Assembly: GCF_900107135.1 (NCBI RefSeq)
Contig: NZ_FNOV01000003.1
Coordinates: forward strand, 62,001-126,000
Direction of reading: 5' to 3'
DNA length: 64,000 nt
From: Hymenobacter psychrophilus
GTDB lineage: Bacteria; Bacteroidota; Bacteroidia; Cytophagales; Hymenobacteraceae
Below, piece by piece: positions 1 to 64,000 of the stretch. A program made the translations under genes and the position numbers. Position 1 is the stretch's first letter. The number at the start of each line of letters is the position of its first letter. The notes beneath the pieces were generated by a model. The model was not told where the DNA came from. It saw only the letters and a list, made by a program, of their open reading frames with translations, and did no database searches.

Positions 1-84
1 ATCGATGAAGCTGCGCTCCTGGGCAACGTACTGCAGGCACTGGCCCAATTGGCCGGAGCCGCCGAAAACGAGGGTTTTGTTCAT
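1..84 (-). CDS. rfbD: probable dTDP-4-dehydrorhamnose reductase, N-terminal fragment cut by window edge
   Basis: The first 28 codons of a reverse-strand gene run off the left edge of the window. They begin with a short beta strand followed by GGSGQLGQ at residues 8 to 15, the Rossmann glycine-rich loop. The GQLGQ form is typical of RfbD/RmlD, which uses NADPH for the last step of dTDP-L-rhamnose synthesis in the cytoplasm. The ATG is the only sensible start because a stop lies shortly upstream. Only the nucleotide-binding start is visible, so another short-chain or extended-SDR enzyme cannot be excluded. Confidence 0.6.
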   Translation of the reverse strand, partial: MNKTLVFGGSGQLGQCLQYVAQERSFID

Positions 85-131
85 AAGAGCTAAAGGGAGT
101 GGCCGCAAATTACGGCTTTCCCGCTTCCCTC

Positions 132-1079
132 CTATCCTTGCGGCTCGCCGCCCGCGCCCAACGCCGGGCCGCCGGGCTGCACGGGGCGCTTGTTGTTGAT
201 GGGCTGGAAGGGCCGGGCGCGGGGCTGCTTTTCGCTCAGGTACTTCCAGTAGCGCAGGGGCATGTGGCGGCGGTGCAGCTTCATGTTCTTGCGCTCCGGG
301 ATGTTCACATGGTCGAAATACGCCTGCCAGAGCACCTGAAACAGCGGCTCCCGCTCGTCGAGCACGGTGGCCGATACAGCGGCGCGGCGCTGGGGCGCGG
401 TGTCGGCGTCGAACTGCACGATGTCGGTGCGGTGCAGGTCGTAGTAGAGGCCGTAGGAGCGGCGGCGGTCGAAAATCAGCCAGCGCTGGTCGGCGTAGCG
501 GGTGGTGAAGTGGGGGGCGATGAGCGGCAACACGTCGAAATCGGGCTCAACGGTGGCGTGGAACAGCCCGTCGCTCGTCTTCTCGAAGCGCACGAAGGCC
601 TCCATGCGGTGCTTTTCGCGGTACATCTGCTGGGCCAGGCGCTGCACCCGGCGCACGTTGTCGTCGGTGTAGTTCTCAGCAATGTCGCGGCCGGCGCGCA
701 TGGCAGCGTCGGCGTAGCGGAACACCAGCAGCTCCCGGTTGGCATCCTCGCTCAGAAACACATGAAACAGCCGCGTACGGGCCTCTTTGTCCATATATTT
801 CAGCAGCCCGTCCCAGACGCGGGCGGCAGCCGTTTCGTCGGTGTCCACTTCTACCGGTTGGGCAAACAGGCCGCCCTGCACCGCGCCCAGCGGCTGAATG
901 CTGTTGGGCGCCGCCTTGCGGTCGTACACTTGGAAAACCACCGACAGCAGCCCCTCGAATGAGCCGTCGTAGGCATAGTCGAGGGGCAGTTGCGTGAGCT
1001 CGGGGGCGGCGCGGCGACGGGTAGTGGCGGTGGCTACTGCTTCGGAGGTCGAACGGCGCGGAACAAGGGATCGGGACAT
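132..1079 (-). CDS. TIGR03915-like DNA metabolism protein (DUF4130 type), partner of the radical SAM protein
   Basis: This 315-residue cytoplasmic protein has YDGSFEGLLSVVFQVY near residue 36, the usual beginning of the TIGR03915/DUF4130 family. It also has a later TRYADQRWLIFDRRRSYGLYY segment and a C-terminal ERKNMKLHRRHMPLRYW-like stretch of the same family. Members sit next to a radical SAM protein (TIGR03916), as here with 2790-1522, and are predicted to act in DNA repair or modification, sometimes fused to a uracil-DNA glycosylase-like domain. The biochemical reaction is unknown. About 30 residues before the conserved start are low-complexity, so the true start could be further in. The gene ends with TAG. 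Confidence 0.75.
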   Translation of the reverse strand: MSRSLVPRRSTSEAVATATTRRRAAPELTQLPLDYAYDGSFEGLLSVVFQVYDRKAAPNSIQPLGAVQGGLFAQPVEVDTDETAAARVWDGLLKYMDKEARTRLFHVFLSEDANRELLVFRYADAAMRAGRDIAENYTDDNVRRVQRLAQQMYREKHRMEAFVRFEKTSDGLFHATVEPDFDVLPLIAPHFTTRYADQRWLIFDRRRSYGLYYDLHRTDIVQFDADTAPQRRAAVSATVLDEREPLFQVLWQAYFDHVNIPERKNMKLHRRHMPLRYWKYLSEKQPRARPFQPINNKRPVQPGGPALGAGGEPQG

Positions 1080-1111
1080 GGGCAGAAACGGTCGACCACG
1101 CGCCCCGGGAA

Positions 1112-1206
1112 CCCAGGGCTGAAGCCCTGGGCTAGTCAGCGGTAAAGTATAAGGAGAAAACCCGCGGTGGCAGTTTCGCTGCGTAGCCCAGGGCTTCAGC
1201 CCTGGG
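1112..1206. repeat. inverted repeat, 23-bp perfect arms (CCCAGGGCTGAAGCCCTGGG type)
   Basis: Positions 1112-1134 are the exact reverse complement of 1184-1206. Each arm is itself almost palindromic, so several alternative hairpins are possible. It occupies the gap between the small ORF ending at 1227 and the start of the DUF4130 gene at 1079. Confidence 0.85.
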
Positions 1207-1226
1207 CACCTGGGGCCAGGCGCTGC

Positions 1227-1418
1227 CTATGCGGCCCGCCGGGGCTGCCGGAACTTGCCGTTGTTGCGGGCCGCCTCCTGATGCATGCGCAGCACCACCG
1301 GCAGCAAATCGGCGAGCTTACAGCAGCAGGCCACCCGGGCTACTTTCAGCGGGGTGGAAGTCGGCGAAGAGGCAACGGCAAAATCTTCAGCGGCGGCGGT
1401 GCGGTGCGAAACAGTCAT
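1227..1418 (-). CDS. possible small protein of 63 residues, Cys-rich core
   Basis: An ATG-started reverse-strand ORF of 63 codons lies between the radical SAM gene and its DUF4130 partner, with the same orientation. It has a short CCCKLADLLPVVLRMHQEA helix-like segment and a basic tail, with no recognised domain. The ORF is bracketed on both sides by inverted repeats that fill the rest of the gap. That could mean a real gene kept inside the operon, or chance coding in GC-rich DNA. I do not recognise a family. Confidence 0.35.
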   Translation of the reverse strand: MTVSHRTAAAEDFAVASSPTSTPLKVARVACCCKLADLLPVVLRMHQEAARNNGKFRQPRRAA

Positions 1419-1421
1419 CGT

Positions 1422-1519
1422 TAGAGCTTAGTAGTTGGTGCGTAGTGCTTAGATGGTAGTACACAGTATGCCGGCAGCTTCGAACTAGCTAAGCACCACG
1501 CACTAATTACTAAGCTCTA
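1422..1519. repeat. inverted repeat, 31-bp arms, 28 of 31 matching (CTAAGC/GAGCTTAG family)
   Basis: The arms are 1422-1452 and 1489-1519. The element fills the whole gap between the radical SAM stop codon at 1522 and the small ORF start at 1418. A related element lies at 14448-14512, so this is a dispersed family. Confidence 0.8.
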
Positions 1520-1521
1520 AA

Positions 1522-2790
1522 TCAAGAGGCTTGGGCAAATAAATCGAGTTGCTGGGTGACGAGGGCGGAGCGCACGGAGCCGGCCCCGAACAGAATCTGG
1601 CGGCGGATGGTCTGCTCGTCGTAGTCGCGGCGCTCCAGGGCCTGGCCGCGGCAGGTGAGAAAGAACTTGGCCCGCTTGAGCACCACGCCGAACTTGTGCA
1701 GGTGGTCGAGGCCCAGCGGCGTGAAGCGGCGGGCCGCCACAATACGCTTGGCCGAACGGGCGCCCACACCCGGAATCCGCAGAATCATCTCGTAGTCGGC
1801 CGTATTCACATCGACCGGGAACACGTGGCGGTTGCGCAGGGCCCAGGCCAGCTTGGGGTCCACTTCAAGGTCGAGGAAGGGATGCGCCGGGTCCAGGATT
1901 TCATCGGCCTGGAAGCCGTAGAAGCGCATGAGCCAGTCGGATTGGTAGAGGCGGTGCTCGCGGATGAGTGGCGGCTGCGTAACCTGGGGCAGGCGGGCGT
2001 CGTCGGTGATGGGAATGTAGCCCGAGTAGTATACCCGTTTCAGGCCGTAACCCTTATAAAGCGAGTCGCTGAGGTTGATGATTTGCAGGTCGTTTTCGGC
2101 TGAGGCGCCCACGATAAGCTGGGTGCTTTGGCCAGCAGTGGCGAACTGGGGCACCTTTTTGAAGAGCGCCTTCTCTTCCTTGGTGCGGATGATGCCGTCC
2201 CGGATCTGGGCCATCGGGGTGAGAATCTCCTCATAGTTTTTCTCGGGCGCCAGGTTCTGGAGCGCCATTTCCGAGGGCAGCTCGATGTTCACGCTCAGCC
2301 GGTCGGCGTACAGCCCGGCCTCCTGAATCAGTTCCTCCGAAGCACCCGGAATAGCCTTTACGTGGATGTAGCCGTTGAATTTGTGCTCGGTGCGCAGCTT
2401 CTTGACGATGCGCACCAGCCGCTCCATCGTGTAATCGGGCGAGGAGAAGATGCCGCTGCTCAGAAACAGGCCCTCGATGTAGTTACGACGGTAGAAGTTC
2501 ATGGTCAGATCCACCACTTCGTCCACGGTAAAGGCGGCCCGCTTCACATCGTTGCTTTTCCTCGACACGCAGTAGGCGCAGTCGAAAATGCAGTGGTTGG
2601 TGAGCAGAATCTTGAGCAAGCTCACGCAGCGGCCGTCTTCGGTGTAGCTGTGGCAGATGCCCATGCCCTCGGCGTTGCCCAGGCCTTTGTCCACGTTTTT
2701 GCGCTTGCCGCCGCTGCTGCTGCACGACACGTCGTACTTGGCCGCGTCTGCCAATATGCTTAGCTTCTCCTGAATGCGCTCTTCGTTCAT
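1522..2790 (-). CDS. putative DNA modification/repair radical SAM protein (TIGR03916 family)
   Basis: This 422-residue protein carries the radical SAM cluster motif C67-x3-C71-x2-C74 (CIFDCAYC), which should hold a 4Fe-4S cluster and cleave S-adenosylmethionine. Extra cysteines at 23, 46 and 55 precede it. Near residue 340 is IPGVGARSAKRIVAAR, a helix-hairpin-helix motif for DNA backbone contact. Length and layout match TIGR03916, which is consistently paired with the DUF4130 protein encoded downstream on the same strand. The role in DNA repair or modification is inferred from the HhH motif and the partner. The substrate is unknown. The gene starts the cluster, with about 270 bp of AT-richer DNA upstream before the divergent barrel gene. 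Confidence 0.85.
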   Translation of the reverse strand: MNEERIQEKLSILADAAKYDVSCSSSGGKRKNVDKGLGNAEGMGICHSYTEDGRCVSLLKILLTNHCIFDCAYCVSRKSNDVKRAAFTVDEVVDLTMNFYRRNYIEGLFLSSGIFSSPDYTMERLVRIVKKLRTEHKFNGYIHVKAIPGASEELIQEAGLYADRLSVNIELPSEMALQNLAPEKNYEEILTPMAQIRDGIIRTKEEKALFKKVPQFATAGQSTQLIVGASAENDLQIINLSDSLYKGYGLKRVYYSGYIPITDDARLPQVTQPPLIREHRLYQSDWLMRFYGFQADEILDPAHPFLDLEVDPKLAWALRNRHVFPVDVNTADYEMILRIPGVGARSAKRIVAARRFTPLGLDHLHKFGVVLKRAKFFLTCRGQALERRDYDEQTIRRQILFGAGSVRSALVTQQLDLFAQAS

Positions 2791-3056
2791 AAGGCCGATT
2801 TATGGCTTAAAAATAGTTTTTATCGCGCATACACGCAAGCTTTATAAGACTAATTACGTTGGAATCGTTCCGAATTTCAGCCGTAAAGCAGGGTTGTTTT
2901 ATAGGTTGTTCGCAAGGGCACGTTCGCGCCGCTTCACCGCTGCAGGGGCGCAGCTAAGCCCCGCCCCTACCTGGTTCTGCTGTTTCCTGGCTTCGGCCTC
3001 GGAGTGCCCCAAACCCCGGCCGGCGTCGTACCTTGCTCCTTTGGTGTGCCCGGACA

Positions 3057-4964
3057 ATGAAGTACCTGTTGCAACTGCTGGTTTTGCTTTTCTGGCTGGG
3101 GGCCGGCCTCGCGCCGGCTGCCGCCCAGACGAACCCGCCGTTGCTGCCCGATTCGGTTCGTTCGACTACCGATATCCGCCCCGACTCGCTGCGCCGCCGC
3201 TTCGACCAGGAGCGCATGCTCAACGGACTTAAGGCCTACACCCGGCGCAAAACCATTCTGGGGCGGGCGGCGGCGGCCGTGTTTTCGTTCCGGGAGCGGC
3301 GCGAAGACCAGGCCGGCCTCGACGCGGCGTTGCTCGACCGGCAGTTCGAGCGGCACAACTACAAAATTGTGCGCCGTATCCGCATCACCTCCCTCGATGC
3401 GTTCGGCTACAACATCACCGACTCGCTGCGGGTACCGCGCAATATCCTGGAGAAAACCGGCAACGCTTTGCACACGAAAACCCGCAAGTCGCGGGTGCGG
3501 CAGGTGTTGCTGTTTCGCGAGGGCCGCGAGCTGGAGCCCCAGGCCCTGGCCGAATCGGAGCGCCTGCTGCGCCAGACCGACGAAATTGTGGATGCCCGCG
3601 TGTTCGTGGACGAGCGCACGGCTACCACCGACAGCGTGGATGTGGTGGTAATTACCAAAGACCTGTTCAGCCTGAACGGCTCGTTTCAGCTGCGCGACGT
3701 GGGCTCGGGCGTGGCCGGGCTGCGCGATGCCAATTTCCTGGGCCTAGGCCACCAGTTCAGAAACCGCTACGCCTATGGCTTAAGCGACGAAGGCCCCCGC
3801 GCCCAGCGCTGGGCCTACCAGGGCAGCTACCGGGTGCCGTTCCGCAACTTTGTGTATGCCGGGGCCACTTACCGCGACGAAACCCGCCGCCGCGAGGGCA
3901 GCATCGGCGTCTCGCGCGACTTCTACTCCATCAACACCCGCTACGCCGGGGCCGTCAGCTACAGCTTTTTCGACCAGCTCTACCCCACCGGCGGCGACGG
4001 CTCGGCCGAGAAGCCCTATGAGTACCAGCCGCTGCGCTACAACACCCAGGATGCCTGGGTGGGCCGCGCTTTCCAGCCCCGCAGCTTCGATCTGGGCTAC
4101 GAAAGCCCCGGCCGCATCATCGTGGCCGCCCGCACCATCCGCACCTCCTACCACGAGAAGCCCTTCGATTTTCTGCAGAGCGCCAACCTGGTGCTGGGCA
4201 CGGTGGGCTACAGCGTGCGGCGCTACTACAAGGATAAGTACCTGTTCGGCTTTGGCCGCACCGAGGATATTCCGACCGGCTCGCTGGTGAGCTTTACGGC
4301 CGGCTACGAGTTCAACCCAGCCGGCAACCGCCGCTACTACGGCCTGCGGCTGTCGTCGGCTACGTACCGGCCGCAGCGGGGCTATTTGTACCTGAGCGGC
4401 GAGTTTGGCGGCTTTGTGCGGGGCCGCGACAACGACTGGCAGCAGGGTTTGCTGAGCGGCGAACTGCTGTACTTTACCCGCCTCTACCACACCGGCAACT
4501 TTCAGTGGCGGCACTTTTTCTGGCAACGCTCGGCGCTGGGGCTGCACCGCTTCGCCAACGAATACCTCACCATTGATGGCGAGCGGGGCCTGCGCGGCTT
4601 TCGGCCCACCGGCCCGCTCACGGGCACCAGCCGCGTTACGCTCAACTACGAGGCCACCATGTACACGCCCGTCTCGTTCCTGGGCTTCCGGATGGCCGTG
4701 GTGGGCTTTGCCGACGTGGCCTTCCTCAATGCCACCAAGCCCGACCGGCTGCTGCCCTTCTTCGAGAAACCCTACACCGGCATCGGCCTGGGCCTGCGCT
4801 TCCGCAACGAGTACACCGCCATCCGTACCATTCAGCTCACGCTGGGCTTCTACCCCCGGGGCCTCAACGCGCCCAACGGCCTGCGCATCTTCGAAAACTC
4901 GCGCTCCTACTACGACTTCTCCGACTTCAGCTTCGGCCAGCCCGGCGTCACGCGGTTTCAGTAG
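3057..4964 (+). CDS. BamA/TamA-like outer membrane surface antigen (POTRA plus 16-strand type barrel)
   Basis: The 635-residue product starts with a signal peptide (residues 1-24, hydrophobic, ending AAAQ). A periplasmic part of about 200 residues follows, with a POTRA-like stretch (VRQVLLFREGRELEPQALAE) that places it with the Omp85 superfamily. The remainder is rich in aromatic and alternating hydrophobic residues typical of a D15/surface-antigen barrel and ends in an aromatic (FQ). It is probably an outer membrane assembly or translocation protein. An upstream in-frame start at 3033 exists, but the ATG at 3057 puts the signal peptide first. A TACCTTGC sequence at 3027 resembles a -7 box. 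Confidence 0.7.
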   Translation: MKYLLQLLVLLFWLGAGLAPAAAQTNPPLLPDSVRSTTDIRPDSLRRRFDQERMLNGLKAYTRRKTILGRAAAAVFSFRERREDQAGLDAALLDRQFERHNYKIVRRIRITSLDAFGYNITDSLRVPRNILEKTGNALHTKTRKSRVRQVLLFREGRELEPQALAESERLLRQTDEIVDARVFVDERTATTDSVDVVVITKDLFSLNGSFQLRDVGSGVAGLRDANFLGLGHQFRNRYAYGLSDEGPRAQRWAYQGSYRVPFRNFVYAGATYRDETRRREGSIGVSRDFYSINTRYAGAVSYSFFDQLYPTGGDGSAEKPYEYQPLRYNTQDAWVGRAFQPRSFDLGYESPGRIIVAARTIRTSYHEKPFDFLQSANLVLGTVGYSVRRYYKDKYLFGFGRTEDIPTGSLVSFTAGYEFNPAGNRRYYGLRLSSATYRPQRGYLYLSGEFGGFVRGRDNDWQQGLLSGELLYFTRLYHTGNFQWRHFFWQRSALGLHRFANEYLTIDGERGLRGFRPTGPLTGTSRVTLNYEATMYTPVSFLGFRMAVVGFADVAFLNATKPDRLLPFFEKPYTGIGLGLRFRNEYTAIRTIQLTLGFYPRGLNAPNGLRIFENSRSYYDFSDFSFGQPGVTRFQ

Positions 4965-5249
4965 GGGGTTGAGTAGTGGCCGGGGATTTCACGCCTCGGT
5001 CTTGCATTTTACCGGGAACCCTGGTAATATAGCGTCCGCCTGATTATCGGGCCTCCTTCCCGCGCTACCTATCGCCGCCCGCACCCTATCCTTTCCCGCG
5101 CCGGGCGGCGCTCCTACAACCCAAACCCGCACCGCTCTTTCGCCGCCCCGCTGCTTCGGCCGGGCCGCGGCTGCCTGCGCCAACCTTGCCCGTGCTGCCC
5201 CGCCGGCGGCCCGGTTTTATTTCCCTTCCCCCTTTCCCCCCTTTCTGCT

Positions 5250-5993
5250 ATGAAAGCCCCCCCTCTCCCCCGCAGCCTGCGCCGCTGGCCGCTGCTGCTG
5301 GCCGCCGCCGCCCTGCCGCTGGCCGCCACGGCCCAAACGGCCCCGCCCGACTCGGCGGCCACCTACAAGCACCAGTTGGGCCTGACGGCCAGCCCCGTGC
5401 TCGACGGCTTTTTCAAAAACAACCGCTCCCTGCCCGTAGGCTTGCTGTACAAGCGCCAGACCAAGCCAAACCAGGCGCTACGCCTGGGGCTGGTGCTTAA
5501 TCAAAACTATGCGCGACAAAAGAGCAACCCCTTTGCTACAAATCCGGCCACCCGGCGTAATATTTTGGACTTGCAGCTTTACGTGGGCCGCGAATGGCAA
5601 TGCCCGTTAACGCGCCGCTGGGTCGCCTACGCGGGCCTGGACGCGGGCGGGGGCTATGACCGGTTTCGGAATCAAACAGAAGATATACGAGATGGTCAAA
5701 TTGACACCTTCAGCGAATCATTTCTTTATCAGGATAACGTCATTTTTGCTACCTATCATATTTTTATTCGACCATTAGTAGGAGTCCGATATCAATTACA
5801 CAACCATCTATATATTAGTGCTGAAACTAATATAATATCTCAATACTCAAATCTAAAAGTTGATGCAAAAAATTCTTTAACTCGTATTTCAACTGGGGAA
5901 GTTAGCTCAGCTCATACGATTATCAAAAATAGTTCTATAAGCACTTTCCTCCGAGCTATCGGTCAAGTTACGCTGCACTATTGCTTTAAATAA
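5250..5993 (+). CDS. hypothetical outer membrane beta-barrel protein
   Basis: The 247-residue product has a clear signal peptide (RRWPLLLAAAALPLAATAQ) followed by alternating hydrophobic segments and an aromatic C-terminus (HYCFK). That suggests a small outer membrane barrel with no known function. The first half is GC-rich like the neighbours, but from about 5640 the coding DNA turns markedly AT-rich, with ATA and AAT codons, and this continues into the 3' gap. The change hints at a recombinant or recently acquired 3' part. I do not recognise a named family. Confidence 0.6.
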   Translation: MKAPPLPRSLRRWPLLLAAAALPLAATAQTAPPDSAATYKHQLGLTASPVLDGFFKNNRSLPVGLLYKRQTKPNQALRLGLVLNQNYARQKSNPFATNPATRRNILDLQLYVGREWQCPLTRRWVAYAGLDAGGGYDRFRNQTEDIRDGQIDTFSESFLYQDNVIFATYHIFIRPLVGVRYQLHNHLYISAETNIISQYSNLKVDAKNSLTRISTGEVSSAHTIIKNSSISTFLRAIGQVTLHYCFK

Positions 5994-6048
5994 TTTAGCT
6001 AGTAGTGCAATGTAGTTTTTTTTATTTCTCACTTCCTTTTCTTCTTTC

Positions 6049-7965
6049 ATGAAAACTTTCTTACCCTCTGCATGGCGGCTTTTGACAGCTATTCTCTTGT
6101 TGTTTCTACTGAACATTAGCCCTTTGCTAGCACAAGGGCCGACATTTCTAAGCTATGCACCCAGCGTCTGTCCCAATCAAACAGTTACGTACGTACTGAC
6201 AGGCATCCCAGATGGATATGTAATTCAAAATGCTTCCGCCACTGGCGGCTCATTCTTTACCCCTGCTATTGTCGATGGCCGGGCCGAATATGTGGTAACG
6301 TGGGGTAGGGGAGAAGACGGAAGGGTTACTCCGGGCTTGAGGAAGCCAGTAAGGAACACGAAGGGCGAAATTATAGACTACGAGAATGTTGCTCCCGGTA
6401 ATATTCCGCAGGTCACCATCAAATCCGTATTCGGGCGCAACATCACCGACCGCATCAACAACACCGACGTCATCGAACTGCCCCTGTGCGGCGGGGCGCA
6501 AACGCTCACGCTCACGCTGCCCGAGCACTACTTCAATAGCGACACAAACTTTCCTGTCACCAGCTACCTGTGGGGTGTGCCGCCTTCCTTCACCGTGGTG
6601 GGCGGGCAGCCCGCTACCGTTTTTGGACCCAACAACTGGCTCAGTGGCCGCACTATCACCATCCAAGTGCCGGCCGGGCAGTTTGATGAGTTGGTAGCTG
6701 TCAAGCTCTGGAGCCGCGAGTGCGAGGGCCCTGGCCTCAACGCACCGGCTACGCAAACCAGCAACCCTCAATACGTGCGCATCCGCCGCACACCGCCCAC
6801 CATCACCACCGTTACGGGCTCGCGCACTTCCCTGACCTGCGGCGACCAGCGCCCGCTTACGCTCTCGGCCATCCTGAGCCAGAGTGGCGGCGCCAGTATC
6901 AGCTACAACTGGCCCGCCACGCTGCCCAATGGCTGGACCTACCAGACACCCGCCCCACGCACTGGCTCCAGCGTGGTGGTCATTCCCAGTGGCCTGCCCG
7001 GTACCGTCACCGTACCCGTCTCGGCCTCCTACAGTTGCAGTGGCATCAATGGCACCACAGCGGCCGTTGCCGCTACTCTCACCGTCAGCAGCCAGGTGGC
7101 GCAACCCGCCTTTACGGCCCCGGCCGCCGTGCCCGCCGGACAGTTTTATCAGCTGTGCGGCCCCACTACATTCAGCGCCACGCCCGGCGCGGCCCAGTAC
7201 CGCTGGACCACCTCCTGGGGCCTGAACTTTACCACCACCACCAACAGCACGGTTATTACGCCCCCGCCAGGCAGCGGCAACGGCTCTGTTAGCGTGCGGG
7301 CCCAGAACCCGGCCCTGGGCTGCACCGAAAGCGAGCTGAGTAGTTTCGTGGTGCAGTACGGGTTGCCCGAGCCCTTGAGCGTTAATTACGATGACAAGGA
7401 CCTCTGCTTTACTGGTTTGGTCTTCTTCGCGGTAACCGGCAAAGTACAGGCGGGCTACCAGTGGTCGATTTCAGGTAGCGGCGGCATCTTCCGCTTTGGC
7501 TCAACCGGCGACAGAGTGGCAGTATATATCCGTAACCCTAACAGCAGCTTCAACCTGAGTGTCGTGGCGACAAATGCCTGTGGCGTTGTGGGCCCCGTGC
7601 AGGGCGGCACCTTCTATACCGCCGATTTCCGATACGACTGCTACATCAGTGACGAGCCACGACTGACCGTCTCGCCCAACCCGGCCCGCGAAAACCTGCT
7701 GGTACGCTTGGAGGAGCCCGCCCAGCCAGCCTTGACCGAGTCCACTGCCGGCAAGCAGCCCGCAGCCAAGGCAGCCGCTGCCCGGGCCGCCGACACCGAG
7801 TATGCCATTGCGCTCTACGACCGGTTTGGCCGGTCCGTCCGCGAGGGCCGTACCCGCGGCCAGCAGCTGACGCTGCCCGTGGCCGATTTGCCGGCCGGCA
7901 CCTACTACCTGCGGGCCACGCGGGGCAAGCAGTCGGTTTCCCGCCAGCTCCTAATTCAGCCGTAA
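6049..7965 (+). CDS. secreted T9SS-sorted protein with PKD/Ig-like repeats
   Basis: The 638-residue product begins with a signal peptide (RLLTAILLLFLLNISPLLAQ). The middle contains several beta-sandwich-like modules rich in Thr, Pro and Gly with paired cysteines (for example LTCGDQ and SYSCSG), resembling PKD or Ig-like domains of gliding-bacteria surface proteins. From about residue 550, LTVSPNPARENLLV followed by YDRFGRSVREG and LPAGTYYLR is a type A T9SS sorting domain, so the protein should cross the outer membrane by T9SS and be attached or released. It follows the barrel gene by 55 bp on the same strand. An Ala-rich insert lies inside the sorting domain. The exact function is unknown; an adhesin is likely. 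Confidence 0.8.
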   Translation: MKTFLPSAWRLLTAILLLFLLNISPLLAQGPTFLSYAPSVCPNQTVTYVLTGIPDGYVIQNASATGGSFFTPAIVDGRAEYVVTWGRGEDGRVTPGLRKPVRNTKGEIIDYENVAPGNIPQVTIKSVFGRNITDRINNTDVIELPLCGGAQTLTLTLPEHYFNSDTNFPVTSYLWGVPPSFTVVGGQPATVFGPNNWLSGRTITIQVPAGQFDELVAVKLWSRECEGPGLNAPATQTSNPQYVRIRRTPPTITTVTGSRTSLTCGDQRPLTLSAILSQSGGASISYNWPATLPNGWTYQTPAPRTGSSVVVIPSGLPGTVTVPVSASYSCSGINGTTAAVAATLTVSSQVAQPAFTAPAAVPAGQFYQLCGPTTFSATPGAAQYRWTTSWGLNFTTTTNSTVITPPPGSGNGSVSVRAQNPALGCTESELSSFVVQYGLPEPLSVNYDDKDLCFTGLVFFAVTGKVQAGYQWSISGSGGIFRFGSTGDRVAVYIRNPNSSFNLSVVATNACGVVGPVQGGTFYTADFRYDCYISDEPRLTVSPNPARENLLVRLEEPAQPALTESTAGKQPAAKAAAARAADTEYAIALYDRFGRSVREGRTRGQQLTLPVADLPAGTYYLRATRGKQSVSRQLLIQP

Positions 7966-8105
7966 GGCCCGGGTTTCATGGGCTGGCGGCGGCAGCTACA
8001 AGCGCCAGCGCCGGCCCATGGATTTTTCCGGCTTCTCTCTATCTTAACCCTGACTTCCAGCCCTGCGCGGGCCGTTCTTTTTCTCTTCCTTAAACCCCGT
8101 TGCGT

Positions 8106-8588
8106 ATGCCTGCCCCCGACAACCTGCAAATCAACCTGGCCGCGGCCGATCTGAAGAAAATAAACGAGGCCCTCGACGCGCTGGAGTCGGCGCTGGCCCC
8201 GGTCCTGGTTACGCTCACGGGCAAGGAGGTGCAGCGCCTGCCCAAGGCCGCCGACGCCTCGCTGCCCTTTATGCAGCAGGCCCTCGATTTGGCCGAGCAG
8301 CAGCCCAACCTCGCCCCCGGCTACGTCGATATTGCCGGCCTGCGCCAGGATTTGGTGGCCTGGGAGCAGCTGCAGCGCATTGGGCGGCGCCTGCAGCCGC
8401 TGGCCTCCAACCTAAGCAGCACCAGCATCAAGCTAGGCAGCGAGGCCTACGTCACGGCGCTGGCCTTCTACAACTCGGTGCAGCAGGCCGCCCGCCAGGG
8501 CATCTCGGGGGCCGAGGATGCCCGTAGCGTGCTCAAAACCCGCTTCGAGCAGAGCACGGCCCGCAAAGCCGATAAGTCCAGGGCCTAG
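8106..8588 (+). CDS. conserved hypothetical helical protein
   Basis: This 160-residue product is mostly amphipathic helix with no signal peptide or membrane segment, so it is probably cytoplasmic. I do not recognise a family. An in-frame TTG two codons earlier exists, but the ATG at 8106 gives the cleaner start (MPAPDNLQ). The gene ends 102 bp before the 21-bp tandem array and lies on the same strand as the CvfB-like gene beyond it. Confidence 0.6.
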   Translation: MPAPDNLQINLAAADLKKINEALDALESALAPVLVTLTGKEVQRLPKAADASLPFMQQALDLAEQQPNLAPGYVDIAGLRQDLVAWEQLQRIGRRLQPLASNLSSTSIKLGSEAYVTALAFYNSVQQAARQGISGAEDARSVLKTRFEQSTARKADKSRA

Positions 8589-8690
8589 CCGGCCCGCCGG
8601 CCCCTGGTTGCTTCCCCCGCGGGGCCGGATGCGCGTCATCCGGCCCCGTTTGGCGTATAGCCCCGGCCGCCACCCATTGGCGCGTCGTCG

Positions 8691-8942
8691 GATGATTTTC
8701 ATGGGCCGTCGGATGAATTTTATAGGAGGACGCGTGAATTTCATAGGCTGTCGGATGAAATTCATGGGACGACGCATGAATTTCATAGGACGACGGGTGA
8801 AATTCATGGGACGACGGATGAATTTCATGCGTCGTCGGATGAATTTTATGCGGCGCCGCATGAATTTCATGGGACGACGGATGAATTTCACAGGACGACG
8901 CATGAATTTTATCCGGCCGCCGGTGAATTTCACCCGTCGTCG
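8691..8942. repeat. degenerate tandem array, 12 units of exactly 21 bp (array 1)
   Basis: Twelve contiguous 21-bp units start at 8691, 8712, 8733 and so on to 8922, with no insertions or deletions. Positions 2-12 of the unit are ATGAAwTTCAT, a near-perfect palindrome. The rest is a variable GC-rich part such as gggacgacg or gcgtcgtcg, and all but one unit end in CG. All six frames are largely open because 21 is divisible by three and the unit lacks stops. The translated heptads (MNFMGRR-like) do not resemble a known protein. The array ends about 20 bp before a likely -7 box for the CvfB-like gene. Confidence 0.9.
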
Positions 8943-8962
8943 GGCTCCCCCCGCCCTTTGCG

Positions 8963-8970
8963 TACCTTCG
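8963..8970 (+). promoter_or_regulatory. candidate -7 box TACCTTCG for the CvfB-like gene
   Basis: TACCTTCG differs by one base from the Bacteroidota TAnnTTTG consensus and lies 65 bp before the ATG at 9035. The upstream -33 region would fall at the edge of the 21-bp array. No clear TTG is visible there. Confidence 0.4.
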
Positions 8971-9034
8971 TGCCCCGCGCCCCCGCTGCCGCCCCCCCAA
9001 TTCATACGTCATACTCCAAAATTCCTGATTCCCT

Positions 9035-9865
9035 ATGATTCTCGGTGATTTCAACGACCTGGAAGTGGTGCGGGAGGTGGATTTCGGCCTCTACCTGACT
9101 TCCGACGACGGCGACCTGCTGCTACCGCGCAAGTACGTGGAGCCGGGCACCCAGATCGGCGACGTGGTGCGCGTGTTCGTGTACCGCGACTCGGAAGACC
9201 GCCTGATTGCCACCAACCTGGAGCCCTTTGCCCGGGTGGGCCAGTTCGCGGCCCTCACCGTGCGCGACGTGACGCCCACCGGCGCCTTCCTCGACTGGGG
9301 CCTGGAGAAGGATTTGCTGCTGCCCTACCGCAACCAGCGCCGCAACCTGCGCCCCGGCGAGCGGGCCACCGTATTCGTGTACCTCGACGATACCTCCGAC
9401 CGCATCGTAGCCTCGGCCAAGTGGGAGTGGTTTCTGAGCAATGACCCGTTCCCCGGAAAAGTAGGCGACGCGGCCGAGCTGCTGGTAGCCGAAGAAACCG
9501 ACCTGGGCTACAAAATGCTGGTCGATGGCACCCACCAGGGCCTCATCTTCCACAACGAGGTGTTCAAGCCCCTGCGCCTCGGCGACGTGCACACGGGCTA
9601 CATCCGCGCCATCCGCCCCGATGGCAAGCTCGACCTGAGCCTCCAGCAAATCGGCTACGACGAGGCCCGCGCCCAGGCCGATACGCTGCTCGAAGCCCTG
9701 CGCGCTGCCCCCGAAGGCCGCCTGCCGCTGGGCGACAAAAGCTTGGCCGACGACGTGTACCGCCGCCTGGGCATGAGCAAGAAAATCTTCAAAAAGGCCC
9801 TAGGCGCGCTCTACAAGCAGGGCCTGGTCGATCTGGCCCCCGAACACACCCAGCTGCGCGGGTAA
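9035..9865 (+). CDS. CvfB-like S1-domain RNA-binding protein
   Basis: The 276-residue protein matches the CvfB/YitL family, with three or four OB-fold S1-like modules and a C-terminal winged helix. Visible family marks are the opening VDFGLYLTSDDGDLLLPRKYV, the second module GAFLDWGLEKDLLLPY, and GYIRAIRPDGKLDLSLQQIGY before the winged helix (KSLADDVYRRLGMSKKIFKKALGALYKQ). Members bind RNA and influence expression of secreted proteins in Staphylococcus. The role in Bacteroidota is not established. The gene is monocistronic between array 1 and a long palindrome starting 30 bp after its stop. Confidence 0.88.
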   Translation: MILGDFNDLEVVREVDFGLYLTSDDGDLLLPRKYVEPGTQIGDVVRVFVYRDSEDRLIATNLEPFARVGQFAALTVRDVTPTGAFLDWGLEKDLLLPYRNQRRNLRPGERATVFVYLDDTSDRIVASAKWEWFLSNDPFPGKVGDAAELLVAEETDLGYKMLVDGTHQGLIFHNEVFKPLRLGDVHTGYIRAIRPDGKLDLSLQQIGYDEARAQADTLLEALRAAPEGRLPLGDKSLADDVYRRLGMSKKIFKKALGALYKQGLVDLAPEHTQLRG

Positions 9866-9895
9866 GGTTTTGTTGTTCGTTGTTCATAAAGAACG

Positions 9896-10020
9896 TGTCA
9901 TTCTGAGCGAAGGCGCAGCCGAAGTCGAAGAATCTCGCGTGCCACAGTAATTTCTAACGTCTGGATTACTTTGGCACGCGAGATTCTTCGACTTCGGCTG
10001 CGCCTTCGCTCAGAATGACA
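9896..10020. repeat. long palindrome, 56-bp arms, 55 of 56 matching (GTCATTCTGAGCGAAG family)
   Basis: The arms are 9896-9951 and 9965-10020, with one mismatch and a 13-base loop. It lies between two same-strand genes. The outer sequence TGTCATTCTGAGCGAAGG recurs at 17657-17787 and, in shorter form, at 34134-34234. Confidence 0.95.
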
Positions 10021-10048
10021 GTTGGTTTAAATAAAACCCGCCCCCGCC

Positions 10049-10726
10049 ATGCCTAAAACTGCCCTTATTGCCGGTGCCAGCGGCCTGATTGGCCAACAGC
10101 TGCTACCGTTGCTGCTGGCTTCGGCCCGCTACGGCCGCGTAATTGCCCTGGTCCGGAAGCCCCTGCCGCTGGTACACGAGAAGCTGGAGCAGCTAGTGGT
10201 TGACTTTGAGCGCCTGGCCGACTACGGGCCGCAGCTGGTGGCCGACGACGTGTTTTGCTGCCTGGGCACCACCCTGGCGCAGGCGGGCTCGCGCGCGGCC
10301 TTTTACCAGGTCGATTTTACGTACGTGACGGCGTTGGCCCGGCTGGCGGCGGCCAACTTCGGCGGCCAGCTGCTGGTCGTGTCGTCGTTGGGGGCCGATG
10401 CCCAGGCCGCCACCTACTACGCACGGGTGAAGGGCGAAATGGAGGAGGCCGTGCGCCAGACTTCGTTTCATGCCGTGCATATTTTCCGGCCCTCGCTGCT
10501 GCTGGGCCACCGGGCGGCCCCGCGCCTGGGCGAGCGGCTGGCCGGTGGCTTGCTGGCCCTGCTGAAGCCGCTGCTGGTAGGCCCGCTGCGCCCCTACCGC
10601 GCCATTGCTGCCGATACGGTGGCCCGGGCCATGCTCCGCGCCGCTGAAGACGACGGCGGCGGCATCCGCATCCACCGCTCCGATGCCATTGCCCGCGAAG
10701 GCAGGGCCGGGCAGCCGGGCGGATAA
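10049..10726 (+). CDS. NAD(P)-binding Rossmann protein, HTATIP2/TIP30-like atypical SDR
   Basis: The 225-residue product starts with ALIAGASGLIGQQL, the atypical SDR nucleotide-binding loop. It continues with VFCCLGTTL and a YYARVKGEME segment holding the Tyr-x3-Lys catalytic pair. This matches the HTATIP2/YwnB-like NAD(P)H-binding oxidoreductases of about 215 residues. The substrate is unknown. The start immediately follows the long palindrome, and the next gene is 58 bp downstream on the same strand. Confidence 0.75.
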   Translation: MPKTALIAGASGLIGQQLLPLLLASARYGRVIALVRKPLPLVHEKLEQLVVDFERLADYGPQLVADDVFCCLGTTLAQAGSRAAFYQVDFTYVTALARLAAANFGGQLLVVSSLGADAQAATYYARVKGEMEEAVRQTSFHAVHIFRPSLLLGHRAAPRLGERLAGGLLALLKPLLVGPLRPYRAIAADTVARAMLRAAEDDGGGIRIHRSDAIAREGRAGQPGG

Positions 10727-10784
10727 CGGGGTACGTGTTGTACTTTTACGGGGAAACCTACTTTCCTTACCTCACTTTTTCTGT

Positions 10785-11330
10785 ATGAAATTCTGGCTGA
10801 CTGGCGCATTGGCGCTGGGCGTATTGGCCGCGGGCACTCCGGCGCTGGCGCAAAAAAACAGCGGTGGCGGCTACACCACCGGCATCGGCCTGCGGGGCGG
10901 CGGCTGGTCGTCGGGCCTCACCGTAAAGCACTTCTTGAGCGGTAAGAAGGGCGTAGCCGTGGAGGGCCTGCTCACGCGCGAATACGCGGCCCGCGGGGGC
11001 CGCCTGACGCTGCTACTGGAAAAACACTTGCCCGTTTCCGACTTCAAAGGCCTGCAGTTCTACTACGGGGCCGGGGCGCACCTGGGCGCCTACCAGAGTC
11101 GCTACTACTTCGAGGATTCGCGCTTCGGCCGCAAGAAAGACAAGTACCGTTACTACTACGACGACAAAAGCCGCCTGGTAGGCGGGGCCGACCTCATTCT
11201 GGGCCTCGAGTACAAGCTACCCGATCTGCCCTTCGTAGTAGCGCTGGACTACAAACCGTTTTTTGAAGTATTCCGGGGTTACACCGGCTTCTACCATGAT
11301 GCGGCCGTGAGCCTGCGCTTTACGCTCTAG
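10785..11330 (+). CDS. hypothetical small outer membrane beta-barrel protein
   Basis: The 181-residue product begins with a signal peptide (MKFWLTGALALGVLAAGTPALAQ) followed by Gly-rich, alternating strands (FYYGAGAHLGAYQSRYYF) and ends SLRFTL, a typical barrel C-terminus. It probably lies in the outer membrane as an eight-strand barrel. Function is unknown. A longer in-frame reading upstream from 10605 overlaps the previous gene and lacks a signal peptide, so the ATG at 10785 is preferred. A TACTTTTAC sequence about 45 bp upstream may be the -7 box. Confidence 0.65.
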   Translation: MKFWLTGALALGVLAAGTPALAQKNSGGGYTTGIGLRGGGWSSGLTVKHFLSGKKGVAVEGLLTREYAARGGRLTLLLEKHLPVSDFKGLQFYYGAGAHLGAYQSRYYFEDSRFGRKKDKYRYYYDDKSRLVGGADLILGLEYKLPDLPFVVALDYKPFFEVFRGYTGFYHDAAVSLRFTL

Positions 11331-11382
11331 CCGCCCCCACCAGCCCCGGCAGCATGCCGGCTACCAACCGGCCCAAAACTAC

Positions 11383-11447
11383 CCCGCAGCCACAAGGCCC
11401 GGCGGGCCGACTCCGGGAGTCGGCCCGCCGGGCCTTGTGGCTGCGGG
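11383..11447. terminator. perfect 32-bp hairpin between convergent genes
   Basis: Positions 11383-11414 are the exact reverse complement of 11416-11447. The stem is very GC-rich and lies between the barrel gene ending at 11330 and ompH ending at 11459. It probably works as a bidirectional transcription stop, although no long T-run follows on either side. Confidence 0.75.
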
Positions 11448-11458
11448 CGAACGGGGGG

Positions 11459-12115
11459 CTATTTTTTGCCGCCGTATTCCTTGTTGAGGTATTTGAGCAC
11501 CGGCGTCGTGATGTCGAGGTCTTTGCGGCCATAGGCAATGTTGCCGGCGCCGGTGGCCAGAATCAGCCGGTAGCCGTTGGCCTTGCCGTACGTCTCAATT
11601 TGCTTGTTCACGCGGCTCATCACCTGGTCGTTCAGCTTGGCCTGCTCCTCCTGGGCCTGGCGCTGCAGTTTTTCCTGCTCCTGGCCCAGCTTCGCCTGCT
11701 GCGCCTGCAGCTGCTGCTCGGTGGTGGCGCGCTGCTCGGCGCTCATGCCCTCGGCCTTCTGCTGGTACTGCTGCACCGCCGTCTGGAAGCTGGTCACGAG
11801 CTTTTTGTTCTGGGCTTCCCAGCCACGGGCTTTGGTCTCGAGGCGCTTGCTGGCGTCCTTCATGCCCTGGTATTCCTCCAGCAGCCGGTTGGTTTCCACG
11901 TAGGCCACCTTGTTGGTGTCGGCCAGCACGGCCGCCGTGAGGGGTACTTCGGGCTCTTCGGTCTCCGCCGTGGTTGTATCGGTGGCCGAAGCGGCTATGG
12001 GCGCCGGTGTGGCGACTGGCTTAGCGGGCTTACCGCTGGCAAAATGCAGGTAAAACAGCACGGCTACGGCCACAACCAGCACCGCGTTTACAATCAGTTG
12101 AGTGGAATTTTTCAT
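11459..12115 (-). CDS. OmpH/Skp family periplasmic chaperone
   Basis: The 218-residue protein has an N-terminal hydrophobic anchor or signal (residues 7-25), a Pro/Ala/Thr-rich linker and then AYVETNRLLEEYQGMKDA, the usual start of OmpH/Skp. A long Gln/Lys/Glu coiled coil (about 90-170) follows, and the end YRLILATGAGNIAYGRKDLDIT is the conserved OmpH tail. Skp proteins hold unfolded outer membrane proteins in the periplasm. Here the extra N-terminal linker suggests a membrane-tethered form. A TACTTTTG -7 box lies 45 bp upstream. Confidence 0.88.
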   Translation of the reverse strand: MKNSTQLIVNAVLVVAVAVLFYLHFASGKPAKPVATPAPIAASATDTTTAETEEPEVPLTAAVLADTNKVAYVETNRLLEEYQGMKDASKRLETKARGWEAQNKKLVTSFQTAVQQYQQKAEGMSAEQRATTEQQLQAQQAKLGQEQEKLQRQAQEEQAKLNDQVMSRVNKQIETYGKANGYRLILATGAGNIAYGRKDLDITTPVLKYLNKEYGGKK

Positions 12116-12159
12116 TCAGCAAACAGGAAAAAGCAAAATGCCGCCAAAGGGCGGCCGGG

Positions 12160-12167
12160 CAAAAGTA
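12160..12167 (-). promoter_or_regulatory. candidate -7 box TACTTTTG for ompH
   Basis: On the reverse strand the sequence is TACTTTTG, an exact match to TAnnTTTG, 45 bp before the ompH ATG. Confidence 0.5.
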
Positions 12168-12231
12168 CAGGGAATAGGCGAATCGGCGACGTGGTGAATC
12201 GGTGCCTGAAGTTCAGTAACTGACTCGCTGC

Positions 12232-13329
12232 CTACCACACCTCGTCGCCGTGGCCGTCGTCGTGGGGGGCCGGGTCTTCGGCGCGGTCCACCTCGTTCAC
12301 GTCCTCTTCGGTGCGCTTGATGGGCTTCTCGTCGAAAGGCACGACCAGGTCGGCGCGGCTGGGGGCGGCGTCGAGGCGGGCCACATGCACCAGCGCATCG
12401 CCCTGGTTGACGACCGGCATGTGGTTGAGGCCGATAATGTAGCCCGTAACCGGCGACTCCAGCCGCACCGACCGCTCGCCGTAGGGGTCGGCCACCGAAC
12501 CGTAGGCCTGCCCCTCCTCTACGTGCTGGCCCAGCTGCACCAGGCTGCGGAAAATACCGGCGTAGCGCGCCCGTAGCCAGGTTGAGCGCAGGCACACCAC
12601 GGTTGGCTGCGACGGCGCCGGCGCCTCGGCTACCATGCCCAGATGGTGCAGCACCCGCAGCGTACCGGCAATACCCAGGTCAATACCTCCTTCATCCAGC
12701 CGCATCGACTCGCCGGTTTCGTACACGATAATCCGGCAGCCCTGCTGCATGGCCGTTTCGCGCAGTGAGCCGGGCCGCAGACCGGCGTGCAGCGTGAAGG
12801 GTGCCGCAAAGGCCGCGGCCAGCGCGTCGGTTTCGGCGTCTTCGTGCAGCAGGCAGCGAATTTGCGGCGTGTTGGCCCGCGTGGCGCCGCCCGTATGGAA
12901 ATCAATGCCGTAGTCAATCAGGGGCATGATTTCGCGCATGAAGCGGTGCGCCACCCGGCTGGCCAGCGAGCCGCGGGGGTTGCCGGGGAAGCTGCGGTTC
13001 ACGTCCTTACCATCGGGCACCTCGCGCGAGAAGTTGAGGAAACCGTAGATGTTGAGGATGGGAATGGCGATGATGGTGCCCCGCAGCGGCCGCAGCAGGT
13101 CGCGCCGGATAAGGCGGCGGATGGTTTCGATGCCGTTCACCTCGTCGCCGTGCATGCCGGCCATCAGCAGCACCGTCGGGCCCGGCTCCACGGCCCGGAA
13201 CACGTGCACCGGAATGTCAATCACCGTTCCCGAGGGCAGCCGCGAAATCACGAGCCGGGTAAGTACCCGCTCGCCGGGCCCAATGGTAAGGCCATTCAGA
13301 CAAAGCTGGTCGGGGACGGTTTGGGACAT
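12232..13329 (-). CDS. succinylglutamate desuccinylase/aspartoacylase family protein
   Basis: The 365-residue protein has the zinc carboxypeptidase-like ligands H60 and E63 in GMHGDEVNG and H145 in DFHTGG, plus the NRSFPG segment typical of AstE/AspA enzymes. A C-terminal beta-rich domain (about 235-330) and an acidic tail (HDDGHGDEVW) follow. Family members hydrolyse N-acyl amino acids or, in the RimK neighbourhood, possibly isopeptide-like glutamate bonds. It is the last gene of a reverse-strand cluster after the RimB-like protease and RimK. This arrangement recurs in many bacteria, so a shared function in protein or peptide glutamylation is inferred. Confidence 0.82.
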   Translation of the reverse strand: MSQTVPDQLCLNGLTIGPGERVLTRLVISRLPSGTVIDIPVHVFRAVEPGPTVLLMAGMHGDEVNGIETIRRLIRRDLLRPLRGTIIAIPILNIYGFLNFSREVPDGKDVNRSFPGNPRGSLASRVAHRFMREIMPLIDYGIDFHTGGATRANTPQIRCLLHEDAETDALAAAFAAPFTLHAGLRPGSLRETAMQQGCRIIVYETGESMRLDEGGIDLGIAGTLRVLHHLGMVAEAPAPSQPTVVCLRSTWLRARYAGIFRSLVQLGQHVEEGQAYGSVADPYGERSVRLESPVTGYIIGLNHMPVVNQGDALVHVARLDAAPSRADLVVPFDEKPIKRTEEDVNEVDRAEDPAPHDDGHGDEVW

Positions 13330-13380
13330 TAGTGGGGGGGGTAGTGAGGTGAAAAGCAGGTGGGGAGAACAGAAAAACAG

Positions 13381-13480
13381 CTGTCATACTGAGCTTGCGA
13401 AGGACCTTATCCCGTGAGGACGACCAGTTGTTAAGGCAGTCCTTACAGGATAAGATCCTTCGCTCCGCTCAGGATGACAG
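13381..13480. repeat. imperfect palindrome, about 32-bp arms (CTGTCATACTGAGC type)
   Basis: The outer arms 13381-13412 and 13448-13480 pair with a few mismatches. The element lies between rimK and the aspartoacylase-like gene. It resembles the elements at 21908-22060 and 52466-52576 in its GTCATnCTGA outer part. Confidence 0.75.
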
Positions 13481-13497
13481 GTAGTTCATTCCTTATG

Positions 13498-14403
13498 CTA
13501 CGCCTTCTTCGCGTCGGTCGATTTCCTTTTCTGAACCAGTTGCTCGGTGTAATCGATGACTTTACCGGCAATATCGAGGCCGGTGGCGCGCTCGATGCCT
13601 TCGAGGCCGGGCGAGGAGTTCACCTCCAGCACCAGCGGGCCACGGGCACTTTGCAGCATATCGACGCCCGCAATGCCCAGGCCCAGCGACTTGGCGGCCA
13701 GCAGCGCGGCGGCCTTCTCGGCCCGGCTCAGCTTCACGAGCATGCCCGAGCCGCCGCGGTGCAGGTTCGAGCGGAACTCGCCCTCCTTGCCCTGGCGCTT
13801 CATGGCGCCCACCACTTCACCGTTCACAATAAAGGCCCGCAAGTCGGCGCCTTTGCTTTCGGCAATGAACTCCTGCACAATAATGCGGGCCTTGAGGTTG
13901 TGGAAGGCCTCAATCACCGACTGGGCTGCCTTGGCCGACTCGGCCAGCACCACGCCCAGGCCCTGGGTGCCTTCGAGCAGCTTGATGATGACCGGCGCCC
14001 CGCCTACCTGCTCAATCATGGCCGGCACATCGTCGGAGTAGTTGGTGAAGGCCGTTTTGGGCATGCCCACGCCGGCGCGGCTCAGTATCTGCATCGAGCG
14101 CAGCTTGTCGCGGCTGCGCACAATCGACTGGCTGTCGATGGCCGTGCGCACCTTCATCATCTCGAACTGGCGCACCACGGCGCAGCCATAGAACGTGACG
14201 GAAGCTCCGATGCGCGGAATAATGGCGTCGATGCCTTCGAGACGCTTGCCCTGGTAAATGATGCCGGGCTGGCCCTTTTCAAGCACCAGGTTGCAGTGCA
14301 GGTGGTCGATAACTATGGGCTCGTGGCCGCGCTGCTCGGCGGCTTCCACCAGCCGGCGGGTCGAGTAGAGCTTCGGCTCACGCGATAGAATCGCTACTTT
14401 CAT
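13498..14403 (-). CDS. rimK: RimK, ATP-grasp glutamate ligase for ribosomal protein S6
   Basis: The 301-residue protein has the standard RimK length and layout. The N-terminal domain starts [22 protein letters not shown], and the ATP-grasp core contains [14 protein letters not shown] (glycine-rich loop), [16 protein letters not shown] and the metal-binding end [14 protein letters not shown]. coli RimK adds glutamates to the C-terminus of S6 and can make poly-alpha-glutamate. It follows the RimB-like protease gene by about 100 bp and precedes the aspartoacylase-like gene, so the three are likely co-transcribed despite the palindromes between them. Confidence 0.93.
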
Positions 14404-14447
14404 TTGGTTGCGGACTGTAGAGGCGAAAGAGGGGTGGTTGGATCTTA

Positions 14448-14512
14448 GAGCTCAGTTAGTAGCGCTTAGGGTGGAAGGGCATTCCGTGCACTAAGCTCTA
14501 CTAACTAGGCTC
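14448..14512. repeat. inverted repeat with 22-bp imperfect arms overlapping a stop codon
   Basis: Arms 14448-14469 and 14491-14512 match with two mismatches. The right arm contains the stop codon (14505-14507) and last codon or two of the RimB-like gene. It belongs with the element at 1422-1519 (GAGCTTAGT type). Confidence 0.7.
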
Positions 14513-14969
14513 CAATCTCTAATAACTTGTACGATACGTTGCGCCGGGCCACATCTACTACCAACCGGGCCTGGCGCAGCAGTACCCGGCCCACAAGAAC
14601 GGGATATTTCATGTCGGAACGGTCGGAAAGGGAGAACTCGGTCGTGAAATCCTGCCCAAACAGCCGGATAACGGCCTCAATTACGTAGCGCTGCTGTACT
14701 TCGCCGTTGGAGCTGCGGATGTCGCGCATGCTGAACGCGTCGAAGGTCATGGGCGAGCCATCGAAGTGGGGGTGCGAGGGGTCGAGCAGCTGCACGTGCA
14801 GGCGCGTGACACCCTGCGCGTCGGTTTCCTGGTGGATGTTGGAGCAGTGCAGGGCCCCGGTGTAGGCGCCGGTGTCTACCTTAGCCTCCACCCCCCAGAG
14901 CTGCAGCGTCGGAAAATCAACCAGTTCCCGCCGCCCCACCGTACGCTTAGGTTCACGTTGCTTTTTCAT
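14505..14969 (-). CDS. RimB-like retropepsin-fold protease (RimK/LysX-associated, Zn_protease family)
   Basis: The 154-residue protein carries D32-T33-G34 in KVDTGAYTGALHC, the retropepsin-like catalytic triad, and ends with LVGRVLLRQARLVVDVAR. This matches the family called putative ATP-dependent zinc protease, or RimB in Pseudomonas, which is encoded beside rimK and proposed to trim RimK-made glutamate tails. Early annotation as a zinc protease is not supported by the DTG motif. A longer reading from 15062 would cross a palindromic hairpin, so the ATG at 14969 is chosen. It is first in the rimB-rimK-aspartoacylase order. Confidence 0.8.
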   Translation of the reverse strand: MKKQREPKRTVGRRELVDFPTLQLWGVEAKVDTGAYTGALHCSNIHQETDAQGVTRLHVQLLDPSHPHFDGSPMTFDAFSMRDIRSSNGEVQQRYVIEAVIRLFGQDFTTEFSLSDRSDMKYPVLVGRVLLRQARLVVDVARRNVSYKLLEIGA

Positions 14970-15012
14970 GGGGGGCAAGTTAAGGAATGGGGAGTTGATG
15001 AGGTAGGGAGAA

Positions 15013-15055
15013 GGGAGAACGTTATGCTGCGCTCCGCTCAGCATAACGTTCTCCC
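15013..15055. terminator. 17-bp perfect hairpin after the sugar dehydrogenase gene
   Basis: GGGAGAACGTTATGCTG at 15013-15029 pairs exactly with 15039-15055 around a 9-base loop. It lies just downstream of the dehydrogenase stop and upstream of the RimB-like start. It also resembles the core of the dispersed GCTCCGCTCAGCAT palindromes. Confidence 0.6.
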
Positions 15056-15074
15056 TTCCCAACTTTTCAACTTG

Positions 15075-16199
15075 TTAACTCCCGTACTTGATCCGGTACA
15101 CGGCGTCGTTCTGGTCGTCGCTGATGAGCAGCGAGCCGTCGGGCATCACGAGCAGAGCCACGGGGCGGCCCCAGGGCTGCTGGCCCTGCAGCCAGCCTTC
15201 GGCGAAGGTCTGGTAGCCGGTGGCCTGCTTGCCGGCGGCATCGAGCGTAACGAGCGTGATGCGGTAGCCGATTTTGCTGCTCCGGTTCCAGGAGCCGTGT
15301 TCGGGAATCAGAATCTGGTTGCGGTACTTCACTGGAAACTGCTTGCCCGTATAGAACTTCATACCCAGCGCCGCTACGTGTGGCCCCAGCTTCCGGGCCG
15401 GCTTTGCGTAGGTGTCCATCGATTTCCCCTTGCCGAACTCGGGGTCGGGCACGTCGCCGGCGAAGAAGTACGGGAAGCCGAAGTGCTGGCCGGGCGCGGC
15501 GGCACGGTTCAGCTCGTCGGCCGGCAGGTTGTCGCCGAGTTTATCGCGGCCGTTGTCGGTAAACCACAAGGCTTTGTCCTGGGGGCTCCAGTCGAAGCCG
15601 ACGGTGTTGCGCACGCCGTAGGCAAAGGTTTCGAGGCCCGAGCCATCGGGGTTCATGCGGTTGATGGTGGCGTAGATGGGGGCTTCGGGCAGGCAGCTGT
15701 TGCAGGGCGCGCCCACCGGCACGTAGAGCTTGCCATCGGGCCCGAAGGCAATGTAGCGGTAGCCGTGCCACTCCTTATCGGGCAGGGCCGTGCTGACTAC
15801 GACCGGCTTGGGCGGCTGCCTGAGCTTAGCGCCCACATTGTCGTAGCGCAGGATACGGTTGATTTCGGCCACGTAGAGACTGCCGTTGCGCACGGCCACG
15901 CCGTTGGGCGCGTTCAGGCCCGAGGCCAGCGTAATTACTTCATCGGCGCGGCCGTCCTTGTTGCGGTCGGGCAGCGCGTACACTTTGTCGTTTTTAGTGC
16001 CCACGTACACCGTACCGTCGGGGCCCAGGGCCAGCTCGCGGGCACTTTTTACGTTCTGGGCAAAGTAGCTGATGGTGAAGCCGGGCGGCAGCTTGATTTT
16101 GCGCAGGTTGGTATCGGCAGCCGGCGCGGGGCCGGGGGCAACGGACGAACTCAGGGCCAGCGGGGCCAGCAGCAGGGGCAGGAAATAGCGGGGTTTCAT
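15075..16199 (-). CDS. PQQ-type soluble sugar (sorbosone/aldose) dehydrogenase family protein
   Basis: The 374-residue product has a signal peptide (MKPRYFLPLLLAPLALSSS) and a six-bladed beta-propeller signature. Repeats of the form LALGPDGTVYVGTKNDKVYAL, ASGLNAPNGVAV and YIAFGPDGKLYVPVG are followed by EHGSWNRS and a C-terminal YQTFAEGWLQGQ. This matches the GDH/L-sorbosone dehydrogenase family, which oxidises sugars in the periplasm with PQQ, though cofactor use is not proven for Bacteroidota members. The reading frame stays open upstream through the 21-bp array to 16460, but the ATG at 16199 gives a proper signal peptide. Confidence 0.82.
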   Translation of the reverse strand: MKPRYFLPLLLAPLALSSSVAPGPAPAADTNLRKIKLPPGFTISYFAQNVKSARELALGPDGTVYVGTKNDKVYALPDRNKDGRADEVITLASGLNAPNGVAVRNGSLYVAEINRILRYDNVGAKLRQPPKPVVVSTALPDKEWHGYRYIAFGPDGKLYVPVGAPCNSCLPEAPIYATINRMNPDGSGLETFAYGVRNTVGFDWSPQDKALWFTDNGRDKLGDNLPADELNRAAAPGQHFGFPYFFAGDVPDPEFGKGKSMDTYAKPARKLGPHVAALGMKFYTGKQFPVKYRNQILIPEHGSWNRSSKIGYRITLVTLDAAGKQATGYQTFAEGWLQGQQPWGRPVALLVMPDGSLLISDDQNDAVYRIKYGS

Positions 16200-16251
16200 A
16201 GTACCCCTAACCCGCCCCCGGCCGGGAAGGTTGCCTATTTCCCGCACCGGG

Positions 16252-16503
16252 CAGCCAAAGCTCCATGCTGAGCTACCGAAGGCCTTCCCCGAACAACCAA
16301 AGACTTTTCTCGGGCAACCGAAGAAGCTTCCTGAGCTACCAAAGGTCATTCTCAAGCAACTGAAGAAGCTTCCTAAGCAACCGAAGAAGATTCCCAAGCA
16401 ATCAAAGAGGATTCTCAAGCTACCGAAGAAGATTCCCAAGCAATCAAAGAGGATTCTCAAGCTACCGAAGAAGATTCTTAAGCTAATGAAGGTCTTTCAG
16501 GTG
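16252..16503. repeat. degenerate tandem array, 12 units of exactly 21 bp (array 2)
   Basis: Units begin at 16252, 16273, 16294 and every 21 bp up to 16483, with no indels. The common form on the plus strand is cwACCGAAGAAG + attcccaag, with alternating units caaTCAAAGAGG + attctcaag near the middle. The first and last units are the most diverged. Heptad reading frames are open on both strands. The array starts 53 bp upstream of the start codon of the sugar dehydrogenase gene, so it sits directly 5' of it. The unit shares no obvious sequence with array 1 or array 3. Confidence 0.9.
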
Positions 16504-16588
16504 CTCGTTCTGCTGCTTGGGGCGCGGCAGCAGCGGCGCGAGGCCAAGCGGCCACACCTTCCCGCAGAAGCACCGGAAGCTGGCTGGT

Positions 16589-16876
16589 TTAGCGCAGCTC
16601 GTTGCGCTGCTGGCGCACCAGCTTCTCATACTCGTGTTCCGAGCGGTCGGCCCAGCCCAGGCCACCGTAGGCTTTGAGCCCGCGAACAACCAAGCCAATC
16701 CCCCAGAAAAACGACACCCACAGCGGCCACGGAATTGGATTGGAGTCGCGGCCCGTGAAGGCCCACACCGCCCACAGGATAACATTGACGAACAGGTAGG
16801 TGAGCAGGCTGGACTGGAAGTGGGCACGCTGACGGGCCAGGCGCCAGAGTTGGGGGTCGCGGTTGGGAGTTTCCAT
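16589..16876 (-). CDS. 2TM domain-containing protein
   Basis: The 95-residue protein has two membrane segments (about 22-40 and 48-65) with the loop GRDSNPIPWPLWV between them, preceded by RQRAHFQSSLLTYLFVN. This is the 2TM domain of small Bacteroidota inner membrane proteins, often fused to or beside LytTR regulators. It ends with a charged SEHEYEKLVRQQRNELR tail in the cytoplasm. Function is unknown. Confidence 0.8.
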   Translation of the reverse strand: METPNRDPQLWRLARQRAHFQSSLLTYLFVNVILWAVWAFTGRDSNPIPWPLWVSFFWGIGLVVRGLKAYGGLGWADRSEHEYEKLVRQQRNELR

Positions 16877-17078
16877 GAGTGGGAAGCGTTTAAGTGGTTG
16901 ACTGTACTAAAGATAGGCTTTCCGCTGAAATGCCCTAAACCGTAGTTACCCAACCGTTACCAACTGCCCCCGAAGCGTCGAATGCAACGGTTGAAGCGGT
17001 TGAAACCGGGCTACCATCACTTCGCGCTATGCACCCTAGCCGCCCGGTTCACTCCTTCACTAAGCCACTCATGCACCG

Positions 17079-17633
17079 CTACCCCAGGCGCGACACCCCG
17101 CCCGACACAATGAACTTCATGATTTCGCTGCTGGGCAACTCCAGGTAGGTCACGCTTTCGATGGGCACCAGCACCAGCTCGCCCGAGAAGTTGTAGGAGT
17201 GCGGAAAGTACACGGCCAGCAGGTCGTCGCGGGTGATGGCGGCCATGGTGGGCTGGGTGACGAAGCCCATTTTGAACACCTGATCGGGGCCGTTGAGCCG
17301 CACCAGTACCGGGCGGTTGAACTTCTGGTTGTCGCCCACGAAGGCGTCGAACAAATCCTTCAGGCTCGAATAGATAATGCTGACCAGCGGCGTGCGGTGC
17401 AGCAGCCGCTCGGTAATAATGAGAAAGGGCCGCACCAGAAACGACTTGGCCACGAAGCCCACGGCCGTAATCAGCAGCACGGCCACCAGCAGCCCCAGCC
17501 CGGGTATATCGAAGCTCAGGCCCGCAAACAGGTCGTCGAGCCAGCGCAGCATCGCGAACAGAATGTAGGCCGTGAGCCCGATGGGGGCCACAATCAGAAA
17601 GCCGCTGAGAAAGTAGTTCAGGTATTTGCGCAT
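17079..17633 (-). CDS. DUF502 family membrane protein
   Basis: The 184-residue product has two N-terminal membrane segments (about 9-30 and 47-65) and the family marks FLSGFLIVAPIGLTAYI, PLVSIIYSSLKDLFDAF and FVTQPTM. DUF502 proteins are inner membrane proteins of about 200 residues with no assigned function. The gene lies 150 bp downstream of ispH on the same strand, separated by a 59-bp-arm palindrome, so it may have its own promoter. Confidence 0.88.
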   Translation of the reverse strand: MRKYLNYFLSGFLIVAPIGLTAYILFAMLRWLDDLFAGLSFDIPGLGLLVAVLLITAVGFVAKSFLVRPFLIITERLLHRTPLVSIIYSSLKDLFDAFVGDNQKFNRPVLVRLNGPDQVFKMGFVTQPTMAAITRDDLLAVYFPHSYNFSGELVLVPIESVTYLELPSSEIMKFIVSGGVSRLG

Positions 17634-17656
17634 GGTTGGTGCTTATTGGTTAGCGG

Positions 17657-17787
17657 AGAACGTCATTCTGAGCGAAGGCGGAGCCGAAGTCGAAGAATCT
17701 CGCATGCAATAGTAATCCAAACGTCTGGTTACTGTTGCACGCGAGATTCTTCGACTTCGGCTCCGCCTTCGCTCAGAATGACGTTCT
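17657..17787. repeat. long palindrome, 59-bp arms, 57 of 59 matching, touching the ispH stop codon
   Basis: The arms are 17657-17715 and 17729-17787. The right arm overlaps two bases of the ispH TAG stop (17786-17788), and the whole gap to the DUF502 gene is essentially this element. The core matches the palindrome at 9896-10020. Confidence 0.95.
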
Positions 17788-18670
17788 ACCCAATCAGCTC
17801 TCCCACTTTCTCGATGCGCTCCTTCACGCGCTCCATTAGCCACATAGGGGTGCTGGTAGCCCCGCAGATGCCCACCGAATTGGCCTCGTGAAACCAGGCC
17901 TCGTCCAGCTCCTGCTCGTTTTCCACGAAGTAGCTGCGCACATTGGTTTGGTTGACGACCGAGAACAGGGCCTTGCCGTTGGAGCTTTTGCGCCCGCTCA
18001 CGAAGATGATAACATCGTGCTGCCGGGCGAAAACGCGCAGGGCCGGCTCGCGGTTGCTCACCTGCCGGCAGATGCTGTCGTTGGCGTCGAACGAATCGAG
18101 CGAGCCACCGGCCGCTTTAATCCGCTCCTCGATCACAGCCTTCATGTGGTAGAAACCGGCCGTGCTCTTGGTGGTCTGGCTGAACAGGGTCACGGGCCGC
18201 GAAAAGTCCACCTGGTCGAGGTCGGCTTCGGTCATCACGATGATGGCCTGGTTGCGGGTCTGGCCCGTGAGGCCAGCTACCTCGGCGTGGCCGGGCTGGC
18301 CGTAAATTACAATCTGGCCCTGCTGGCGGTTGGAGGCGTCGAAGGCGTGCTTTACACGGTTCTGCAGCTTGAGCACCACCGGGCAGGAGGCGTCAATCAG
18401 CTCCAGGTTGTTGCGCAGGGCCAACTCGTAGGTAGCCGGCGGCTCGCCGTGGGCCCGGATGAGCACCTTGGCATCATGAATTTCTTCGAGTTGCTCGCGG
18501 TCGATGATGCGCAGGCCCAGCGCGTGCAGACGCTCCACCTCCATGCGGTTGTGCACGATGTCGCCCAGGCAGTACAGGTTCTGCTCGTGGGCCAGCTCGT
18601 CTTCAGCCATCTGAATGGCGAATTCGACGCCGAAGCAGTAGCCGGAATTCTTATCGATGAGGACGTTCAT
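17786..18670 (-). CDS. ispH: 4-hydroxy-3-methylbut-2-enyl diphosphate reductase
   Basis: The 294-residue protein is IspH/LytB, the last enzyme of the MEP isoprenoid pathway, an Fe-S enzyme making IPP and DMAPP in the cytoplasm. Visible marks are C12 in NSGYCFGV, the DIVHN segment, RAHGEPP, DASCPVV with the second cluster cysteine, and DSICRQVSNR with the third. It follows cmk by 117 bp on the same strand, an arrangement seen in other Bacteroidota. Confidence 0.96.
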   Translation of the reverse strand: MNVLIDKNSGYCFGVEFAIQMAEDELAHEQNLYCLGDIVHNRMEVERLHALGLRIIDREQLEEIHDAKVLIRAHGEPPATYELALRNNLELIDASCPVVLKLQNRVKHAFDASNRQQGQIVIYGQPGHAEVAGLTGQTRNQAIIVMTEADLDQVDFSRPVTLFSQTTKSTAGFYHMKAVIEERIKAAGGSLDSFDANDSICRQVSNREPALRVFARQHDVIIFVSGRKSSNGKALFSVVNQTNVRSYFVENEQELDEAWFHEANSVGICGATSTPMWLMERVKERIEKVGELIG

Positions 18671-18787
18671 GGGCTTGGGTTGATGAAGCCGGACCCGATA
18701 ACGGGTAGCGCCGGCAGGCCAGCTGGTTACAGGCCAGATTCTGTTACCACAACAGTTGCGGCAGCAGTTTGGGTCCGCAGATGCGGG

Positions 18788-19489
18788 CTACTTCGCCCGG
18801 GCAGCGGCCCGCGAGAACAGGGCGGCCGACACGCGTTCGAGCACGAAATCCACCTGCTCGTCAATCATCATGTGGGTGGTATCGAGCAGCACGGCGTCGG
18901 AGGCGCGGCGCAAGGGGCTTTCGGTGCGGGTCGAGTCGAGGTAGTCGCGCTTCTGCAGGTTGTCCACAATGTCCTCCACCGGCACGTGCTCGTTTTTGGC
19001 AGCCAGCTCCTCCTGCCGGCGCAGGGCGCGGGTCAGCACCTCGGCCGTCATAAATACCTTCACTTCGGCGTCGGGAAAAACGGTGGTGCCAATGTCGCGG
19101 CCGTCCATGACCACGCCGCGGCGGCGGGCCATCTGCTGCTGCTGGCGTACCATGGCGTGGCGCACCAGCGGCAGCCCCGACACCTCGCTTACGGAGTTGG
19201 AAATGCGCATCTGCCGGATTTCATCTTCCCGAACCTTCCCATTAAGGCACAGCTCGTTGCGGCCGGTCTGGCGGTTGCGCTTAAAGCTGACCTGCATCTC
19301 GTGCAGGGCCTGCTCGATGCGGGGCAAGTCGTGGAAGGCGATGTTATTTTCGAGCAAATACAGCGTCACGCCCCGGTACATGGCGCCCGTATCGATGTAG
19401 GCATAGCCCAGCTCGGCGGCCACGGCCTTGGCCGTAGTGCTTTTCCCGCACGAAGAATAGCCGTCGATGGCAATGACAATTTTCTGCAT
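18788..19489 (-). CDS. cmk: cytidylate kinase
   Basis: The 233-residue protein carries the P-loop GYSSCGKST at residues 10-18 and the CMP-binding DTGAMYRGVTLYLL and GRDIGTTVFPDAEVKVFMTA motifs of Cmk. It phosphorylates CMP and dCMP in pyrimidine salvage. Thirteen extra in-frame codons upstream of the chosen ATG do not belong to the family. A hypothetical gene lies 38 bp upstream and ispH downstream, all on the reverse strand. Confidence 0.95.
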   Translation of the reverse strand: MQKIVIAIDGYSSCGKSTTAKAVAAELGYAYIDTGAMYRGVTLYLLENNIAFHDLPRIEQALHEMQVSFKRNRQTGRNELCLNGKVREDEIRQMRISNSVSEVSGLPLVRHAMVRQQQQMARRRGVVMDGRDIGTTVFPDAEVKVFMTAEVLTRALRRQEELAAKNEHVPVEDIVDNLQKRDYLDSTRTESPLRRASDAVLLDTTHMMIDEQVDFVLERVSAALFSRAAARAK

Positions 19490-19527
19490 GGCAAGGTCGG
19501 GACGGCCGGGTTCGGATGGAGAGCTCA

Positions 19528-19920
19528 CTAAATCCAGGTTTTACGGGTGGGCAGGCTGGCCATACGCTCGGGTATGCTCGCAAAAAAGGCCGCTACCGAT
19601 TGCGCGGGGCCTTTCACCAGCTGCTCGCCCACGCGGTAGAAGGGGTTAAAGAAATGCTGTTCGTTCAGGCCCACGCCCGTTACGCCCTGGGGGTTCTGGG
19701 CCCAGGTGCCGCCGTAGGTCTGCACCATGCACTGGCCCAAAAAGCAGCCCAGGGCCTTTATCACACCTTCGCGCTCATCATCTTTGATAATGGGCCGCTG
19801 CACTTCAATGAACTCATCGAGCCGCTGCACGGCGGCGGCATCATAGGTATTGAGGCGCAGCTGGTGGCGGACAGCTTCGGCGGCGTTGTGCAGGGCGACT
19901 AGGGGCGATTCGTCGGGCAT
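19528..19920 (-). CDS. conserved hypothetical protein
   Basis: The 130-residue cytoplasmic protein has ALGCFLGQCMVQTYGGTWAQ followed by a short beta-rich part and FNPFYRVGEQLVKGP. The pattern of a helical first half, a FLGxC-YGGxW centre and a second helical part looks like a conserved small domain, but I cannot name the family. A start ten codons upstream is possible. It lies 38 bp before cmk and probably shares its transcript. Confidence 0.65.
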   Translation of the reverse strand: MPDESPLVALHNAAEAVRHQLRLNTYDAAAVQRLDEFIEVQRPIIKDDEREGVIKALGCFLGQCMVQTYGGTWAQNPQGVTGVGLNEQHFFNPFYRVGEQLVKGPAQSVAAFFASIPERMASLPTRKTWI

Positions 19921-19986
19921 GGGCGGGCTGGTAGAGGGCAGTAACAGCAACGAGCCGGCGGGGAAGGCCCGCCGGCTGGTCGAATT

Positions 19987-20145
19987 CTAATGGCTTTCGC
20001 AGGGACAGGGAATCTTGCCGGACTTGGCTTTGCGCTTGTAGCTGGCCGTTTTTTTCTGCAGCGTCGAACGGGTGGCGCAGCCCGTCGTCAGCAGGCCCGA
20101 GCCCCCGATACAGACGGCCAGCAGCAAAGTCACAATCTTTCTCAC
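19987..20145 (-). CDS. small exported or lipoprotein-like peptide ending in a Cys-Pro-Cys motif
   Basis: A GTG-started reverse ORF of 52 residues reads MRKIVTLLLAVCIGGSG..., then LLTTGCA, a lysine-rich stretch, and ends with IPCPCESH. The basic N-terminus, hydrophobic core and cysteine at about residue 24 resemble a lipoprotein signal, although the usual leucine is at -4 rather than -3. The C-terminal CPC could bind metal or form a disulphide. It is the most upstream gene of the reverse-strand run leading to cmk and ispH, divergent from ade. Confidence 0.6.
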   Translation of the reverse strand: MRKIVTLLLAVCIGGSGLLTTGCATRSTLQKKTASYKRKAKSGKIPCPCESH

Positions 20146-20229
20146 GGTGCGGATTTTGGGCAAATATACGGTTCTTTACCCGCCCGCCGCCCTGCGGCCC
20201 GCTTTTTCCCCGCGCCTTCTTCTCTGCTT

Positions 20230-21906
20230 ATGCCGCTTGATTTTTCGCTCCAGGCCAACGTTATCGACCTGTTCAGCAACACCATAACCCCCGCCACGGT
20301 GCACGTAGCCGGGGGCCGCATCCGGCAAATCGAGCCGTTGGGGCCCACCGCACCCGACCCGGCCCTGCCCTACGCGCTGCCCGGTTTCGTGGATGCGCAC
20401 GTGCACGTGGAAAGCTCGCTGCTGGTGCCCTCCGAGTTTGCCCGCCTAGCCGTTACGCACGGCACCGTGGCCACCGTTTCCGACCCCCACGAAATTGGGA
20501 ACGTGCTGGGCGTGGCCGGCGTGAAGTACATGCTGGCCAACGCGGCCCAAGTGCCATTCAAGTTCTGCTTCGGCGCGCCCTCCTGCGTGCCGGCCACGCC
20601 TTTCGAAACAGCAGGAGCCGAAATAACGGCCGCCGACATCGAGGCGCTGTTCCACGACCACCCCGAAATCGGCTACCTGGCCGAGATGATGAACTGGCCC
20701 GGCGTGCTCAGCCGCGACGCTGGCGTGATGGAGAAGATTGCCCTGGCCCAGCGCTACAACCGCCCCGTAGACGGCCATGCTCCCGGCCTTGTGGGCGACG
20801 ATGCGCGTCGTTACGCCGAGGCCGGCATCAGCACTGACCACGAATGTTTTATGGCCGGCGAGGCGGTGGATAAGCTGGCGGCGGGCATGAAAATCCTGAT
20901 TCGCGAGGGCTCGGCGGCCCGCAACTTCGAGGCCCTGATTGACCTGCTGCCCGCGCACTATGAGCAGATGATGTTCTGCTCCGACGATAAGCATCCCGAC
21001 ACGCTGCTGCTGGGCCACATCAACCAACTCGTGCAACGGGCCGTGGCTCGCGGCCAAGATGTGCTGCAGGTGCTGCGCGTGGCCTGCCGCAACCCCGTCG
21101 AGCATTACCGCTTGCCCGTGGGCCTGCTACGCGAAGGCGACCCGGCCGACTTCATTGTAGTAGATGATCTGGTAGATTTCAAGGTCCGCCAGACCTACCT
21201 CGACGGCGTGCTAGTGGCCGAAAACGGCGAAACCTTAATTGCCGCCGCGCCGGTGGAAGTCGTCAACAACTTCACGCCCCACCACGTGCAGGCCCAGGAT
21301 TTTGAGGTAAGTATCGCTCAAGGAATCCAGCCAAACGCCAATGCAACTGTTCGCCTTATCGAGTGCTTCGACGGGCAGCTGATTACGGCCCGGCACGACG
21401 AGCCGGCACTCGTGGAAAACGGCCAGGTAGTAGCCGACCTGAGCCACGACATGCTGAAGCTGACAGTCGTGAACCGCTACCACGCGGCCCCGCCGGCGGT
21501 GGCTTTCATCCGGGGCTTCGGACTGAAAGGCGGCGCGCTGGCCAGCAGCGTGGGCCACGACTCGCACAACATTACGGCCGTAGGCTGCGACGATACCAGC
21601 CTGGCTCGGGCCGTGCAGCTGGTAATGGAAGCCCGCGGCGGGCTGGCTGTCGTCTCGCCCGACGGCACGGAGCTGGTGCTACCGCTGCCGGTGGCCGGCC
21701 TCATGTCCGACCAGCCCGGCCCAAAGGTGGCGGCCGCCTACTCAGCCATCGATGCGGCCGCCAAGGCCTTGGGATCCCCGCTCCAGGCCCCGTTCATGAC
21801 GCTTTCGTTCATGGCTCTGCTCGTCATCCCCAGCCTAAAACTGTCCGACAAAGGCCTGTTTGATGGTGAGGCGTTCCGGTTTGTGGAGAATGTGGTGGTG
21901 AGCTAA
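20230..21906 (+). CDS. ade: adenine deaminase
   Basis: The 558-residue protein is an Ade-type amidohydrolase that converts adenine to hypoxanthine in purine salvage. Visible marks are GFVDAHVHVESS (first metal ligands), TVSDPHEIGNV, VDGHAPG, STDHECF, and MFCSDDKHPDTLL with the catalytic Asp. The C-terminal adenine-deaminase domain has RGFGLKGGALASSVGHDSHN. Upstream in-frame codons back to 19990 overlap the divergent small gene and do not fit the family, so the ATG at 20230 is used. Confidence 0.94.
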   Translation: MPLDFSLQANVIDLFSNTITPATVHVAGGRIRQIEPLGPTAPDPALPYALPGFVDAHVHVESSLLVPSEFARLAVTHGTVATVSDPHEIGNVLGVAGVKYMLANAAQVPFKFCFGAPSCVPATPFETAGAEITAADIEALFHDHPEIGYLAEMMNWPGVLSRDAGVMEKIALAQRYNRPVDGHAPGLVGDDARRYAEAGISTDHECFMAGEAVDKLAAGMKILIREGSAARNFEALIDLLPAHYEQMMFCSDDKHPDTLLLGHINQLVQRAVARGQDVLQVLRVACRNPVEHYRLPVGLLREGDPADFIVVDDLVDFKVRQTYLDGVLVAENGETLIAAAPVEVVNNFTPHHVQAQDFEVSIAQGIQPNANATVRLIECFDGQLITARHDEPALVENGQVVADLSHDMLKLTVVNRYHAAPPAVAFIRGFGLKGGALASSVGHDSHNITAVGCDDTSLARAVQLVMEARGGLAVVSPDGTELVLPLPVAGLMSDQPGPKVAAAYSAIDAAAKALGSPLQAPFMTLSFMALLVIPSLKLSDKGLFDGEAFRFVENVVVS

Positions 21907-21907
21907 A

Positions 21908-22060
21908 AGCAAGGAGTCAGGAGCTAGAATAGCGTCTGTCATCCTGACGAAGGAAGGACCCTATCACGCTGGAACGACCGTAACAACGACTCGTTTTCAC
22001 GTGATAAGGTCCTTCCTTCGTCAGGATGACAGACGCTATTCTAGCTCCTGACTCCTTGCT
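21908..22060. repeat. long palindrome, 61-bp arms, 60 of 61 matching, between convergent genes
   Basis: The arms are 21908-21968 and 22000-22060. The element starts two bases after the ade stop codon and ends 15 bp before the response regulator stop. It could serve as a bidirectional terminator. The inner CTGTCATCCTGACGAAGGAAG differs from the GTCATTCTGAGCGAAG family. Confidence 0.95.
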
Positions 22061-22075
22061 TCTAGCTTCTTCCCC

Positions 22076-22486
22076 TTAAAACCGCTTTTCCAGCAGCTTG
22101 CTCAGCTTTTCCTCCGTCAGGGGCTTGGCCAGGTATTCCACGCCCTCGTACTGCGCCACGCGGGCGGTATCGGCGGCGTGCATAGAAGTGGTGAGCACCG
22201 CCATGACGGTTTTCTCGCGCACTTCCGGAGGCAGGGCGCTGTAGAGCTTCAGAAACTCGAAGCCGTCCATACCGGGCATCTTCAGGTCCACGAACACCAG
22301 GTCGGGAGCATTAGCCTCAACGGCCGCGTCCTTTTCGTTGCCCCAGATTTGCTGGTAGGCCTGCTCGGCCTTGTGGTACGTGTACACCTGCTCGGCCACT
22401 TCGAGGCGGCTGAGCAGGCGGTTGTTGAGGAAGCTGGTGGTTTCGTTGTCGTCCACCAGAACGATGCTACGGAGCTTAGACGCCAT
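22076..22486 (-). CDS. single-domain response regulator (CheY-like)
   Basis: The 136-residue protein is a stand-alone receiver domain. It has the acidic pair D12-D13, the phospho-acceptor D67 in LVFVDLKMPGMDGFEF, a Thr in AVLTTSM and the Lys in YLAKPL. No output domain is attached, so it should pass phosphate or act by protein contact. It starts 41 bp after the cysteine synthase-like gene on the same strand; no partner kinase is in the window. Confidence 0.92.
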   Translation of the reverse strand: MASKLRSIVLVDDNETTSFLNNRLLSRLEVAEQVYTYHKAEQAYQQIWGNEKDAAVEANAPDLVFVDLKMPGMDGFEFLKLYSALPPEVREKTVMAVLTTSMHAADTARVAQYEGVEYLAKPLTEEKLSKLLEKRF

Positions 22487-22527
22487 ACCGGAAGCGGGAA
22501 AAAAGAGTCAGAGGAAAGCGTAACCGA

Positions 22528-23505
22528 TTACAGCCAGCCTTGTTCACGCATCCACTCGTCGTTGTATATTTTACCGAGGTAGCGCGTGCCGTGGTCGGGC
22601 AAAATAATAACCATCGTGTCGTCTTCCTTCAGATGCTCGCGGGCATACTCCAGAGCACCGTGTACGGCCGAGCCGCAGGACCAGCCCACAAACAGGCCTT
22701 CTTCCTTGGCCAACTGGCGCGTCATCAGGGCCGCATCCTTGTCGGTTACCTTGATGAAGAGGTCGATAAGGTCGAAGTCTACGTTTTTGGGCAGGATATC
22801 CTCGCCGATGCCTTCAGTTTTGTACGAGTAAATCTCGTCCTCATCAAAAATGCCGGTTTCCTTGTACTTCTTGAACACCGAACCGTAGGTGTCGAGCCCC
22901 ACCGATACGATGGCCGGGTTTTGCTCCTTCAGGTACTTGCCGGTGCCGCAGATGGTGCCGCCCGTGCCCACGCCGGCCGCCAGGTGCGTGATTTTACCCT
23001 CGGTCTGCGCCCAGATTTCGGGGCCTGTGGTTTCGTAGTGCGCCTGGGCGTTGGAGGGGTTGTCGTACTGGTTCGGGTAGAACGAGTTCTCGATTTCGGC
23101 GTTGAGCTTGCGGGCAATGGAGTAATAGCTGCGCGGGTCGTCGGCCGATACGTTGGTCGGGCACACGATAACCTCAGCACCCACGGCTTTCAGGATATCC
23201 TGCTTTTCCTTGCTCTGCTTGTCGCTCATCGTGAAGATGCACTTGTAGCCGCGGGCAATTGCCGTGAGGGCCAGGCCCATGCCAGTGTTGCCGCTCGTGC
23301 CCTCGATAATGGTGCCGCCGGGCTTCAGCAAACCGGCCTTTTCGGCATCATCAATCATTTTTACCGCCATGCGGTCCTTCACCGAGTTGCCCGGATTGAA
23401 GTATTCTACTTTAACGAGCACAGTGCCTTTGATGCCGTCGTTTACGCGGTTGAGCTTCACCATCGGCGTGTTACCGATGGCTTCAACGATATTGTTGAGA
23501 TACAT
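22528..23505 (-). CDS. PLP-dependent cysteine synthase / cystathionine beta-synthase family enzyme
   Basis: The 325-residue protein has the PLP lysine K43 in NPGNSVKDRMAVKM, the phosphate-binding GTSGNTGMGLAL loop and GVGTGGTICGTGKYL. The SVKDRMAVKMIDDAEKAGLL form and the C-terminal GWSCGSAVHGALEYA resemble cystathionine beta-synthase cores more than classic CysK, but no CBS regulatory domains follow. It probably condenses serine or O-acetylserine with a thiol in sulphur amino acid metabolism. The start MYLNNIVEAIGNTPM was chosen; nine upstream codons are not family-like. A TACCTTTG box lies 25 bp upstream. Confidence 0.88.
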   Translation of the reverse strand: MYLNNIVEAIGNTPMVKLNRVNDGIKGTVLVKVEYFNPGNSVKDRMAVKMIDDAEKAGLLKPGGTIIEGTSGNTGMGLALTAIARGYKCIFTMSDKQSKEKQDILKAVGAEVIVCPTNVSADDPRSYYSIARKLNAEIENSFYPNQYDNPSNAQAHYETTGPEIWAQTEGKITHLAAGVGTGGTICGTGKYLKEQNPAIVSVGLDTYGSVFKKYKETGIFDEDEIYSYKTEGIGEDILPKNVDFDLIDLFIKVTDKDAALMTRQLAKEEGLFVGWSCGSAVHGALEYAREHLKEDDTMVIILPDHGTRYLGKIYNDEWMREQGWL

Positions 23506-23529
23506 AAGTGAGTGAGTGATTTGCTGGCC

Positions 23530-23537
23530 CAAAGGTA
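23530..23537 (-). promoter_or_regulatory. candidate -7 box TACCTTTG for the cysteine synthase-like gene
   Basis: The reverse strand reads TACCTTTG, an exact match to TAnnTTTG, 25 bp before the ATG. The AGCTATTAGCT repeat starts 13 bp upstream, so the repeat overlaps the expected -33 region. Confidence 0.5.
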
Positions 23538-23549
23538 ACTCTTTGGTGT

Positions 23550-23633
23550 GAGCTATTAGCTGATAGCCGTTAGCTAATAGCTGACGGTGTTTTTGCCCGG
23601 TGAGCTAACAGCTAATAGCTCTCAGCTAACAGC
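23550..23633. repeat. AGCTATTAGCT-type inverted repeat cluster
   Basis: Multiple AGCTATTAGCT and AGCTAACAGCT words are arranged as direct and inverted copies around a short T-rich centre. They lie in the divergent gap between the cysteine synthase-like gene and sucD. The same words flank a terminator at 39466-39662. Confidence 0.8.
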
Positions 23634-23661
23634 CAATGGTAGGCAGCTAACCAGAAAACCC

Positions 23662-23669
23662 TACTTTTG
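23662..23669 (+). promoter_or_regulatory. candidate -7 box TACTTTTG for sucD
   Basis: TACTTTTG matches TAnnTTTG exactly, 67 bp before the sucD ATG. No clear TTG is visible at -33. Confidence 0.5.
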
Positions 23670-23735
23670 CCCTGCCGCCCGCCTGGCGGCCGCTGTTCCC
23701 ACTTCCACGAAGCAATTTCCGCTAATCCCCCTTTT

Positions 23736-24617
23736 ATGAGTGTTCTGGTAAACAAGGATTCTAAAGTGCTAGTGCAGGGCTTCACGGGCTCCGAAGGCTC
23801 GTTTCATGCCCAGCAGATGATTGAGTACGGCACCAACGTGGTGGGCGGCGTAACGCCCGGCAAAGGCGGCACCCAGCACCTGGAGCGCCCCGTGTTCAAC
23901 ACCGTAGCTGAGGCCGTTGCCGAAACCGGCGCCAACACCAGCATCATTTTCGTGCCGCCGGCCTTCGCCGCCGATGCCATCATGGAGGCTGCCGATGGCG
24001 GTATCAAAGTAATTATCACCATCACCGAAGGCATTCCAACCAAGGACATGATTGCGGTGAAGGAGTACCTGAAGGGCCGCGAAGGCCTGCGCATGATTGG
24101 GCCGAACTGCCCGGGCGTGATGACCGCCGGCGAGTGCAAAGTGGGCATCATGCCCGGCTTCATCTTCACCAAAGGCAAAATCGGCATCGTTTCCAAGTCG
24201 GGCACGCTGACCTACGAAGCGGTTGACCAACTCACCAAAGCCGGCCTGGGCCAGACCACGGCCATCGGTATCGGCGGCGACCCGATTATCGGCACCACCA
24301 CCAAGGAAGCGGTGGAGCTGCTCATGAACGACCCCGAAACCGAGGGCATCGTAATGATTGGTGAAATCGGCGGCGGCATGGAAGCCGAAGCTGCCCGCTG
24401 GATCAAGGAAACCGGCAACAAGAAGCCCGTAGTTGGCTTCATTGCCGGCCAGACTGCCCCTCCCGGTCGCCGCATGGGCCACGCCGGCGCCATCGTAGGC
24501 GGCGCCGACGATACGGCTGCCGCCAAAATGGCCATCATGCGCGAGTGCGGCATCCACGTCGTGGACTCGCCCGCCGAAATCGGCGACACCATGTTGCGCG
24601 TGCTGGGCGGCAAGTAA
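23736..24617 (+). CDS. sucD: succinate-CoA ligase (ADP- or GDP-forming) subunit alpha
   Basis: The 293-residue protein has the CoA-binding Rossmann start [20 protein letters not shown], the GPNCPGVM segment and the phospho-histidine in [12 protein letters not shown]. SucD makes succinate and ATP from succinyl-CoA in the TCA cycle with SucB/SucC. The beta subunit gene is not in the window, a common split in Bacteroidota. The ATG at 23736 fits the family start; 23 upstream codons are not conserved in type. Confidence 0.96.
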
Positions 24618-24642
24618 TCGGTCGCTCCTCTAGCAACCTTAT

Positions 24643-24676
24643 AGAAAGGCCTTAGCTTCTGCTAGGGCCTTTCTGT
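24643..24676 (+). terminator. rho-independent terminator after sucD
   Basis: AGAAAGGCC pairs with GGCCTTTCT around a short loop, followed by a T-rich run. It lies 26 bp after the sucD stop and overlaps the end of the convergent hypothetical gene's downstream side. Confidence 0.7.
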
Positions 24677-24677
24677 T

Positions 24678-25334
24678 TTACACGCCTTGAATTAAATAAC
24701 GTGAGATACTTTCCGCCCCAAACTCAGCAGAAAGCGCATTTACTTGCTCGCACAACCTTTGCATTTGCCACTCGGCCTGCTCAACAGCCACTGCCAAATC
24801 GGCTACTTTAACCCGTATGACCGGCGGCGTAGGCGGATAAAAGTCCTCTCCTTCATCTTCGCAAATGATTGTGAGGTACTCTTCCTCTCGGATGGCTTTT
24901 GGAGCCGGATGGCCTTCGAGGCAGAAGTACCCCTCTTGAAACTGCGGTACCAGTAGTGGCTTCCAGTCATATACCGTAGCAATCGTACTGCAGCATTGCG
25001 GAAAAAGCACGGGAACATTATCAATAAAGAGAACGCCACCACCAAATAGCGCACACGATTCCTCCACAGGCATACGGTCATCTCCCGTCGCCCCCAGGTG
25101 CGCATTAATAAGTCGCCGTAAACCCTCCGGCTGCCAATCATCAATCCGCAGATACTTACTACCCTTAACTGCCTGACGGTGGTCGGCAAAGCCACTCAGC
25201 CGGAGGATTTTCGCCTGAAACTCTTCCCAAGCCGACGGATTTTGCCAGAACGTGGCGAAAGGACTGGGACCAACTTGGTCCCAATCAATGGCAGGCGCTG
25301 CTACTTCGAGAACGGGTAATAGGGTGATGCTCAT
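24678..25334 (-). CDS. hypothetical protein of unknown function
   Basis: The 218-residue cytoplasmic protein is of lower GC than its neighbours. It contains WQNPSAWEEFQAKILRLSG, a beta-rich centre (ALFGGGVLFIDNVPVLFPQ) and an acidic EDEGEDFYPP stretch before a C-terminal helix. This looks like an immunity- or SMI1-like fold in general style, but I cannot assign a family. It converges on sucD and lies 41 bp downstream of the HAD gene on the same strand. Confidence 0.6.
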   Translation of the reverse strand: MSITLLPVLEVAAPAIDWDQVGPSPFATFWQNPSAWEEFQAKILRLSGFADHRQAVKGSKYLRIDDWQPEGLRRLINAHLGATGDDRMPVEESCALFGGGVLFIDNVPVLFPQCCSTIATVYDWKPLLVPQFQEGYFCLEGHPAPKAIREEEYLTIICEDEGEDFYPPTPPVIRVKVADLAVAVEQAEWQMQRLCEQVNALSAEFGAESISRYLIQGV

Positions 25335-25375
25335 CGCCTGGTTTTTTGTTGCCTGTCCGTTAGCTTACGTTTATC

Positions 25376-26020
25376 TCAGCCCAACAATTCAGCAAGCTGA
25401 CTAAGAGAATCTAGGCGGCGCGGGAAGTGCGGGAAGAGTTGCTCCCGGTCGATGAGGGCCGTGTGCATGCCCAGGGCTTTCGCCGGCTCCATGTCGAGCT
25501 TGATGGAATCACCGATGTAGAGGACGCTTTCGGCCGGCACGCCCGTTTGGGCCAGTACCGCCTCGTAGAATGCTCGGTGAGGTTTGGCGACACCCACGGC
25601 TTCCGACACGCAGATGTGGCGGAACCGGTCGGCCCCAAACAGCGTGGTTAGTAGTTCGGGCAGGGAGTGGTTGAAGTTGGACGCAACACCCAGCGGCAGC
25701 GGCAGCGCGGCCAAAGCCACCGTGTCACGGAAAGCTTCCCAGGGCAGCTGGGCACAGGCCTGAAAGATGCGCTCCAGCAGGTCGGCGGTGGGAATGATGC
25801 CCAGCGAATACAGCAGCTCAGCGTTGAAGGTGCGGTAAAACTGGCGCGAGGTGCGGTCGGGAAACGGCAGGCACTCGCTCAGCAGCTTATGGTTGCGGCG
25901 CAGCTGCGGCAGCGGAATTTCATGGCCCCCGGTGGTTAGTACCTCTTGCAGCCGCTCCCACAGCAGCGGTTTGTGCAAGAGCGTATTAGCGGCGTCGAAC
26001 AGCAGGTATTGAATGGGCAT
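25376..26020 (-). CDS. HAD superfamily hydrolase
   Basis: The 214-residue protein has HAD motif I as LFDAANTLL with nucleophile D9, motif II near GVASNF, motif III K in GVAKPHRAFYEAV and motif IV YIGDSIKLDMEPAKALG. The second Asp of the usual DxD is replaced by Ala, as in REG-2-like HAD proteins whose motif is DAxxTL. Phosphatase activity may therefore be altered. The substrate is unknown. It lies 27 bp downstream of the ATP-grasp gene. Confidence 0.85.
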   Translation of the reverse strand: MPIQYLLFDAANTLLHKPLLWERLQEVLTTGGHEIPLPQLRRNHKLLSECLPFPDRTSRQFYRTFNAELLYSLGIIPTADLLERIFQACAQLPWEAFRDTVALAALPLPLGVASNFNHSLPELLTTLFGADRFRHICVSEAVGVAKPHRAFYEAVLAQTGVPAESVLYIGDSIKLDMEPAKALGMHTALIDREQLFPHFPRRLDSLSQLAELLG

Positions 26021-26047
26021 GAGGCGGGCTTGGACCAGAAAATCAGC

Positions 26048-27028
26048 CTAAAAAACAAAGTGCGGAGCCGAGTTATCGGCCAGGTTGTCAAAGGAGGTCT
26101 GGTCGGGATAAATTACGTCCAGCAACACCCGCACGGCCACGCCCGGCCGGATGTGCGGCGCGTCGGGCATTTGCCCATACAGGTATTCCTGCAAGGTGTA
26201 GCGCACATCGGTAAACCCGAAATTGGCCCGAATGGAATTGGTGCCCGAAATCCGGCAGTTCACCTCGAACGGCACCACCTCCCCGTCAGTCTGCACAATG
26301 GACTGGAGGTTGGCAGATCCATTAAATTCGCCCGCAATCAGCATCTTATCCAGGATTTCGCGCACGGCCGCATCGGCGTGAGTTACGACGCGGCACGAGC
26401 TGGTGGTTCCGTTTTCGAGGCTCCGGACCAGCGTGATGAAGCCGTGAAGCTGCTGCTGGCGGTTTACGTAAAATGCGGTGGTTATTTCCTCGCCCCGCTG
26501 CAGCTCCTGCACGATGTATTCCTCATCGGAGAAACCTGAAAAGTTCGCCGGATTGATATGCAGGCCCCGCGAGCCGCGCCCGGTTCTGGGCTTAACGATG
26601 CACTCGGCATATTGGCCCCGGTATTCGGAAGGCGGAATGGTGCGGGCAAAAGGAATTCCGTGCCTGGCATGGTGGTGGAACGTCGCCAGTTTGTCAAGAT
26701 AAATGCCCGCCGTGCTGGCGGGCGAAGCGGCTACAGCGCAGCCCACTTCTGACCGGTGCCGGGCCAGCTCACACAGTTCGTAGTCGGTGGAGGGGATAAC
26801 AAGGTCAATACGCTCCTGCTCAACGATGGCCGCAATCCGGGCCACATAAGCGGGAGCCTCAGCGTAAGGCACTTCGTGGAAGGCGTCGACCAAGTGGTTG
26901 CCGGCCGAAAAAGCGGCTACGTTGCAGCCTACTACCCGCACCGGAAAGCCCGTAGCGCGAATAGTACGCACGATACCCTGGCCAACGTTGCCGCCAATAC
27001 CAGTTACGAGGACGGTTTTTGTTTCCAT
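26048..27028 (-). CDS. ATP-grasp domain protein (CarB/PylC-like)
   Basis: The 326-residue protein starts with VLVTGIGGNVGQGIVRTIRA, a Rossmann-like preATP-grasp loop. The ATP-grasp core includes CIVKPRTGRGSRGL and the metal-binding FEVNCRISGTNSI. Family members ligate amino acids or small carboxylates; the substrate cannot be told. The first 21 codons of a longer reading frame are not conserved in type, so the ATG at 27028 is used. A TACCTTTG box is 61 bp upstream, and the HAD gene follows 27 bp downstream, so the two may form an operon. Confidence 0.82.
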   Translation of the reverse strand: METKTVLVTGIGGNVGQGIVRTIRATGFPVRVVGCNVAAFSAGNHLVDAFHEVPYAEAPAYVARIAAIVEQERIDLVIPSTDYELCELARHRSEVGCAVAASPASTAGIYLDKLATFHHHARHGIPFARTIPPSEYRGQYAECIVKPRTGRGSRGLHINPANFSGFSDEEYIVQELQRGEEITTAFYVNRQQQLHGFITLVRSLENGTTSSCRVVTHADAAVREILDKMLIAGEFNGSANLQSIVQTDGEVVPFEVNCRISGTNSIRANFGFTDVRYTLQEYLYGQMPDAPHIRPGVAVRVLLDVIYPDQTSFDNLADNSAPHFVF

Positions 27029-27088
27029 GTAAGCAGCTCCCTGAGGCCGGCCCTGGCAAAATCGGGCAAGGTCTCGGCCGTAGGGTGT

Positions 27089-27096
27089 CAAAGGTA
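27089..27096 (-). promoter_or_regulatory. candidate -7 box TACCTTTG for the ATP-grasp gene
   Basis: The reverse strand reads TACCTTTG, an exact consensus match, located 61 bp upstream of the ATG and just beyond the stop of the preceding lipoprotein gene. Confidence 0.5.
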
Positions 27097-27106
27097 ACTG
27101 CTTCTC

Positions 27107-27847
27107 CTACTTGCCGCCCGTCTGCCCGCCCAGGTTCACCACAATGCCAATCTGAAACACCGAATTGGCGGCTTTCAGGTACTTGCGGTGCTTGAGGCCG
27201 AAGTTGTAGCCGCTGATGAACTGGCCATCGAGCGGGCCGATGAGCTTGACGCGGGCGTAGGTTATGGGCTCGAACAGGATATTATCCTCGTTGAAAGCGG
27301 GCTGGCCGTTGAGGCGGAAATCGGTGAGCGTGACGTAGCTGGCGCGCATGGCCGTGCCGTAGGTTAGGGGCCAGTCGCGGCCCAGCAGGTGGTAGCTTTT
27401 CTTTTCCTTGGAGCTATAATTCACCTGCACAAAATACTTGTTCAGGCCCGCTTCGAGCGTGCGCGTAATGCCTTCGCTGGAGTTGCGCTCGACGCGCTTT
27501 GTGCGGCCGCCGCCGTAGCCGCCATAGATTTCCAGCACCCGCTTATCAGGCAGGCGCGTAAAGTAGCCCAGGCCCAGCTCGGCAAAGTCGTGGTCGACGG
27601 CCTCCTTCTTTTTATTGGTGTGCAGAAATGAGGCCGAGCCCATCACGCCCAGATGGTCAGAAATGGCGTAGGCACCCTGCACGGCCGTGTTCTGGCTTAC
27701 GTTGGTGTGCACACCAGCACTCCATTCGCCCTTTTGGGTGAGCAGCGGCACCTGGGGCGGAGGCGGAAAGTAAAGCGACGCACAACCCGTGAGTAGTAGC
27801 AGCAGTAGTGGCAGCAGACCGCAAACTGCGCGAAATCGAGAGAGCAT
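27107..27847 (-). CDS. lipoprotein with barrel-like fold, paralogue of the 30551-31327 gene
   Basis: The 246-residue product has a lipoprotein signal ending LTGC with Cys22. The rest is rich in Gly and aromatic alternation (ELGLGYFTRLPDKRVLEIYGGYGGGRTKR), like a small barrel. It shares order and spacing with the protein at 30551-31327: QVPLLTQKGE against APLLRAKGE, then AYSxxNHL/AISDHLGVMGSAS, then GxYTRLP-GGYG. A longer reading frame reaching 28057 overlaps the divergent flavoprotein and is rejected. Function is unknown. Confidence 0.7.
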   Translation of the reverse strand: MLSRFRAVCGLLPLLLLLLTGCASLYFPPPPQVPLLTQKGEWSAGVHTNVSQNTAVQGAYAISDHLGVMGSASFLHTNKKKEAVDHDFAELGLGYFTRLPDKRVLEIYGGYGGGRTKRVERNSSEGITRTLEAGLNKYFVQVNYSSKEKKSYHLLGRDWPLTYGTAMRASYVTLTDFRLNGQPAFNEDNILFEPITYARVKLIGPLDGQFISGYNFGLKHRKYLKAANSVFQIGIVVNLGGQTGGK

Positions 27848-28078
27848 GAACCGGGGAAATAAAGCCGATGCGGGAAGATAGAAAAGTAGTGCCAAAGTTC
27901 GGGTAGCCCAGCTTTGGCATGGCCCTGGCTGCCGCCCTAACGCATGCAGCCCTGCTTCGTTGTCCGGCCGGAAGCGCGACGGCTGCGTACAGCAGGGCGG
28001 GCGGCACCACACACCGCTTGTCAGGTGTCGCCGTTTTTCTACTACTCGTTCTTCCAACCAGCTAACAGTTTACTATAC

Positions 28079-29479
28079 ATGTCCGCTACTTCTTACGATG
28101 CGCTGATTATTGGCTCTGGCCAGGCAGGCAATCCGCTGGCTTACGCCTTGGCTGAGGCTGGCCACCGCGTTGCGCTCATAGAAAGTGCCCACTTAGGCGG
28201 TTCGTGCGTTAATTACGGCTGCGCACCTACCAAAATCATGCTGGCTTCGGCCCAGCGGGCGCATTTGGTACGCACCGCCGGCGAGCTGGGCATTCAGGCC
28301 CCCGAACCGGTCGTGGACTTTGCCGCCGTAGTCGCGCGCAAGGACCGGCTGACGCAGAATTCGCGCGACGGTATCGAGCGAAACCTCACTACTGCCCACC
28401 CCAACATCCGGCTCGTACGGGGCCGGGCCCGTTTTGCGGCGCCCAACACGTTGCATGTCGACCTTAACGACGCGGCAGGCCAGGAGCAGCTAACAGCGCC
28501 GCTCATCTTCATTAACACCGGAACCCACGCGGCCGTGCCCCTCATTGCCGGTCTCGAAGCCAGCGGCTACCTTACCAACGACACGCTGCTGCTGGGCCTG
28601 CAACAACTACCCGAACACCTCATCATTCTGGGCGGTAGCTACATCGGGGTCGAGTTCGGGCAGATGTTCCGGCGCCTGGGCTCGCGCGTTACCGTTATCG
28701 AAACCTCGGCCACTATCATGGACCGCGAAGACTCGGATGTTAGCCGGCCAATGCAGGAGTTACTCGAAGCCGAGGGCATTGAATTCGTACTCGAAGCCGA
28801 GGCCCGGCACGTATCCCGCAACGACGAAGGTGTCCTCACGCTCACGGCCGATACACCGGGCGGTGAGCGGCGTATCCGGGGTTCGCACCTGCTGGTGGCC
28901 ACCGGGCGGGTGCCCAATACACTGGACATGGGCCTGGAGCTGGCCGGCATTGAAACCGACGAGGATGGCTACATTCTGGTGGATGACGACTTGCGCACCC
29001 CCGCCAAGGGCGTGTATGCCCTCGGCGACGTGAAGGGCGGCCCCCAGTTCACCCACATCACCTACGACGACTACCGCATTGTGCGCGACCAGGTGTTGCA
29101 CGGCCGCGCCCGCGACTATCACCAGCGGCCAGTGCCCTACGTGGTATTTACCGAGCCCCAACTGGGCCGCATCGGGCTTTCCAAGGACCAGGCTCGCAAG
29201 CAGAAAGTGCCTTTCCGGGTGAGCCGGCTGGATGCCAGCACCATTGGCCGGGCCGTGGAAACGGGCCAGACTGAGGGCTTCGTGGAAGTGCTCGTGGGCG
29301 ACGACGACCAGCTGCTGGGGGCGGCCGTGCTCTGCGAGCAGGGTGGCGAAATCATGACCATGTTCCAGTTGGCCATGGCCGGCAACCTGCGCTACCAGCA
29401 GCTTGAGAATCTCATTATTGCCCACCCTACCTGGGCCGAAGTACTCAACAATGCCTTTCAGAAGCTGGAAAGAGGCTAA
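28079..29479 (+). CDS. MerA-like FAD-dependent pyridine nucleotide-disulphide oxidoreductase
   Basis: The 466-residue protein has the FAD loop GSGQAG (12-17), the redox pair C43 and C48 in GGSCVNYGCAPTK, the NAD loop GGSYIGVEFGQMFRRLG, the FAD-binding YALGDVKGGPQFTH and the C-terminal dimer domain ending IIAHPTWAEVLNNAF. This is the class I family of mercuric reductase and dihydrolipoamide dehydrogenase. It lacks the C-terminal cysteine pair needed by true MerA, so mercury reduction is unlikely; its electron acceptor is unknown. It stands between two related lipoprotein genes. Confidence 0.85.
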   Translation: MSATSYDALIIGSGQAGNPLAYALAEAGHRVALIESAHLGGSCVNYGCAPTKIMLASAQRAHLVRTAGELGIQAPEPVVDFAAVVARKDRLTQNSRDGIERNLTTAHPNIRLVRGRARFAAPNTLHVDLNDAAGQEQLTAPLIFINTGTHAAVPLIAGLEASGYLTNDTLLLGLQQLPEHLIILGGSYIGVEFGQMFRRLGSRVTVIETSATIMDREDSDVSRPMQELLEAEGIEFVLEAEARHVSRNDEGVLTLTADTPGGERRIRGSHLLVATGRVPNTLDMGLELAGIETDEDGYILVDDDLRTPAKGVYALGDVKGGPQFTHITYDDYRIVRDQVLHGRARDYHQRPVPYVVFTEPQLGRIGLSKDQARKQKVPFRVSRLDASTIGRAVETGQTEGFVEVLVGDDDQLLGAAVLCEQGGEIMTMFQLAMAGNLRYQQLENLIIAHPTWAEVLNNAFQKLERG

Positions 29480-29576
29480 ATACCCAGTTGTTCGTTGCGC
29501 ATTTTTTTTGCTCCGCCCGTCGGCCTGTGCCCGGCGGCCACGGCACTATTATTTCTCCCTCCTGACTACATTTCTC

Positions 29577-30257
29577 ATGACCACTTCCTGCAAAACCACC
29601 ATCACGAGCAAAGAAACGCTGAGCGAAATTCCCGGCACCTGGCAGCTTACTGACTATCGGTCCATCATGAGCGCGGCCGGTTTTGCCGACGGCGACACCA
29701 TTTCGGAATCTGAAACCCGCGAAATGACCCTGATGGCCCTGGCCGACCTCGAACCGGCCGAAGCCGCCAACGTGCTGCTCAGCTACCGCCTCGGCGACGA
29801 CCTGAACGACGGCCAGATCGACCAGATTTCGCACGACATGCAGAACGACAAAATTTTCGAGGAGTACCCCGAAATCGGCCTGCACCGCCACCTTTTCGAC
29901 GCCAACCAACTCCTGCGCCTGGCCTACAACGGCAAGTTCCCCAACGGCGAGGCCGTACTGGTGCACGCCACTATGCAGTTCACCGGCCCCGAGGCTCCCG
30001 GGCAGCTTACGGCTGGCCTCGTGCTGCGGGCCCTGGCCCCGGCCCTCTCCGACCGCTCGCTCATCAAGCGCCTCTACGCCGCCGACCTGGAAGCCGACAC
30101 GCCCTTCGAAGCCGCCGACAACATCCTCTGGGAAATGACGGCCACGCCCGAAGACGCCCCCGGTACCTTTGCCGTGCGCCTGGTTTCATCGGAGTACTGG
30201 CTCCACGATTTGGCCGATTCGGGCGAGTTCGAAGGCGAAATCACGCTGCCCGAATAA
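29577..30257 (+). CDS. hypothetical cytoplasmic protein
   Basis: The 226-residue acidic protein has no signal peptide and reads WQLTDYRSIMSAAGF, then a helical LADLEPAEAANVLLSYRLGD and a beta-rich second half ending EFEGEITLPE. The family is not recognised. It follows the MerA-like gene by 97 bp on the same strand. A start at 29577 avoids overlap with the previous gene. Confidence 0.6.
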   Translation: MTTSCKTTITSKETLSEIPGTWQLTDYRSIMSAAGFADGDTISESETREMTLMALADLEPAEAANVLLSYRLGDDLNDGQIDQISHDMQNDKIFEEYPEIGLHRHLFDANQLLRLAYNGKFPNGEAVLVHATMQFTGPEAPGQLTAGLVLRALAPALSDRSLIKRLYAADLEADTPFEAADNILWEMTATPEDAPGTFAVRLVSSEYWLHDLADSGEFEGEITLPE

Positions 30258-30550
30258 ACCGAGGCGTAAGCCGCCTGATCGGTTTTTACCAGTCCGCTAT
30301 TTTCAATAGATGGGGCAGGAGAATAACGCGCACAATCGGGCGGGCAACCCCTTGCACTACCTGGCCAGCCCCGGCAACTGGGCCGACTCGATTATGCGCT
30401 TTAGCGGTTAGAGAGGTTGTTCCCGAAGTGTCCGGAATCGAGTTAGTGCGTCATGCTTACTCTGGTGTCCGCCTGTTGGAGCATGGCGCGCTAACTTGGC
30501 TTTCTAAGCAGATTCGGAGTAGGCACAGCAACTGGTGGCCTTAGTATCCG
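30258..30550. other. intergenic stretch with a possible 33-codon ORF
   Basis: Just after the hypothetical gene, a weak hairpin (aaaccgaggcg...cggtttttac) may end its transcript. From 30310 a plus-strand ORF reads MGQENNAHNRAGNPLHYLAS and stops after 33 codons. It may be a remnant or a chance reading. Nothing else is evident here. Confidence 0.3.
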
Positions 30551-31327
30551 CTATTCTCCGGCTCGTCGGGCAAGCAAATGTGGATATACCACAAGGCCCA
30601 CGGAGGTAAGTACCCGTGCCTCTTTGGTATCGGCCAGTGGCTGGGGCAGGTACGCCCCCCGGCCCGCCATGTAATCCGACGACCACGACAGACTAGTGGC
30701 CACCTGCACCTGCCACCAGCGCTTCCCCTTGTGCCAGCCCCCGAAGCGCACAAAAACCATGGGCTCATTGCGCGTCATGCGCCGGAGCGGCAAGGGCAGG
30801 CCATTGTTGGTCAGCGACGCGAAACGCACCTGCGAGAGGCGGTAGGCGACGCCCCAGGTAGTCCACGATCCTTCGTGCGCCAGAAACGCGTCGGCAAACA
30901 CCGTATGGTAGCGAGCAGCATAATCGAAGTAGCTAGTAGTGTCTCTGTTTGAGCCGAATCCCTCTCGGGTAAAGGCCCGGTTCCCCTCGCCCCGGCCGTA
31001 GCCCCCGCCTCCCCCTATCAGCCAGTCGGCCGGGAGTTGCCGGTAGGTTCCCATGCCCAGCTCGAACTGCCGGTTGCGGAACCCTGCAGATTCACCCTGG
31101 TTGACAGTCATGCCCCCGGCAGCCCGTAGCACCAGGTGGTTGAGGGGCGAATACGCCGCCGAACCCTCCAGCCGCCCCGATAAATAGCCACCGACTGCCA
31201 CCTCAGCCTCCCCTTTCGCCCGTAGCAAAGGCGCAGCAGGACGCAAAGGCTCGTAAACCGAGCACCCCATCATAAGGCTGATGAGTAACCCAAGCAGCAC
31301 AGTTTTCAGGAATAGCAGTAACCGCAT
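30551..31327 (-). CDS. lipoprotein with barrel-like fold, paralogue of the 27107-27847 gene
   Basis: The 258-residue product has a signal ending MMGC with Cys22, then LLRAKGEAEVAVGGYLSGR, YSPLNHLVLRAAGG and GMGTYRQLPADWLIGGGGGYGRGEG. These parts parallel the other lipoprotein 3 kb away, so the two probably come from an old duplication. A lipid-anchored protein facing the outer membrane is likely. Function is unknown. Confidence 0.7.
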   Translation of the reverse strand: MRLLLFLKTVLLGLLISLMMGCSVYEPLRPAAPLLRAKGEAEVAVGGYLSGRLEGSAAYSPLNHLVLRAAGGMTVNQGESAGFRNRQFELGMGTYRQLPADWLIGGGGGYGRGEGNRAFTREGFGSNRDTTSYFDYAARYHTVFADAFLAHEGSWTTWGVAYRLSQVRFASLTNNGLPLPLRRMTRNEPMVFVRFGGWHKGKRWWQVQVATSLSWSSDYMAGRGAYLPQPLADTKEARVLTSVGLVVYPHLLARRAGE

Positions 31328-31415
31328 ACAAGAATTTATACTACTAATTAACAGTTAATTGAGTCAAAGAATTAGTAGTGAGAGACTGTAGCGGCACAGC
31401 AGGTTGCACAGCGCA

Positions 31416-31456
31416 CAAAAAAGGCCCGCCGGAAGTGCTTTCGGCAGGCCTTTTGA
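31416..31456 (-). terminator. rho-independent terminator after rny
   Basis: AAAAGGCC...GGCCTTTT forms a GC-rich stem with flanking A and T runs, 49 bp downstream of the rny stop. Confidence 0.75.
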
Positions 31457-31504
31457 CTTATAAATCTTCGTCCTTGCTGCGCGCGGAAGGAAGATTTTGG
31501 TGGT

Positions 31505-33202
31505 TTACTTGGCGTAGGCTACGGCGCGCATTTCACGAATAACCGTGATTTTGATCTGGCCGGGGTACTGCATTTCCTTCTCGATTTTCTGGGAAATTTC
31601 GTAGCTCAGCTCGGCGGCGCGCTCATCGGTCACATTCTCGGCGTCCACCATCACGCGCAGCTCGCGGCCGGCCTGAATGGCGAAACACTGGTTGACGCCC
31701 TTGAAGCCGTTGGCGGTTTCTTCGAGCTGCTTGAGGCGCTTGATGTAGCTTTCCATCATCTCGCGACGGGCACCCGGGCGCGAGCCCGAAATGGCGTCGC
31801 AGGCCTGCACCAGGGGCGAAATCATGGCCGTCATCTCCATCTCGTCGTGGTGGGCGCCAATGGCATTCACCACGTCGGGGTGCTCCTTGTACTTCTTGGC
31901 CATCTCCATGCCCAAAATGGCGTGGGGCAGTTCGGGCTCCTCGGTGCTCACCTTACCGATGTCGTGGAGGAGGCCGGCACGCTTGGCGTGCTTCACATTG
32001 AGGCCCATTTCGGCGGCCATGGTGGCGCAGAGGTTGGCTACTTCGCGGCTGTGCTGGAGCAGGTTCTGGCCATAGCTGGAGCGGAAACGCATGCGGCCCA
32101 CCATCTTGATCAGCTCGGGGTGCAGGCCGTGGATGCCGAGGTCGATGATGGTCTTCTCCCCGATTTCCACGATTTCCTCGTCGATGTTCTTGCGGGTCTT
32201 GGCCACAATTTCCTCGATGCGGGCGGGGTGAATCCGTCCGTCCTTCACCAGCAGGTGCAAGCTCAGGCGGGCCACCTCGCGACGCACCGGGTCGAAGCCC
32301 GAGATGATGATGGCCTCGGGCGTGTCGTCCACAATAATTTCAACGCCCGTGGCAGCCTCCAGGGCCCGGATGTTGCGGCCTTCGCGGCCGATAATCTTAC
32401 CCTTTACGTCGTCGCTTTCAATGTTGAAGATGCTGACGCAGTTCTCAATGGCGTGCTCGGCGGCGGTGCGCTGAATAGTTTCGAGCACGATTTTCTTGGC
32501 GTCTTTAGTTGCCGTGAGCTTGCTCTGGGCGACCACGTCCTTGATGTAGGAGCTGGCCTGAATCTGGGCTTCGTTTTTGAGGCCTTCCACCAGCTGCTCG
32601 CGGGCCTCGGCGGCCGTAAGGCCCGAAATGGCTTCAAGCTGGCTGGTAATGGCGCTGATTTTCTCGGTGAGCTGCTGGCGGATGTCACGCAGCTCGGTTT
32701 CCACTTCCTGCTCGCGGCTTTCGAGCTTGGCCAGCTGGGCATCGAGGGTAGCTTTACGCTTTTCGTCCTGGGCTTCGAGCTTTTCGCGCTGTTGCTGAGC
32801 CTGGGTTTCGAGGCGTTCTTTCGCCGTGTCGAGCTCCTTTTCCTTGCGCTGTACCTGGTCGAGCTGCTTTTGGGTAGTCTGGCTGAGCTGCTTGATGCTC
32901 TGCTCCTGCTCCACTACGCTGGCGCGGCGCTCGGTCAGCTCCTGATCCAAGCTCTGCTTCTGGCGGCGGCTTTCCTGCTCGAATTCCTGCTTAAGGTTGC
33001 GGAATTTATCTTTGGACTGCTGAATTCGCTCGTCGCGGATGCGGGTGGCCTCGGCTTCGGCATCGGCCAGCAGCTGCTGGCCTTTGGTTCGGGCATCACC
33101 CTCGTGGTCCTGCCGGGCCTTGCCGGCCAGCAGGCGTCCCAGCACCACGCCAACCACAAGGGCCAGCACGGCTGCCAGAACAATATAAAGCGTTTGAGAC
33201 AT
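31505..33202 (-). CDS. rny: ribonuclease Y
   Basis: The 565-residue protein has one N-terminal membrane anchor (about 4-24), a long coiled coil to about residue 240, the KH domain with [16 protein letters not shown], and the HD domain with [13 protein letters not shown] and LLHDIGK. RNase Y starts mRNA decay at the inner membrane. The ATG at 33202 gives the anchor; a longer frame runs through a repeat region and is rejected. It ends the pheT - coiled-coil - zapA - rny order that is conserved in Bacteroidota. Confidence 0.97.
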
Positions 33203-33344
33203 GACTGTAGGGGGATTGAAATTGGAAGTTGAATGCTGGTTCTCAGCTTTTTGTTCTTGGCTGGTAGTCTGGTAGCAGTCAAAGCTGACTACCACGCATC
33301 CTACACCAACAACTAAGCGCTAAGAACCATTACTCCACAGCCCC

Positions 33345-33450
33345 CGGTAGAAACGCCAAAGGCCCGTGCGATGGCCGGGCCGCTTGCCCCGCCCCGCACC
33401 GGGCTGTTACTTCGCGCCGAATCGGCCCCGCGCCCACTGAAGGGCAACCG
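33345..33450 (-). ncRNA. possible structured RNA (6S-like candidate) between zapA and rny
   Basis: The 250-bp gap between zapA and rny holds a compact GC-rich segment with GCCCGGTGCG pairing CGCACGGGC and other small stems on the reverse strand. 6S RNA lies beside zapA in gamma-proteobacteria, which is the only positional argument. It may equally be the terminator or leader region of the operon. The rest of the gap (33238-33327) is an imperfect inverted repeat of the GCGCTAAGAACC type. Confidence 0.2.
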
Positions 33451-33452
33451 GG

Positions 33453-33743
33453 TCAGACCAACACCGTCCCCGATAGCAGCTCGTCCAAACGCGCGAGGCG
33501 CTCGGTCAGGGCCGCATCGGTCCCATCCTTTTCCGTCGTGACCTTCAAGCGGTCAGCCATGGTTGATAAGGCAATCATGGCCAGCAGGTCCTGTTTGTCC
33601 TGAATGCCGTACTGTTCCCGGAATTCCTTCAGCCGCTCACCGAGCAGCCGGCCCGCAAGGCGCAGGCGCTCCTCATCCTGGGGGCTTACCTTCATGGGGT
33701 AATCCCGATCAGCAATTCGGATTTTAATGGAAAGATCGGACAT
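33453..33743 (-). CDS. zapA: cell division protein ZapA
   Basis: The 96-residue protein begins with SIKIRIADRDYPMKVSPQDEE and continues with a long helix (LRLAGRLLGERLKEFREQYG), the ZapA fold. It promotes FtsZ bundling at the division ring. It lies 50 bp downstream of the coiled-coil gene, in the conserved pheT-zapA-rny order. Confidence 0.92.
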   Translation of the reverse strand: MSDLSIKIRIADRDYPMKVSPQDEERLRLAGRLLGERLKEFREQYGIQDKQDLLAMIALSTMADRLKVTTEKDGTDAALTERLARLDELLSGTVLV

Positions 33744-33794
33744 CAGCTTAGCTGCTGGCAGTGGTAGGTTAGGGGGATGTTGGTTCGGTATGGT

Positions 33795-34094
33795 TTACTC
33801 CCTCAAATAGGCAAGGCACTTATCTATTTCGCGGATGTATTCGTTCAGGCGAAGTTTCAGCTCGTTGACATTGGCCGGTTCCCCGGTCGCTATGGTATTG
33901 ACAAGTTTAGTGATATTCTCCTGATTCTGGAAATCCTTAATGACCCGCTCCCGGTCGCGCACGTCGGCCTGCAACTGCTGAACAGTAGTCTGGGCATCGG
34001 CCACATCCTCGCGCAACTGCTGATAGGCAGCCACTAAAGTGGTTACCTGCCGCTCCAGGCGGTCGAGTTGGGCAAGCTGCTGGGTGGAGGCCAT
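33795..34094 (-). CDS. conserved coiled-coil protein of the pheT-zapA locus
   Basis: The 99-residue protein has an N-terminal coiled coil (LDRLERQVTTLVAAYQQLREDV) and a C-terminal helical part (NELKLRLNEYIREIDKCLAYLRE). This small protein is found between pheT and zapA in many Bacteroidota. The location suggests a role with ZapA in division, but no function is assigned. Confidence 0.78.
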   Translation of the reverse strand: MASTQQLAQLDRLERQVTTLVAAYQQLREDVADAQTTVQQLQADVRDRERVIKDFQNQENITKLVNTIATGEPANVNELKLRLNEYIREIDKCLAYLRE

Positions 34095-34133
34095 CTTTTA
34101 GTTTTTAATGGATGGTTTTTGGTTTTTTGTAAA

Positions 34134-34234
34134 GAACGTCATTCAGAGCGAAGCGAAGAATCTCGCATGCTTATGCTAAACAACTCTGGCAACGTCAACA
34201 CGCGCGATTCTTCGCTTCGCTCTGAATGACGTTC
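34134..34234. repeat. palindrome, 36-bp arms, 34 of 36 matching (GTCATTCAGAGCGAAGCGAAG)
   Basis: Arms 34134-34169 and 34199-34234 surround a 29-base loop. It lies between pheT and the coiled-coil gene and is a short version of the 9896 and 17657 palindromes. Confidence 0.9.
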
Positions 34235-34249
34235 GTCTAGGAAACCAAT

Positions 34250-36685
34250 CTACCGCCGGATAACGGCCCCGGCCTGCTGCTCGAACTGCTGAATCAGGCG
34301 GTTCATCACCTGGTCGATGGCCTGGTCGGTGAGCGTCTGGGTGGCATCTTGGAGCAGGAAGCTGACGGAGTACGACTTCTTGCCGGCCCCCAGGTTGTCG
34401 CCCTCGTACACGTCGAACACATTGACGTGGCGCAGCAGCTTCTTTTCGGCGCGGCGGGCAATCTGCCGAAGCTGGTCGAAGCTCACGGTGCGGTCGACGA
34501 CCAGGCTCAGGTCGCGGCGCACTTCCGGGAACTTGGGCAGCTCCTGGGCCACGAGGCGGCTCTTGTGCTTGCGCATCAGGCCGTCCCAGTCCAGCTCGGC
34601 AAACCAGACGGGCTGGCTCACGTCGAGGCGCTTGAGCACGGCCGCGGACACGGCGCCGAGTTGGGCCACCGACTGGTTCTGGGCCAGCAGCGTGAGGCCA
34701 CCGGCCAGATAGGGGTGCTCGACGGGCCGCGAGGCAGGCTCGGCGAAGCCCAAGGCGGCCAGCACCTGCTGCACGGCCCCGGCCAGCTGGTGGAAGGAGC
34801 TTTTGGCCGATTTCTGCTGCCAGGTTTCGGCGGCCGTGTTGCCGGTGAGGTAGATGACGAGCTGGTTCTGCTCCTCGTGGCCGCCGCCGGGCAGCTGGCG
34901 GTAGGTTTTGCCGAACTCGTAGAGCTTCAGGTCGCGCTGGCGGCGGTTCACGTTGTGGCGCACTACTTCCAGGCCGCTGGGCAGCAGGCTGGGCCGCATT
35001 ACGTTTAGCTCGGCGCTGTTGAAGTTGAGCAAATGCACCAGCCCGGCATCGGGCGCGGCCTCGGTTTCGAAGTAGCGCGAGTTGGTGATGGAGTTGGTGA
35101 TGATTTCCGAAAAGCCCTGCCCGCTCAGCAGCCGGGCCACATTCTGGCGGATGATTTCGGGGTCGGGGTTCGGGAACCGGGCCAGAAACGAGGCCGAATT
35201 ATGAGGCCGCAGGGCCACGTGGTTGTAGCCGTAAATGCGCAGAATCTCCTCAATCACATCCGCTTCGCGCGTTACGTCCACTTTGTGCGGCGGCACCGAC
35301 AAAATCCATTCCTCGTGGCCGGCTTCGTCCGTAAGCTCCTCCGTGATGAGGATGTCGAGGTCGGTGAGAATCTGGCGGATGCGGGCGGGCGCGATGAACT
35401 GGCCGACGAGCTTCTCGACCCGCGGCAGGCGCAGGCGCACCAGCGTGGAGCCGATAGGCTCAGGGTACTCGTCCACGACGGGCGCGGCCACGGTGGCTCC
35501 TGCCACTTCCTGGAGCAACAGCGCGGCGCGCTTGAGAGCCAGCAGCACCATGTTGGGGTCGGTGCCGCGCTCGAAGCGAAACGAGGCGTCGGTTTTGAGT
35601 TTGTGGTACTGAGAAGTGGTTCGAACAGTAGCAGGGTCGAAGTAGGCGCTTTCCAAGAAAACATGAGTAGTAGCATCTACTACACCTGACTTTGCTCCGC
35701 CGAATACCCCGGCAAGTGCAATTGGCTCCCCATTCCCATCGGCAATGACTAAGTCGCCATAGGCAAGCTCCCGTTCTACGCCATCCAGCGTCACTAATTT
35801 ATCCCAAACTTCACCCCACATTACGCGAATGTGGTCACCAGCAATCTGGTCGGCGTCGAAGGCGTGCAGGGGCTGGCCCAGCTCATGGAGTACGAAGTTG
35901 GTCACGTCCACCACGTTGTTGATGGGCGAGAGGCCGATGCTACGCAGGCGGCGTTGCAGCCACTCCGGTGAGGGGCCAACTTTAACGTTTTCCAGCAGCA
36001 GACCCGCGTAACGCGGCGCGGCATTGGGATATTCCAATGTCACCTTGATATTCCGCTCGGCCGTGGCTGGGGCGTGGAAGCCGCTGATGTCGGGCAGGTG
36101 GCAGGGCTGGCGCAACAGGGCGCGCAGCTCGCGGGCCACGCCGTAGTGCGAGGCCGCGTCGGCCCGGTTCGGGGTCAGGCCGATTTCAAATACCGAGTCG
36201 GAGCCCAGGCCGAAGTAGTCGGCGGCGGGCGTGCCGTTGGGCAAGTCGGTATCGAGCACCATAATACCGTCGTGCGACTGGCCCAGACCAATTTCGTCCT
36301 CGGCGCAAATCATGCCCTCGGAGGCCGCGCCCCGGATTTTCGACTTCTTGATTTTGAATGGCTCGCCGCCGCTGGGGTACAGCATAGCCCCTTCGAGGGC
36401 CACTACCACGCGCTGGCCGGCGGCCACATTGGGCGCGCCGCACACAATCTGGCGGGGGGTGGCGTCGCCCACGTCCACGGTGGTCAGACTGAGCTTGTCG
36501 GCGTCGGGGTGTTTTTCGCGGGTGAGCACGGTGCCCAATACCAGGCCGCGCAGGCCACCGGGCACGCTTTCCTGCTCCTCAATTCCCTCCACCTCCAGCC
36601 CCGAGCCGGTAAGCAGCGCCCCAATTTCGGCCGCGGGTTTATCGGTAGGGATGAGCGTGCGGAGCCAGTCGTAGGATATCTTCAT
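34250..36685 (-). CDS. pheT: phenylalanyl-tRNA synthetase beta subunit
   Basis: The 811-residue protein has the standard domain order. An N-terminal EMAP/tRNA-binding domain (about 40-150) has GAPNVAAGQRVVVALEGA, followed by the B3/4 region, B5 and core domain (FERGTDPNMVLLALKRAALLL). The C-terminal FDX-ACB domain begins PKFPEVRRDLSLVVD. With PheS it charges tRNA-Phe; pheS is not in the window. A TACCTTTG box lies 112 bp upstream, so the leader includes the palindrome at 36700-36790. Confidence 0.97.
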   Translation of the reverse strand: MKISYDWLRTLIPTDKPAAEIGALLTGSGLEVEGIEEQESVPGGLRGLVLGTVLTREKHPDADKLSLTTVDVGDATPRQIVCGAPNVAAGQRVVVALEGAMLYPSGGEPFKIKKSKIRGAASEGMICAEDEIGLGQSHDGIMVLDTDLPNGTPAADYFGLGSDSVFEIGLTPNRADAASHYGVARELRALLRQPCHLPDISGFHAPATAERNIKVTLEYPNAAPRYAGLLLENVKVGPSPEWLQRRLRSIGLSPINNVVDVTNFVLHELGQPLHAFDADQIAGDHIRVMWGEVWDKLVTLDGVERELAYGDLVIADGNGEPIALAGVFGGAKSGVVDATTHVFLESAYFDPATVRTTSQYHKLKTDASFRFERGTDPNMVLLALKRAALLLQEVAGATVAAPVVDEYPEPIGSTLVRLRLPRVEKLVGQFIAPARIRQILTDLDILITEELTDEAGHEEWILSVPPHKVDVTREADVIEEILRIYGYNHVALRPHNSASFLARFPNPDPEIIRQNVARLLSGQGFSEIITNSITNSRYFETEAAPDAGLVHLLNFNSAELNVMRPSLLPSGLEVVRHNVNRRQRDLKLYEFGKTYRQLPGGGHEEQNQLVIYLTGNTAAETWQQKSAKSSFHQLAGAVQQVLAALGFAEPASRPVEHPYLAGGLTLLAQNQSVAQLGAVSAAVLKRLDVSQPVWFAELDWDGLMRKHKSRLVAQELPKFPEVRRDLSLVVDRTVSFDQLRQIARRAEKKLLRHVNVFDVYEGDNLGAGKKSYSVSFLLQDATQTLTDQAIDQVMNRLIQQFEQQAGAVIRR

Positions 36686-36699
36686 TTCAGTTGCCAGTG

Positions 36700-36790
36700 T
36701 TCAGTTGCCAGTTGCCTGGGTGCGGCAGTCCGTTGTCAGGTTGATTTCAAGAACAACCTGGCAGCGGCCAACGGGCAACGGGCAACTGAA
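36700..36790. repeat. imperfect hairpin covering most of the pheT leader
   Basis: TTCAGTTGCCAGTTGCC near 36700 pairs with GGCAACGGGCAACTGAA ending at 36790. It spans nearly the whole predicted pheT 5' leader. It could be a dispersed CAGTTGCC repeat or a regulatory leader. Confidence 0.7.
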
Positions 36791-36796
36791 TTCGGG

Positions 36797-36804
36797 CAAA
36801 GGTA
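36797..36804 (-). promoter_or_regulatory. candidate -7 box TACCTTTG for pheT
   Basis: The reverse strand reads TACCTTTG, an exact consensus match, 112 bp before the pheT start. The predicted transcript would begin at about 36790, at the edge of the leader hairpin. Confidence 0.5.
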
Positions 36805-36922
36805 CAGATTCGGGCGGGCGGTAGAAAGCTGCCAGCCGGGCAACCTGCGGCCGGCAGTGCCCCGGCCGGCCACAGCCCGCCGGGTCCGATAGGCAGCGGC
36901 CGCTTCAAATGTGGAAAGCGTG

Positions 36923-36953
36923 TTGAATAACTGTCATCATTCCCGTAACTTTC
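36923..36953 (+). promoter_or_regulatory. promoter TTG-N20-TAACTTTC for the T9SS protease-like gene
   Basis: TTG at 36923-36925 and TAACTTTC at 36946-36953 are 20 bp apart, close to the Bacteroidota -33/-7 layout, 43 bp before the ATG. The last base differs from TAnnTTTG. Confidence 0.5.
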
Positions 36954-36995
36954 CGACCTTTCTTTTAATATCCACTCAGCATTTCTGCTTATTTG

Positions 36996-39461
36996 ATGAA
37001 AAAACTACTTCTAGCACCGGCGTTACTGACCAGCTTGGTCAGTTTCGGTCAGGCACCCAGGTTTACGCTCGACCCCAGCCCGGCTCCGGCTACTATCTGC
37101 TACTCGCGCCCCGAGAGCATGCACACCAAGCTGCCCCTGCCCGAGGCCTACCTCGAGCAGCAGCGCACCGGCCGCCGCGCTGCCGCGAGCGCCAAAATTG
37201 AAGTAACCTACGACGGCTTTTCGCCCGAGGCCCAGGCCGCCTTCCAGCACGCTGTCGACATCTGGCAGTCGTTGCTGATCTCGCCGGTAACCATTCGGGT
37301 GCAGGCCACCTGGACGCCGCTGGCGGCGGGCGTACTCGGCTCGGCCGGCGCCACGGCTTATTACAACGACCTAAGTGGGGCTACCCGCAACGGGGTGAGG
37401 TATCCGGTGGCCCTGGCCGAGAAAATCAGTGGCCAGGACCTGAACGCGACAAATGCACCCGATATCAATGCCCGCTTCAGCAGCACGTTTAACTGGTATT
37501 ACGGGCTGGATGGCAACGTACCGGCCGGCCAGTACGATCTGGTAACGGTGGTGCTGCACGAACTAGGCCACGGCTTGGGCTTCGCTGCCGGCACCAGCTA
37601 CACGGCTCCCAACGGCTCCTACGGCGTCCCGCCATCCATTTTCAGCTCCTACATTGAAAATCAGGCTGGCGAGTTACTCATTAATAACCCGGCCTACCCC
37701 AACAACTCGGCGGCACTGGGCACGCAGTTTACCAGCAATCAGCTTTACTTCAACAGCCCGCTGGCCCGGGCCGTCAACGACGACAAGCGCCCCCGGCTGT
37801 ATGCCCCGGCCACGTACTCGTCGGGCTCCAGCATTTCGCACCTTGATGAGGCCACGTACCGCGCCGGCGACATCAATTCGCTGATGTCGCCGCAGGTTGG
37901 CGCGGCCGAGGCCATGCACAACCCCGGTCCGCTCACGCTGAAGATGTTCGACGAGATGGGCTGGTTCAACACGGCCATCCGCACTACGCCGCTCCGGGAT
38001 TCGGAAGTGGCCCGCGACTTCCCCGTTACGGCTACCATCATCAGCGACGGCACGGTTACGCCCGGCTCGGTGAAGCTCAACTACGCCATCGATAATGCGG
38101 CGCCCGTGGCCATTACCATGACCAACACGGGCGGCAACGAGTACCGGGGCGTAATTCCAAGCCCGGGTCTCAACCACAAAATCAGCTACTTCATCACGGC
38201 TTCCGACAACGAAACCAAGCGTACCTACTCCGCCCCGGCCGCCTACCAGCCCAACGTGGCAACCGTCGACCGCTACTCGTTTGTCGTGGGCCCCGATGTG
38301 GTGGCGCCGCTCGTGCAGCACCGGGCCGCGACCTACGTATTCGTTGATAAGCTGCCGCTGAACCTGCAGGTGCAGGCCACCGACAACCTGGGCATAGGCA
38401 GCGTGCAGGCCGAGGTATTTGTAAACGGCGTGGCCAAGCCGACGCTCACGCTTACCCGCCAGGGAACTTCCAGCACTTACACCGGAGGCCTGACGGCCGC
38501 TGGCATCGTGGCCGGCGACGTGCTCACCTACCGCATTCTGACCCGCGACGTGGCGGCGGCGGCCAACCAGACGCTAAACCCCACCAGCGGTTTTTACACC
38601 GTGAATGTGGTGGGCTTCAAGCCGGCGCAGGCCGCTTACACCAACAACTTCAACAGCGCCGCGCCGCTCGATTTCGTGGGCGAGGGCTTCACGATTGCGC
38701 AGCCCGGCAACTTCGCCAATCCGGCCATCCACTCCGACCACCAGTACGCCAACGATACGTCCCTCATCTACCAGATGCTGGTTCCCATCAAGGTAACGTC
38801 GAAGAACACGATTATGACGTTTGACGAAGTGGTGCTGGTGGAGCCCGGCGAGCCTACTGCTACTTTTGGCACCGAGGAATTTTACGACTACGTGGTGGTA
38901 GAGGGCAGCACCGACCAGGGTGCCACCTGGAAGCCCGTAGCCGATGGCTACGACTCGCGCCTGCAAGCCGATTGGCTGGCGGCCTGGAACCTCAAAGTAA
39001 CGGCGGCCGGCAACTCCAACTCCGTTGGCAGTCCGTCGCTGTTCAAACCGCATACTTTCAGCCTGGGCGCCAAATACAACGTGGGCGACGAAGTGCGCCT
39101 GCGCTTCCGCCTCACCGCCGACCCCGGCGCGTTTGGCTGGGGCTGGGCCATCGACAACTTGGTGGTCAGCAACGTGATAACCAGCGTGGCCTCGGAGCTG
39201 AAAGCCAATGGCGGCTTGAGTGTGTTCCCGAACCCAAGCGCCGGCCAGTTCCGCGTGCAGGCCCGCTTCAGCCGGCCTACCAGCGGCCTCGAAGTGGTGG
39301 TGCGCAACATGCTGGGCCAGGAAGTATTCCGCCAAGCTGTGCCTGCTACTGCCAGCCTCAACCTACCCATCGATCTGGGTCAGTTGGCCAGCGGCCTCTA
39401 CCAACTCAGCTTGGGCAACGGTGCCGACGCTACTTCGCGCAAAATCCTGATTCAGCGGTAG
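36996..39461 (+). CDS. T9SS-sorted secreted metalloprotease-like protein
   Basis: The 821-residue product has a signal peptide (MKKLLLAPALLTSLVSFGQ) and a metzincin-like zinc site, H188-E189-x2-H192-GLGF, with SLMSP near residue 290 as a likely Met-turn. A central beta-sandwich region (about 340-560) follows, then a jelly-roll-like domain. From about residue 745, LSVFPNPSAGQF and LASGLYQLSLG form a type A T9SS sorting domain. It should be exported and cell-surface attached. Proteolysis is inferred from the motif. The preceding in-frame TTG at 36993 is not needed. Confidence 0.82.
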   Translation: MKKLLLAPALLTSLVSFGQAPRFTLDPSPAPATICYSRPESMHTKLPLPEAYLEQQRTGRRAAASAKIEVTYDGFSPEAQAAFQHAVDIWQSLLISPVTIRVQATWTPLAAGVLGSAGATAYYNDLSGATRNGVRYPVALAEKISGQDLNATNAPDINARFSSTFNWYYGLDGNVPAGQYDLVTVVLHELGHGLGFAAGTSYTAPNGSYGVPPSIFSSYIENQAGELLINNPAYPNNSAALGTQFTSNQLYFNSPLARAVNDDKRPRLYAPATYSSGSSISHLDEATYRAGDINSLMSPQVGAAEAMHNPGPLTLKMFDEMGWFNTAIRTTPLRDSEVARDFPVTATIISDGTVTPGSVKLNYAIDNAAPVAITMTNTGGNEYRGVIPSPGLNHKISYFITASDNETKRTYSAPAAYQPNVATVDRYSFVVGPDVVAPLVQHRAATYVFVDKLPLNLQVQATDNLGIGSVQAEVFVNGVAKPTLTLTRQGTSSTYTGGLTAAGIVAGDVLTYRILTRDVAAAANQTLNPTSGFYTVNVVGFKPAQAAYTNNFNSAAPLDFVGEGFTIAQPGNFANPAIHSDHQYANDTSLIYQMLVPIKVTSKNTIMTFDEVVLVEPGEPTATFGTEEFYDYVVVEGSTDQGATWKPVADGYDSRLQADWLAAWNLKVTAAGNSNSVGSPSLFKPHTFSLGAKYNVGDEVRLRFRLTADPGAFGWGWAIDNLVVSNVITSVASELKANGGLSVFPNPSAGQFRVQARFSRPTSGLEVVVRNMLGQEVFRQAVPATASLNLPIDLGQLASGLYQLSLGNGADATSRKILIQR

Positions 39462-39465
39462 TTTT

Positions 39466-39662
39466 AATCAGCTGTTAGCTGAGAGCTATTAGCTGTTAGC
39501 TTTCCGTTTTTACCAACCCAGCAGTATATCACAGAAAAGGGCGGCCCCTCCACAGTTGGAGGGGCCGCCCTTTTCTGTAGTCAGATTCTCTAACCTAAGT
39601 CAGAAATGCGGTCTGAAAAACCGAGAACGAAAGCTAATAGCTGTTAGCTAATAGCTATCAGC
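39466..39662. repeat. nested palindrome: AGCTGTTAGCT repeats flanking a strong terminator
   Basis: The outer arms (about 39470-39508 and 39625-39661) consist of AGCTGTTAGCT and AGCTATTAGCT words in inverted order. The inner part is the perfect hairpin at 39531-39578. The right edge reaches the DUF1684 stop codon region. Confidence 0.8.
39531..39578. terminator. perfect 22-bp hairpin between convergent genes
   Basis: ACAGAAAAGGGCGGCCCC pairs with the matching sequence ending at 39578 around CAGT, with A- and T-runs at both ends. It should stop transcription of both the T9SS gene and the convergent DUF1684 gene. Confidence 0.85.
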
Positions 39663-39663
39663 T

Positions 39664-40278
39664 CTATTTATACGCCTTCTCGCCGGCCTCAATCTGCAGT
39701 TTCAAGCGGTTGTCGGGCGGTGGCACGGGGCACGCGTAGGCGTCGGAGTAAGCGCAATAGGGGCTGTAGGCCTGGTTGAAATCGAGCAGCACTTCGGTGT
39801 CGGAGGCGGCGGGCAGGGGCGCATCGAGGTAGCGGCCGCCGCCGTAGGAGCCGAAGCCGTTGGTGCGGTCGGTGAAGGGCACAAACAGGGTCGTGTCTTT
39901 GCCGTCGGCCTTCAGGAATAGCGTGAGCTGATACTCCTGCTTCTCGAAGATGAATTTGGCCCGGCCCCAACGCAGGTACTTGTCCGACTTGCCGTCGGTG
40001 AGTGGCATTTCTACAGTGTCGCGCTGCGGGAAGTGCTCCAGTTGGGCATCGAGGCGGAAAGCACGGTTGGGCGGGTAGAACTTGAGGCTGTCGAAGCTTT
40101 GGCGCAACTCGTCGCTGAGGGGCGAGGAGTTGGGGCGGCGGAAGGCGTTGTTCTTGGCTTCGCGCTGCTGTTGCAGCCGGGCCACGTACTGGTCCTGGCC
40201 CAGCACAAGGTCTTGCAGAAAGTAGCCGAACACGAGCAGCAGGCCCAGGCCAATGAGGATTTTGGGGTTGATGCGCAA
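39664..40278 (-). CDS. DUF1684 domain protein
   Basis: The 204-residue protein has one N-terminal membrane segment (about 7-24) and the DUF1684 marks FVPFTDRTNGFGSYGGGRYLD, LLDFNQAYSPYCAYSDAYACPVPPPDNRL and AGEKAYK. The family has no assigned activity; members are exported or membrane-anchored. It is monocistronic, with AT-rich DNA upstream. Confidence 0.9.
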   Translation of the reverse strand: MRINPKILIGLGLLLVFGYFLQDLVLGQDQYVARLQQQREAKNNAFRRPNSSPLSDELRQSFDSLKFYPPNRAFRLDAQLEHFPQRDTVEMPLTDGKSDKYLRWGRAKFIFEKQEYQLTLFLKADGKDTTLFVPFTDRTNGFGSYGGGRYLDAPLPAASDTEVLLDFNQAYSPYCAYSDAYACPVPPPDNRLKLQIEAGEKAYK

Positions 40279-40442
40279 AGGGGAGGGAATTAAAAATTAA
40301 GCGTGAGAAATTAAAAACAAGCCATCGTTCAGTCAATTCGTATCGACCGCAGCTCATCACAAGTTTGTGCTGTATCTCTCAACAAAGATGGAAGTCAGCT
40401 GCCCCAATTTTTAATTTTTCACTTTTAATTTTTACTTCACCC

Positions 40443-41210
40443 CTACAGCATTCCTTCGTCGGCGAAACTGTGGTAGCCCTGGTCGGTGAAAATGAGGTGG
40501 TCGAGCACGGGCAGGTCGAGCAGCTGGCCGGCCTCCTTGAGCTTACGGGTCAGGGCAATATCGGCGGCCGAGGGGTTACGGTTGCCGCTGGGGTGGTTGT
40601 GCACCAGCACAATGCTGCTGGCCAACTGCTCCAGCGCCTCCTTGAAAATAAGCTTGGGGTCGGCCACGGTACCAGCCACCCCGCCCCGGCTGATGCTGAC
40701 GGTGCGCATGACCACGTTGGCGCGGTTGAGCAGAATCACCCAGAACTCCTCGTGGGGTAAATCCTGCAAATGGGGCTGCATCACGCGGTAAATGTCGCGC
40801 GAGCAGGTAACAGTGGTGCGGGCCGGGGCGTCGGCTTCCTTGCGGCGACGGCCCAGCTCCAGCGCCGCCACAATGGTAATGGCGCGGGCCTCGCCGATGC
40901 CCTTCTGCTTCATCAGCTCCTTTACCGAGAAGCGGGCCAGCACGTTCAGGTCGTTCTGGGCCGCTTTGAGCACGAGCTTGGCCACATCAACGGCCGACAA
41001 TTTGGCGGTGCCCGAACCCAGCAGAATGGCCAGCAGCTCGGCATCCGAGAGTACAGCGCGACCCTTCTGCAGCAGCTTTTCGCGGGGCCGGTCTTCTTCT
41101 GCCCAGCTTTTGATGCCGCTAGCGACCGGGGCGTAAGCGGCAGGTGTGCCATTTGGGGCCTCGGGGGCGGGTTGCGGCGGGTTTTCCGACAGCTTGTCAA
41201 ACTCTTGCAT
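40443..41210 (-). CDS. radC: RadC family protein (JAB/MPN domain)
   Basis: The 255-residue protein has the N-terminal helix-hairpin-helix region (VKELMKQKGIGEARAITIVAALELG) and the C-terminal JAMM-like metal site HNHPSGN with PSAAD. RadC-type proteins were linked to DNA repair but their activity is unproven. It has an extra Pro/Ala-rich N-terminus before WAEEDRPREKLLQKG. It is divergent from the phosphoesterase gene. Confidence 0.92.
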   Translation of the reverse strand: MQEFDKLSENPPQPAPEAPNGTPAAYAPVASGIKSWAEEDRPREKLLQKGRAVLSDAELLAILLGSGTAKLSAVDVAKLVLKAAQNDLNVLARFSVKELMKQKGIGEARAITIVAALELGRRRKEADAPARTTVTCSRDIYRVMQPHLQDLPHEEFWVILLNRANVVMRTVSISRGGVAGTVADPKLIFKEALEQLASSIVLVHNHPSGNRNPSAADIALTRKLKEAGQLLDLPVLDHLIFTDQGYHSFADEGML

Positions 41211-41323
41211 GGGGCACCGTTGTTGTAGGCCCGGAATTTAATCTAAAAACCGGGCTCGGCCATCGTGTTGCCAGTCCCTCTGTCTTACTTTGTGGTCCCA
41301 TCAATGGGGGGCCTGTTTTTTCT

Positions 41324-42571
41324 ATGTCCCGCAAACTGTTTCTGCCTTTCTTTTTAATCCTGGTAGCCGCTGCCGAATGGTATGCTTTTCAGGCTGTACG
41401 CACGCTGGTGCAATCTGCTTCGCCCGGTCTGCGCCGCACTACGGTGGTGCTTTATTGGGTCCTGACGGCTCTGGTATGGGGGCTGGGCTTCTGGGCCATG
41501 AGCAACCGACGCGAGCACGCCTCCTACAAAGCCTACCTCGGCGGATTGCTGCTGGCTGTTATTGCCGCCAAAATAGTGGTCGTCATTCCGCTGCTGCTCG
41601 AAGACGTGGTACGCCTGGGCCGCTGGGTGGCCCAGCTGGTAAGCCGGCCCGCCGGGGCGGAAGCCGGGCCAGCCATTTCGCGCAGTGAGTTTCTGAGCAA
41701 AGTGGCCCTGGTGGCCGGGGCCGTGCCTTTCGTGGCGCTGCTGTGGGGCATGTTTAAGGGACGCACCGACTACACCGTTAAGCGCGTGGTGCTGCGCTTT
41801 CCTAACCTGCCGGCCTCGTTCGATGGGTTTAAAATGCTCCAGATTTCCGACCTGCACACCGGCTCGTTCCAGAGCCTCGCGCCGCTGCGCCGGGCAGTGG
41901 CCCTCATCAACGAGCAGGCCGCCGACCTGGTGGTGATGACCGGCGACCTGGTGAACAACTACGCCACCGAAGTGGAGGAGCACATCGACACGCTGGCCGG
42001 CATCCGCTCCAAGCTCCCCATTTACTCCATCCTCGGCAACCACGATTACTCCGACTACGTGGACTGGACCCAGGAAGGCGGCTTGGCGGCCAAGCAGGCC
42101 AACTTGGCCCGCATGAAAGCCAACCACGCCAAAATCGGCTGGAACCTGCTGCTCGACGAGGCCCGCACCATTGAGCGCAACGGCGAAAAAATCAGTTTGA
42201 TTGGGGTGCAGAACTGGGGAGCTAAGGGCTTCGCGCAGTACGGCGACCTGGCCAAGGCCCACGCCGCCTCCGACCCCGCGGCCCCGTTCAAAATCCTGCT
42301 CTCCCACGACCCCTCCCACTGGGACGCGCAGGTGCAGAACTACCCCGACATCGACCTGATGCTGGCCGGCCACACCCACGGCATGCAGTTTGGTTTAAAC
42401 CTGTCGTTTTTGAAGTGGAGCCCGGTGCAATATGCGTATAAGCAGTGGGCCGGCCTGTATCAGCGCGGCCGCCAGCACCTGTACGTAAACACCGGCCTGG
42501 GCTTCATCGGCTACCCCGGCCGGGTGGGTTTCCTGCCCGAAATTACGGTGTTCGAGTTGCAGCGGGGGTAG
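41324..42571 (+). CDS. membrane-anchored metallophosphoesterase
   Basis: The 415-residue protein has three or four N-terminal membrane segments (to about 145). A calcineurin-like domain follows with LQISDLHTGSF, VMTGDLVNN, ILGNHDYSDY, LLSHDPSHWD and LAGHTHGMQFG, all metal-ligand motifs. It resembles the YaeI/YkuE phosphoesterases; the substrate is unknown. An upstream frame to 41144 overlaps radC and is rejected. TTACTTTGTGG at about 41287 may be its -7 box. Confidence 0.88.
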   Translation: MSRKLFLPFFLILVAAAEWYAFQAVRTLVQSASPGLRRTTVVLYWVLTALVWGLGFWAMSNRREHASYKAYLGGLLLAVIAAKIVVVIPLLLEDVVRLGRWVAQLVSRPAGAEAGPAISRSEFLSKVALVAGAVPFVALLWGMFKGRTDYTVKRVVLRFPNLPASFDGFKMLQISDLHTGSFQSLAPLRRAVALINEQAADLVVMTGDLVNNYATEVEEHIDTLAGIRSKLPIYSILGNHDYSDYVDWTQEGGLAAKQANLARMKANHAKIGWNLLLDEARTIERNGEKISLIGVQNWGAKGFAQYGDLAKAHAASDPAAPFKILLSHDPSHWDAQVQNYPDIDLMLAGHTHGMQFGLNLSFLKWSPVQYAYKQWAGLYQRGRQHLYVNTGLGFIGYPGRVGFLPEITVFELQRG

Positions 42572-42597
42572 CAGAAGTTGATAGTTTAGAAGCGGTT

Positions 42598-42648
42598 AAA
42601 AAGTGCGCGTTCTGCGAGGTATAGGCCTTAACAGAACGCGCACTTTTT
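42598..42648 (+). terminator. terminator after the phosphoesterase gene
   Basis: AAAAAGTGCGCGTTCTG pairs with CAGAACGCGCACTTTTT around an 18-base loop, 26 bp after the stop codon. Confidence 0.85.
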
Positions 42649-42772
42649 CCTTTTTTCAATTTCCGGCTTCCTGCTTTCCCAACGGGCCAACCTCCGCCCG
42701 CCATCCACCGTATACGCGCCATTCCCATTTTCTCTCCCTCCTTTTTTTCCCACTGACTTTCAAGCCTTCCTC

Positions 42773-43438
42773 ATGAAAAAGACCCTGCTTCTGCTTTCGG
42801 CTGCCGCTGCCTTCACGCTCGGCTCGTGCTCGGAAAACCAGCCCGCTGAAACCACTACCACGACCACCGATACCACCATGACCACGGCCACCACGACCGG
42901 CAGCATGGATTACTCGCCGGAAGCCGTTAACAGCCGCGCCGACCGTATGGCCGGTGATATGGCCACCAGCATGAAGCTTGACGAGCCGACCCGCACCCGG
43001 GTACGCGACATTTATGTTGCCCGGGGCCAGCGCATGGCCGAGCTCAACCAGAAATACATGACCGACACGATGGGCATGGCCGCCGCCCGCCGCGACGTGT
43101 ACAGCAACACCGATGCGGAAATGAAAACCGTGTTCACCGACCCCACGCAGTACACGGCCTACGAAAGCAGCCGCAGCAGCTACATGGACGACCGGTACAT
43201 GGACAGCGGCAGCATGGGTTCGTCGGACAATATGTCGATGGGCAGCTCATCGGCTGACATGAGCAGCTCCGAGATGGACAAGATGAAAATGAAGGGCGAA
43301 GACGGCAGCAAGCTGAAGGTGAAAGCCGACGGCGACGTAAAAATGAAAGACGCTGAGGGCAACAAGGCCAAAATGGATGCCGACGACGGCACCGTGAAAA
43401 TGAAGCCTCAGGACGGCGACAAAACCGTCATCAAATAA
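42773..43438 (+). CDS. lipoprotein with Thr-rich linker and charged repetitive tail
   Basis: The 221-residue product has a lipoprotein signal ending LGSC with Cys19, a Thr-rich linker and a helical part (VNSRADRMAGDMATSMKLDE). The last 60 residues are built of short alternating units with KMK, KLKVK, DVKMKD, KMDAD and VKMKPQ. The tail is highly charged and regular. Function is unknown. The gene ends before a clear terminator. Confidence 0.7.
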   Translation: MKKTLLLLSAAAAFTLGSCSENQPAETTTTTTDTTMTTATTTGSMDYSPEAVNSRADRMAGDMATSMKLDEPTRTRVRDIYVARGQRMAELNQKYMTDTMGMAAARRDVYSNTDAEMKTVFTDPTQYTAYESSRSSYMDDRYMDSGSMGSSDNMSMGSSSADMSSSEMDKMKMKGEDGSKLKVKADGDVKMKDAEGNKAKMDADDGTVKMKPQDGDKTVIK

Positions 43439-43486
43439 CTTTTTTGGCGGCCAGCGCACTTTCGGCCGTCAATTTGTTAGCTCGGG

Positions 43487-43520
43487 GAAGCCCGCACCTG
43501 CAACGGTGCGGGCTTCTTTT
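43487..43520 (+). terminator. terminator after the charged-tail lipoprotein gene
   Basis: GAAGCCCGCAC pairs with GTGCGGGCTTC, followed by TTTT, 48 bp after the stop codon. Confidence 0.85.
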
Positions 43521-43596
43521 GTCTCCTTCCGGTACAATGAGCGTTTACCGGCCAGCCCGTTGAGCCTCCCGGGGAGAATGGTTTCCCCGCCGCGCT

Positions 43597-44298
43597 GTGT
43601 TAGTTTGCCTGTTGATGCTGTTTCCTCCTCCCCTGTCACCCGCTGGTCGTGTTCGTTTTCTGTTGCTGCTGGCGCCACTGCTGCTGCTGGCGGGGCTGGC
43701 GGCGGGGCAGGTGCGCGTAACGGGCCGTATTTCGGAGGAAGGCTCTCGCCGGCCCATTCCCGGGGCCTCGATAACGGTGCGGCGCACCCAGCTGGCCGTG
43801 GTAGCCGACGCCAGCGGCGACTTCGGCGTAACGGCCCAGCGCACCGATACCCTTATTTTCCGGGCCGTGGGCTTCAAGGCCCGGCAGCTGCCGCTGGGTG
43901 GCACCGGCCTCTCGCAGCTGGTGGTCCAGATTCGGCTGCGGCCCGATACAGTGCAGCTGGGCGAGGTGCGCATCACCGAAGGCCGGCCCGATCAGGAACT
44001 CATCGACCGGGCATTGCGCAATATCAAGCGGCCCAGCACTGCTCCTACCAGCGCCGTGAAGCGCCCGCCCGCCCCGAAGCCCATGTTCCCCGTCGATTCG
44101 GCAGCTCCCAAGGCCCCTACTCCCACCCTGGCCAGCCCTGTCAGCCTGCTGTACGAGAAGTTTTCCAGAGCCGGCAAGGAACGGGAGAAGATGCGGGAAA
44201 TTGAGGCGGAAGAAGCCGCTCAGCAAGCCGCCAAAAAAGCCCTGCAGGAACGCCGCCGCTACAACCGCAACTTCAAGGATAACCGCGGCTACGAATAA
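43597..44298 (+). CDS. CarboxypepD_reg-like (TonB-receptor plug-associated) domain protein
   Basis: The product of 233 residues from GTG (227 from the ATG at 43615) has a signal peptide (FLLLLAPLLLLAGLAAG). It then has the carboxypeptidase-regulatory-like beta-sandwich VRVTGRISEEGSRRPIPGASITV, DASGDFGVTAQRTDTLIFRAVGF and LRPDTVQLGEVRI. The second half is Pro-rich and then a highly charged helix (REKMREIEAEEAAQQAAKKALQ). Such domains begin SusC-like receptors but also occur alone, as here. Location is the periplasm or outer membrane; function is unknown. Confidence 0.78.
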   Translation: MLVCLLMLFPPPLSPAGRVRFLLLLAPLLLLAGLAAGQVRVTGRISEEGSRRPIPGASITVRRTQLAVVADASGDFGVTAQRTDTLIFRAVGFKARQLPLGGTGLSQLVVQIRLRPDTVQLGEVRITEGRPDQELIDRALRNIKRPSTAPTSAVKRPPAPKPMFPVDSAAPKAPTPTLASPVSLLYEKFSRAGKEREKMREIEAEEAAQQAAKKALQERRRYNRNFKDNRGYE

Positions 44299-44458
44299 GG
44301 CCTGGGGCTGCATTAGTGAATGAACTGGGGAAACCGGGTTTTCGGGAGTTGATATTCGGATGCTTACTGGATAGGTTGGTTTTTGGCCGCCAGCGCCTTT
44401 TCTGCCGTATGCCTTCTGAAACGTCCTCTCAGGTCCAACTAGCACCCACGCCTCCGTT

Positions 44459-45376
44459 ATGCGAATCGGTTACCCCTGCGTCAACGAAACGCTCGACTGC
44501 ACTTCTACCAGCACCTTTCGACTAGCTTCTTACACCGATGAGCGCCTGGAGCTGACGGTGGCCAACAACCTGCGCTGCCTGCTTCAGATTTTGGAGTGGA
44601 ATGTAGCCCACGGGCTGCTGTTCTTCCGCATTGGCTCGGGCGTAGTGCCCTTCGGCTCCCACCCCATCAACACTTTCCCCTGGCAGACGCGCTTTGCGGC
44701 CGAGTTCCGGGCCATTGGCGACTATGTGCAAGCCCACAGCCTGCGCATCTCGTTTCATCCCGACCAGTTTGTGGTGCTCAACTCGCCCGATGCCAGTATT
44801 GTGGAGCGTAGCGTGCAGGAGTTGGTGTACCAGGGCTCGATGCTGGATCTGATGGGCCTCGACTCTACCCACAAGCTCCAGATCCACGTCGGCGGCCTCT
44901 ACAACGACCGGGAACTAGCCATCAGCCGCTTTATTGCCACGTATCAGCGCCTGCCCGAAGCCGTGCGCGTCCGCCTGGTTATCGAAAACGACGACCGCCT
45001 GTTCAGCCTGCACGACTGCCTGCGGGTGCACGCGGCGGTGGGCATTCCGGTGCTGTTCGACAACTTCCACCACGAATGCCTTAACCACGGCGAAACCATG
45101 GCCGAGGCCCTGCGCCTGGCCGCCGCCACCTGGCACCCCACCCGCGACGGCGTGATGATGATGGACTACAGCTCGCAGGCTCCCGGTGAGCGCAAAGGCA
45201 AGCACACGCCCACCCTTGAAGACAACCTGTTCGAGGGTTTTCTGCGTGACCTTGGCGACCTGGATGTGGATATTATGCTCGAAATCAAGGATAAAGAGGC
45301 CAGCGCCCACCGCGCCTGCGCCACCCTGCGCGGGGCCGGCCTGCTGCCCGGTGTACCGGCTCCGGCGGCAACCTGA
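44459..45376 (+). CDS. uvsE: UV DNA damage endonuclease
   Basis: The 305-residue TIM-barrel protein matches UvsE/UvdE. It begins RIGYPCVNETLDCTSTSTFR and has LLFFRIGSGVVPFGSH, RISFHPDQFVVLNSP, LVIENDDRLFS, PVLFDNFHHECLNHG and DIMLEIKDKEASA, covering the metal ligands. It nicks DNA 5' of UV photoproducts and other lesions, an alternative to UvrABC. It appears to be monocistronic; a small hypothetical gene follows 74 bp downstream on the same strand. Confidence 0.93.
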   Translation: MRIGYPCVNETLDCTSTSTFRLASYTDERLELTVANNLRCLLQILEWNVAHGLLFFRIGSGVVPFGSHPINTFPWQTRFAAEFRAIGDYVQAHSLRISFHPDQFVVLNSPDASIVERSVQELVYQGSMLDLMGLDSTHKLQIHVGGLYNDRELAISRFIATYQRLPEAVRVRLVIENDDRLFSLHDCLRVHAAVGIPVLFDNFHHECLNHGETMAEALRLAAATWHPTRDGVMMMDYSSQAPGERKGKHTPTLEDNLFEGFLRDLGDLDVDIMLEIKDKEASAHRACATLRGAGLLPGVPAPAAT

Positions 45377-45450
45377 CCTTTGGCGCCACTTTTTACGTAA
45401 GCCTACCTGCCCCTTGGGCTATCTGTTTTTTTTCCTGATTTTTCTTTCCT

Positions 45451-45798
45451 ATGATTTTCACCGACCTGCTCAACGCCACTACCCACTCCCTCAGCAACGG
45501 TCTCACCGGCATCCCGCTCAGCGCGGCCATGGACAACACCGAAACCTGGCAGCAGCACCTGCTGCAAAGCGGCGAGCCCCGCCTCCAGGATATCGGCCGC
45601 GAAATTGGCAACCTGCAGTCGTTGCTAAGCGAGGGCGACATGGGCCTGAATGCCCCGGCCATTGGCCGTTCGCTAAGCATGCTGGCCTCGCAGACTGCCG
45701 AGGCTGCCAACACAGCCCCCACCGAAATCCGCGCCAGCCTGACAAACCTCTCTGACTTGCTGCTGCGCGCCGGCGGCCAACTGGAGCAGAAAGCCTAG
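45451..45798 (+). CDS. small hypothetical helical protein
   Basis: The 115-residue protein is mainly helical with no signal (QDIGREIGNLQSLLSEGDM and a C-terminal LTNLSDLLLRAGGQL). The family is not recognised. The start ATG follows an AT-rich stretch, and a terminator follows 20 bp after the stop. Confidence 0.6.
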   Translation: MIFTDLLNATTHSLSNGLTGIPLSAAMDNTETWQQHLLQSGEPRLQDIGREIGNLQSLLSEGDMGLNAPAIGRSLSMLASQTAEAANTAPTEIRASLTNLSDLLLRAGGQLEQKA

Positions 45799-45817
45799 GA
45801 CCATCCTCTTCGAGCAT

Positions 45818-45854
45818 AAAAAAGCCGGCCCGCATGATGCGGGCCGGCTTTTTT
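45818..45854. terminator. bidirectional terminator
   Basis: AAAAAAGCCGGCCCGCAT pairs with ATGCGGGCCGGCTTTTTT almost without a loop. It lies between two convergent genes. Confidence 0.9.
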
Positions 45855-45878
45855 ACGTCTGGCTAGTGCGGGCACCAG

Positions 45879-46253
45879 CTATCTGATTGGGTTGGTGTTG
45901 CGCGGCGCGTTGGTCCGGCGGGTCGAGCGCTTGGTCGTCGTCGTTGTGCGGGTATTGCGGGGCTCCGTGGTCGTCATGGTGGAGGTGCGGCGCTCGGCAT
46001 CCATGGTCGTGCGGCTCTCCACGGCCGGGGTCTGGTCCATGGTTCCAACGCTGGTTTGCGTGGGGTTGGTGGTAGTGGGTGTGCGCTGGTCGAGCGTGCC
46101 GGGGTTGGTTGTCGGGTTGGCCGGGTTGGGTACCGGGGTTGTCGATTGGTTCAGCGTACCGCTCCGGGTGGCTCCGGTGTTCATGGTCTGGGCCGAGGCG
46201 GCCGTGGCCGTACCCACAAACAGGGCAGCGGCCAGCAGGAAATTCAGTTTCAT
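45879..46253 (-). CDS. small exported Thr-rich low-complexity protein
   Basis: The 124-residue product has a signal peptide (LNFLLAAALFVGTATAASAQ) followed by low-complexity sequence dominated by Thr, Pro and Asn, then Arg and Thr (RNTRTTTTTKRST). Repeated GTLDQ/GTMDQ/GTLNQ words occur. It is probably secreted to the periplasm. No family is recognised and the exact function is unknown. Confidence 0.6.
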   Translation of the reverse strand: MKLNFLLAAALFVGTATAASAQTMNTGATRSGTLNQSTTPVPNPANPTTNPGTLDQRTPTTTNPTQTSVGTMDQTPAVESRTTMDAERRTSTMTTTEPRNTRTTTTTKRSTRRTNAPRNTNPIR

Positions 46254-46415
46254 AGGAAAGAAATGTAGCGTTAAGGATAGCCTGACTCCGAATGGAGCTG
46301 CTGCCGGAGTATACGTCTGGGGTTACGCGAGAGCCAGAAAAGCCTGAATTTTTAACCTCTATAAATCACTATATAACAATCTTTTATCAGCTCTAAACGG
46401 TTGATTCAGGGCAAA

Positions 46416-46451
46416 CAAAAAACCCCGCCGGCCGAGGCCTGCGGGGTTTTT
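46416..46451 (-). terminator. terminator after the tmRNA gene
   Basis: AACCCCGCC...GGCGGGGTT-type stem (AAAACCCCGC with GCGGGGTTTTT) lies about 15 bp beyond the tmRNA 3' end, with a T-run on the reverse strand. Confidence 0.85.
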
Positions 46452-46466
46452 CACATCGTTCAGAAG

Positions 46467-46835
46467 TGGAGCTGCAGAGATTCGAACTCTGGTCCAGACA
46501 AGGAAAACGTCGAGCTTTCTACGTGTGTATCTATGCTTGGATTGTCGAAGGAAACCAGGCGCACATCAGGCCTTTGATTTCCCCTTATCTGTTTGAGTTT
46601 CGCCCGCGGGTCACAGCTCCCCACGAACTATCCTAACTGCTTTCGACGCCCCGAACTCACCCGTGAGCAGGAAGACGGATGCGGGACGATGACATTACTT
46701 AGTACCTAGACTAAGCAGCCATGGCGTAGCTATACTCGCCAGTTGTGTTTTGGACGGCTTTTTTTACGGGAGATTCATCCAACTCCCGACACGCTTACTC
46801 GCGCAGTGCACGAGCTGTCAATTCCGGTCAGCCCC
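46467..46835 (-). ncRNA. ssrA: transfer-messenger RNA, tag GEYSYAMAA
   Basis: The reverse strand starts GGGGCTGACCGGAATTGACA and ends GAGTTCGAATCTCTGCAGCTCCA, so the ends form the tRNA-like acceptor arm (GGGGCTG with CAGCTCC) and T-arm. CCA is not fully encoded. In the middle the mRNA-like part reads GGC GAG TAT AGC TAC GCC ATG GCT GCT TAG. The tag is therefore GEYSYAMAA, of the same type as other Cytophagales tags that end SYAMAA. The RNA is 369 bases. It rescues stalled ribosomes with SmpB. Confidence 0.97.
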
Positions 46836-46992
46836 AGTTGTGAAAGAACGATGTCCGCCACGAGTGGCGGGGTGCAAATATACGCACGTTGCAGTAGAAA
46901 CGTTGTAAGAGGGCAAAAATGTTCCATTGGTTTTGAGAGCCGGCCAGCCATAATGACACGACAGCAGCCTTCCAAAGCCGGGCTTTTCGGGG

Positions 46993-47000
46993 TAACTTTG
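46993..47000 (+). promoter_or_regulatory. candidate -7 box TAACTTTG for dnaX
   Basis: TAACTTTG matches TAnnTTTG exactly, with the ATG only 12 bp further on. The transcript would therefore have a leader of only about five bases, nearly leaderless. Confidence 0.55.
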
Positions 47001-47011
47001 TGGGAAGACCT

Positions 47012-49180
47012 ATGGAGAATTTCGTTGTTTCGGCCCGCAAGTACCGCCCGGCCACGTTCAGGAGCGTGGTGGGGCAGCAGCACGTTACCACCACGCTGCA
47101 AAACGCCATTGCCTCGCAGCATCTGGCTCAGGCGTTCCTGTTCTGCGGCCCGCGGGGCGTGGGCAAAACCACCTGCGCCCGCATCTTGGCCAAAACCATC
47201 AACTGCGAGTTCGTGGAGGAACACGTGCGCCTGGGCCGGCCCATATCGGAGCTCATCCAGTCCCAGCCCGACATCGTGCCCGAGGCGCTGCTAACGGCCG
47301 CCGACCCCGACAATACGCCCTTCGATTTGGAAGCCTGCGGTAAATGCGGCTCCTGCCGCGCCTTTCAGGAAAACGCGTCCTTCAATGTGCACGAGCTGGA
47401 TGCGGCTTCCAACAACTCGGTGGAGGACATTCGCAGCCTCGTGGAGCAGGTGCGCTATGCCCCCCAGCAGGGCCGCTATAAAGTGTACATCATTGATGAG
47501 GTGCACATGCTCTCGAACGCGGCCTTCAACGCGTTTCTCAAAACGCTGGAGGAGCCGCCAAGCTACGCCATCTTCATTCTGGCCACCACCGAGCGCCACA
47601 AAATCATTCCCACCATCCTGTCGCGCTGCCAGGTATTCGACTTCAACCGGATTAAGGTGGACGACATTCGGGGGCATTTGCGCTATGTGGCTACCCAGGA
47701 GCAGATTACGGCCGAGGACGACGCCCTGCACCTGCTGGCCCAGAAGGCCGACGGCGGCCTGCGCGACGCGCTGAGCATGTTCGACCAGATGGTCACGTTT
47801 TCGGGCCAGAATCTGCGCTACCAGGATGTAATTCAGAACCTGCACATTCTGGATTATGAATACTATTTCCGGCTGACTGATGCGTTGCTGACCGAGAACC
47901 TGAGCGCCACGCTGCTGCTGCTGGAAGAGGTGATGCAGAACGGCTTCGACCTGCACAACTTCGTGGTGGGCGCGGCTGAGCACCTGCGCGGCCTGCTCGT
48001 GTGCAAGGATGCCGTAACGGTGCAGCTGCTGGAAGTGTCCGACAACATCCGGGCGCGCTACGTGCAGCAGGCCCAGGCGGCCCCGCTGGCCTTTCTGCTT
48101 TCGGGCCTTAACCTGGTCAGCCTCTGCGACCGGGAGTTCAAGCAGGCCAAAAACCAGCGCCTGCACGTCGAGCTGATGCTTATGAAGCTGGCCTATCTGA
48201 ACGGGGCCGTGCAGTTTGCCCGCGACCTGAGCGCCGGCCCGGCCGCCTCGCCTGGTAACGGCGAGGCGAAAAAAAAAAGTAGCGTAAGCCCCCAAGCTCC
48301 CTCCACAGCTGCGCCCGCAGCCCCTAGCGGCCAGTTGGTCGCCGACGGTACCGCCGAAGCGCCCGCCGCCTACGCCACGGCCCCGGCGAATCAGCCCACC
48401 CTGAGCACCAGCAACGAAGCACTAAGCACCGAAAACCTGGCCCACGGCCCCGCCGACCCGCAGCCCATCGTGCCGGTGGAAAGTGGCGTGGAGGAGCTGC
48501 ACGACACGCCCAGCATCGAGGACGAAACGGCCACCCAGGTGCCCACCACCAGCCAGCTACGCGATACGGTACCGCACATTGAAACCGGCCGGCCCAGCAT
48601 TGCGGGCCACGAGCCGGGCCAGACGCCCGTAACGGCCGCCCCGCTGCCCCCGCCCATCCCGAAACCCGGCATGCCCCCGATGGGCAAGCCCCTGGGTCTC
48701 GGCACCAAATTACCTGGCCTGGGCAGCCTGAACGCCATGAAGGCCCAACTGGCCGAGCAGGCCGCCGCCGGTAAAGCCACCACCGACGCCGAACCCAGCG
48801 GCCCCGTAACCGGCTTACCTGCCGTCGACGATGCCAAGCTGCAACGCGCCTGGAAGGAGCTGACCGAGGAGCGCAAGGCCGGCAGCATGATGCACTACAG
48901 CATCCTCAACCGCCCGGTGCAGGCCAACGAGCAGCACGTTATTCTGCTGACCGTGGATAACCCCGTGCAGGAAGACCAGTTCAACGACTTCCGGGGGGAA
49001 TTTGTGACCGAGTTGCGCCGCCGCACCGGCTACCCGCGCCTGAACGTGCAGGTAAGCATTGTAGAGCGCCAGGAAACCGGCCGCAAGCTCTATACTGCCA
49101 CCGACAAGCTGGAATACCTGACCGAGAAGTATCCCATGCTGGCCGAGATGAAGCAGCGCCTGGGACTCGACGCCGACTAG
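47012..49180 (+). CDS. dnaX: DNA polymerase III subunits tau and gamma
   Basis: The 722-residue protein has Walker A GPRGVGKT (46-53), Walker B IIDEVHML, the SRC motif in LSRCQVFDF and the zinc module C65 ... C109-x2-C112-x2-C115. Between C65 and C109 is about 35 residues more than in E. coli. After the clamp-loader domain III (to about 370) is a Pro/Ala-rich linker, then a C-terminal tau domain. At codons 420-423 a run of ten A (48269-48278) is followed in the -1 frame by AAG TAG and in the +1 frame by GTA GCG TAA. Slippage would give a gamma-like protein of about 423 residues. Start ATG at 47012. Confidence 0.95.
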   Translation: MENFVVSARKYRPATFRSVVGQQHVTTTLQNAIASQHLAQAFLFCGPRGVGKTTCARILAKTINCEFVEEHVRLGRPISELIQSQPDIVPEALLTAADPDNTPFDLEACGKCGSCRAFQENASFNVHELDAASNNSVEDIRSLVEQVRYAPQQGRYKVYIIDEVHMLSNAAFNAFLKTLEEPPSYAIFILATTERHKIIPTILSRCQVFDFNRIKVDDIRGHLRYVATQEQITAEDDALHLLAQKADGGLRDALSMFDQMVTFSGQNLRYQDVIQNLHILDYEYYFRLTDALLTENLSATLLLLEEVMQNGFDLHNFVVGAAEHLRGLLVCKDAVTVQLLEVSDNIRARYVQQAQAAPLAFLLSGLNLVSLCDREFKQAKNQRLHVELMLMKLAYLNGAVQFARDLSAGPAASPGNGEAKKKSSVSPQAPSTAAPAAPSGQLVADGTAEAPAAYATAPANQPTLSTSNEALSTENLAHGPADPQPIVPVESGVEELHDTPSIEDETATQVPTTSQLRDTVPHIETGRPSIAGHEPGQTPVTAAPLPPPIPKPGMPPMGKPLGLGTKLPGLGSLNAMKAQLAEQAAAGKATTDAEPSGPVTGLPAVDDAKLQRAWKELTEERKAGSMMHYSILNRPVQANEQHVILLTVDNPVQEDQFNDFRGEFVTELRRRTGYPRLNVQVSIVERQETGRKLYTATDKLEYLTEKYPMLAEMKQRLGLDAD
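48269..48278 (+). promoter_or_regulatory. A10 slippery tract in dnaX with nearby out-of-frame stops
   Basis: Ten consecutive A bases span codons 420-423. The -1 frame meets TAG at once and the +1 frame meets TAA two codons later. The position, just after the clamp-loader core, corresponds to the gamma end in E. coli. This fits programmed ribosomal or transcriptional slippage. Confidence 0.6.
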
Positions 49181-49186
49181 GCCACG

Positions 49187-49346
49187 AATTGGCGCAGATT
49201 TTAACGGATGGCGCGGATTTCGTAGCCGATTACAAAGGCCACCTGCATAGAGGTGGCTTTTTCGGTTCAAGCAAATGGGCGGCCGCTAGCTACTACACGG
49301 CGGGCCGTTCACGTAATCCGTGCAATCCGTTAAAATCCGCGCTAAT
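49187..49346. repeat. imperfect palindrome (GGATTTTAACGGATT type) around the dnaX terminator
   Basis: CGCAGATTTTAACGGATGGCG near 49193 pairs with the AATCCGTTAAAATCCGCG segment near 49325. This GCGGATTTTAACGGATT sequence is a common dispersed element in Bacteroidota genomes. A separate terminator stem lies inside. Confidence 0.7.
49236..49264 (+). terminator. terminator after dnaX
   Basis: GCCACCT pairs with AGGTGGC around a short loop, followed by TTTTT, 58 bp after the dnaX stop. Confidence 0.75.
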
Positions 49347-49425
49347 CCATGATCCTATAAGCAATTTTCCGCACTTGAAAGGCTGAACGGGTATCGACGG
49401 GCTTTTTATTCCCAGGGGGGACGCC

Positions 49426-49433
49426 TATCTTTG
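49426..49433 (+). promoter_or_regulatory. candidate -7 box TATCTTTG for the M16 peptidase gene
   Basis: TATCTTTG matches TAnnTTTG exactly and lies 44 bp before the GTG start. Confidence 0.5.
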
Positions 49434-49476
49434 AGTTTCTTATTATATCCTGCTCGCTTCCCGCCTCCCTTTCCTC

Positions 49477-52443
49477 GTGAGAAAACCCCTTCTGTTTTTT
49501 GTTCCGGCTCTGGCGGTCCTGGGCCTCACCCAGTGCCAATCCGGCAAAACCGCGGTTTCGGCCACGGCTACCACCGAAGCCACCGTTACGCCTCAGCAGA
49601 AGGAGTACAAGTACCAGACCGTGGAAGGCGACCCGCTCCAGGCCCGCATCTACACCCTCGATAACGGCCTGACGGTTTATTTGTCGGATTACAAGGACGC
49701 CCCGCGCATCCAGACCTACCTGGCCGTGCGGGCGGGCTCGAAGAACGACCCGGCCACCGCCACCGGCCTGGCTCACTACCTGGAGCACATGGTGTTCAAG
49801 GGCACCTCGCACTTGGGCACCCAGAACTGGGCCCAGGAAAAGCCCGAGCTGGCCAAGATTGAAGCCCTCTACGAGCAGTACCGTGCCCAGCGCGACAACC
49901 CCGCCGCCCGCCAGAAGACCTACCACCAGATTGATTCGATTTCGGGCGTGGCGGCCAAATACGCCGTAGCCAACGAGTACGACAAGGTGATGGGTGCCAT
50001 CGGCTCGAAGGGCTCTAACGCCTACACGTCGGTCGAGCAGACGGTGTACCAGGAGGACATTCCGAGCAACCAGATCGAGAAGTGGGCCGCTATTCAGAGC
50101 GAGCGGCTGGGCGAGATGGTACCGCGCCTGTTCCATACCGAGCTGGAAGCGGTGTACGAGGAGAAGAACCGCGGCCTCGACAACGACTTCAGCAAGGAGT
50201 ACGAGGCTTTGAACCGCACGCTGTACAAGCAGCATCAGTACGGCACCCAGACCACCATCGGCACCATCGAGCACCTGCAAAACCCGTCTATCACGGAAAT
50301 CAAGGCGTATTTCGATAAGTACTACGTGCCCAACAACGTGGCACTGACGCTGAGCGGCGACCTGGACTACGACCAGACCATCCGCATCATTGACAAGTAC
50401 TTTGGCCAGTTGAAATCGAAGCCGGTACCCGCGTTTACCGTGGCCCAGGAAGCCCCGATAACGGCCCCGGTGGTGACGAAGATTGTGGGACCGAGTGCCG
50501 AGAACGTAATGCTGGGCTTCCGGTTTCCGGGCACCAACACGCCCGACGCGCTGGCACTACGCATGATCGATAAGATTCTGACCAACGGCCAGGCCGGCCT
50601 GATCGACCTCAACCTCAACCAGCAGCAGAAGGTGTTGCAGGCCGCCTCGTTTACCGACCTCAACAACGACTACTCCTCGCACGTGCTCTACGCCACGCCC
50701 CGGCAGGGCCAGAAGCTGGAGGAAGTGCGCGACTTGCTGCTGGGCCAACTGGAGAAAGTAAAGAAGGGCGACTTTCCGGAGTGGCTGATTCCGGCCATCA
50801 TCAACAACGAGCAGCTCCAGCGTACCAAGAGCTACGAGAGCAACGAGGCCCGCGCCGGCGCCTTCGTAGCCGCCTTCGTGGCCCGCACCGACTGGAAGGA
50901 CTATTTGCAGCAGTTCGAGGACTTCGGGAAACTGACCAAGGCCGACGTGATGCGGGTGGCCCAGCAGTACTATGGCCCCGGCTACGCCCTGATTTACAAG
51001 CGCACCGGCGAAGACTCCAACAAGGTGAAAGTGGTGAAGCCCGCCATTACGCCCGTGCCCGTGAACCGCGAGGTAGCCTCCGACTTCTACAAGCAGGTAA
51101 CGGCCTTGCCCAACCCGGAGCTGCAGCCGGTGTTCATCGATTACAAGCAGGATATCAAGGAAACCAAGCTCGCCTCGGGCATCCCGGTCTACTACACCCA
51201 CAACGAGGAGAACAACCTCTTCAACCTGTACTACGTGCTCGATATGGGCACCAACACCGACCCGCGCCTCGGGTTGGCCACCGACTACCTGCAGTACCTG
51301 GGCACCGGCAAGTATTCGGCCGCCGAGCTGCAGCAGGAGTTTTACAAGCTGGGCTGCTCGTTCTCAGTAAACAGCGGCCAGGACCGTACGTTCGTAAGCC
51401 TGAGCGGCCTCGACAGCAACATGGAGCCCGCGTTGCAGCTGTTCGAGCAGCTGCTGCATGCACCCAAGCCCGACGCCGACGCCCTCAAAAACATGGTGGC
51501 CGGCGTGCTGAAAGGCCGCGCCGATGCCAAGCTCAACAAGGGCGTGATTTTGCAGCAGGCCATGGTGAACTACGCCAAGTACGGCGCGCAAAACCCCTTC
51601 ACCACCCAACTCAGCGAAAAGGAGCTCAAAGCCCTCAAGCCCGAGCAGCTCACCGCCGTCATCCAGAAGCTGCCGACTTTCCAGCACCGGGTGCTGTACT
51701 ATGGGCCGAAGCAGGAAGCCAGCCTGACCACCACGCTCAACAAGCTACACCAGACGCCGGCCAAGCTCACCCCCACGCCCGCCAGCAAGGATTTCACCGA
51801 GCAGCCGCTTCAGGACAAGAAAGTGTATTGGGTGGATTACAACATGGTGCAGGCCGAAATCCTGTTCCTGACCAAAGGGCCCGTGTTTGACAAGGGCCTC
51901 GTACCCACCACCAGCCTCTACAACGAGTATTTCGGCGGCAGCATGGGCAGCATCGTATTTCAGGAGCTACGCGAGAGCCAGGCGCTGGCTTACTCTGCAT
52001 CCTCACGCTTTTCTAATGCCGATAAGGTGGGCCGTAGCTCCTACAACATGAGCTACATCGGCACCCAGGCCGACAAGCTGCCCGAGGCCATGGCCGGCAT
52101 GAACACCCTGCTCAACGACATGCCCACGGCCGAAGCCAACCTGCAGATTGCCAAGGCTGCCATCCGCAACAGCATCGCCACCGAGCGCATCACCAAGTCC
52201 GACATCCTCTTCAGCTACGAGCAGGCCAAGCGCCTCGGTCTCGACTACGACCTGCGCCGCGACGTGTACGAGCAAACGGCCAACATGAGCTTCGCCGACC
52301 TGCTCAAGTTTCAGCAGGCCCGCGTGAAAGGCCAACCCCAGACCATCCTGGTTATCGGCTCCAAAGACCGCCTCAATTTCAAGGAGCTGGCCAAGTACGG
52401 CCAGGTTCAGCAGCTTACCCTAAAAGAGATTTTCGGGTATTAG
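49477..52443 (+). CDS. M16 family metallopeptidase, two-domain, probable lipoprotein
   Basis: The 988-residue protein starts with GTG and has a lipoprotein-like signal ending LTQC (Cys20). The inverted zinc motif is H100-x2-E103-H104 in AHYLEHMVF, with the distal ligand in EAVYEEKNR. A second, inactive M16 half occupies about residues 530-960. The size fits the double-domain periplasmic M16 peptidases of Bacteroidota. It digests peptides at the cell envelope. A long palindrome follows the stop. Confidence 0.9.
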   Translation: MRKPLLFFVPALAVLGLTQCQSGKTAVSATATTEATVTPQQKEYKYQTVEGDPLQARIYTLDNGLTVYLSDYKDAPRIQTYLAVRAGSKNDPATATGLAHYLEHMVFKGTSHLGTQNWAQEKPELAKIEALYEQYRAQRDNPAARQKTYHQIDSISGVAAKYAVANEYDKVMGAIGSKGSNAYTSVEQTVYQEDIPSNQIEKWAAIQSERLGEMVPRLFHTELEAVYEEKNRGLDNDFSKEYEALNRTLYKQHQYGTQTTIGTIEHLQNPSITEIKAYFDKYYVPNNVALTLSGDLDYDQTIRIIDKYFGQLKSKPVPAFTVAQEAPITAPVVTKIVGPSAENVMLGFRFPGTNTPDALALRMIDKILTNGQAGLIDLNLNQQQKVLQAASFTDLNNDYSSHVLYATPRQGQKLEEVRDLLLGQLEKVKKGDFPEWLIPAIINNEQLQRTKSYESNEARAGAFVAAFVARTDWKDYLQQFEDFGKLTKADVMRVAQQYYGPGYALIYKRTGEDSNKVKVVKPAITPVPVNREVASDFYKQVTALPNPELQPVFIDYKQDIKETKLASGIPVYYTHNEENNLFNLYYVLDMGTNTDPRLGLATDYLQYLGTGKYSAAELQQEFYKLGCSFSVNSGQDRTFVSLSGLDSNMEPALQLFEQLLHAPKPDADALKNMVAGVLKGRADAKLNKGVILQQAMVNYAKYGAQNPFTTQLSEKELKALKPEQLTAVIQKLPTFQHRVLYYGPKQEASLTTTLNKLHQTPAKLTPTPASKDFTEQPLQDKKVYWVDYNMVQAEILFLTKGPVFDKGLVPTTSLYNEYFGGSMGSIVFQELRESQALAYSASSRFSNADKVGRSSYNMSYIGTQADKLPEAMAGMNTLLNDMPTAEANLQIAKAAIRNSIATERITKSDILFSYEQAKRLGLDYDLRRDVYEQTANMSFADLLKFQQARVKGQPQTILVIGSKDRLNFKELAKYGQVQQLTLKEIFGY

Positions 52444-52465
52444 GGATGGCTAGAAGGAAAGAAAG

Positions 52466-52576
52466 CACGTCATGCTGAGCGCAGTCGAAGCATCTCTACC
52501 GCTTGGTTGCTATGCTAACCGGTCGACAGGATTACTACTGCGGTAGAGATGCTTCGCTCCGCTCAGCATGACGTTC
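52466..52576. repeat. palindrome, about 37-bp imperfect arms (CACGTCATGCTGAGCG)
   Basis: CACGTCATGCTGAGCGCAGTC and the following bases pair with GCGGTAGAGATGCTTCGCTCC...CATGACGTTC across a 37-base loop. It lies between the M16 peptidase and icd. Confidence 0.85.
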
Positions 52577-52664
52577 TTATTTCTCTGACCGCCACCGCCC
52601 ACCACCAACTACGCACTAACCTCAAAATACCTGTCACGTAACACCTGACACCTTTTTTTCAACA

Positions 52665-53927
52665 ATGGCAGAGAAAATAACCATCAAGAACGGCAAGCTG
52701 AATGTGCCGGACCAACCGATTATTCCGTTCATTGAGGGCGACGGTACCGGACCAGACATTTGGGCAGCGGCCGTCCGCGTAATCGATGCGGCGGTAGAGA
52801 AGGCTTATAGCGGCAAGCGCAAGCTGGAGTGGAAAGAGGTGCTGGCCGGTGAGAAGGCCTTCAAGCAGGTAAACAACTGGCTGCCCAACGAAACGCTCGA
52901 CGCCTTCCGCGAATACCTGGTGGGCATTAAAGGCCCCCTGACCACGCCCGTAGGCGGCGGCATCCGGAGCCTGAACGTGGCTTTGCGCCAGGAGCTCGAC
53001 CTGTACGCCTGCGTGCGGCCCGTGCGCTGGTTCGACGGGGTGCCCTCGCCCGTGAAGCACCCCGAGCTGACCGACATGGTCATCTTCCGCGAGAACACCG
53101 AGGATATCTATGCCGGCATCGAGTACATGAACGGCACGCCCCAGGCTCAGAAGATGCTCGAATTCCTGCAGGACGAGATGGGCGTGAAGAAAATCCGCTT
53201 CCCCGAAACGTCCTCCTTCGGTATCAAGCCGGTGAGCAAGGAAGGCACCGAGCGCCTCGTGCGCGCGGCCATCGAGTACGCCATCAAGCACAAGAAGCCT
53301 TCGGTGACCATCGTGCACAAGGGCAACATCATGAAGTTCACCGAGGGCGCGTTCAAAACCTGGGGCTACGAGTTGGCCGAAAAGGAGTTTGGCGACAAGG
53401 TGTACACCTGGGCCCAGTACGACAAGGTGCTGGCCAAGCAGGGCCAGGAAATGGCCGACGCCCAGCAGAAGCTAGCCCTCGACAGCGGCAAAATCCTCAT
53501 CAAGGACAGCATTGCCGACGCCTTCCTGCAGCAGATCCTGCTCCGCCCCGCCGACTACTCGGTAGTAGCTACCCTGAACCTGAACGGCGACTACATCTCC
53601 GACGCGCTGGCCGCCATTGTGGGCGGTATCGGCATTGCGCCGGGTGCCAACATCAACTACGACACCGGCCACGCCATCTTCGAAGCCACCCACGGCACGG
53701 CCCCCAAGTACGCCGGCCTCGACAAGGTGAACCCCGGCTCCGTGATTCTGTCGGGCGCCCTGATGCTGGAGCACCTGGGCTGGAACGAAGCCGCCGACCT
53801 CATCTACAAAGGCCTCGAAGCCGCCATTGCCGCCAAGCGCGTCACCTACGATTTCGAACGCCAGATGGAAGGCGCCACCCTGCTCAAATGCAGCGAGTTC
53901 GGCGACGAAATTATCCAGGATATGTAG
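52665..53927 (+). CDS. icd: isocitrate dehydrogenase, NADP-type (E. coli-like)
   Basis: The 420-residue protein matches the E. coli type Icd: [37 protein letters not shown] with the regulatory Ser, [32 protein letters not shown] and [25 protein letters not shown]. It oxidises isocitrate to 2-oxoglutarate in the TCA cycle. The Ser in GIRSLNV is the site that AceK phosphorylates in E. coli; no aceK is visible here. Confidence 0.97.
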
Positions 53928-53959
53928 TAGCTTGGTACAAGCCAACTACCTCACACTAG

Positions 53960-54004
53960 AACCCCCGCGTTGGCTGCAAGGCCGGCGCGGGGGTCCTTTT
54001 TAAT
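53960..54004 (+). terminator. terminator after icd
   Basis: ACCCCCGCG pairs with CGCGGGGGT around a short loop and is followed by CCTTTTTAAT, 33 bp after the stop codon. Confidence 0.85.
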
Positions 54005-54015
54005 ATTTTACGTCA

Positions 54016-54498
54016 ATGGACTTTTTCAGCTCTTTTGTAATAATATCTCCATTTATATCCGCTGCTTTAGCTAGCTCCCTGACTTATATATTTGGCACTC
54101 GAGCTAAAAGAAAAGAACTACTATATCAAAATAGGATCGAGAGCTTTAAACAAATTGCTATAAGAGTTTCAGAATTGAAGAAATACTGTATTGGGCAACT
54201 AGCCGTCTATCAGGGCAACGAGTTTTCACCTTTTTATGAACTAGAGGGCAGTGGGCTTACACATAGAGGTGCTATAGCTAATATAACGGAATACAATCAA
54301 ATTTTTCTTACATCTAAGAGCAAAAAGGCACTTGAAAATTTAATAAATAACATATCTATGATATGCAATGCAGAATTATACATTGCTAGTCAAAGTTTCG
54401 ATGACATCCCTGTCGACCACAATTCTATATATGAGTATACTCTTAAACAGGCTGACTTATGCTTGAGTATAATCTATAATGAACTTGGTCTGGACTAA
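54016..54498 (+). CDS. AT-rich hypothetical protein with an N-terminal membrane segment
   Basis: The 160-residue protein has one N-terminal hydrophobic segment (FVIISPFISAALASSLTYIFG), then a charged linker (RAKRKELLYQNRIESFKQIA) and a helical cytoplasmic part. Its DNA is far richer in A+T than all neighbours, with ATA and AAT codons, so recent transfer is likely. It precedes a toxin-antitoxin pair. This size and layout occur in small membrane proteins of mobile islands, but I do not recognise a family. Confidence 0.65.
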   Translation: MDFFSSFVIISPFISAALASSLTYIFGTRAKRKELLYQNRIESFKQIAIRVSELKKYCIGQLAVYQGNEFSPFYELEGSGLTHRGAIANITEYNQIFLTSKSKKALENLINNISMICNAELYIASQSFDDIPVDHNSIYEYTLKQADLCLSIIYNELGLD

Positions 54499-54656
54499 TC
54501 CGTCACTACCTGAATTCGCATATCCTCCAATATAAAAATCCAGTAGCAGCTCGAATTTACTCTCCGCAATCTGATACTGATGCTAGCGGAACGACTCCAT
54601 ACCCAGCGGTTGTTTCAACCTCTGCATAAGGCTTCTCATAACTTAGAACTACTGCC

Positions 54657-54905
54657 ATGACTGTCAGCATCGAAACCATTGTCCAGGAATTACAACGGGT
54701 TCCGGTGGACCGTTTGCAGGAAGCATATCAGCGAATTCATGAGCTAACGGTTGATACTGCGGCGTACCGGGAGCATCTTATTCAGAAAAGCCGAGAGCTG
54801 ACTGCTGCCTTTGATGATTGGTCGGCTGAGGATTGGGCAGATTTTGATGTAAATCTGCAACAAACCCGGCAGGAGCTATTTAATCGTCCAGCCCCCGAGT
54901 TATGA
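54657..54905 (+). CDS. antitoxin-like small protein of a VapBC-type pair
   Basis: The 82-residue protein ends with an ATGA overlap to the PIN toxin frame at 54902, the usual layout of a toxin-antitoxin operon. It is helical (ETIVQELQRVPVDRLQEAYQRIHEL) with a Trp-rich, acidic C-terminal part. It resembles the small RHH-less antitoxins found beside PIN toxins in Bacteroidota and Cyanobacteria. It appears intact. Confidence 0.65.
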   Translation: MTVSIETIVQELQRVPVDRLQEAYQRIHELTVDTAAYREHLIQKSRELTAAFDDWSAEDWADFDVNLQQTRQELFNRPAPEL

Positions 54906-55306
54906 AACCTACTATTCTTGATAGCGACACTTTATCGTTCTACTTACGGCATCATCCTTCCGTAGAAAGGCAAGCCGAACAATACATTCGGCGGCAGGGG
55001 CAACTTACAATCAGCATTATTACTTATTACGAAATACTAAATGGGCTTTATTATCGGGATGCAAAAAAGTAGTTGGCGACTTTTGAGCAGTTGGTTCCGT
55101 TTTATCAAATAATGCCGCTAACGCTGGAGTCAGTTGAGATTTCGGCTAAAATATTTGCGAGCCTCAAACGACTCGGCCAGCCAATCGGCCACACAGATAC
55201 GCTTATTGCCGGCGTGGCTATGGTAAATAGAATGCAACTTGCCACGAATAACACCGCGCATTTTGAGCGGATTGAAGGGCTGGAACTGGTCAACTGGACC
55301 AAGTAA
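54902..55306 (+). pseudogene. VapC-like PIN domain toxin interrupted by an amber codon
   Basis: Codons 1-56 read MKPTILDSDTLSFYLRHHPS..., ending YYEILNGLYYRDAKK. The next codon is TAG (55070-55072), and the same frame continues LATFEQLVPFYQIMPL to IGHTDTLIAG and NNTAHFERIEGLELVNW. PIN residues D7, E44 and D99 and the C-terminal NN-AHF motif are all present, split by one stop. A CAG-to-TAG change would restore a normal VapC of 134 residues. The upstream antitoxin overlaps at ATGA. A TTG right after the stop might permit reinitiation, but the toxin is probably inactive. Confidence 0.8.
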
Positions 55307-55350
55307 GACTGATTTAGGATTACTATACCTACACCAAGCCGCTCAAATAC

Positions 55351-55379
55351 GAACAGGGCACCCACCGGGTGCCCTGTTC
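55351..55379. terminator. terminator between convergent vapC and hypothetical gene
   Basis: GAACAGGGCACCC pairs with GGGTGCCCTGTTC. It lies between the vapC remnant and the convergent gene ending at 55414. Confidence 0.8.
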
Positions 55380-55413
55380 TGCTTTCCACGAAGCTCACCA
55401 ACTACACGGCCGG

Positions 55414-56112
55414 CTATTGCTCGTTTCGTTCGCGGCGGACGCGCTTGAGGAGTTGGGCGAAGGTGTAGTCTTCGTATTTGGCCTTGTCGGAGCGGGCGTA
55501 GAGGGCTTTGCCGTCGTCGAAGAGGTGCTTCATGGGGGCGTAGAGGGCGTTGAGCACCGTCATGTTGTCGTCGGTGTGGCCTTTTTGCTGGCTCATCTGG
55601 CTGCCCTGGGCCGTGGTTTCCTGCACCAGCGAATCGTAGAGGTCCTGGAGCTGCTGGGTGTCGGTGGGCTGCTGGCCGCGTTGGGCGAGGGCGGCGCTGT
55701 TGGCGGCAATGTTCTGGAGCAGGGTTTTGAGGGCCGCTTCCAGGCCCGGGTGGTCGTCGTGGTTGCGGGCGCGGCGGGCCTGCTCGATGCCGAAGCGGTC
55801 GGCGGGCACCGTGAGCGGGGTGGCGCGGCGCACGCGGGCCGCCAGGAAATCCAGGGCCTGGGGCAGCTGCTGGTACACCTGATGGATGCGCTCGGTGAAC
55901 ACCATGCGCTTGGCCACCTGCACCGACGTGGCCTCCAACTCATCGGCGGCGGCCAGGCGCTGGTCGTAGTCAGTGAGGAAGGCGGCGGTGTAGTCGGCGG
56001 GCAGCAGGGCCTGGAAATCGGCCTGGTCGCGCACGTAGCTCACGCGCAACAGGCGGGCCAGGGGCACCAGTTCATCAATCCGGCAGGAGAAATCGGGTTT
56101 TACGCGTTCCAT
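55414..56112 (-). CDS. hypothetical helical protein
   Basis: The 232-residue protein is soluble and mostly helical: PLARLLRVSYVRDQADFQALLPADYTAAFL, a central PRAxDFLAARV and a C-terminal KHLFDDGKALYARSDKAKYEDYTFAQLLKRVR. I do not recognise the family. The ATG at 56112 is chosen over one nine codons upstream. A TTG-N19-TACTTTCCG promoter and the 21-bp array 3 lie upstream. Confidence 0.65.
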   Translation of the reverse strand: MERVKPDFSCRIDELVPLARLLRVSYVRDQADFQALLPADYTAAFLTDYDQRLAAADELEATSVQVAKRMVFTERIHQVYQQLPQALDFLAARVRRATPLTVPADRFGIEQARRARNHDDHPGLEAALKTLLQNIAANSAALAQRGQQPTDTQQLQDLYDSLVQETTAQGSQMSQQKGHTDDNMTVLNALYAPMKHLFDDGKALYARSDKAKYEDYTFAQLLKRVRRERNEQ

Positions 56113-56142
56113 ACAACAGAGAAAGAGAGAGTTGAACAATAA

Positions 56143-56173
56143 CGGAAAGTAGCCGTTTCCCGCTTTATCTCAA
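56143..56173 (-). promoter_or_regulatory. promoter TTG-N19-TACTTTCC for the 232-residue hypothetical gene
   Basis: The reverse strand has TTG at 56173-56171 and TACTTTCC at 56151-56144, separated by 19 bp, the normal -33/-7 spacing. It lies 31 bp upstream of the ATG. Array 3 begins 18 bp upstream of the TTG. Confidence 0.55.
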
Positions 56174-56190
56174 CCATTGCCTCCCCTCTT

Positions 56191-56400
56191 TTTCCGGATG
56201 CGTTTCCACTGCCTCCGGATCCCTCCCAACACCCTCCGGATACCTTTCGACATACCCCAGACGCCTTCCAACACCCTCCGGACACGTTTCGATAGGCTCC
56301 GGATGCCTTCCTATATTCTCTGGGCACCTTCCGATGCCCTCCGGATGCGTTTCGATAAGCTCCGGATGCGTTTCGACATCCCCTGGATGCTTGCGACAAG
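56191..56400. repeat. degenerate tandem array, 10 units of exactly 21 bp (array 3)
   Basis: Units begin at 56191, 56212, 56233 and every 21 bp to 56380, with no indels. The common form on the plus strand is cctCCGGATGCG + tttcgataa, read as CCGGATnCnTTTCGA. Two units are heavily diverged (56254 and 56317). Further degenerate copies may extend to 56421. The array sits upstream of the core promoter of the gene starting at 56112. The sequence is unlike arrays 1 and 2. Confidence 0.88.
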
Positions 56401-56426
56401 CTCCGGCGGAGCGCAGCATCCAAGGC

Positions 56427-56467
56427 AAAAAACAGCCGGACCTGCGCGTGGGCGCAAGTCCGGCTGT
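56427..56467 (-). terminator. terminator after the MscS gene
   Basis: ACAGCCGGAC pairs with GTCCGGCTGT around a GC-rich loop; the reverse strand continues with a T-run. It lies 26 bp after the MscS stop. Confidence 0.8.
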
Positions 56468-56492
56468 GTGAGGCAGCGGCATTGTTGGCCGT

Positions 56493-57539
56493 TTAGCCGG
56501 CCGTATCGGGTTGCGGCGGCCGGGGCTGGGGGCGCGGCGCGGCAGCGGCTGCCGGGGCCGAGGCAGCGGCCGGTTGCTTGGCCAGTTGCTTCTGTTGCTG
56601 CTCGCGGCGCTCCTGGCGCACTTCTATCATCGAGCGGGGCACGTCGCCGGGGCCGGCGGGCCAGCCTTCGCGTTGCGTTTGGCGGTTGCCATCGGTTTCC
56701 TCGGTCTGGTCGTGCCACAGCACCACCTGGGTCGGGAAGGGCTGATCGATGCCAGCCTCGGTGAGCTTGTTTTTCACGGCTTCGAGCACCAGGTTCCTCG
56801 AGTGCATGTAATCGGCGCGGCGCGGCGGGTTGATCCACCAGCGCAGCCGGATATCAATGGTGCTCTCCCCTATTTCCACCACCAGGGCCTCGGGGGCCGG
56901 GTCGGCGAGCACGCCGGCTATCGACTGGGCGGCGGCCAGCATCACCTGCCGCGCCTGGGCAATATCGTCGCCGTAGCCGATGCCGAAGTCGTACTCCAGC
57001 CGGCGCATATCGTAGGCCGTGTTTACGGTTACGGCGTTGATGAACAGCTCGGCGTTGGGGATGACCACCCGGCGGCCGTCGTAGGTTTTGATGGTGGTAG
57101 CCCGGGTCTGGATGGTTTCCACAGTGCCCTCGAAGTCCTTGTACTTGATCTGGTCGTTGATGCGGAAGGGCTCGGTGAGCAGCAGCAGCACGCCGGCCAG
57201 GAAGTTCTGGAAGATGTCTTTGAAGGCAAAGCCGATGGCCACGCCCCCTACCCCGAGGGCGCTTAACAGGCTGGTAGGTGTAAAGCTGGGAATCATGATA
57301 GTAAACATCACCAGCACGCCCAGAATGAGCACGAACACGTAGGCCAGACGGCTCAGCAGCAGCGTCAGGCTCTGGCTTTGGTGGCGGCTGGCCGTGAAGC
57401 GCTGCACCAACGAGCGGATACCGCGGGCAATGAAAATAAAAACACCCAGAACGACCAGCCCAATGAGCAGGTTGGGCAGCACGGCCATAAAGCTGCGGCC
57501 CATACCGTTAAGCTTTTGCCAGGCAATAGAGAAATCCAT
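56493..57539 (-). CDS. small-conductance mechanosensitive channel (MscS family)
   Basis: The 348-residue protein has three membrane segments (about 19-41, 64-87, 96-115). It has the MscS TM3 and beta-domain marks LLSALGVGGVAIGFAFKDIFQNFLAGVLLLLTEPFRINDQIKY and EGTVETIQTRATTIKTYDGRRVVIPNAELF. The last 60 residues are Gln, Arg, Pro and Ala-rich and vary between species. It relieves osmotic downshock at the inner membrane. Confidence 0.93.
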   Translation of the reverse strand: MDFSIAWQKLNGMGRSFMAVLPNLLIGLVVLGVFIFIARGIRSLVQRFTASRHQSQSLTLLLSRLAYVFVLILGVLVMFTIMIPSFTPTSLLSALGVGGVAIGFAFKDIFQNFLAGVLLLLTEPFRINDQIKYKDFEGTVETIQTRATTIKTYDGRRVVIPNAELFINAVTVNTAYDMRRLEYDFGIGYGDDIAQARQVMLAAAQSIAGVLADPAPEALVVEIGESTIDIRLRWWINPPRRADYMHSRNLVLEAVKNKLTEAGIDQPFPTQVVLWHDQTEETDGNRQTQREGWPAGPGDVPRSMIEVRQERREQQQKQLAKQPAAASAPAAAAAPRPQPRPPQPDTAG

Positions 57540-57682
57540 ACGTCGGGGAAAGAGGGAATAGGAAAGGGGCGGCGTAGTGGCCGACGGTGTAGAACACGTA
57601 ATTGCCCGAACAATAGTTATGACGCTTGCTAAATGCCCCGCGACGCGGCAGCGCTCCGGCCCTTTTCCGCGTAAGCCCCATT

Positions 57683-57979
57683 ATGACAAAGCTGCACACC
57701 GCCATCCCCGACTCCCCCCTCGAATTGCGCGACCGGCTGGCTATGGAACGCACCCGCCTGGCCAACGAGCGCACCCTGCTGGCCTACCTGCGCACCGGTA
57801 TGACGCTGGTTATTGCCGGCTTCTCACTCATCAACTTTTTCCGCGACAATGTGTATGTGTGGGCTGGAATCCTGTTTGTACCGCTAGGCATGGTGATTAT
57901 AGTGGTTGGCTGGTTTCGCTACCGGGTGCGCGCCCGCCACATCGAGCAGTTTGTGGCCACCGCCGATGCGCTGGCGTAG
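57683..57979 (+). CDS. DUF202 family membrane protein
   Basis: The 98-residue protein has three membrane segments and the DUF202 start LAMERTRLANERTLLAYLRTGMTLVIAG. The family (YidH-like) has no assigned function. It is divergent from the MscS gene, 143 bp away. A longer frame starting upstream is rejected because the ATG at 57683 fits the family. Confidence 0.9.
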   Translation: MTKLHTAIPDSPLELRDRLAMERTRLANERTLLAYLRTGMTLVIAGFSLINFFRDNVYVWAGILFVPLGMVIIVVGWFRYRVRARHIEQFVATADALA

Positions 57980-58000
57980 CCCGGCCCGATCCGCCGCCGC

Positions 58001-58218
58001 TCACTTGCCCAATAGCATGTTGAGGTGCCGCCATGTCGCGCTCGGTCCGGCGGCTTCAGTTGTTTCTGCTAACGCTCGGAGCTTGGCTAACGTGGAGTAG
58101 CTGACCGCAATACGACCAAGCTCCCGCTCCCCAAACTCTCGCTGCGGCGGGCAATCTGCTCGGCAGCCAGCCCCTCCACTCCCGCGGCATGCACCAGTTC
58201 CAGGTTGATTGGTGGCAA
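58001..58218 (-). pseudogene. decayed gene fragment after the DinB gene
   Basis: No intact ORF covers this gap. On the reverse strand one frame reads INLELVHAAGVEGLAAEQIARR and, after a two-base shift near 58136-58143, a second frame reads EFGERELGRIAVSYSTLAKL and continues to RHLNMLLGK and a stop at 58001. A 2-bp AG duplication would explain it. The protein family is not recognised. Confidence 0.35.
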
Positions 58219-58219
58219 C

Positions 58220-58738
58220 TCAGGCAGAGTGGGCGGCAGCCCGCGCTACCCGTGCCGTTACCAGCACTTGCCCCACGTGGCGGGTTGTGTGCTCGGCGGC
58301 GTGCACCAGCAGCCCGATAACGGTGCTTGGCAGCCCGGCCCGGCCCACCGCCCGAAATTCAGGCAAGCTGCTTTCGGAGGTCGTGCGCAAGGTAGTTAGC
58401 ATAGCTTCTACGGCCTGCCCGAACGTGGCCATTAGCTCGGTAGTAGCTTGCGGACCAGCGGCTTCGGCGGCAAGATAGGCGAGCTGGGCAGCAGAGAGCG
58501 GCTGGGCTTGGGCGTACGTCTGCATCCGGTCGAGCACACCGGCCAGATGGCGCAGGTGAAAGCCCACCGAAGCAACCCCGGCAGGGCGGGCGGCTAACAA
58601 CTCGTCGGGAAAATCGGCCAGCGCATCGTACAGTTCCGCACGGGCCTGGAGCAGGGCATGGCCCACGGGTTGGAGCAGGGCCGGGATACCAGGTAGCGGG
58701 CCGCGAAGCCAGATTTCGGGTTGAGTAGGCATGGGCAA
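58220..58738 (-). CDS. DinB family protein
   Basis: The 172-residue protein has the DinB four-helix metal site: HLRHLAGVLDRM in the middle and LVHAAEHTTRHVGQVLVTARV at the end, giving the three histidines. DinB/DfrB-like proteins are thiol-S-transferases or of unknown function, some stress-induced. It has an ATG start and clean end, but its neighbours on both sides are damaged. Confidence 0.88.
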   Translation of the reverse strand: MPMPTQPEIWLRGPLPGIPALLQPVGHALLQARAELYDALADFPDELLAARPAGVASVGFHLRHLAGVLDRMQTYAQAQPLSAAQLAYLAAEAAGPQATTELMATFGQAVEAMLTTLRTTSESSLPEFRAVGRAGLPSTVIGLLVHAAEHTTRHVGQVLVTARVARAAAHSA

Positions 58739-58797
58739 GGGTGGTTTGACTTTTTAAACAGCTTCAAAGCTAACGGGAGTACGCTGCCAGCGCGCCG

Positions 58798-59202
58798 CTA
58801 AGGTCGGGCCAGGGCAGCGAATTCGGCCAGCACCCCCGTTACGAACCGCCGTTGCGAGTCGCTGAAAGCAGTCAGCCGGCTCAGGTACGCCTGCCACCGC
58901 TCCAGCCTCTCGGCACCCGTGAGTTCGTACGTCCACTGCGGCTAGTTGTCGACCATGATGATTTTGCCGCTGGCCTTCTGCCATAAATGCCCCAGCAGAT
59001 GGTCGTCGGTAGATGGGCGGAGCAGACTGGTTCCCTCGTCGCCCATGGCCACGAACAGAAACGTCTGGCGATAGTAGCACAACGTTCGGTATCCCTGTTT
59101 ATCGGCCGAAGCAAGAATATAATGGCCACTCTTAAACCGGGCTAAAAGTAGTTGCTGGCACTGTTCGATGGTAGCGGGCGGGGGCAAACAAGGCCACTTC
59201 AT
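58798..59202 (-). pseudogene. hypothetical gene split by an amber codon
   Basis: The reverse frame starts MKWPCLPPPATIEQCQQLLL and reads on to GKIIMVDN, then TAG (58942-58944). It continues PQWTYELTGAERLERWQAYL to EFAALARP and a second TAG. Without the internal stop it would be 134 residues with a plausible beta-plus-helix fold. The family is not recognised. A substitution, or a wrong base in the assembly, could explain it. Confidence 0.6.
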
Positions 59203-59348
59203 GGGCTTTGGGGATGATGTGGGGCCGTGCGCCTGTTACGGTAGCCGCTCAATAACGGGCGTTGCAGCCGTCCCGGATTTGCCGACGCCACGAGCACCTG
59301 CTACCTTGCGGCCGGTTCGTTCGTCCGTTGCTTTTCCGCCCCCAAATT

Positions 59349-60545
59349 ATGCTTCATGTATCGGAGCGCGGCCAATTGCTGCCGCCCTCGCCCTACCGCC
59401 ACCTTACGCCCTATGCCGAGGCAGCCCGCCGCCGGGGCCTCACGGTACATCCGCTCAACATCGGCCAGCCCGACATCGAAACGCCCCCGCAGATGGTTGC
59501 CGCCGTGCAGCAGGCCGACATTCGGGTGCTCGACTACGGCCCCAGCGCCGGCCTCGACTCCTACCGCCAGGTGCTGGCCACCTACTACCAGCAGCAGGGC
59601 CTGGCAGTTGTGGCCGACGACATTATCGTAACCACCGGGGGCAGCGAGGCTATTATGTTTGCGCTGCTGGCCTGCCTGAACCCGGGCGACGAGTTCATCG
59701 TGTCCGAACCCTTCTACGGCCCCTACCAGGGCTTTGCCATAGCCACCGACACTACGTTGATGCCGGTATCTTCGTATCTGGAAAACGAGTTTGCCCTGCC
59801 GCCGATTGCCGATTTTGAGGCGAGAATTACGCCGCGTACCCGCGCTATCCTGGTCTGCAACCCCAACAACCCAACCGGCTACGTGTACTCGCGCGCCGAA
59901 CTGGAGCAGCTGCGCGACCTATGCCTGCGCCACAACCTCTACCTGCTGGCCGACGAAGCCTACCGCGAATTCTGCTACGATGCGCCCTTCGTCAGTGCGC
60001 TGGAGCTGTCGGGCGCGGAAGAGCACGTTGTGCTGCTCGACACCATTTCCAAGCGCTATAGTGCCTGCGGGGCCCGCATCGGAGCCTTGGTTACGAAAAA
60101 CAAGGCGTTGCGCGAGGCGGTGTTCAAGCTGGCGCAGCTGCGGGTCTGCCCGCCGGGCCTGGGCCAGCTGCTGGCTCAGGCCGCCGCCGAGTTGCCTGCC
60201 GATTACTTTGCCCACACCCAGGCCGAATATCAGGCCCGCCGCAATCTGATGGTAGAGCGTCTGCAGGCGATGCCCGGCGTGCGCTGTCCGCGCCCCCGCG
60301 GTGCGTTCTACGTGCTCTGCCATTTGCCCATTGATGATGCTGCCCGCTTCGCCCGCTGGCTGCTGGAAGAGTTCGATTTAAACGGCGAAACGCTGCTCGT
60401 TTCGCCCGCCGCCGGATTCTACGCCACCGCCGGCCTGGGCCGCCAGCAGCTACGCCTGGCCTACGTCGTGCACCAGAACGTTATTAACCGGGCAATGGAC
60501 TGTCTGGCAGCGGCGCTGCAACAGTATCCGGGTCGGCAGGGGTAG
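59349..60545 (+). CDS. class I/II pyridoxal-phosphate aminotransferase
   Basis: The 398-residue protein has the aminotransferase class I/II core: LNIGQPDIETPP, DYGPSAGLDSYRQVL, TTGGSEAIMFALLACL, CNPNNPTGYVYSRAEL, LADEAYREFCYD and the PLP lysine in DTISKRYSACGARIGAL. It resembles aspartate or aromatic aminotransferases; substrate choice is uncertain. The start in an upstream frame at 59262 is not needed. A strong hairpin follows the stop. Confidence 0.9.
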   Translation: MLHVSERGQLLPPSPYRHLTPYAEAARRRGLTVHPLNIGQPDIETPPQMVAAVQQADIRVLDYGPSAGLDSYRQVLATYYQQQGLAVVADDIIVTTGGSEAIMFALLACLNPGDEFIVSEPFYGPYQGFAIATDTTLMPVSSYLENEFALPPIADFEARITPRTRAILVCNPNNPTGYVYSRAELEQLRDLCLRHNLYLLADEAYREFCYDAPFVSALELSGAEEHVVLLDTISKRYSACGARIGALVTKNKALREAVFKLAQLRVCPPGLGQLLAQAAAELPADYFAHTQAEYQARRNLMVERLQAMPGVRCPRPRGAFYVLCHLPIDDAARFARWLLEEFDLNGETLLVSPAAGFYATAGLGRQQLRLAYVVHQNVINRAMDCLAAALQQYPGRQG

Positions 60546-60556
60546 CAACCAATTTC

Positions 60557-60602
60557 AAAGCACACGAGCGCCCATCCTTGCGGATGGGCGCTCGTGTGCT
60601 TT
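60557..60602 (+). terminator. terminator after the aminotransferase gene
   Basis: AAAGCACACGAGCGCCCATCC pairs with its complement ending at 60602 around a short loop. It stands between convergent genes. Confidence 0.9.
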
Positions 60603-60624
60603 CTGGCGCTGGGCCAAAGGGAGC

Positions 60625-61443
60625 CTAAATCAGCTGGCTATTATTAAGCATTGTGCTCATGGCCACATCCTGGTTCAGGTACTTGGATGAATAGCGGGTA
60701 TCGGGGCCATTAATAAACATGGCCGTCTGGCCGCCGATGCTTTCAATGATGGCATCCTTCTGGTCCATGGGCAGTGCCGGGCAACCCAGGCTACGGCCCA
60801 GGCGGCCGTTTTGGCGGATGAATTCCTCGCTCACATAGTCGGCGCCGTGCATTACCACGGAGCGCATCAGCGCGTTGGTGTTGTAGCCCTCATCGACGCC
60901 GGCCAGCTTGAGCGAGCGGCCGTGCTTGCCTACATACTCGCCTTCAGTTACGTAGAAGCCAAGACTGCTTTTGTTCGACTCGTTCTCGTTGGAGAAGGTA
61001 GTGGCCATGTTCTCGCCCGAGTTGCGGCCGTGCGCTACCAGCGTATGAAACTTCACCTGCTTGCTTTCCAGATCGAGCACCCACAAGCGCTTTTCGGTAG
61101 ACGGCAGGCTGAAATCGACCACTGTGAGCAGCTGCTTGTCGCTGAGTTGATTTGTTTTTTCGAGGTTGAGGTAGCCAGTCATAGCCTTCTCAAACACTTC
61201 GAAGGTCAGGCCTTGCTCCTCAACCTGCAGGTCGCGGTACAGGCCATGTACTTTCTGGTCGAAGATGGTGGCCTTGGAGATTGCCGCTACAGACACATGG
61301 GTAACTGCGGCCTTGGAGCGCGTAACCGGCGCGGCCAGGGGCGTAGCCAAAAACAAAGCGGCCACGAAGGGCAGCACCCGACGGACCATGCGACGCGACT
61401 TCAGTTTGAGCCGTTGCCGGCGAACCACACTCTTATTTTCCAT
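60625..61443 (-). CDS. murein L,D-transpeptidase catalytic domain protein
   Basis: The 272-residue protein has an N-terminal basic stretch and one membrane segment (about 22-40), then WVLDLESKQVKFHTLVAHGRNSGENMATTFSNENES and MHGADYVSE with the catalytic pattern RSLGCPALP. The SxGC cysteine and the preceding His are those of the YkuD-like enzymes (DUF4846 / PF13645 type). They cross-link or modify peptidoglycan. The chosen ATG at 61443 follows the family. A second copy lies 175 bp upstream on the same strand. Confidence 0.85.
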   Translation of the reverse strand: MENKSVVRRQRLKLKSRRMVRRVLPFVAALFLATPLAAPVTRSKAAVTHVSVAAISKATIFDQKVHGLYRDLQVEEQGLTFEVFEKAMTGYLNLEKTNQLSDKQLLTVVDFSLPSTEKRLWVLDLESKQVKFHTLVAHGRNSGENMATTFSNENESNKSSLGFYVTEGEYVGKHGRSLKLAGVDEGYNTNALMRSVVMHGADYVSEEFIRQNGRLGRSLGCPALPMDQKDAIIESIGGQTAMFINGPDTRYSSKYLNQDVAMSTMLNNSQLI

Positions 61444-61617
61444 CTTCACAGGTCGTTTCAGTTGCAGAAAAGGCACCGCTGCGCACAGCAGGCCAGTTAA
61501 TAAGCTTATACGTAGCAGCCCCGAAGCCGGACGCCGGGAGGCAATGAATTTGGGGGCGGCAGCTCTATAACATAGCGTTTAGCCGATTAATTCCGCAGGC
61601 GCTTTCTCGCCCAAGGT

Positions 61618-62457
61618 CTACTCCCACCCGCGCGCTACCAGCCGCTGGGCTGCCCCGGCCACATCGAGCCATTTAGATTCCAGGCCGGGCCCGCTGAGGT
61701 AGAGGCAGCCACCTTCCCCCAGGGCCCCGATGATGGCGCGGTACTGATCGGGCGGCAGGGCAGGGCAACCACGGCTGTTGCCGGCCTGGCCGTGTTGCGC
61801 CAGGTACGCTTGGCTCACATAGTCGGCGCTATGCAGTACTACGTAGCGGCGTAGCGCGTTGTCGTTCTGGCCCGCATCAAGGCCCCGCAGCCGGCGTGAG
61901 AGGCCGTGCTTGCCCCGGTAGGTGTCTTGGGTACGATAGAAGCCCAGGGAGGTGCAGGCCGATTTTATGGTGTTGGAAAAATGCCGGGCCCGCAGGCCAC
62001 CCGAACCCTGGCCGTGGGCTACGGGGCTCCGGTGCAACACCTGGCCGGCCCGCAAATCGAGCACCCACAAGCGCGGCTCCGAGGAAGGCAGGTCCATATC
62101 GGCCACGGCCAGGATGCCGGAGCGGCTGAGGCGGCCCGCCTGCCGCAGAGCCAGGTAGCCTACGCAGGCGCGCTCCAGCACTTCGGGACGTAAAGCAGCG
62201 GCCTCCGGCCCGAGGCGGCGGCGCAGCTCGGACACGGCGGCGCGTAGCACTGGCGGAATACCGGGTAGCGTTGCGAGGGGCGTAGGGACCAGCGAATCGA
62301 CGGCAACGGGCACCGGCGCTGGCACAGCTACCGCTATGCTTTGGCGGCCCACCGCTACCTCACCGCCCGCCGACTGGCAGCCGGCCACCGCCCCACCTAT
62401 TCCCAACAGGCCCAGCAGCAGGGCAGAAAGGCGGAAAGGCGAAGCGGTGAGTTTCAT
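61618..62457 (-). CDS. murein L,D-transpeptidase catalytic domain lipoprotein (paralogue)
   Basis: The 279-residue protein has a lipoprotein signal ending VAGC with Cys27 and then a domain parallel to the 60625 gene: WVLDLRAGQVLHRSPVAHGQGSGG, VLHSADYVSQAYLAQHG and NSRGCPALP with the active-site Cys. One copy is membrane-anchored and this one lipid-anchored, so they may act at different sites. The tandem order points to an old duplication. Confidence 0.85.
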   Translation of the reverse strand: MKLTASPFRLSALLLGLLGIGGAVAGCQSAGGEVAVGRQSIAVAVPAPVPVAVDSLVPTPLATLPGIPPVLRAAVSELRRRLGPEAAALRPEVLERACVGYLALRQAGRLSRSGILAVADMDLPSSEPRLWVLDLRAGQVLHRSPVAHGQGSGGLRARHFSNTIKSACTSLGFYRTQDTYRGKHGLSRRLRGLDAGQNDNALRRYVVLHSADYVSQAYLAQHGQAGNSRGCPALPPDQYRAIIGALGEGGCLYLSGPGLESKWLDVAGAAQRLVARGWE

Positions 62458-62542
62458 AGGTAACGGCTGGTTCAGGGCCCAAAATCTGCATTTACGCTGC
62501 CGGATGCAAATAAAGGATTCGATAAGTCAAACCCCTGTTCAT

Positions 62543-62577
62543 AAAAAAGCCGCTTTCCGAAGTGGGAAGCGGCTTTC
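62543..62577 (-). terminator. terminator after the small ORF
   Basis: AAAAAAGCCGCTTTCC pairs with GGGAAGCGGCTTT around a short loop. It lies 11 bp downstream of the reverse-strand ORF that ends at 62589. Confidence 0.8.
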
Positions 62578-62588
62578 TAATTTACTTG

Positions 62589-62798
62589 TTACCAGCGTTT
62601 CGCCGAACTGTGAGGCGCAGAGCGGGCATGGGTGCGGCAGCGGGCCTGGGCTTTAATTTCCTGGTGCCGCTGCCGGGTGCCCGGGGGCAGCGGCGGCGGT
62701 GCGCCCGCGTCGAAGACGGGCAGGGAGACAGTACTGGTTAAGGCTTGCCGGATGGCGAATTGAGCATCGGCGGAATTCGTGAAAGAGAAAAAAGACAT
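62589..62798 (-). CDS. possible small protein of 69 residues
   Basis: An ATG-started reverse ORF reads MSFFSFTNSADAQFAIRQAL, then a Pro-rich PPPLPPGTRQRHQ part and a basic, Ala-Arg-Ser C-terminus. It is followed by a good terminator and preceded by AT-richer DNA, which supports transcription. No family is recognised. It might be a peptide gene or a chance ORF. Confidence 0.4.
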   Translation of the reverse strand: MSFFSFTNSADAQFAIRQALTSTVSLPVFDAGAPPPLPPGTRQRHQEIKAQARCRTHARSAPHSSAKRW

Positions 62799-62835
62799 GA
62801 TGCAGTGGAAGTAAAGTTGAGAAATGTGGATTCTG

Positions 62836-62880
62836 AAAGCTGCCCTGCGCAGTTCGCAGCGCAAGTTGCCGGGCAGCTGT
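62836..62880 (-). terminator. hairpin downstream of the TonB-dependent receptor gene
   Basis: AAAGCTGCCC pairs with GGGCAGCTGTTTT, with an additional inner stem. It lies 69 bp after the receptor stop on the reverse strand, so it may end that transcript. Confidence 0.6.
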
Positions 62881-62948
62881 TTTAAGTTATTTGCCTTGGT
62901 TGAACGGCATCGCCGAGACGCAGACAACCGCTCTCCCAGACAGCGAGC

Positions 62949-64000
62949 CTAGAAAAACACGCTGGCGTTGAGCTTAGCGTAGAAGGGCGTGCCGGGCGTG
63001 AAGTGTAGCTCCGATACCGGCGCGGCCTCGTTGCGCAACCGGGTAGTCGTATCAAACTGCGCCTGGTTCCACGCCACATTCAGCAGGTTTTCGATGGAGG
63101 CGCCCACCTGAAAGCGGCTTTTTGTGTAGCTCACCACGGCATCGAGCAGGAAGTAGCCCCGGGCCCGCACCGAGTTGTCCTCGTTGGCTGCCCGCGAATC
63201 GATGTGGCGGTAGCGCAAGCTGGCCCCAAGCCCACCGGGGGCCCGCAGCGTAAGGCCGCCGATGCTGGTGAGGCTGGGGGCCAGCGGAATCCGGTTGGCT
63301 CCGTCGGGCTCATCTACCAGCCGGCCGCGGCTCAGGTTCAGGTCAACATCGGCGAAGAGCAGGCGCGTGAGCTGGTAGCGGGCCGAGAGGTCGAAGCCCA
63401 GGCGGCGGGTGCGGCCCGCGCTTTCCACCACGCCCTCGTCGCCCACATACACCAGCTCATCCTGCAGGTGCAGGACCCACAGCGCAGCATTTACTACCAT
63501 CGCCGGCACGGGCTTGAACGTGCCGCCTACCTCATAGCCGATGGCCCGGGGCAGCACGTTGGCCGTGGCGTTGGAAACCACTGCCCGGGCATCGTTGGAG
63601 TGGAAACCGAAGCCCGAGCGCACGAACAGCTGCACGGCCGGGCTAACATCGTAGTACAGGTTGAGCTTAGGACTAACGCGCCCTTTCCCGGCCTTACCCG
63701 AGGCTGAATCGGCCGCCGTCCGGTCTTCGCGGAACGCAAAGCGGAAGTAGTCGGCCCGCAGGGCGGCGTTGAGTGTAAGCCGGTCGGTGAGGCCGATGGT
63801 GCCCTCAAGGTAGCCGTTGACGTTCTGCTCGTACACCCGACCCGCGCGAATTGTGTCGCGCACCACGCGGCGCACGGAGTTACGCAGGGCAATGTGGGTG
63901 TCGTCGAGGCGGGTGCCGAGGCCGGCCACGGTGCGTAGCATGCGGCTGCCCACCTGCCAGTCGCGGCTGTAGGTGCCGGTATAGCCGTAGAGGTTACGCG
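62949..64000 (-). CDS. TonB-dependent receptor, C-terminal part cut by window edge
   Basis: The reverse frame is open from the right edge. The visible 350 residues show barrel strands of a TonB-dependent receptor: LTLNAALRADYFRF, FVRSGFGFHSNDARAV, VGGTFKPVPAMVVNAALWVL and LRYRHIDSRAANEDNS, ending LNASVFF with an aromatic terminus. It imports a siderophore, vitamin or sugar-bound ligand across the outer membrane with TonB. The plug domain lies outside the window, so the substrate cannot be judged. Confidence 0.88.
   Translation of the reverse strand, partial: RNLYGYTGTYSRDWQVGSRMLRTVAGLGTRLDDTHIALRNSVRRVVRDTIRAGRVYEQNVNGYLEGTIGLTDRLTLNAALRADYFRFAFREDRTAADSASGKAGKGRVSPKLNLYYDVSPAVQLFVRSGFGFHSNDARAVVSNATANVLPRAIGYEVGGTFKPVPAMVVNAALWVLHLQDELVYVGDEGVVESAGRTRRLGFDLSARYQLTRLLFADVDLNLSRGRLVDEPDGANRIPLAPSLTSIGGLTLRAPGGLGASLRYRHIDSRAANEDNSVRARGYFLLDAVVSYTKSRFQVGASIENLLNVAWNQAQFDTTTRLRNEAAPVSELHFTPGTPFYAKLNASVFF

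What the first reader, a model, noticed from the sequence alone, without database searches (positions are those of the whole stretch)
48269..48278. dnaX A10 tract positioned to make gamma by slippage
The run of ten A lies at codons 420-423, just after the clamp-loader domains. The -1 frame gives AAG TAG and the +1 frame GTA GCG TAA, so a shift either way ends the protein within three codons. E. coli makes gamma by -1 ribosomal slippage at A AAA AAG, and Thermus by transcriptional slippage on an A run. The same outcome appears to have been kept here with a longer tract that allows both mechanisms.
Basis: partly seen in the sequence, partly recalled or inferred. Interest (0 to 1): 0.7.

Follow-up and report, generated by a model that had tools for sequence, protein, structure and literature searches.

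The report
dnaX poly-A slippage site with hairpin
A run of ten A's in a DNA-replication gene of a Hymenobacter-like bacterium, preceded by a small RNA hairpin, is kept across its genus and recurs in much of its phylum, and most likely makes RNA polymerase stutter so that one gene yields both a long and a short clamp-loader protein.

Summary
In detail: A10 at 48269-48278, codons 420-423 of a 722-codon dnaX, with stops just after it in both other frames. It is conserved: of 118 readable same-genus genes, 106 have A10 in frame, 4 have A11 in frame, and 8 have A8, A9 or A11 that puts tau out of frame at the tract. Over 330 tract-bearing dnaX genes, 257 are exactly A10; 88 have tau out of frame, 79 in the -1 and 9 in the +1 frame. 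The run starts in all three codon phases. So the tract is kept, not the frame, which fits RNA-polymerase slippage better than E. coli-type ribosomal frameshifting: A_AAA_AAG is not in frame here, and no downstream stem-loop signal was found.

New: a GC-rich hairpin (48244-48268) abuts the tract. Such hairpins are stronger than synonymous recoding predicts in the genus (z -10.9) and in family f6 (z -16), but not in family f5. Known relatives: Thermus dnaX, and IS1447 (A9 after a stem-loop). Nothing was measured; slippage, its level and the hairpin's role are inferred. Two-ORF dnaX genes with A10 were already in print (PMC3711429).

The parts
47012..49180 (+). dnaX; full reading gives tau, 722 aa (stop codon included in the coordinates). 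An upstream in-frame GTG at 47000 is also possible
   Evidence: NCBIfam PRK14971 and TIGR02397; Pfam domain III to residue 397
48269..48278 (+). A10 slippage tract, codons 420-423
   Evidence: conservation
48244..48268 (+). hairpin abutting the tract: 9-bp stem, arms 48244-48252 and 48260-48268, 7-nt loop 48253-48259 in which the model adds one more pair
   Evidence: folded 48240-48268: -18.5 kcal/mol, 3 of 200 shuffles as good; in a 64-nt stretch 16 of 200 as good; genus and family tests
48280..48282 (+). TAG that ends the -1 reading (mRNA with 11 A's, or 8); gamma of 423 (or 422) aa
   Evidence: a -1 stop within 4 nt in 110 of 110 in-frame genus genes
48285..48287 (+). TAA that ends the +1 reading (mRNA with 9 or 12 A's); gamma of 424 or 425 aa
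   Evidence: a +1 stop within 12 nt in 99 of 110 and within 27 nt in 110 of 110
48279..49177 (+). tau-only part: linker and C-terminal region
   Evidence: the same region stays under purifying selection in relatives where it is out of frame

Best explanation
The site is a programmed transcriptional-slippage element. As RNA polymerase copies the ten A's, its 9-10 bp RNA-DNA hybrid becomes all rA:dT. The hairpin just behind it can then form in the nascent RNA, melt the back of the hybrid and let the transcript slip, giving mRNAs with more or fewer A's. mRNAs with 10 or 13 A's are translated to tau (722 or 723 aa); the others meet a stop within about three codons and give gamma (422-425 aa). Shown by sequence: the tract, the two stops, the hairpin, their conservation, and relatives that tolerate tau in either wrong frame. 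Inferred: that slippage happens at all, that it is transcriptional, that the hairpin stimulates it, and that gamma is useful.
For: Exact length is kept while codon phase and tau frame drift: 257 of 330 tract-bearing genes are A10; phases 0, 1, 2 in 18, 69, 51 of 138; 88 of 330 have tau out of frame, in both directions. In the genus the 8 shifted genes need 8 changes on the tree, 7 forced by well-supported branches. Tau-only ORFs of shifted genes have dN/dS 0.01-0.12 in 7 of 8 genus comparisons. Family f5 is reversed in 29 of 30 genomes. Abutting hairpin: genus -10.59 against a synonymous null of -7.00 (z -10.9), f6 -6.29 against -1.80 (z -16.0), the rest -2.95 against -1.50 (z -7.8); position peak at the tract edge; covariation in f6. 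Precedents: Thermus dnaX (PMC1088944, PMC5009743 passages); IS1447, A9 after a stem-loop, slips both ways at about 16% each (PMC6211511 passages).
Against: No RNA or protein was measured. Family f5 is almost wholly reversed yet has no hairpin signal (-1.59 against null -1.91), and most other tract-bearing genes outside the genus and f6 lack a strong one (24% at -6 or better), so the hairpin is not required. Reversed genes mostly need -1 (79 of 88), which ribosomes can supply, and 25 of 44 rev-1 genes in one set hold A_AAA_AAG in frame. Outermost-pair covariation in the genus is unclear and arm swaps cost little. A fixed-structure synonymous test in f6 is only modestly above its null. Shifted genus genes sit at single tips and some may be sequencing errors; G092 (A8) has another frame break and dN/dS 0.41. 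22 of 100 phylum-sample loci have no run of 8 or more.
Confidence: 0.7

Rival explanations
1. Ribosomal -1 frameshifting within the A run makes gamma, as in E. coli dnaX; polymerase slippage is minor or absent.
For: A_AAA_AAA is present in any phase of A10; 42 of 138 other genes have A_AAA_AAG in frame, 25 of the 44 rev-1 genes among them; 79 of 88 reversed genes need -1.
Against: The window gene lacks in-frame A_AAA_AAG; no downstream stem-loop signal; GAGG ends 4 nt before the in-frame heptamer, against 8-11 nt for a stimulating SD (PMC6321510); an upstream hairpin attenuates -1 shifting in a 70S system; 9 genes need +1.
Confidence: 0.14
2. Both mechanisms act at the same run, with the share differing between lineages.
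For: Any A10 offers both; in-frame A_AAA_AAG in some lineages.
Against: In the window gene the ribosomal signals are missing and the hairpin placement should work against -1 shifting.
Confidence: 0.1
3. The run is a DNA-level contingency (phase-variable) tract that switches tau off in some cells.
For: Length differs between species (A8-A11 in the genus) and flips recur at tips of the tree.
Against: Family f5 stays reversed in 29 of 30 genomes; tau-only ORFs are selected in shifted genes; switching off an essential replication function would be costly (general knowledge).
Confidence: 0.04
4. A lysine-rich linker or assembly error without function.
For: One A10 per 64-kb window is not rare; G092, G060 and G118 show further frame breaks elsewhere in dnaX.
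Against: A10 in 106 of 118 genus genes although AAG exceeds AAA elsewhere in the analysed stretch (1168 against 585); phase changes between families; both off-frame stops kept.
Confidence: 0.02

Closest known systems
Thermus thermophilus dnaX (transcriptional slippage on a run of nine)
   Same: Same gene; tau in one ORF; A run of 9 or more; stops close behind in both other frames (PMC1088944 and PMC5009743 passages)
   Different: A10 rather than nine; an abutting upstream hairpin; relatives with tau in either wrong frame. Whether Thermus has such a hairpin was not tested here
Two-ORF dnaX genes of the GeneTack survey (PMC3711429, section 23)
   Same: A10 in nine of 17 genes; tau reached only by a shift; transcriptional slippage proposed
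   Different: The window gene has tau in frame; the survey describes -1 cases only, here 9 genes need +1; no hairpin is described in the section read. Its supplement naming the nine species was not readable here
IS1447 (A9 after a stem-loop) and Roseiflexus IS630 (hairpin 5' of T5C5)
   Same: Stem-loop directly upstream of a slippage run, transcriptional slippage measured (PMC6211511 passages; PMC5009743 section 43)
   Different: Those are insertion-sequence transposases; here an essential cellular gene, with the short product made by slippage
Escherichia coli dnaX (-1 ribosomal frameshifting at A_AAA_AAG)
   Same: Same gene and the same two kinds of product
   Different: No in-frame A_AAA_AAG, no downstream stem-loop signal, no SD-like element at 8-11 nt in the window gene

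Membership tests
Thermus-type slippage dnaX | tau encoded in one ORF that crosses an A run of at least 9 | tested here: met
Thermus-type slippage dnaX | stops close behind the run in both other frames | tested here: met
   kept in the genus
Thermus-type slippage dnaX | mRNAs of mixed A-run length | not testable with these tools
   no RNA data
E. coli-type ribosomal -1 frameshift dnaX | A_AAA_AAG in the zero frame | tested here: not met
   the base after the run is codon position 2
E. coli-type ribosomal -1 frameshift dnaX | stem-loop downstream of the site | tested here: not met
   40 of 106 A10 genus genes sampled: mean z -0.32 to -0.33 for windows 5 and 20 nt downstream, other downstream positions -0.27 to +0.23; window z -1.36 and -0.73. 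A weak structure cannot be excluded
E. coli-type ribosomal -1 frameshift dnaX | SD-like element 8-11 nt upstream of the slippery site | tested here: not met
   GAGG at 48263-48266 ends 4 nt before the in-frame heptamer 48271-48277
Hairpin-assisted transcriptional slippage (IS630, IS1447) | stem-loop directly 5' of the slippage run | tested here: met
   window; genus and f6
Hairpin-assisted transcriptional slippage (IS630, IS1447) | slippage depends on the stem-loop | not testable with these tools
   needs in vitro transcription or a reporter
Two-ORF dnaX (GeneTack) | zero-frame stop just after the run, tau in another frame | tested here: not met
   window gene is one ORF; met in 88 of 330 relatives

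The most novel reading that the evidence does not exclude
Several lineages of the phylum, this genus among them, use a dedicated slippage hairpin: a terminator-like nascent-RNA hairpin abutting an A tract of about the hybrid's own length, which makes RNA polymerase slip instead of stop. As every slipped length gives tau or gamma, the downstream frame is free to drift, and the tau:gamma ratio of the replisome is set by RNA polymerase rather than the ribosome, in an essential chromosomal gene.
Probability: 0.55. Interest if true: 0.75.

Novelty: new variant of a known kind. Interest (0 to 1): 0.62.

Why it matters
If right, clamp-loader composition in much of a phylum is set by polymerase stuttering, in some lineages with a nascent-RNA hairpin that I found described only for mobile elements (in the papers seen). 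Lineages with tau in the wrong frame should be unable to make tau without slippage or frameshifting, so both the need for it and the hairpin's role become directly testable. It also means that many 'frameshifted' dnaX genes in these genomes are probably neither pseudogenes nor errors.

Tried and rejected
Downstream RNA structure: no signal in 40 sampled genus genes. Outermost stem pair in the genus: unclear; base -1 with its partner gave G-C 13, G-G 18, G-A 8, T-A 18, T-G 10, T-T 7, T-C 3 among the 77 of 116 genes with a scorable stem. Arm swaps: own arms -11.32, foreign 3' arms -10.53 kcal/mol, a small difference. Fixed-structure synonymous test in f6: 0.759 of cells paired, null mean 0.713, highest of 500 nulls 0.764, so only modest because the peptide itself is conserved; the energy test is stronger. 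Direction of shift against hairpin: 7 of 9 rev+1 genes have one at -6 or better, 20 of 79 rev-1, Fisher p 0.003, but rows are related and G092 is doubtful, so only a lead. The first tau-frame caller sometimes picked a neighbouring gene and was replaced. The dN/dS script stopped midway and the genus part was rerun. Stop-readthrough motif of three loci: 2 one-mismatch hits in 395 class genomes, neither in dnaX.

Rows dropped: G095 and G099 (no readable dnaX's list); L001, L193, L194, L002-L004, L192, L310 and L315 as duplicates or not dnaX, and rows without a run of 8 or without a callable tau frame.

Full report
OBSERVATION. The window holds dnaX at 47012-49180 (+), 722 codons from ATG, matched by NCBIfam PRK14971 and TIGR02397 above their cut-offs; Pfam domain III ends at residue 397. 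Ten A's fill 48269-48278, codons 420-423, as reported. The -1 reading ends at TAG 48280-48282, the +1 reading at TAA 48285-48287. The genome has 4.76 Mb in 45 contigs; the most similar named records are Hymenobacter, so the host is taken to be Hymenobacter-like (inference).

MORE THAN CHANCE? One A10 per window is not rare: 12 of 100 shuffles had one. But the whole genome has two A10 and no T10. Over 120 genus genomes the median is 2 matches, overlapping ones counted (summed); the three genomes with none, G061, G074 and G092, are ones whose dnaX run is A9, A9 and A8. Of the 120 genomes, 118 gave a readable tract: 106 A10 in frame, 4 A11 in frame, 8 with tau out of frame at the tract (4 A11, 3 A9, 1 A8). 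One of the 106, G093, has its A10 141 nt past the aligned core, against 0-57 nt in the others. In the 110 in-frame genes the -1 stop is within 4 nt in 110, the +1 stop within 12 nt in 99 and within 27 nt in 110. Control codons of the same genes have both within 12 nt in 1.65% of 19,800 cases; synonymous recoding gives 5.0%. Lysine codons elsewhere in the analysed stretch (about codon 380 to the end) are AAA 585, AAG 1168.

SPREAD AND FRAME FREEDOM. An even draw from the phylum (148 genomes) was read at 100 loci, chosen mostly one per genus: 78 have an A9-A11 run near the end of the clamp-loader core, 22 have none of 8 or more. With named loci L005-L081 (77), 138 tract-bearing genes with a callable tau frame gave A9 36, A10 92, A11 9, A12 1; the run starts in codon phase 0, 1, 2 in 18, 69, 51. 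Over all sets without the known duplicates, 330 genes: A8 1, A9 39, A10 257, A11 31, A12 1, A13 1; 242 direct, 79 with tau in the -1 frame, 9 in the +1 frame. Family f5 is reversed in 29 of 30 genomes (29 genera), family f6 in 14 of 60 loci. On the genus tree the 8 shifted genes need 8 changes, 7 forced by well-supported branches: the frame has flipped repeatedly, each time at the tract. Single cases may be errors: G092 has a further frame break, as have G060 and G118. The tau-only ORF of shifted genes is selected: dN/dS 0.01-0.12 in 7 of 8 genus comparisons, 0.41 in the eighth (G092). In f6, six of the eight closest reversed pairs are unsaturated, at 0.05-0.18. In f5, four of the eight closest are, at 0.09-0.19.

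THE HAIRPIN. A 9-bp stem with a 7-nt loop ends at the base before the tract (48244-48268): -18.5 kcal/mol, 3 of 200 shuffles as good; in a 64-nt stretch the whole fold is less special, 16 of 200. In 118 genus genes, stems ending 0-2 nt before the run reach -6 kcal/mol in 58-78%, stems ending 3-18 nt before it in 3-34%. Against synonymous recoding: genus -10.59 against -7.00 (z -10.9, 114 distinct), f6 -6.29 against -1.80 (z -16.0, 55 distinct), other phylum and named loci -2.95 against -1.50 (z -7.8, 124), f5 -1.59 against -1.91 (no signal, 30). At -6 or better: 88%, 71%, 24%, 10%. Rows are related, so z is a measure, not a probability. In f6 the commonest stem is CTCTATCA-loop-TGATGGAG before A10. 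I aligned 44 distinct stretches out of 62 f6 loci: 76.4% of cells pair, 18 cells change on both sides and the covariation score is 0.264 (0 of 500 shuffles as high for each; slid controls 0.055-0.160); 5 of 8 pairs have a change on both sides, which 26 of 500 shuffles reach. Contrary or weak: told under Tried and rejected.

MECHANISM. A tract kept in length while codon phase and tau frame drift points to a step that does not read codons. RNA polymerase's hybrid is 9-10 bp (PMC5009743 section 43), close to A10. A stem-loop right behind the hybrid is the enabling element for slippage in a Roseiflexus IS (same section); IS1447 has A9 after a stem-loop and slips both ways at about 16% each (PMC6211511 passages including abstract). 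Ribosomal -1 shifting fits the window gene less well: A_AAA_AAG is not in frame, A_AAA_AAA is much weaker in E. coli (PMC5009743 passage), no downstream stimulator signal was seen, and an upstream hairpin attenuates -1 shifting in a 70S system (PMC6321510 passages). It remains possible elsewhere: A_AAA_AAG is in frame in 42 of 138 genes and in 25 of 44 rev-1 genes, and 79 of 88 reversed genes need -1.

WHAT IS KNOWN. T. thermophilus dnaX is the type case (PMC1088944 passages; PMC5009743). PMC3711429 (section 23 read) reported 17 two-ORF dnaX genes, nine with A10, and proposed transcriptional slippage; its supplement was not readable here, so its nine species are unknown to me. Blochmannia dnaX has a poly-A frameshift proposed to be corrected by slippage (PMC3017870 passages). 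Searches for dnaX with slippage, Bacteroidetes, Flavobacterium or hairpin, and for slippage with Bacteroid or nascent RNA, showed no paper that, from the listings and passages seen, describes the hairpin or the phylum-wide A10 in single-ORF dnaX; most subscription journals are not held. Larsen 2000 and Penno 2015 were not held and are known here through the review alone.

VERDICT. Observation confirmed; interpretation partly supported; a new variant of a known kind. That slippage occurs in this organism is inferred from sequence, not shown.

Noticed in passing
L050, L063, L072 (dnaX just after domain III): Three Bacteroidales-type loci without the A run have an in-frame TAG there, after which the tau part continues in the same frame; a shared stretch CATAGATTGC[A/T]AGG surrounds it. 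It looks like stop-codon readthrough in place of slippage. Searched in 395 class genomes: 2 one-mismatch hits, neither in dnaX.
   Followed up: partly
L045 (dnaX just after domain III): tau lies in the +1 frame although there is no A run.
   Followed up: no
window 49183-49351: Imperfect inverted repeat (41-nt arms, 83% complementary) just downstream of dnaX, member of a dispersed repeat family: 24 matches in this genome, itself included.
   Followed up: partly
L192 1501-1510: The only other A10 of this genome lies inside a 552-aa ORF, read as KKK.
   Followed up: no
L303-L332 (family f5): 29 of 30 genomes have dnaX reversed (tau in the -1 frame) with A10, A11 or A13 and no abutting-hairpin signal: a natural contrast for testing the hairpin.
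   Followed up: partly
G060 (L182), G092 (L142), G118 (L130): dnaX has additional frame breaks away from the tract, probably assembly errors.
   Followed up: no
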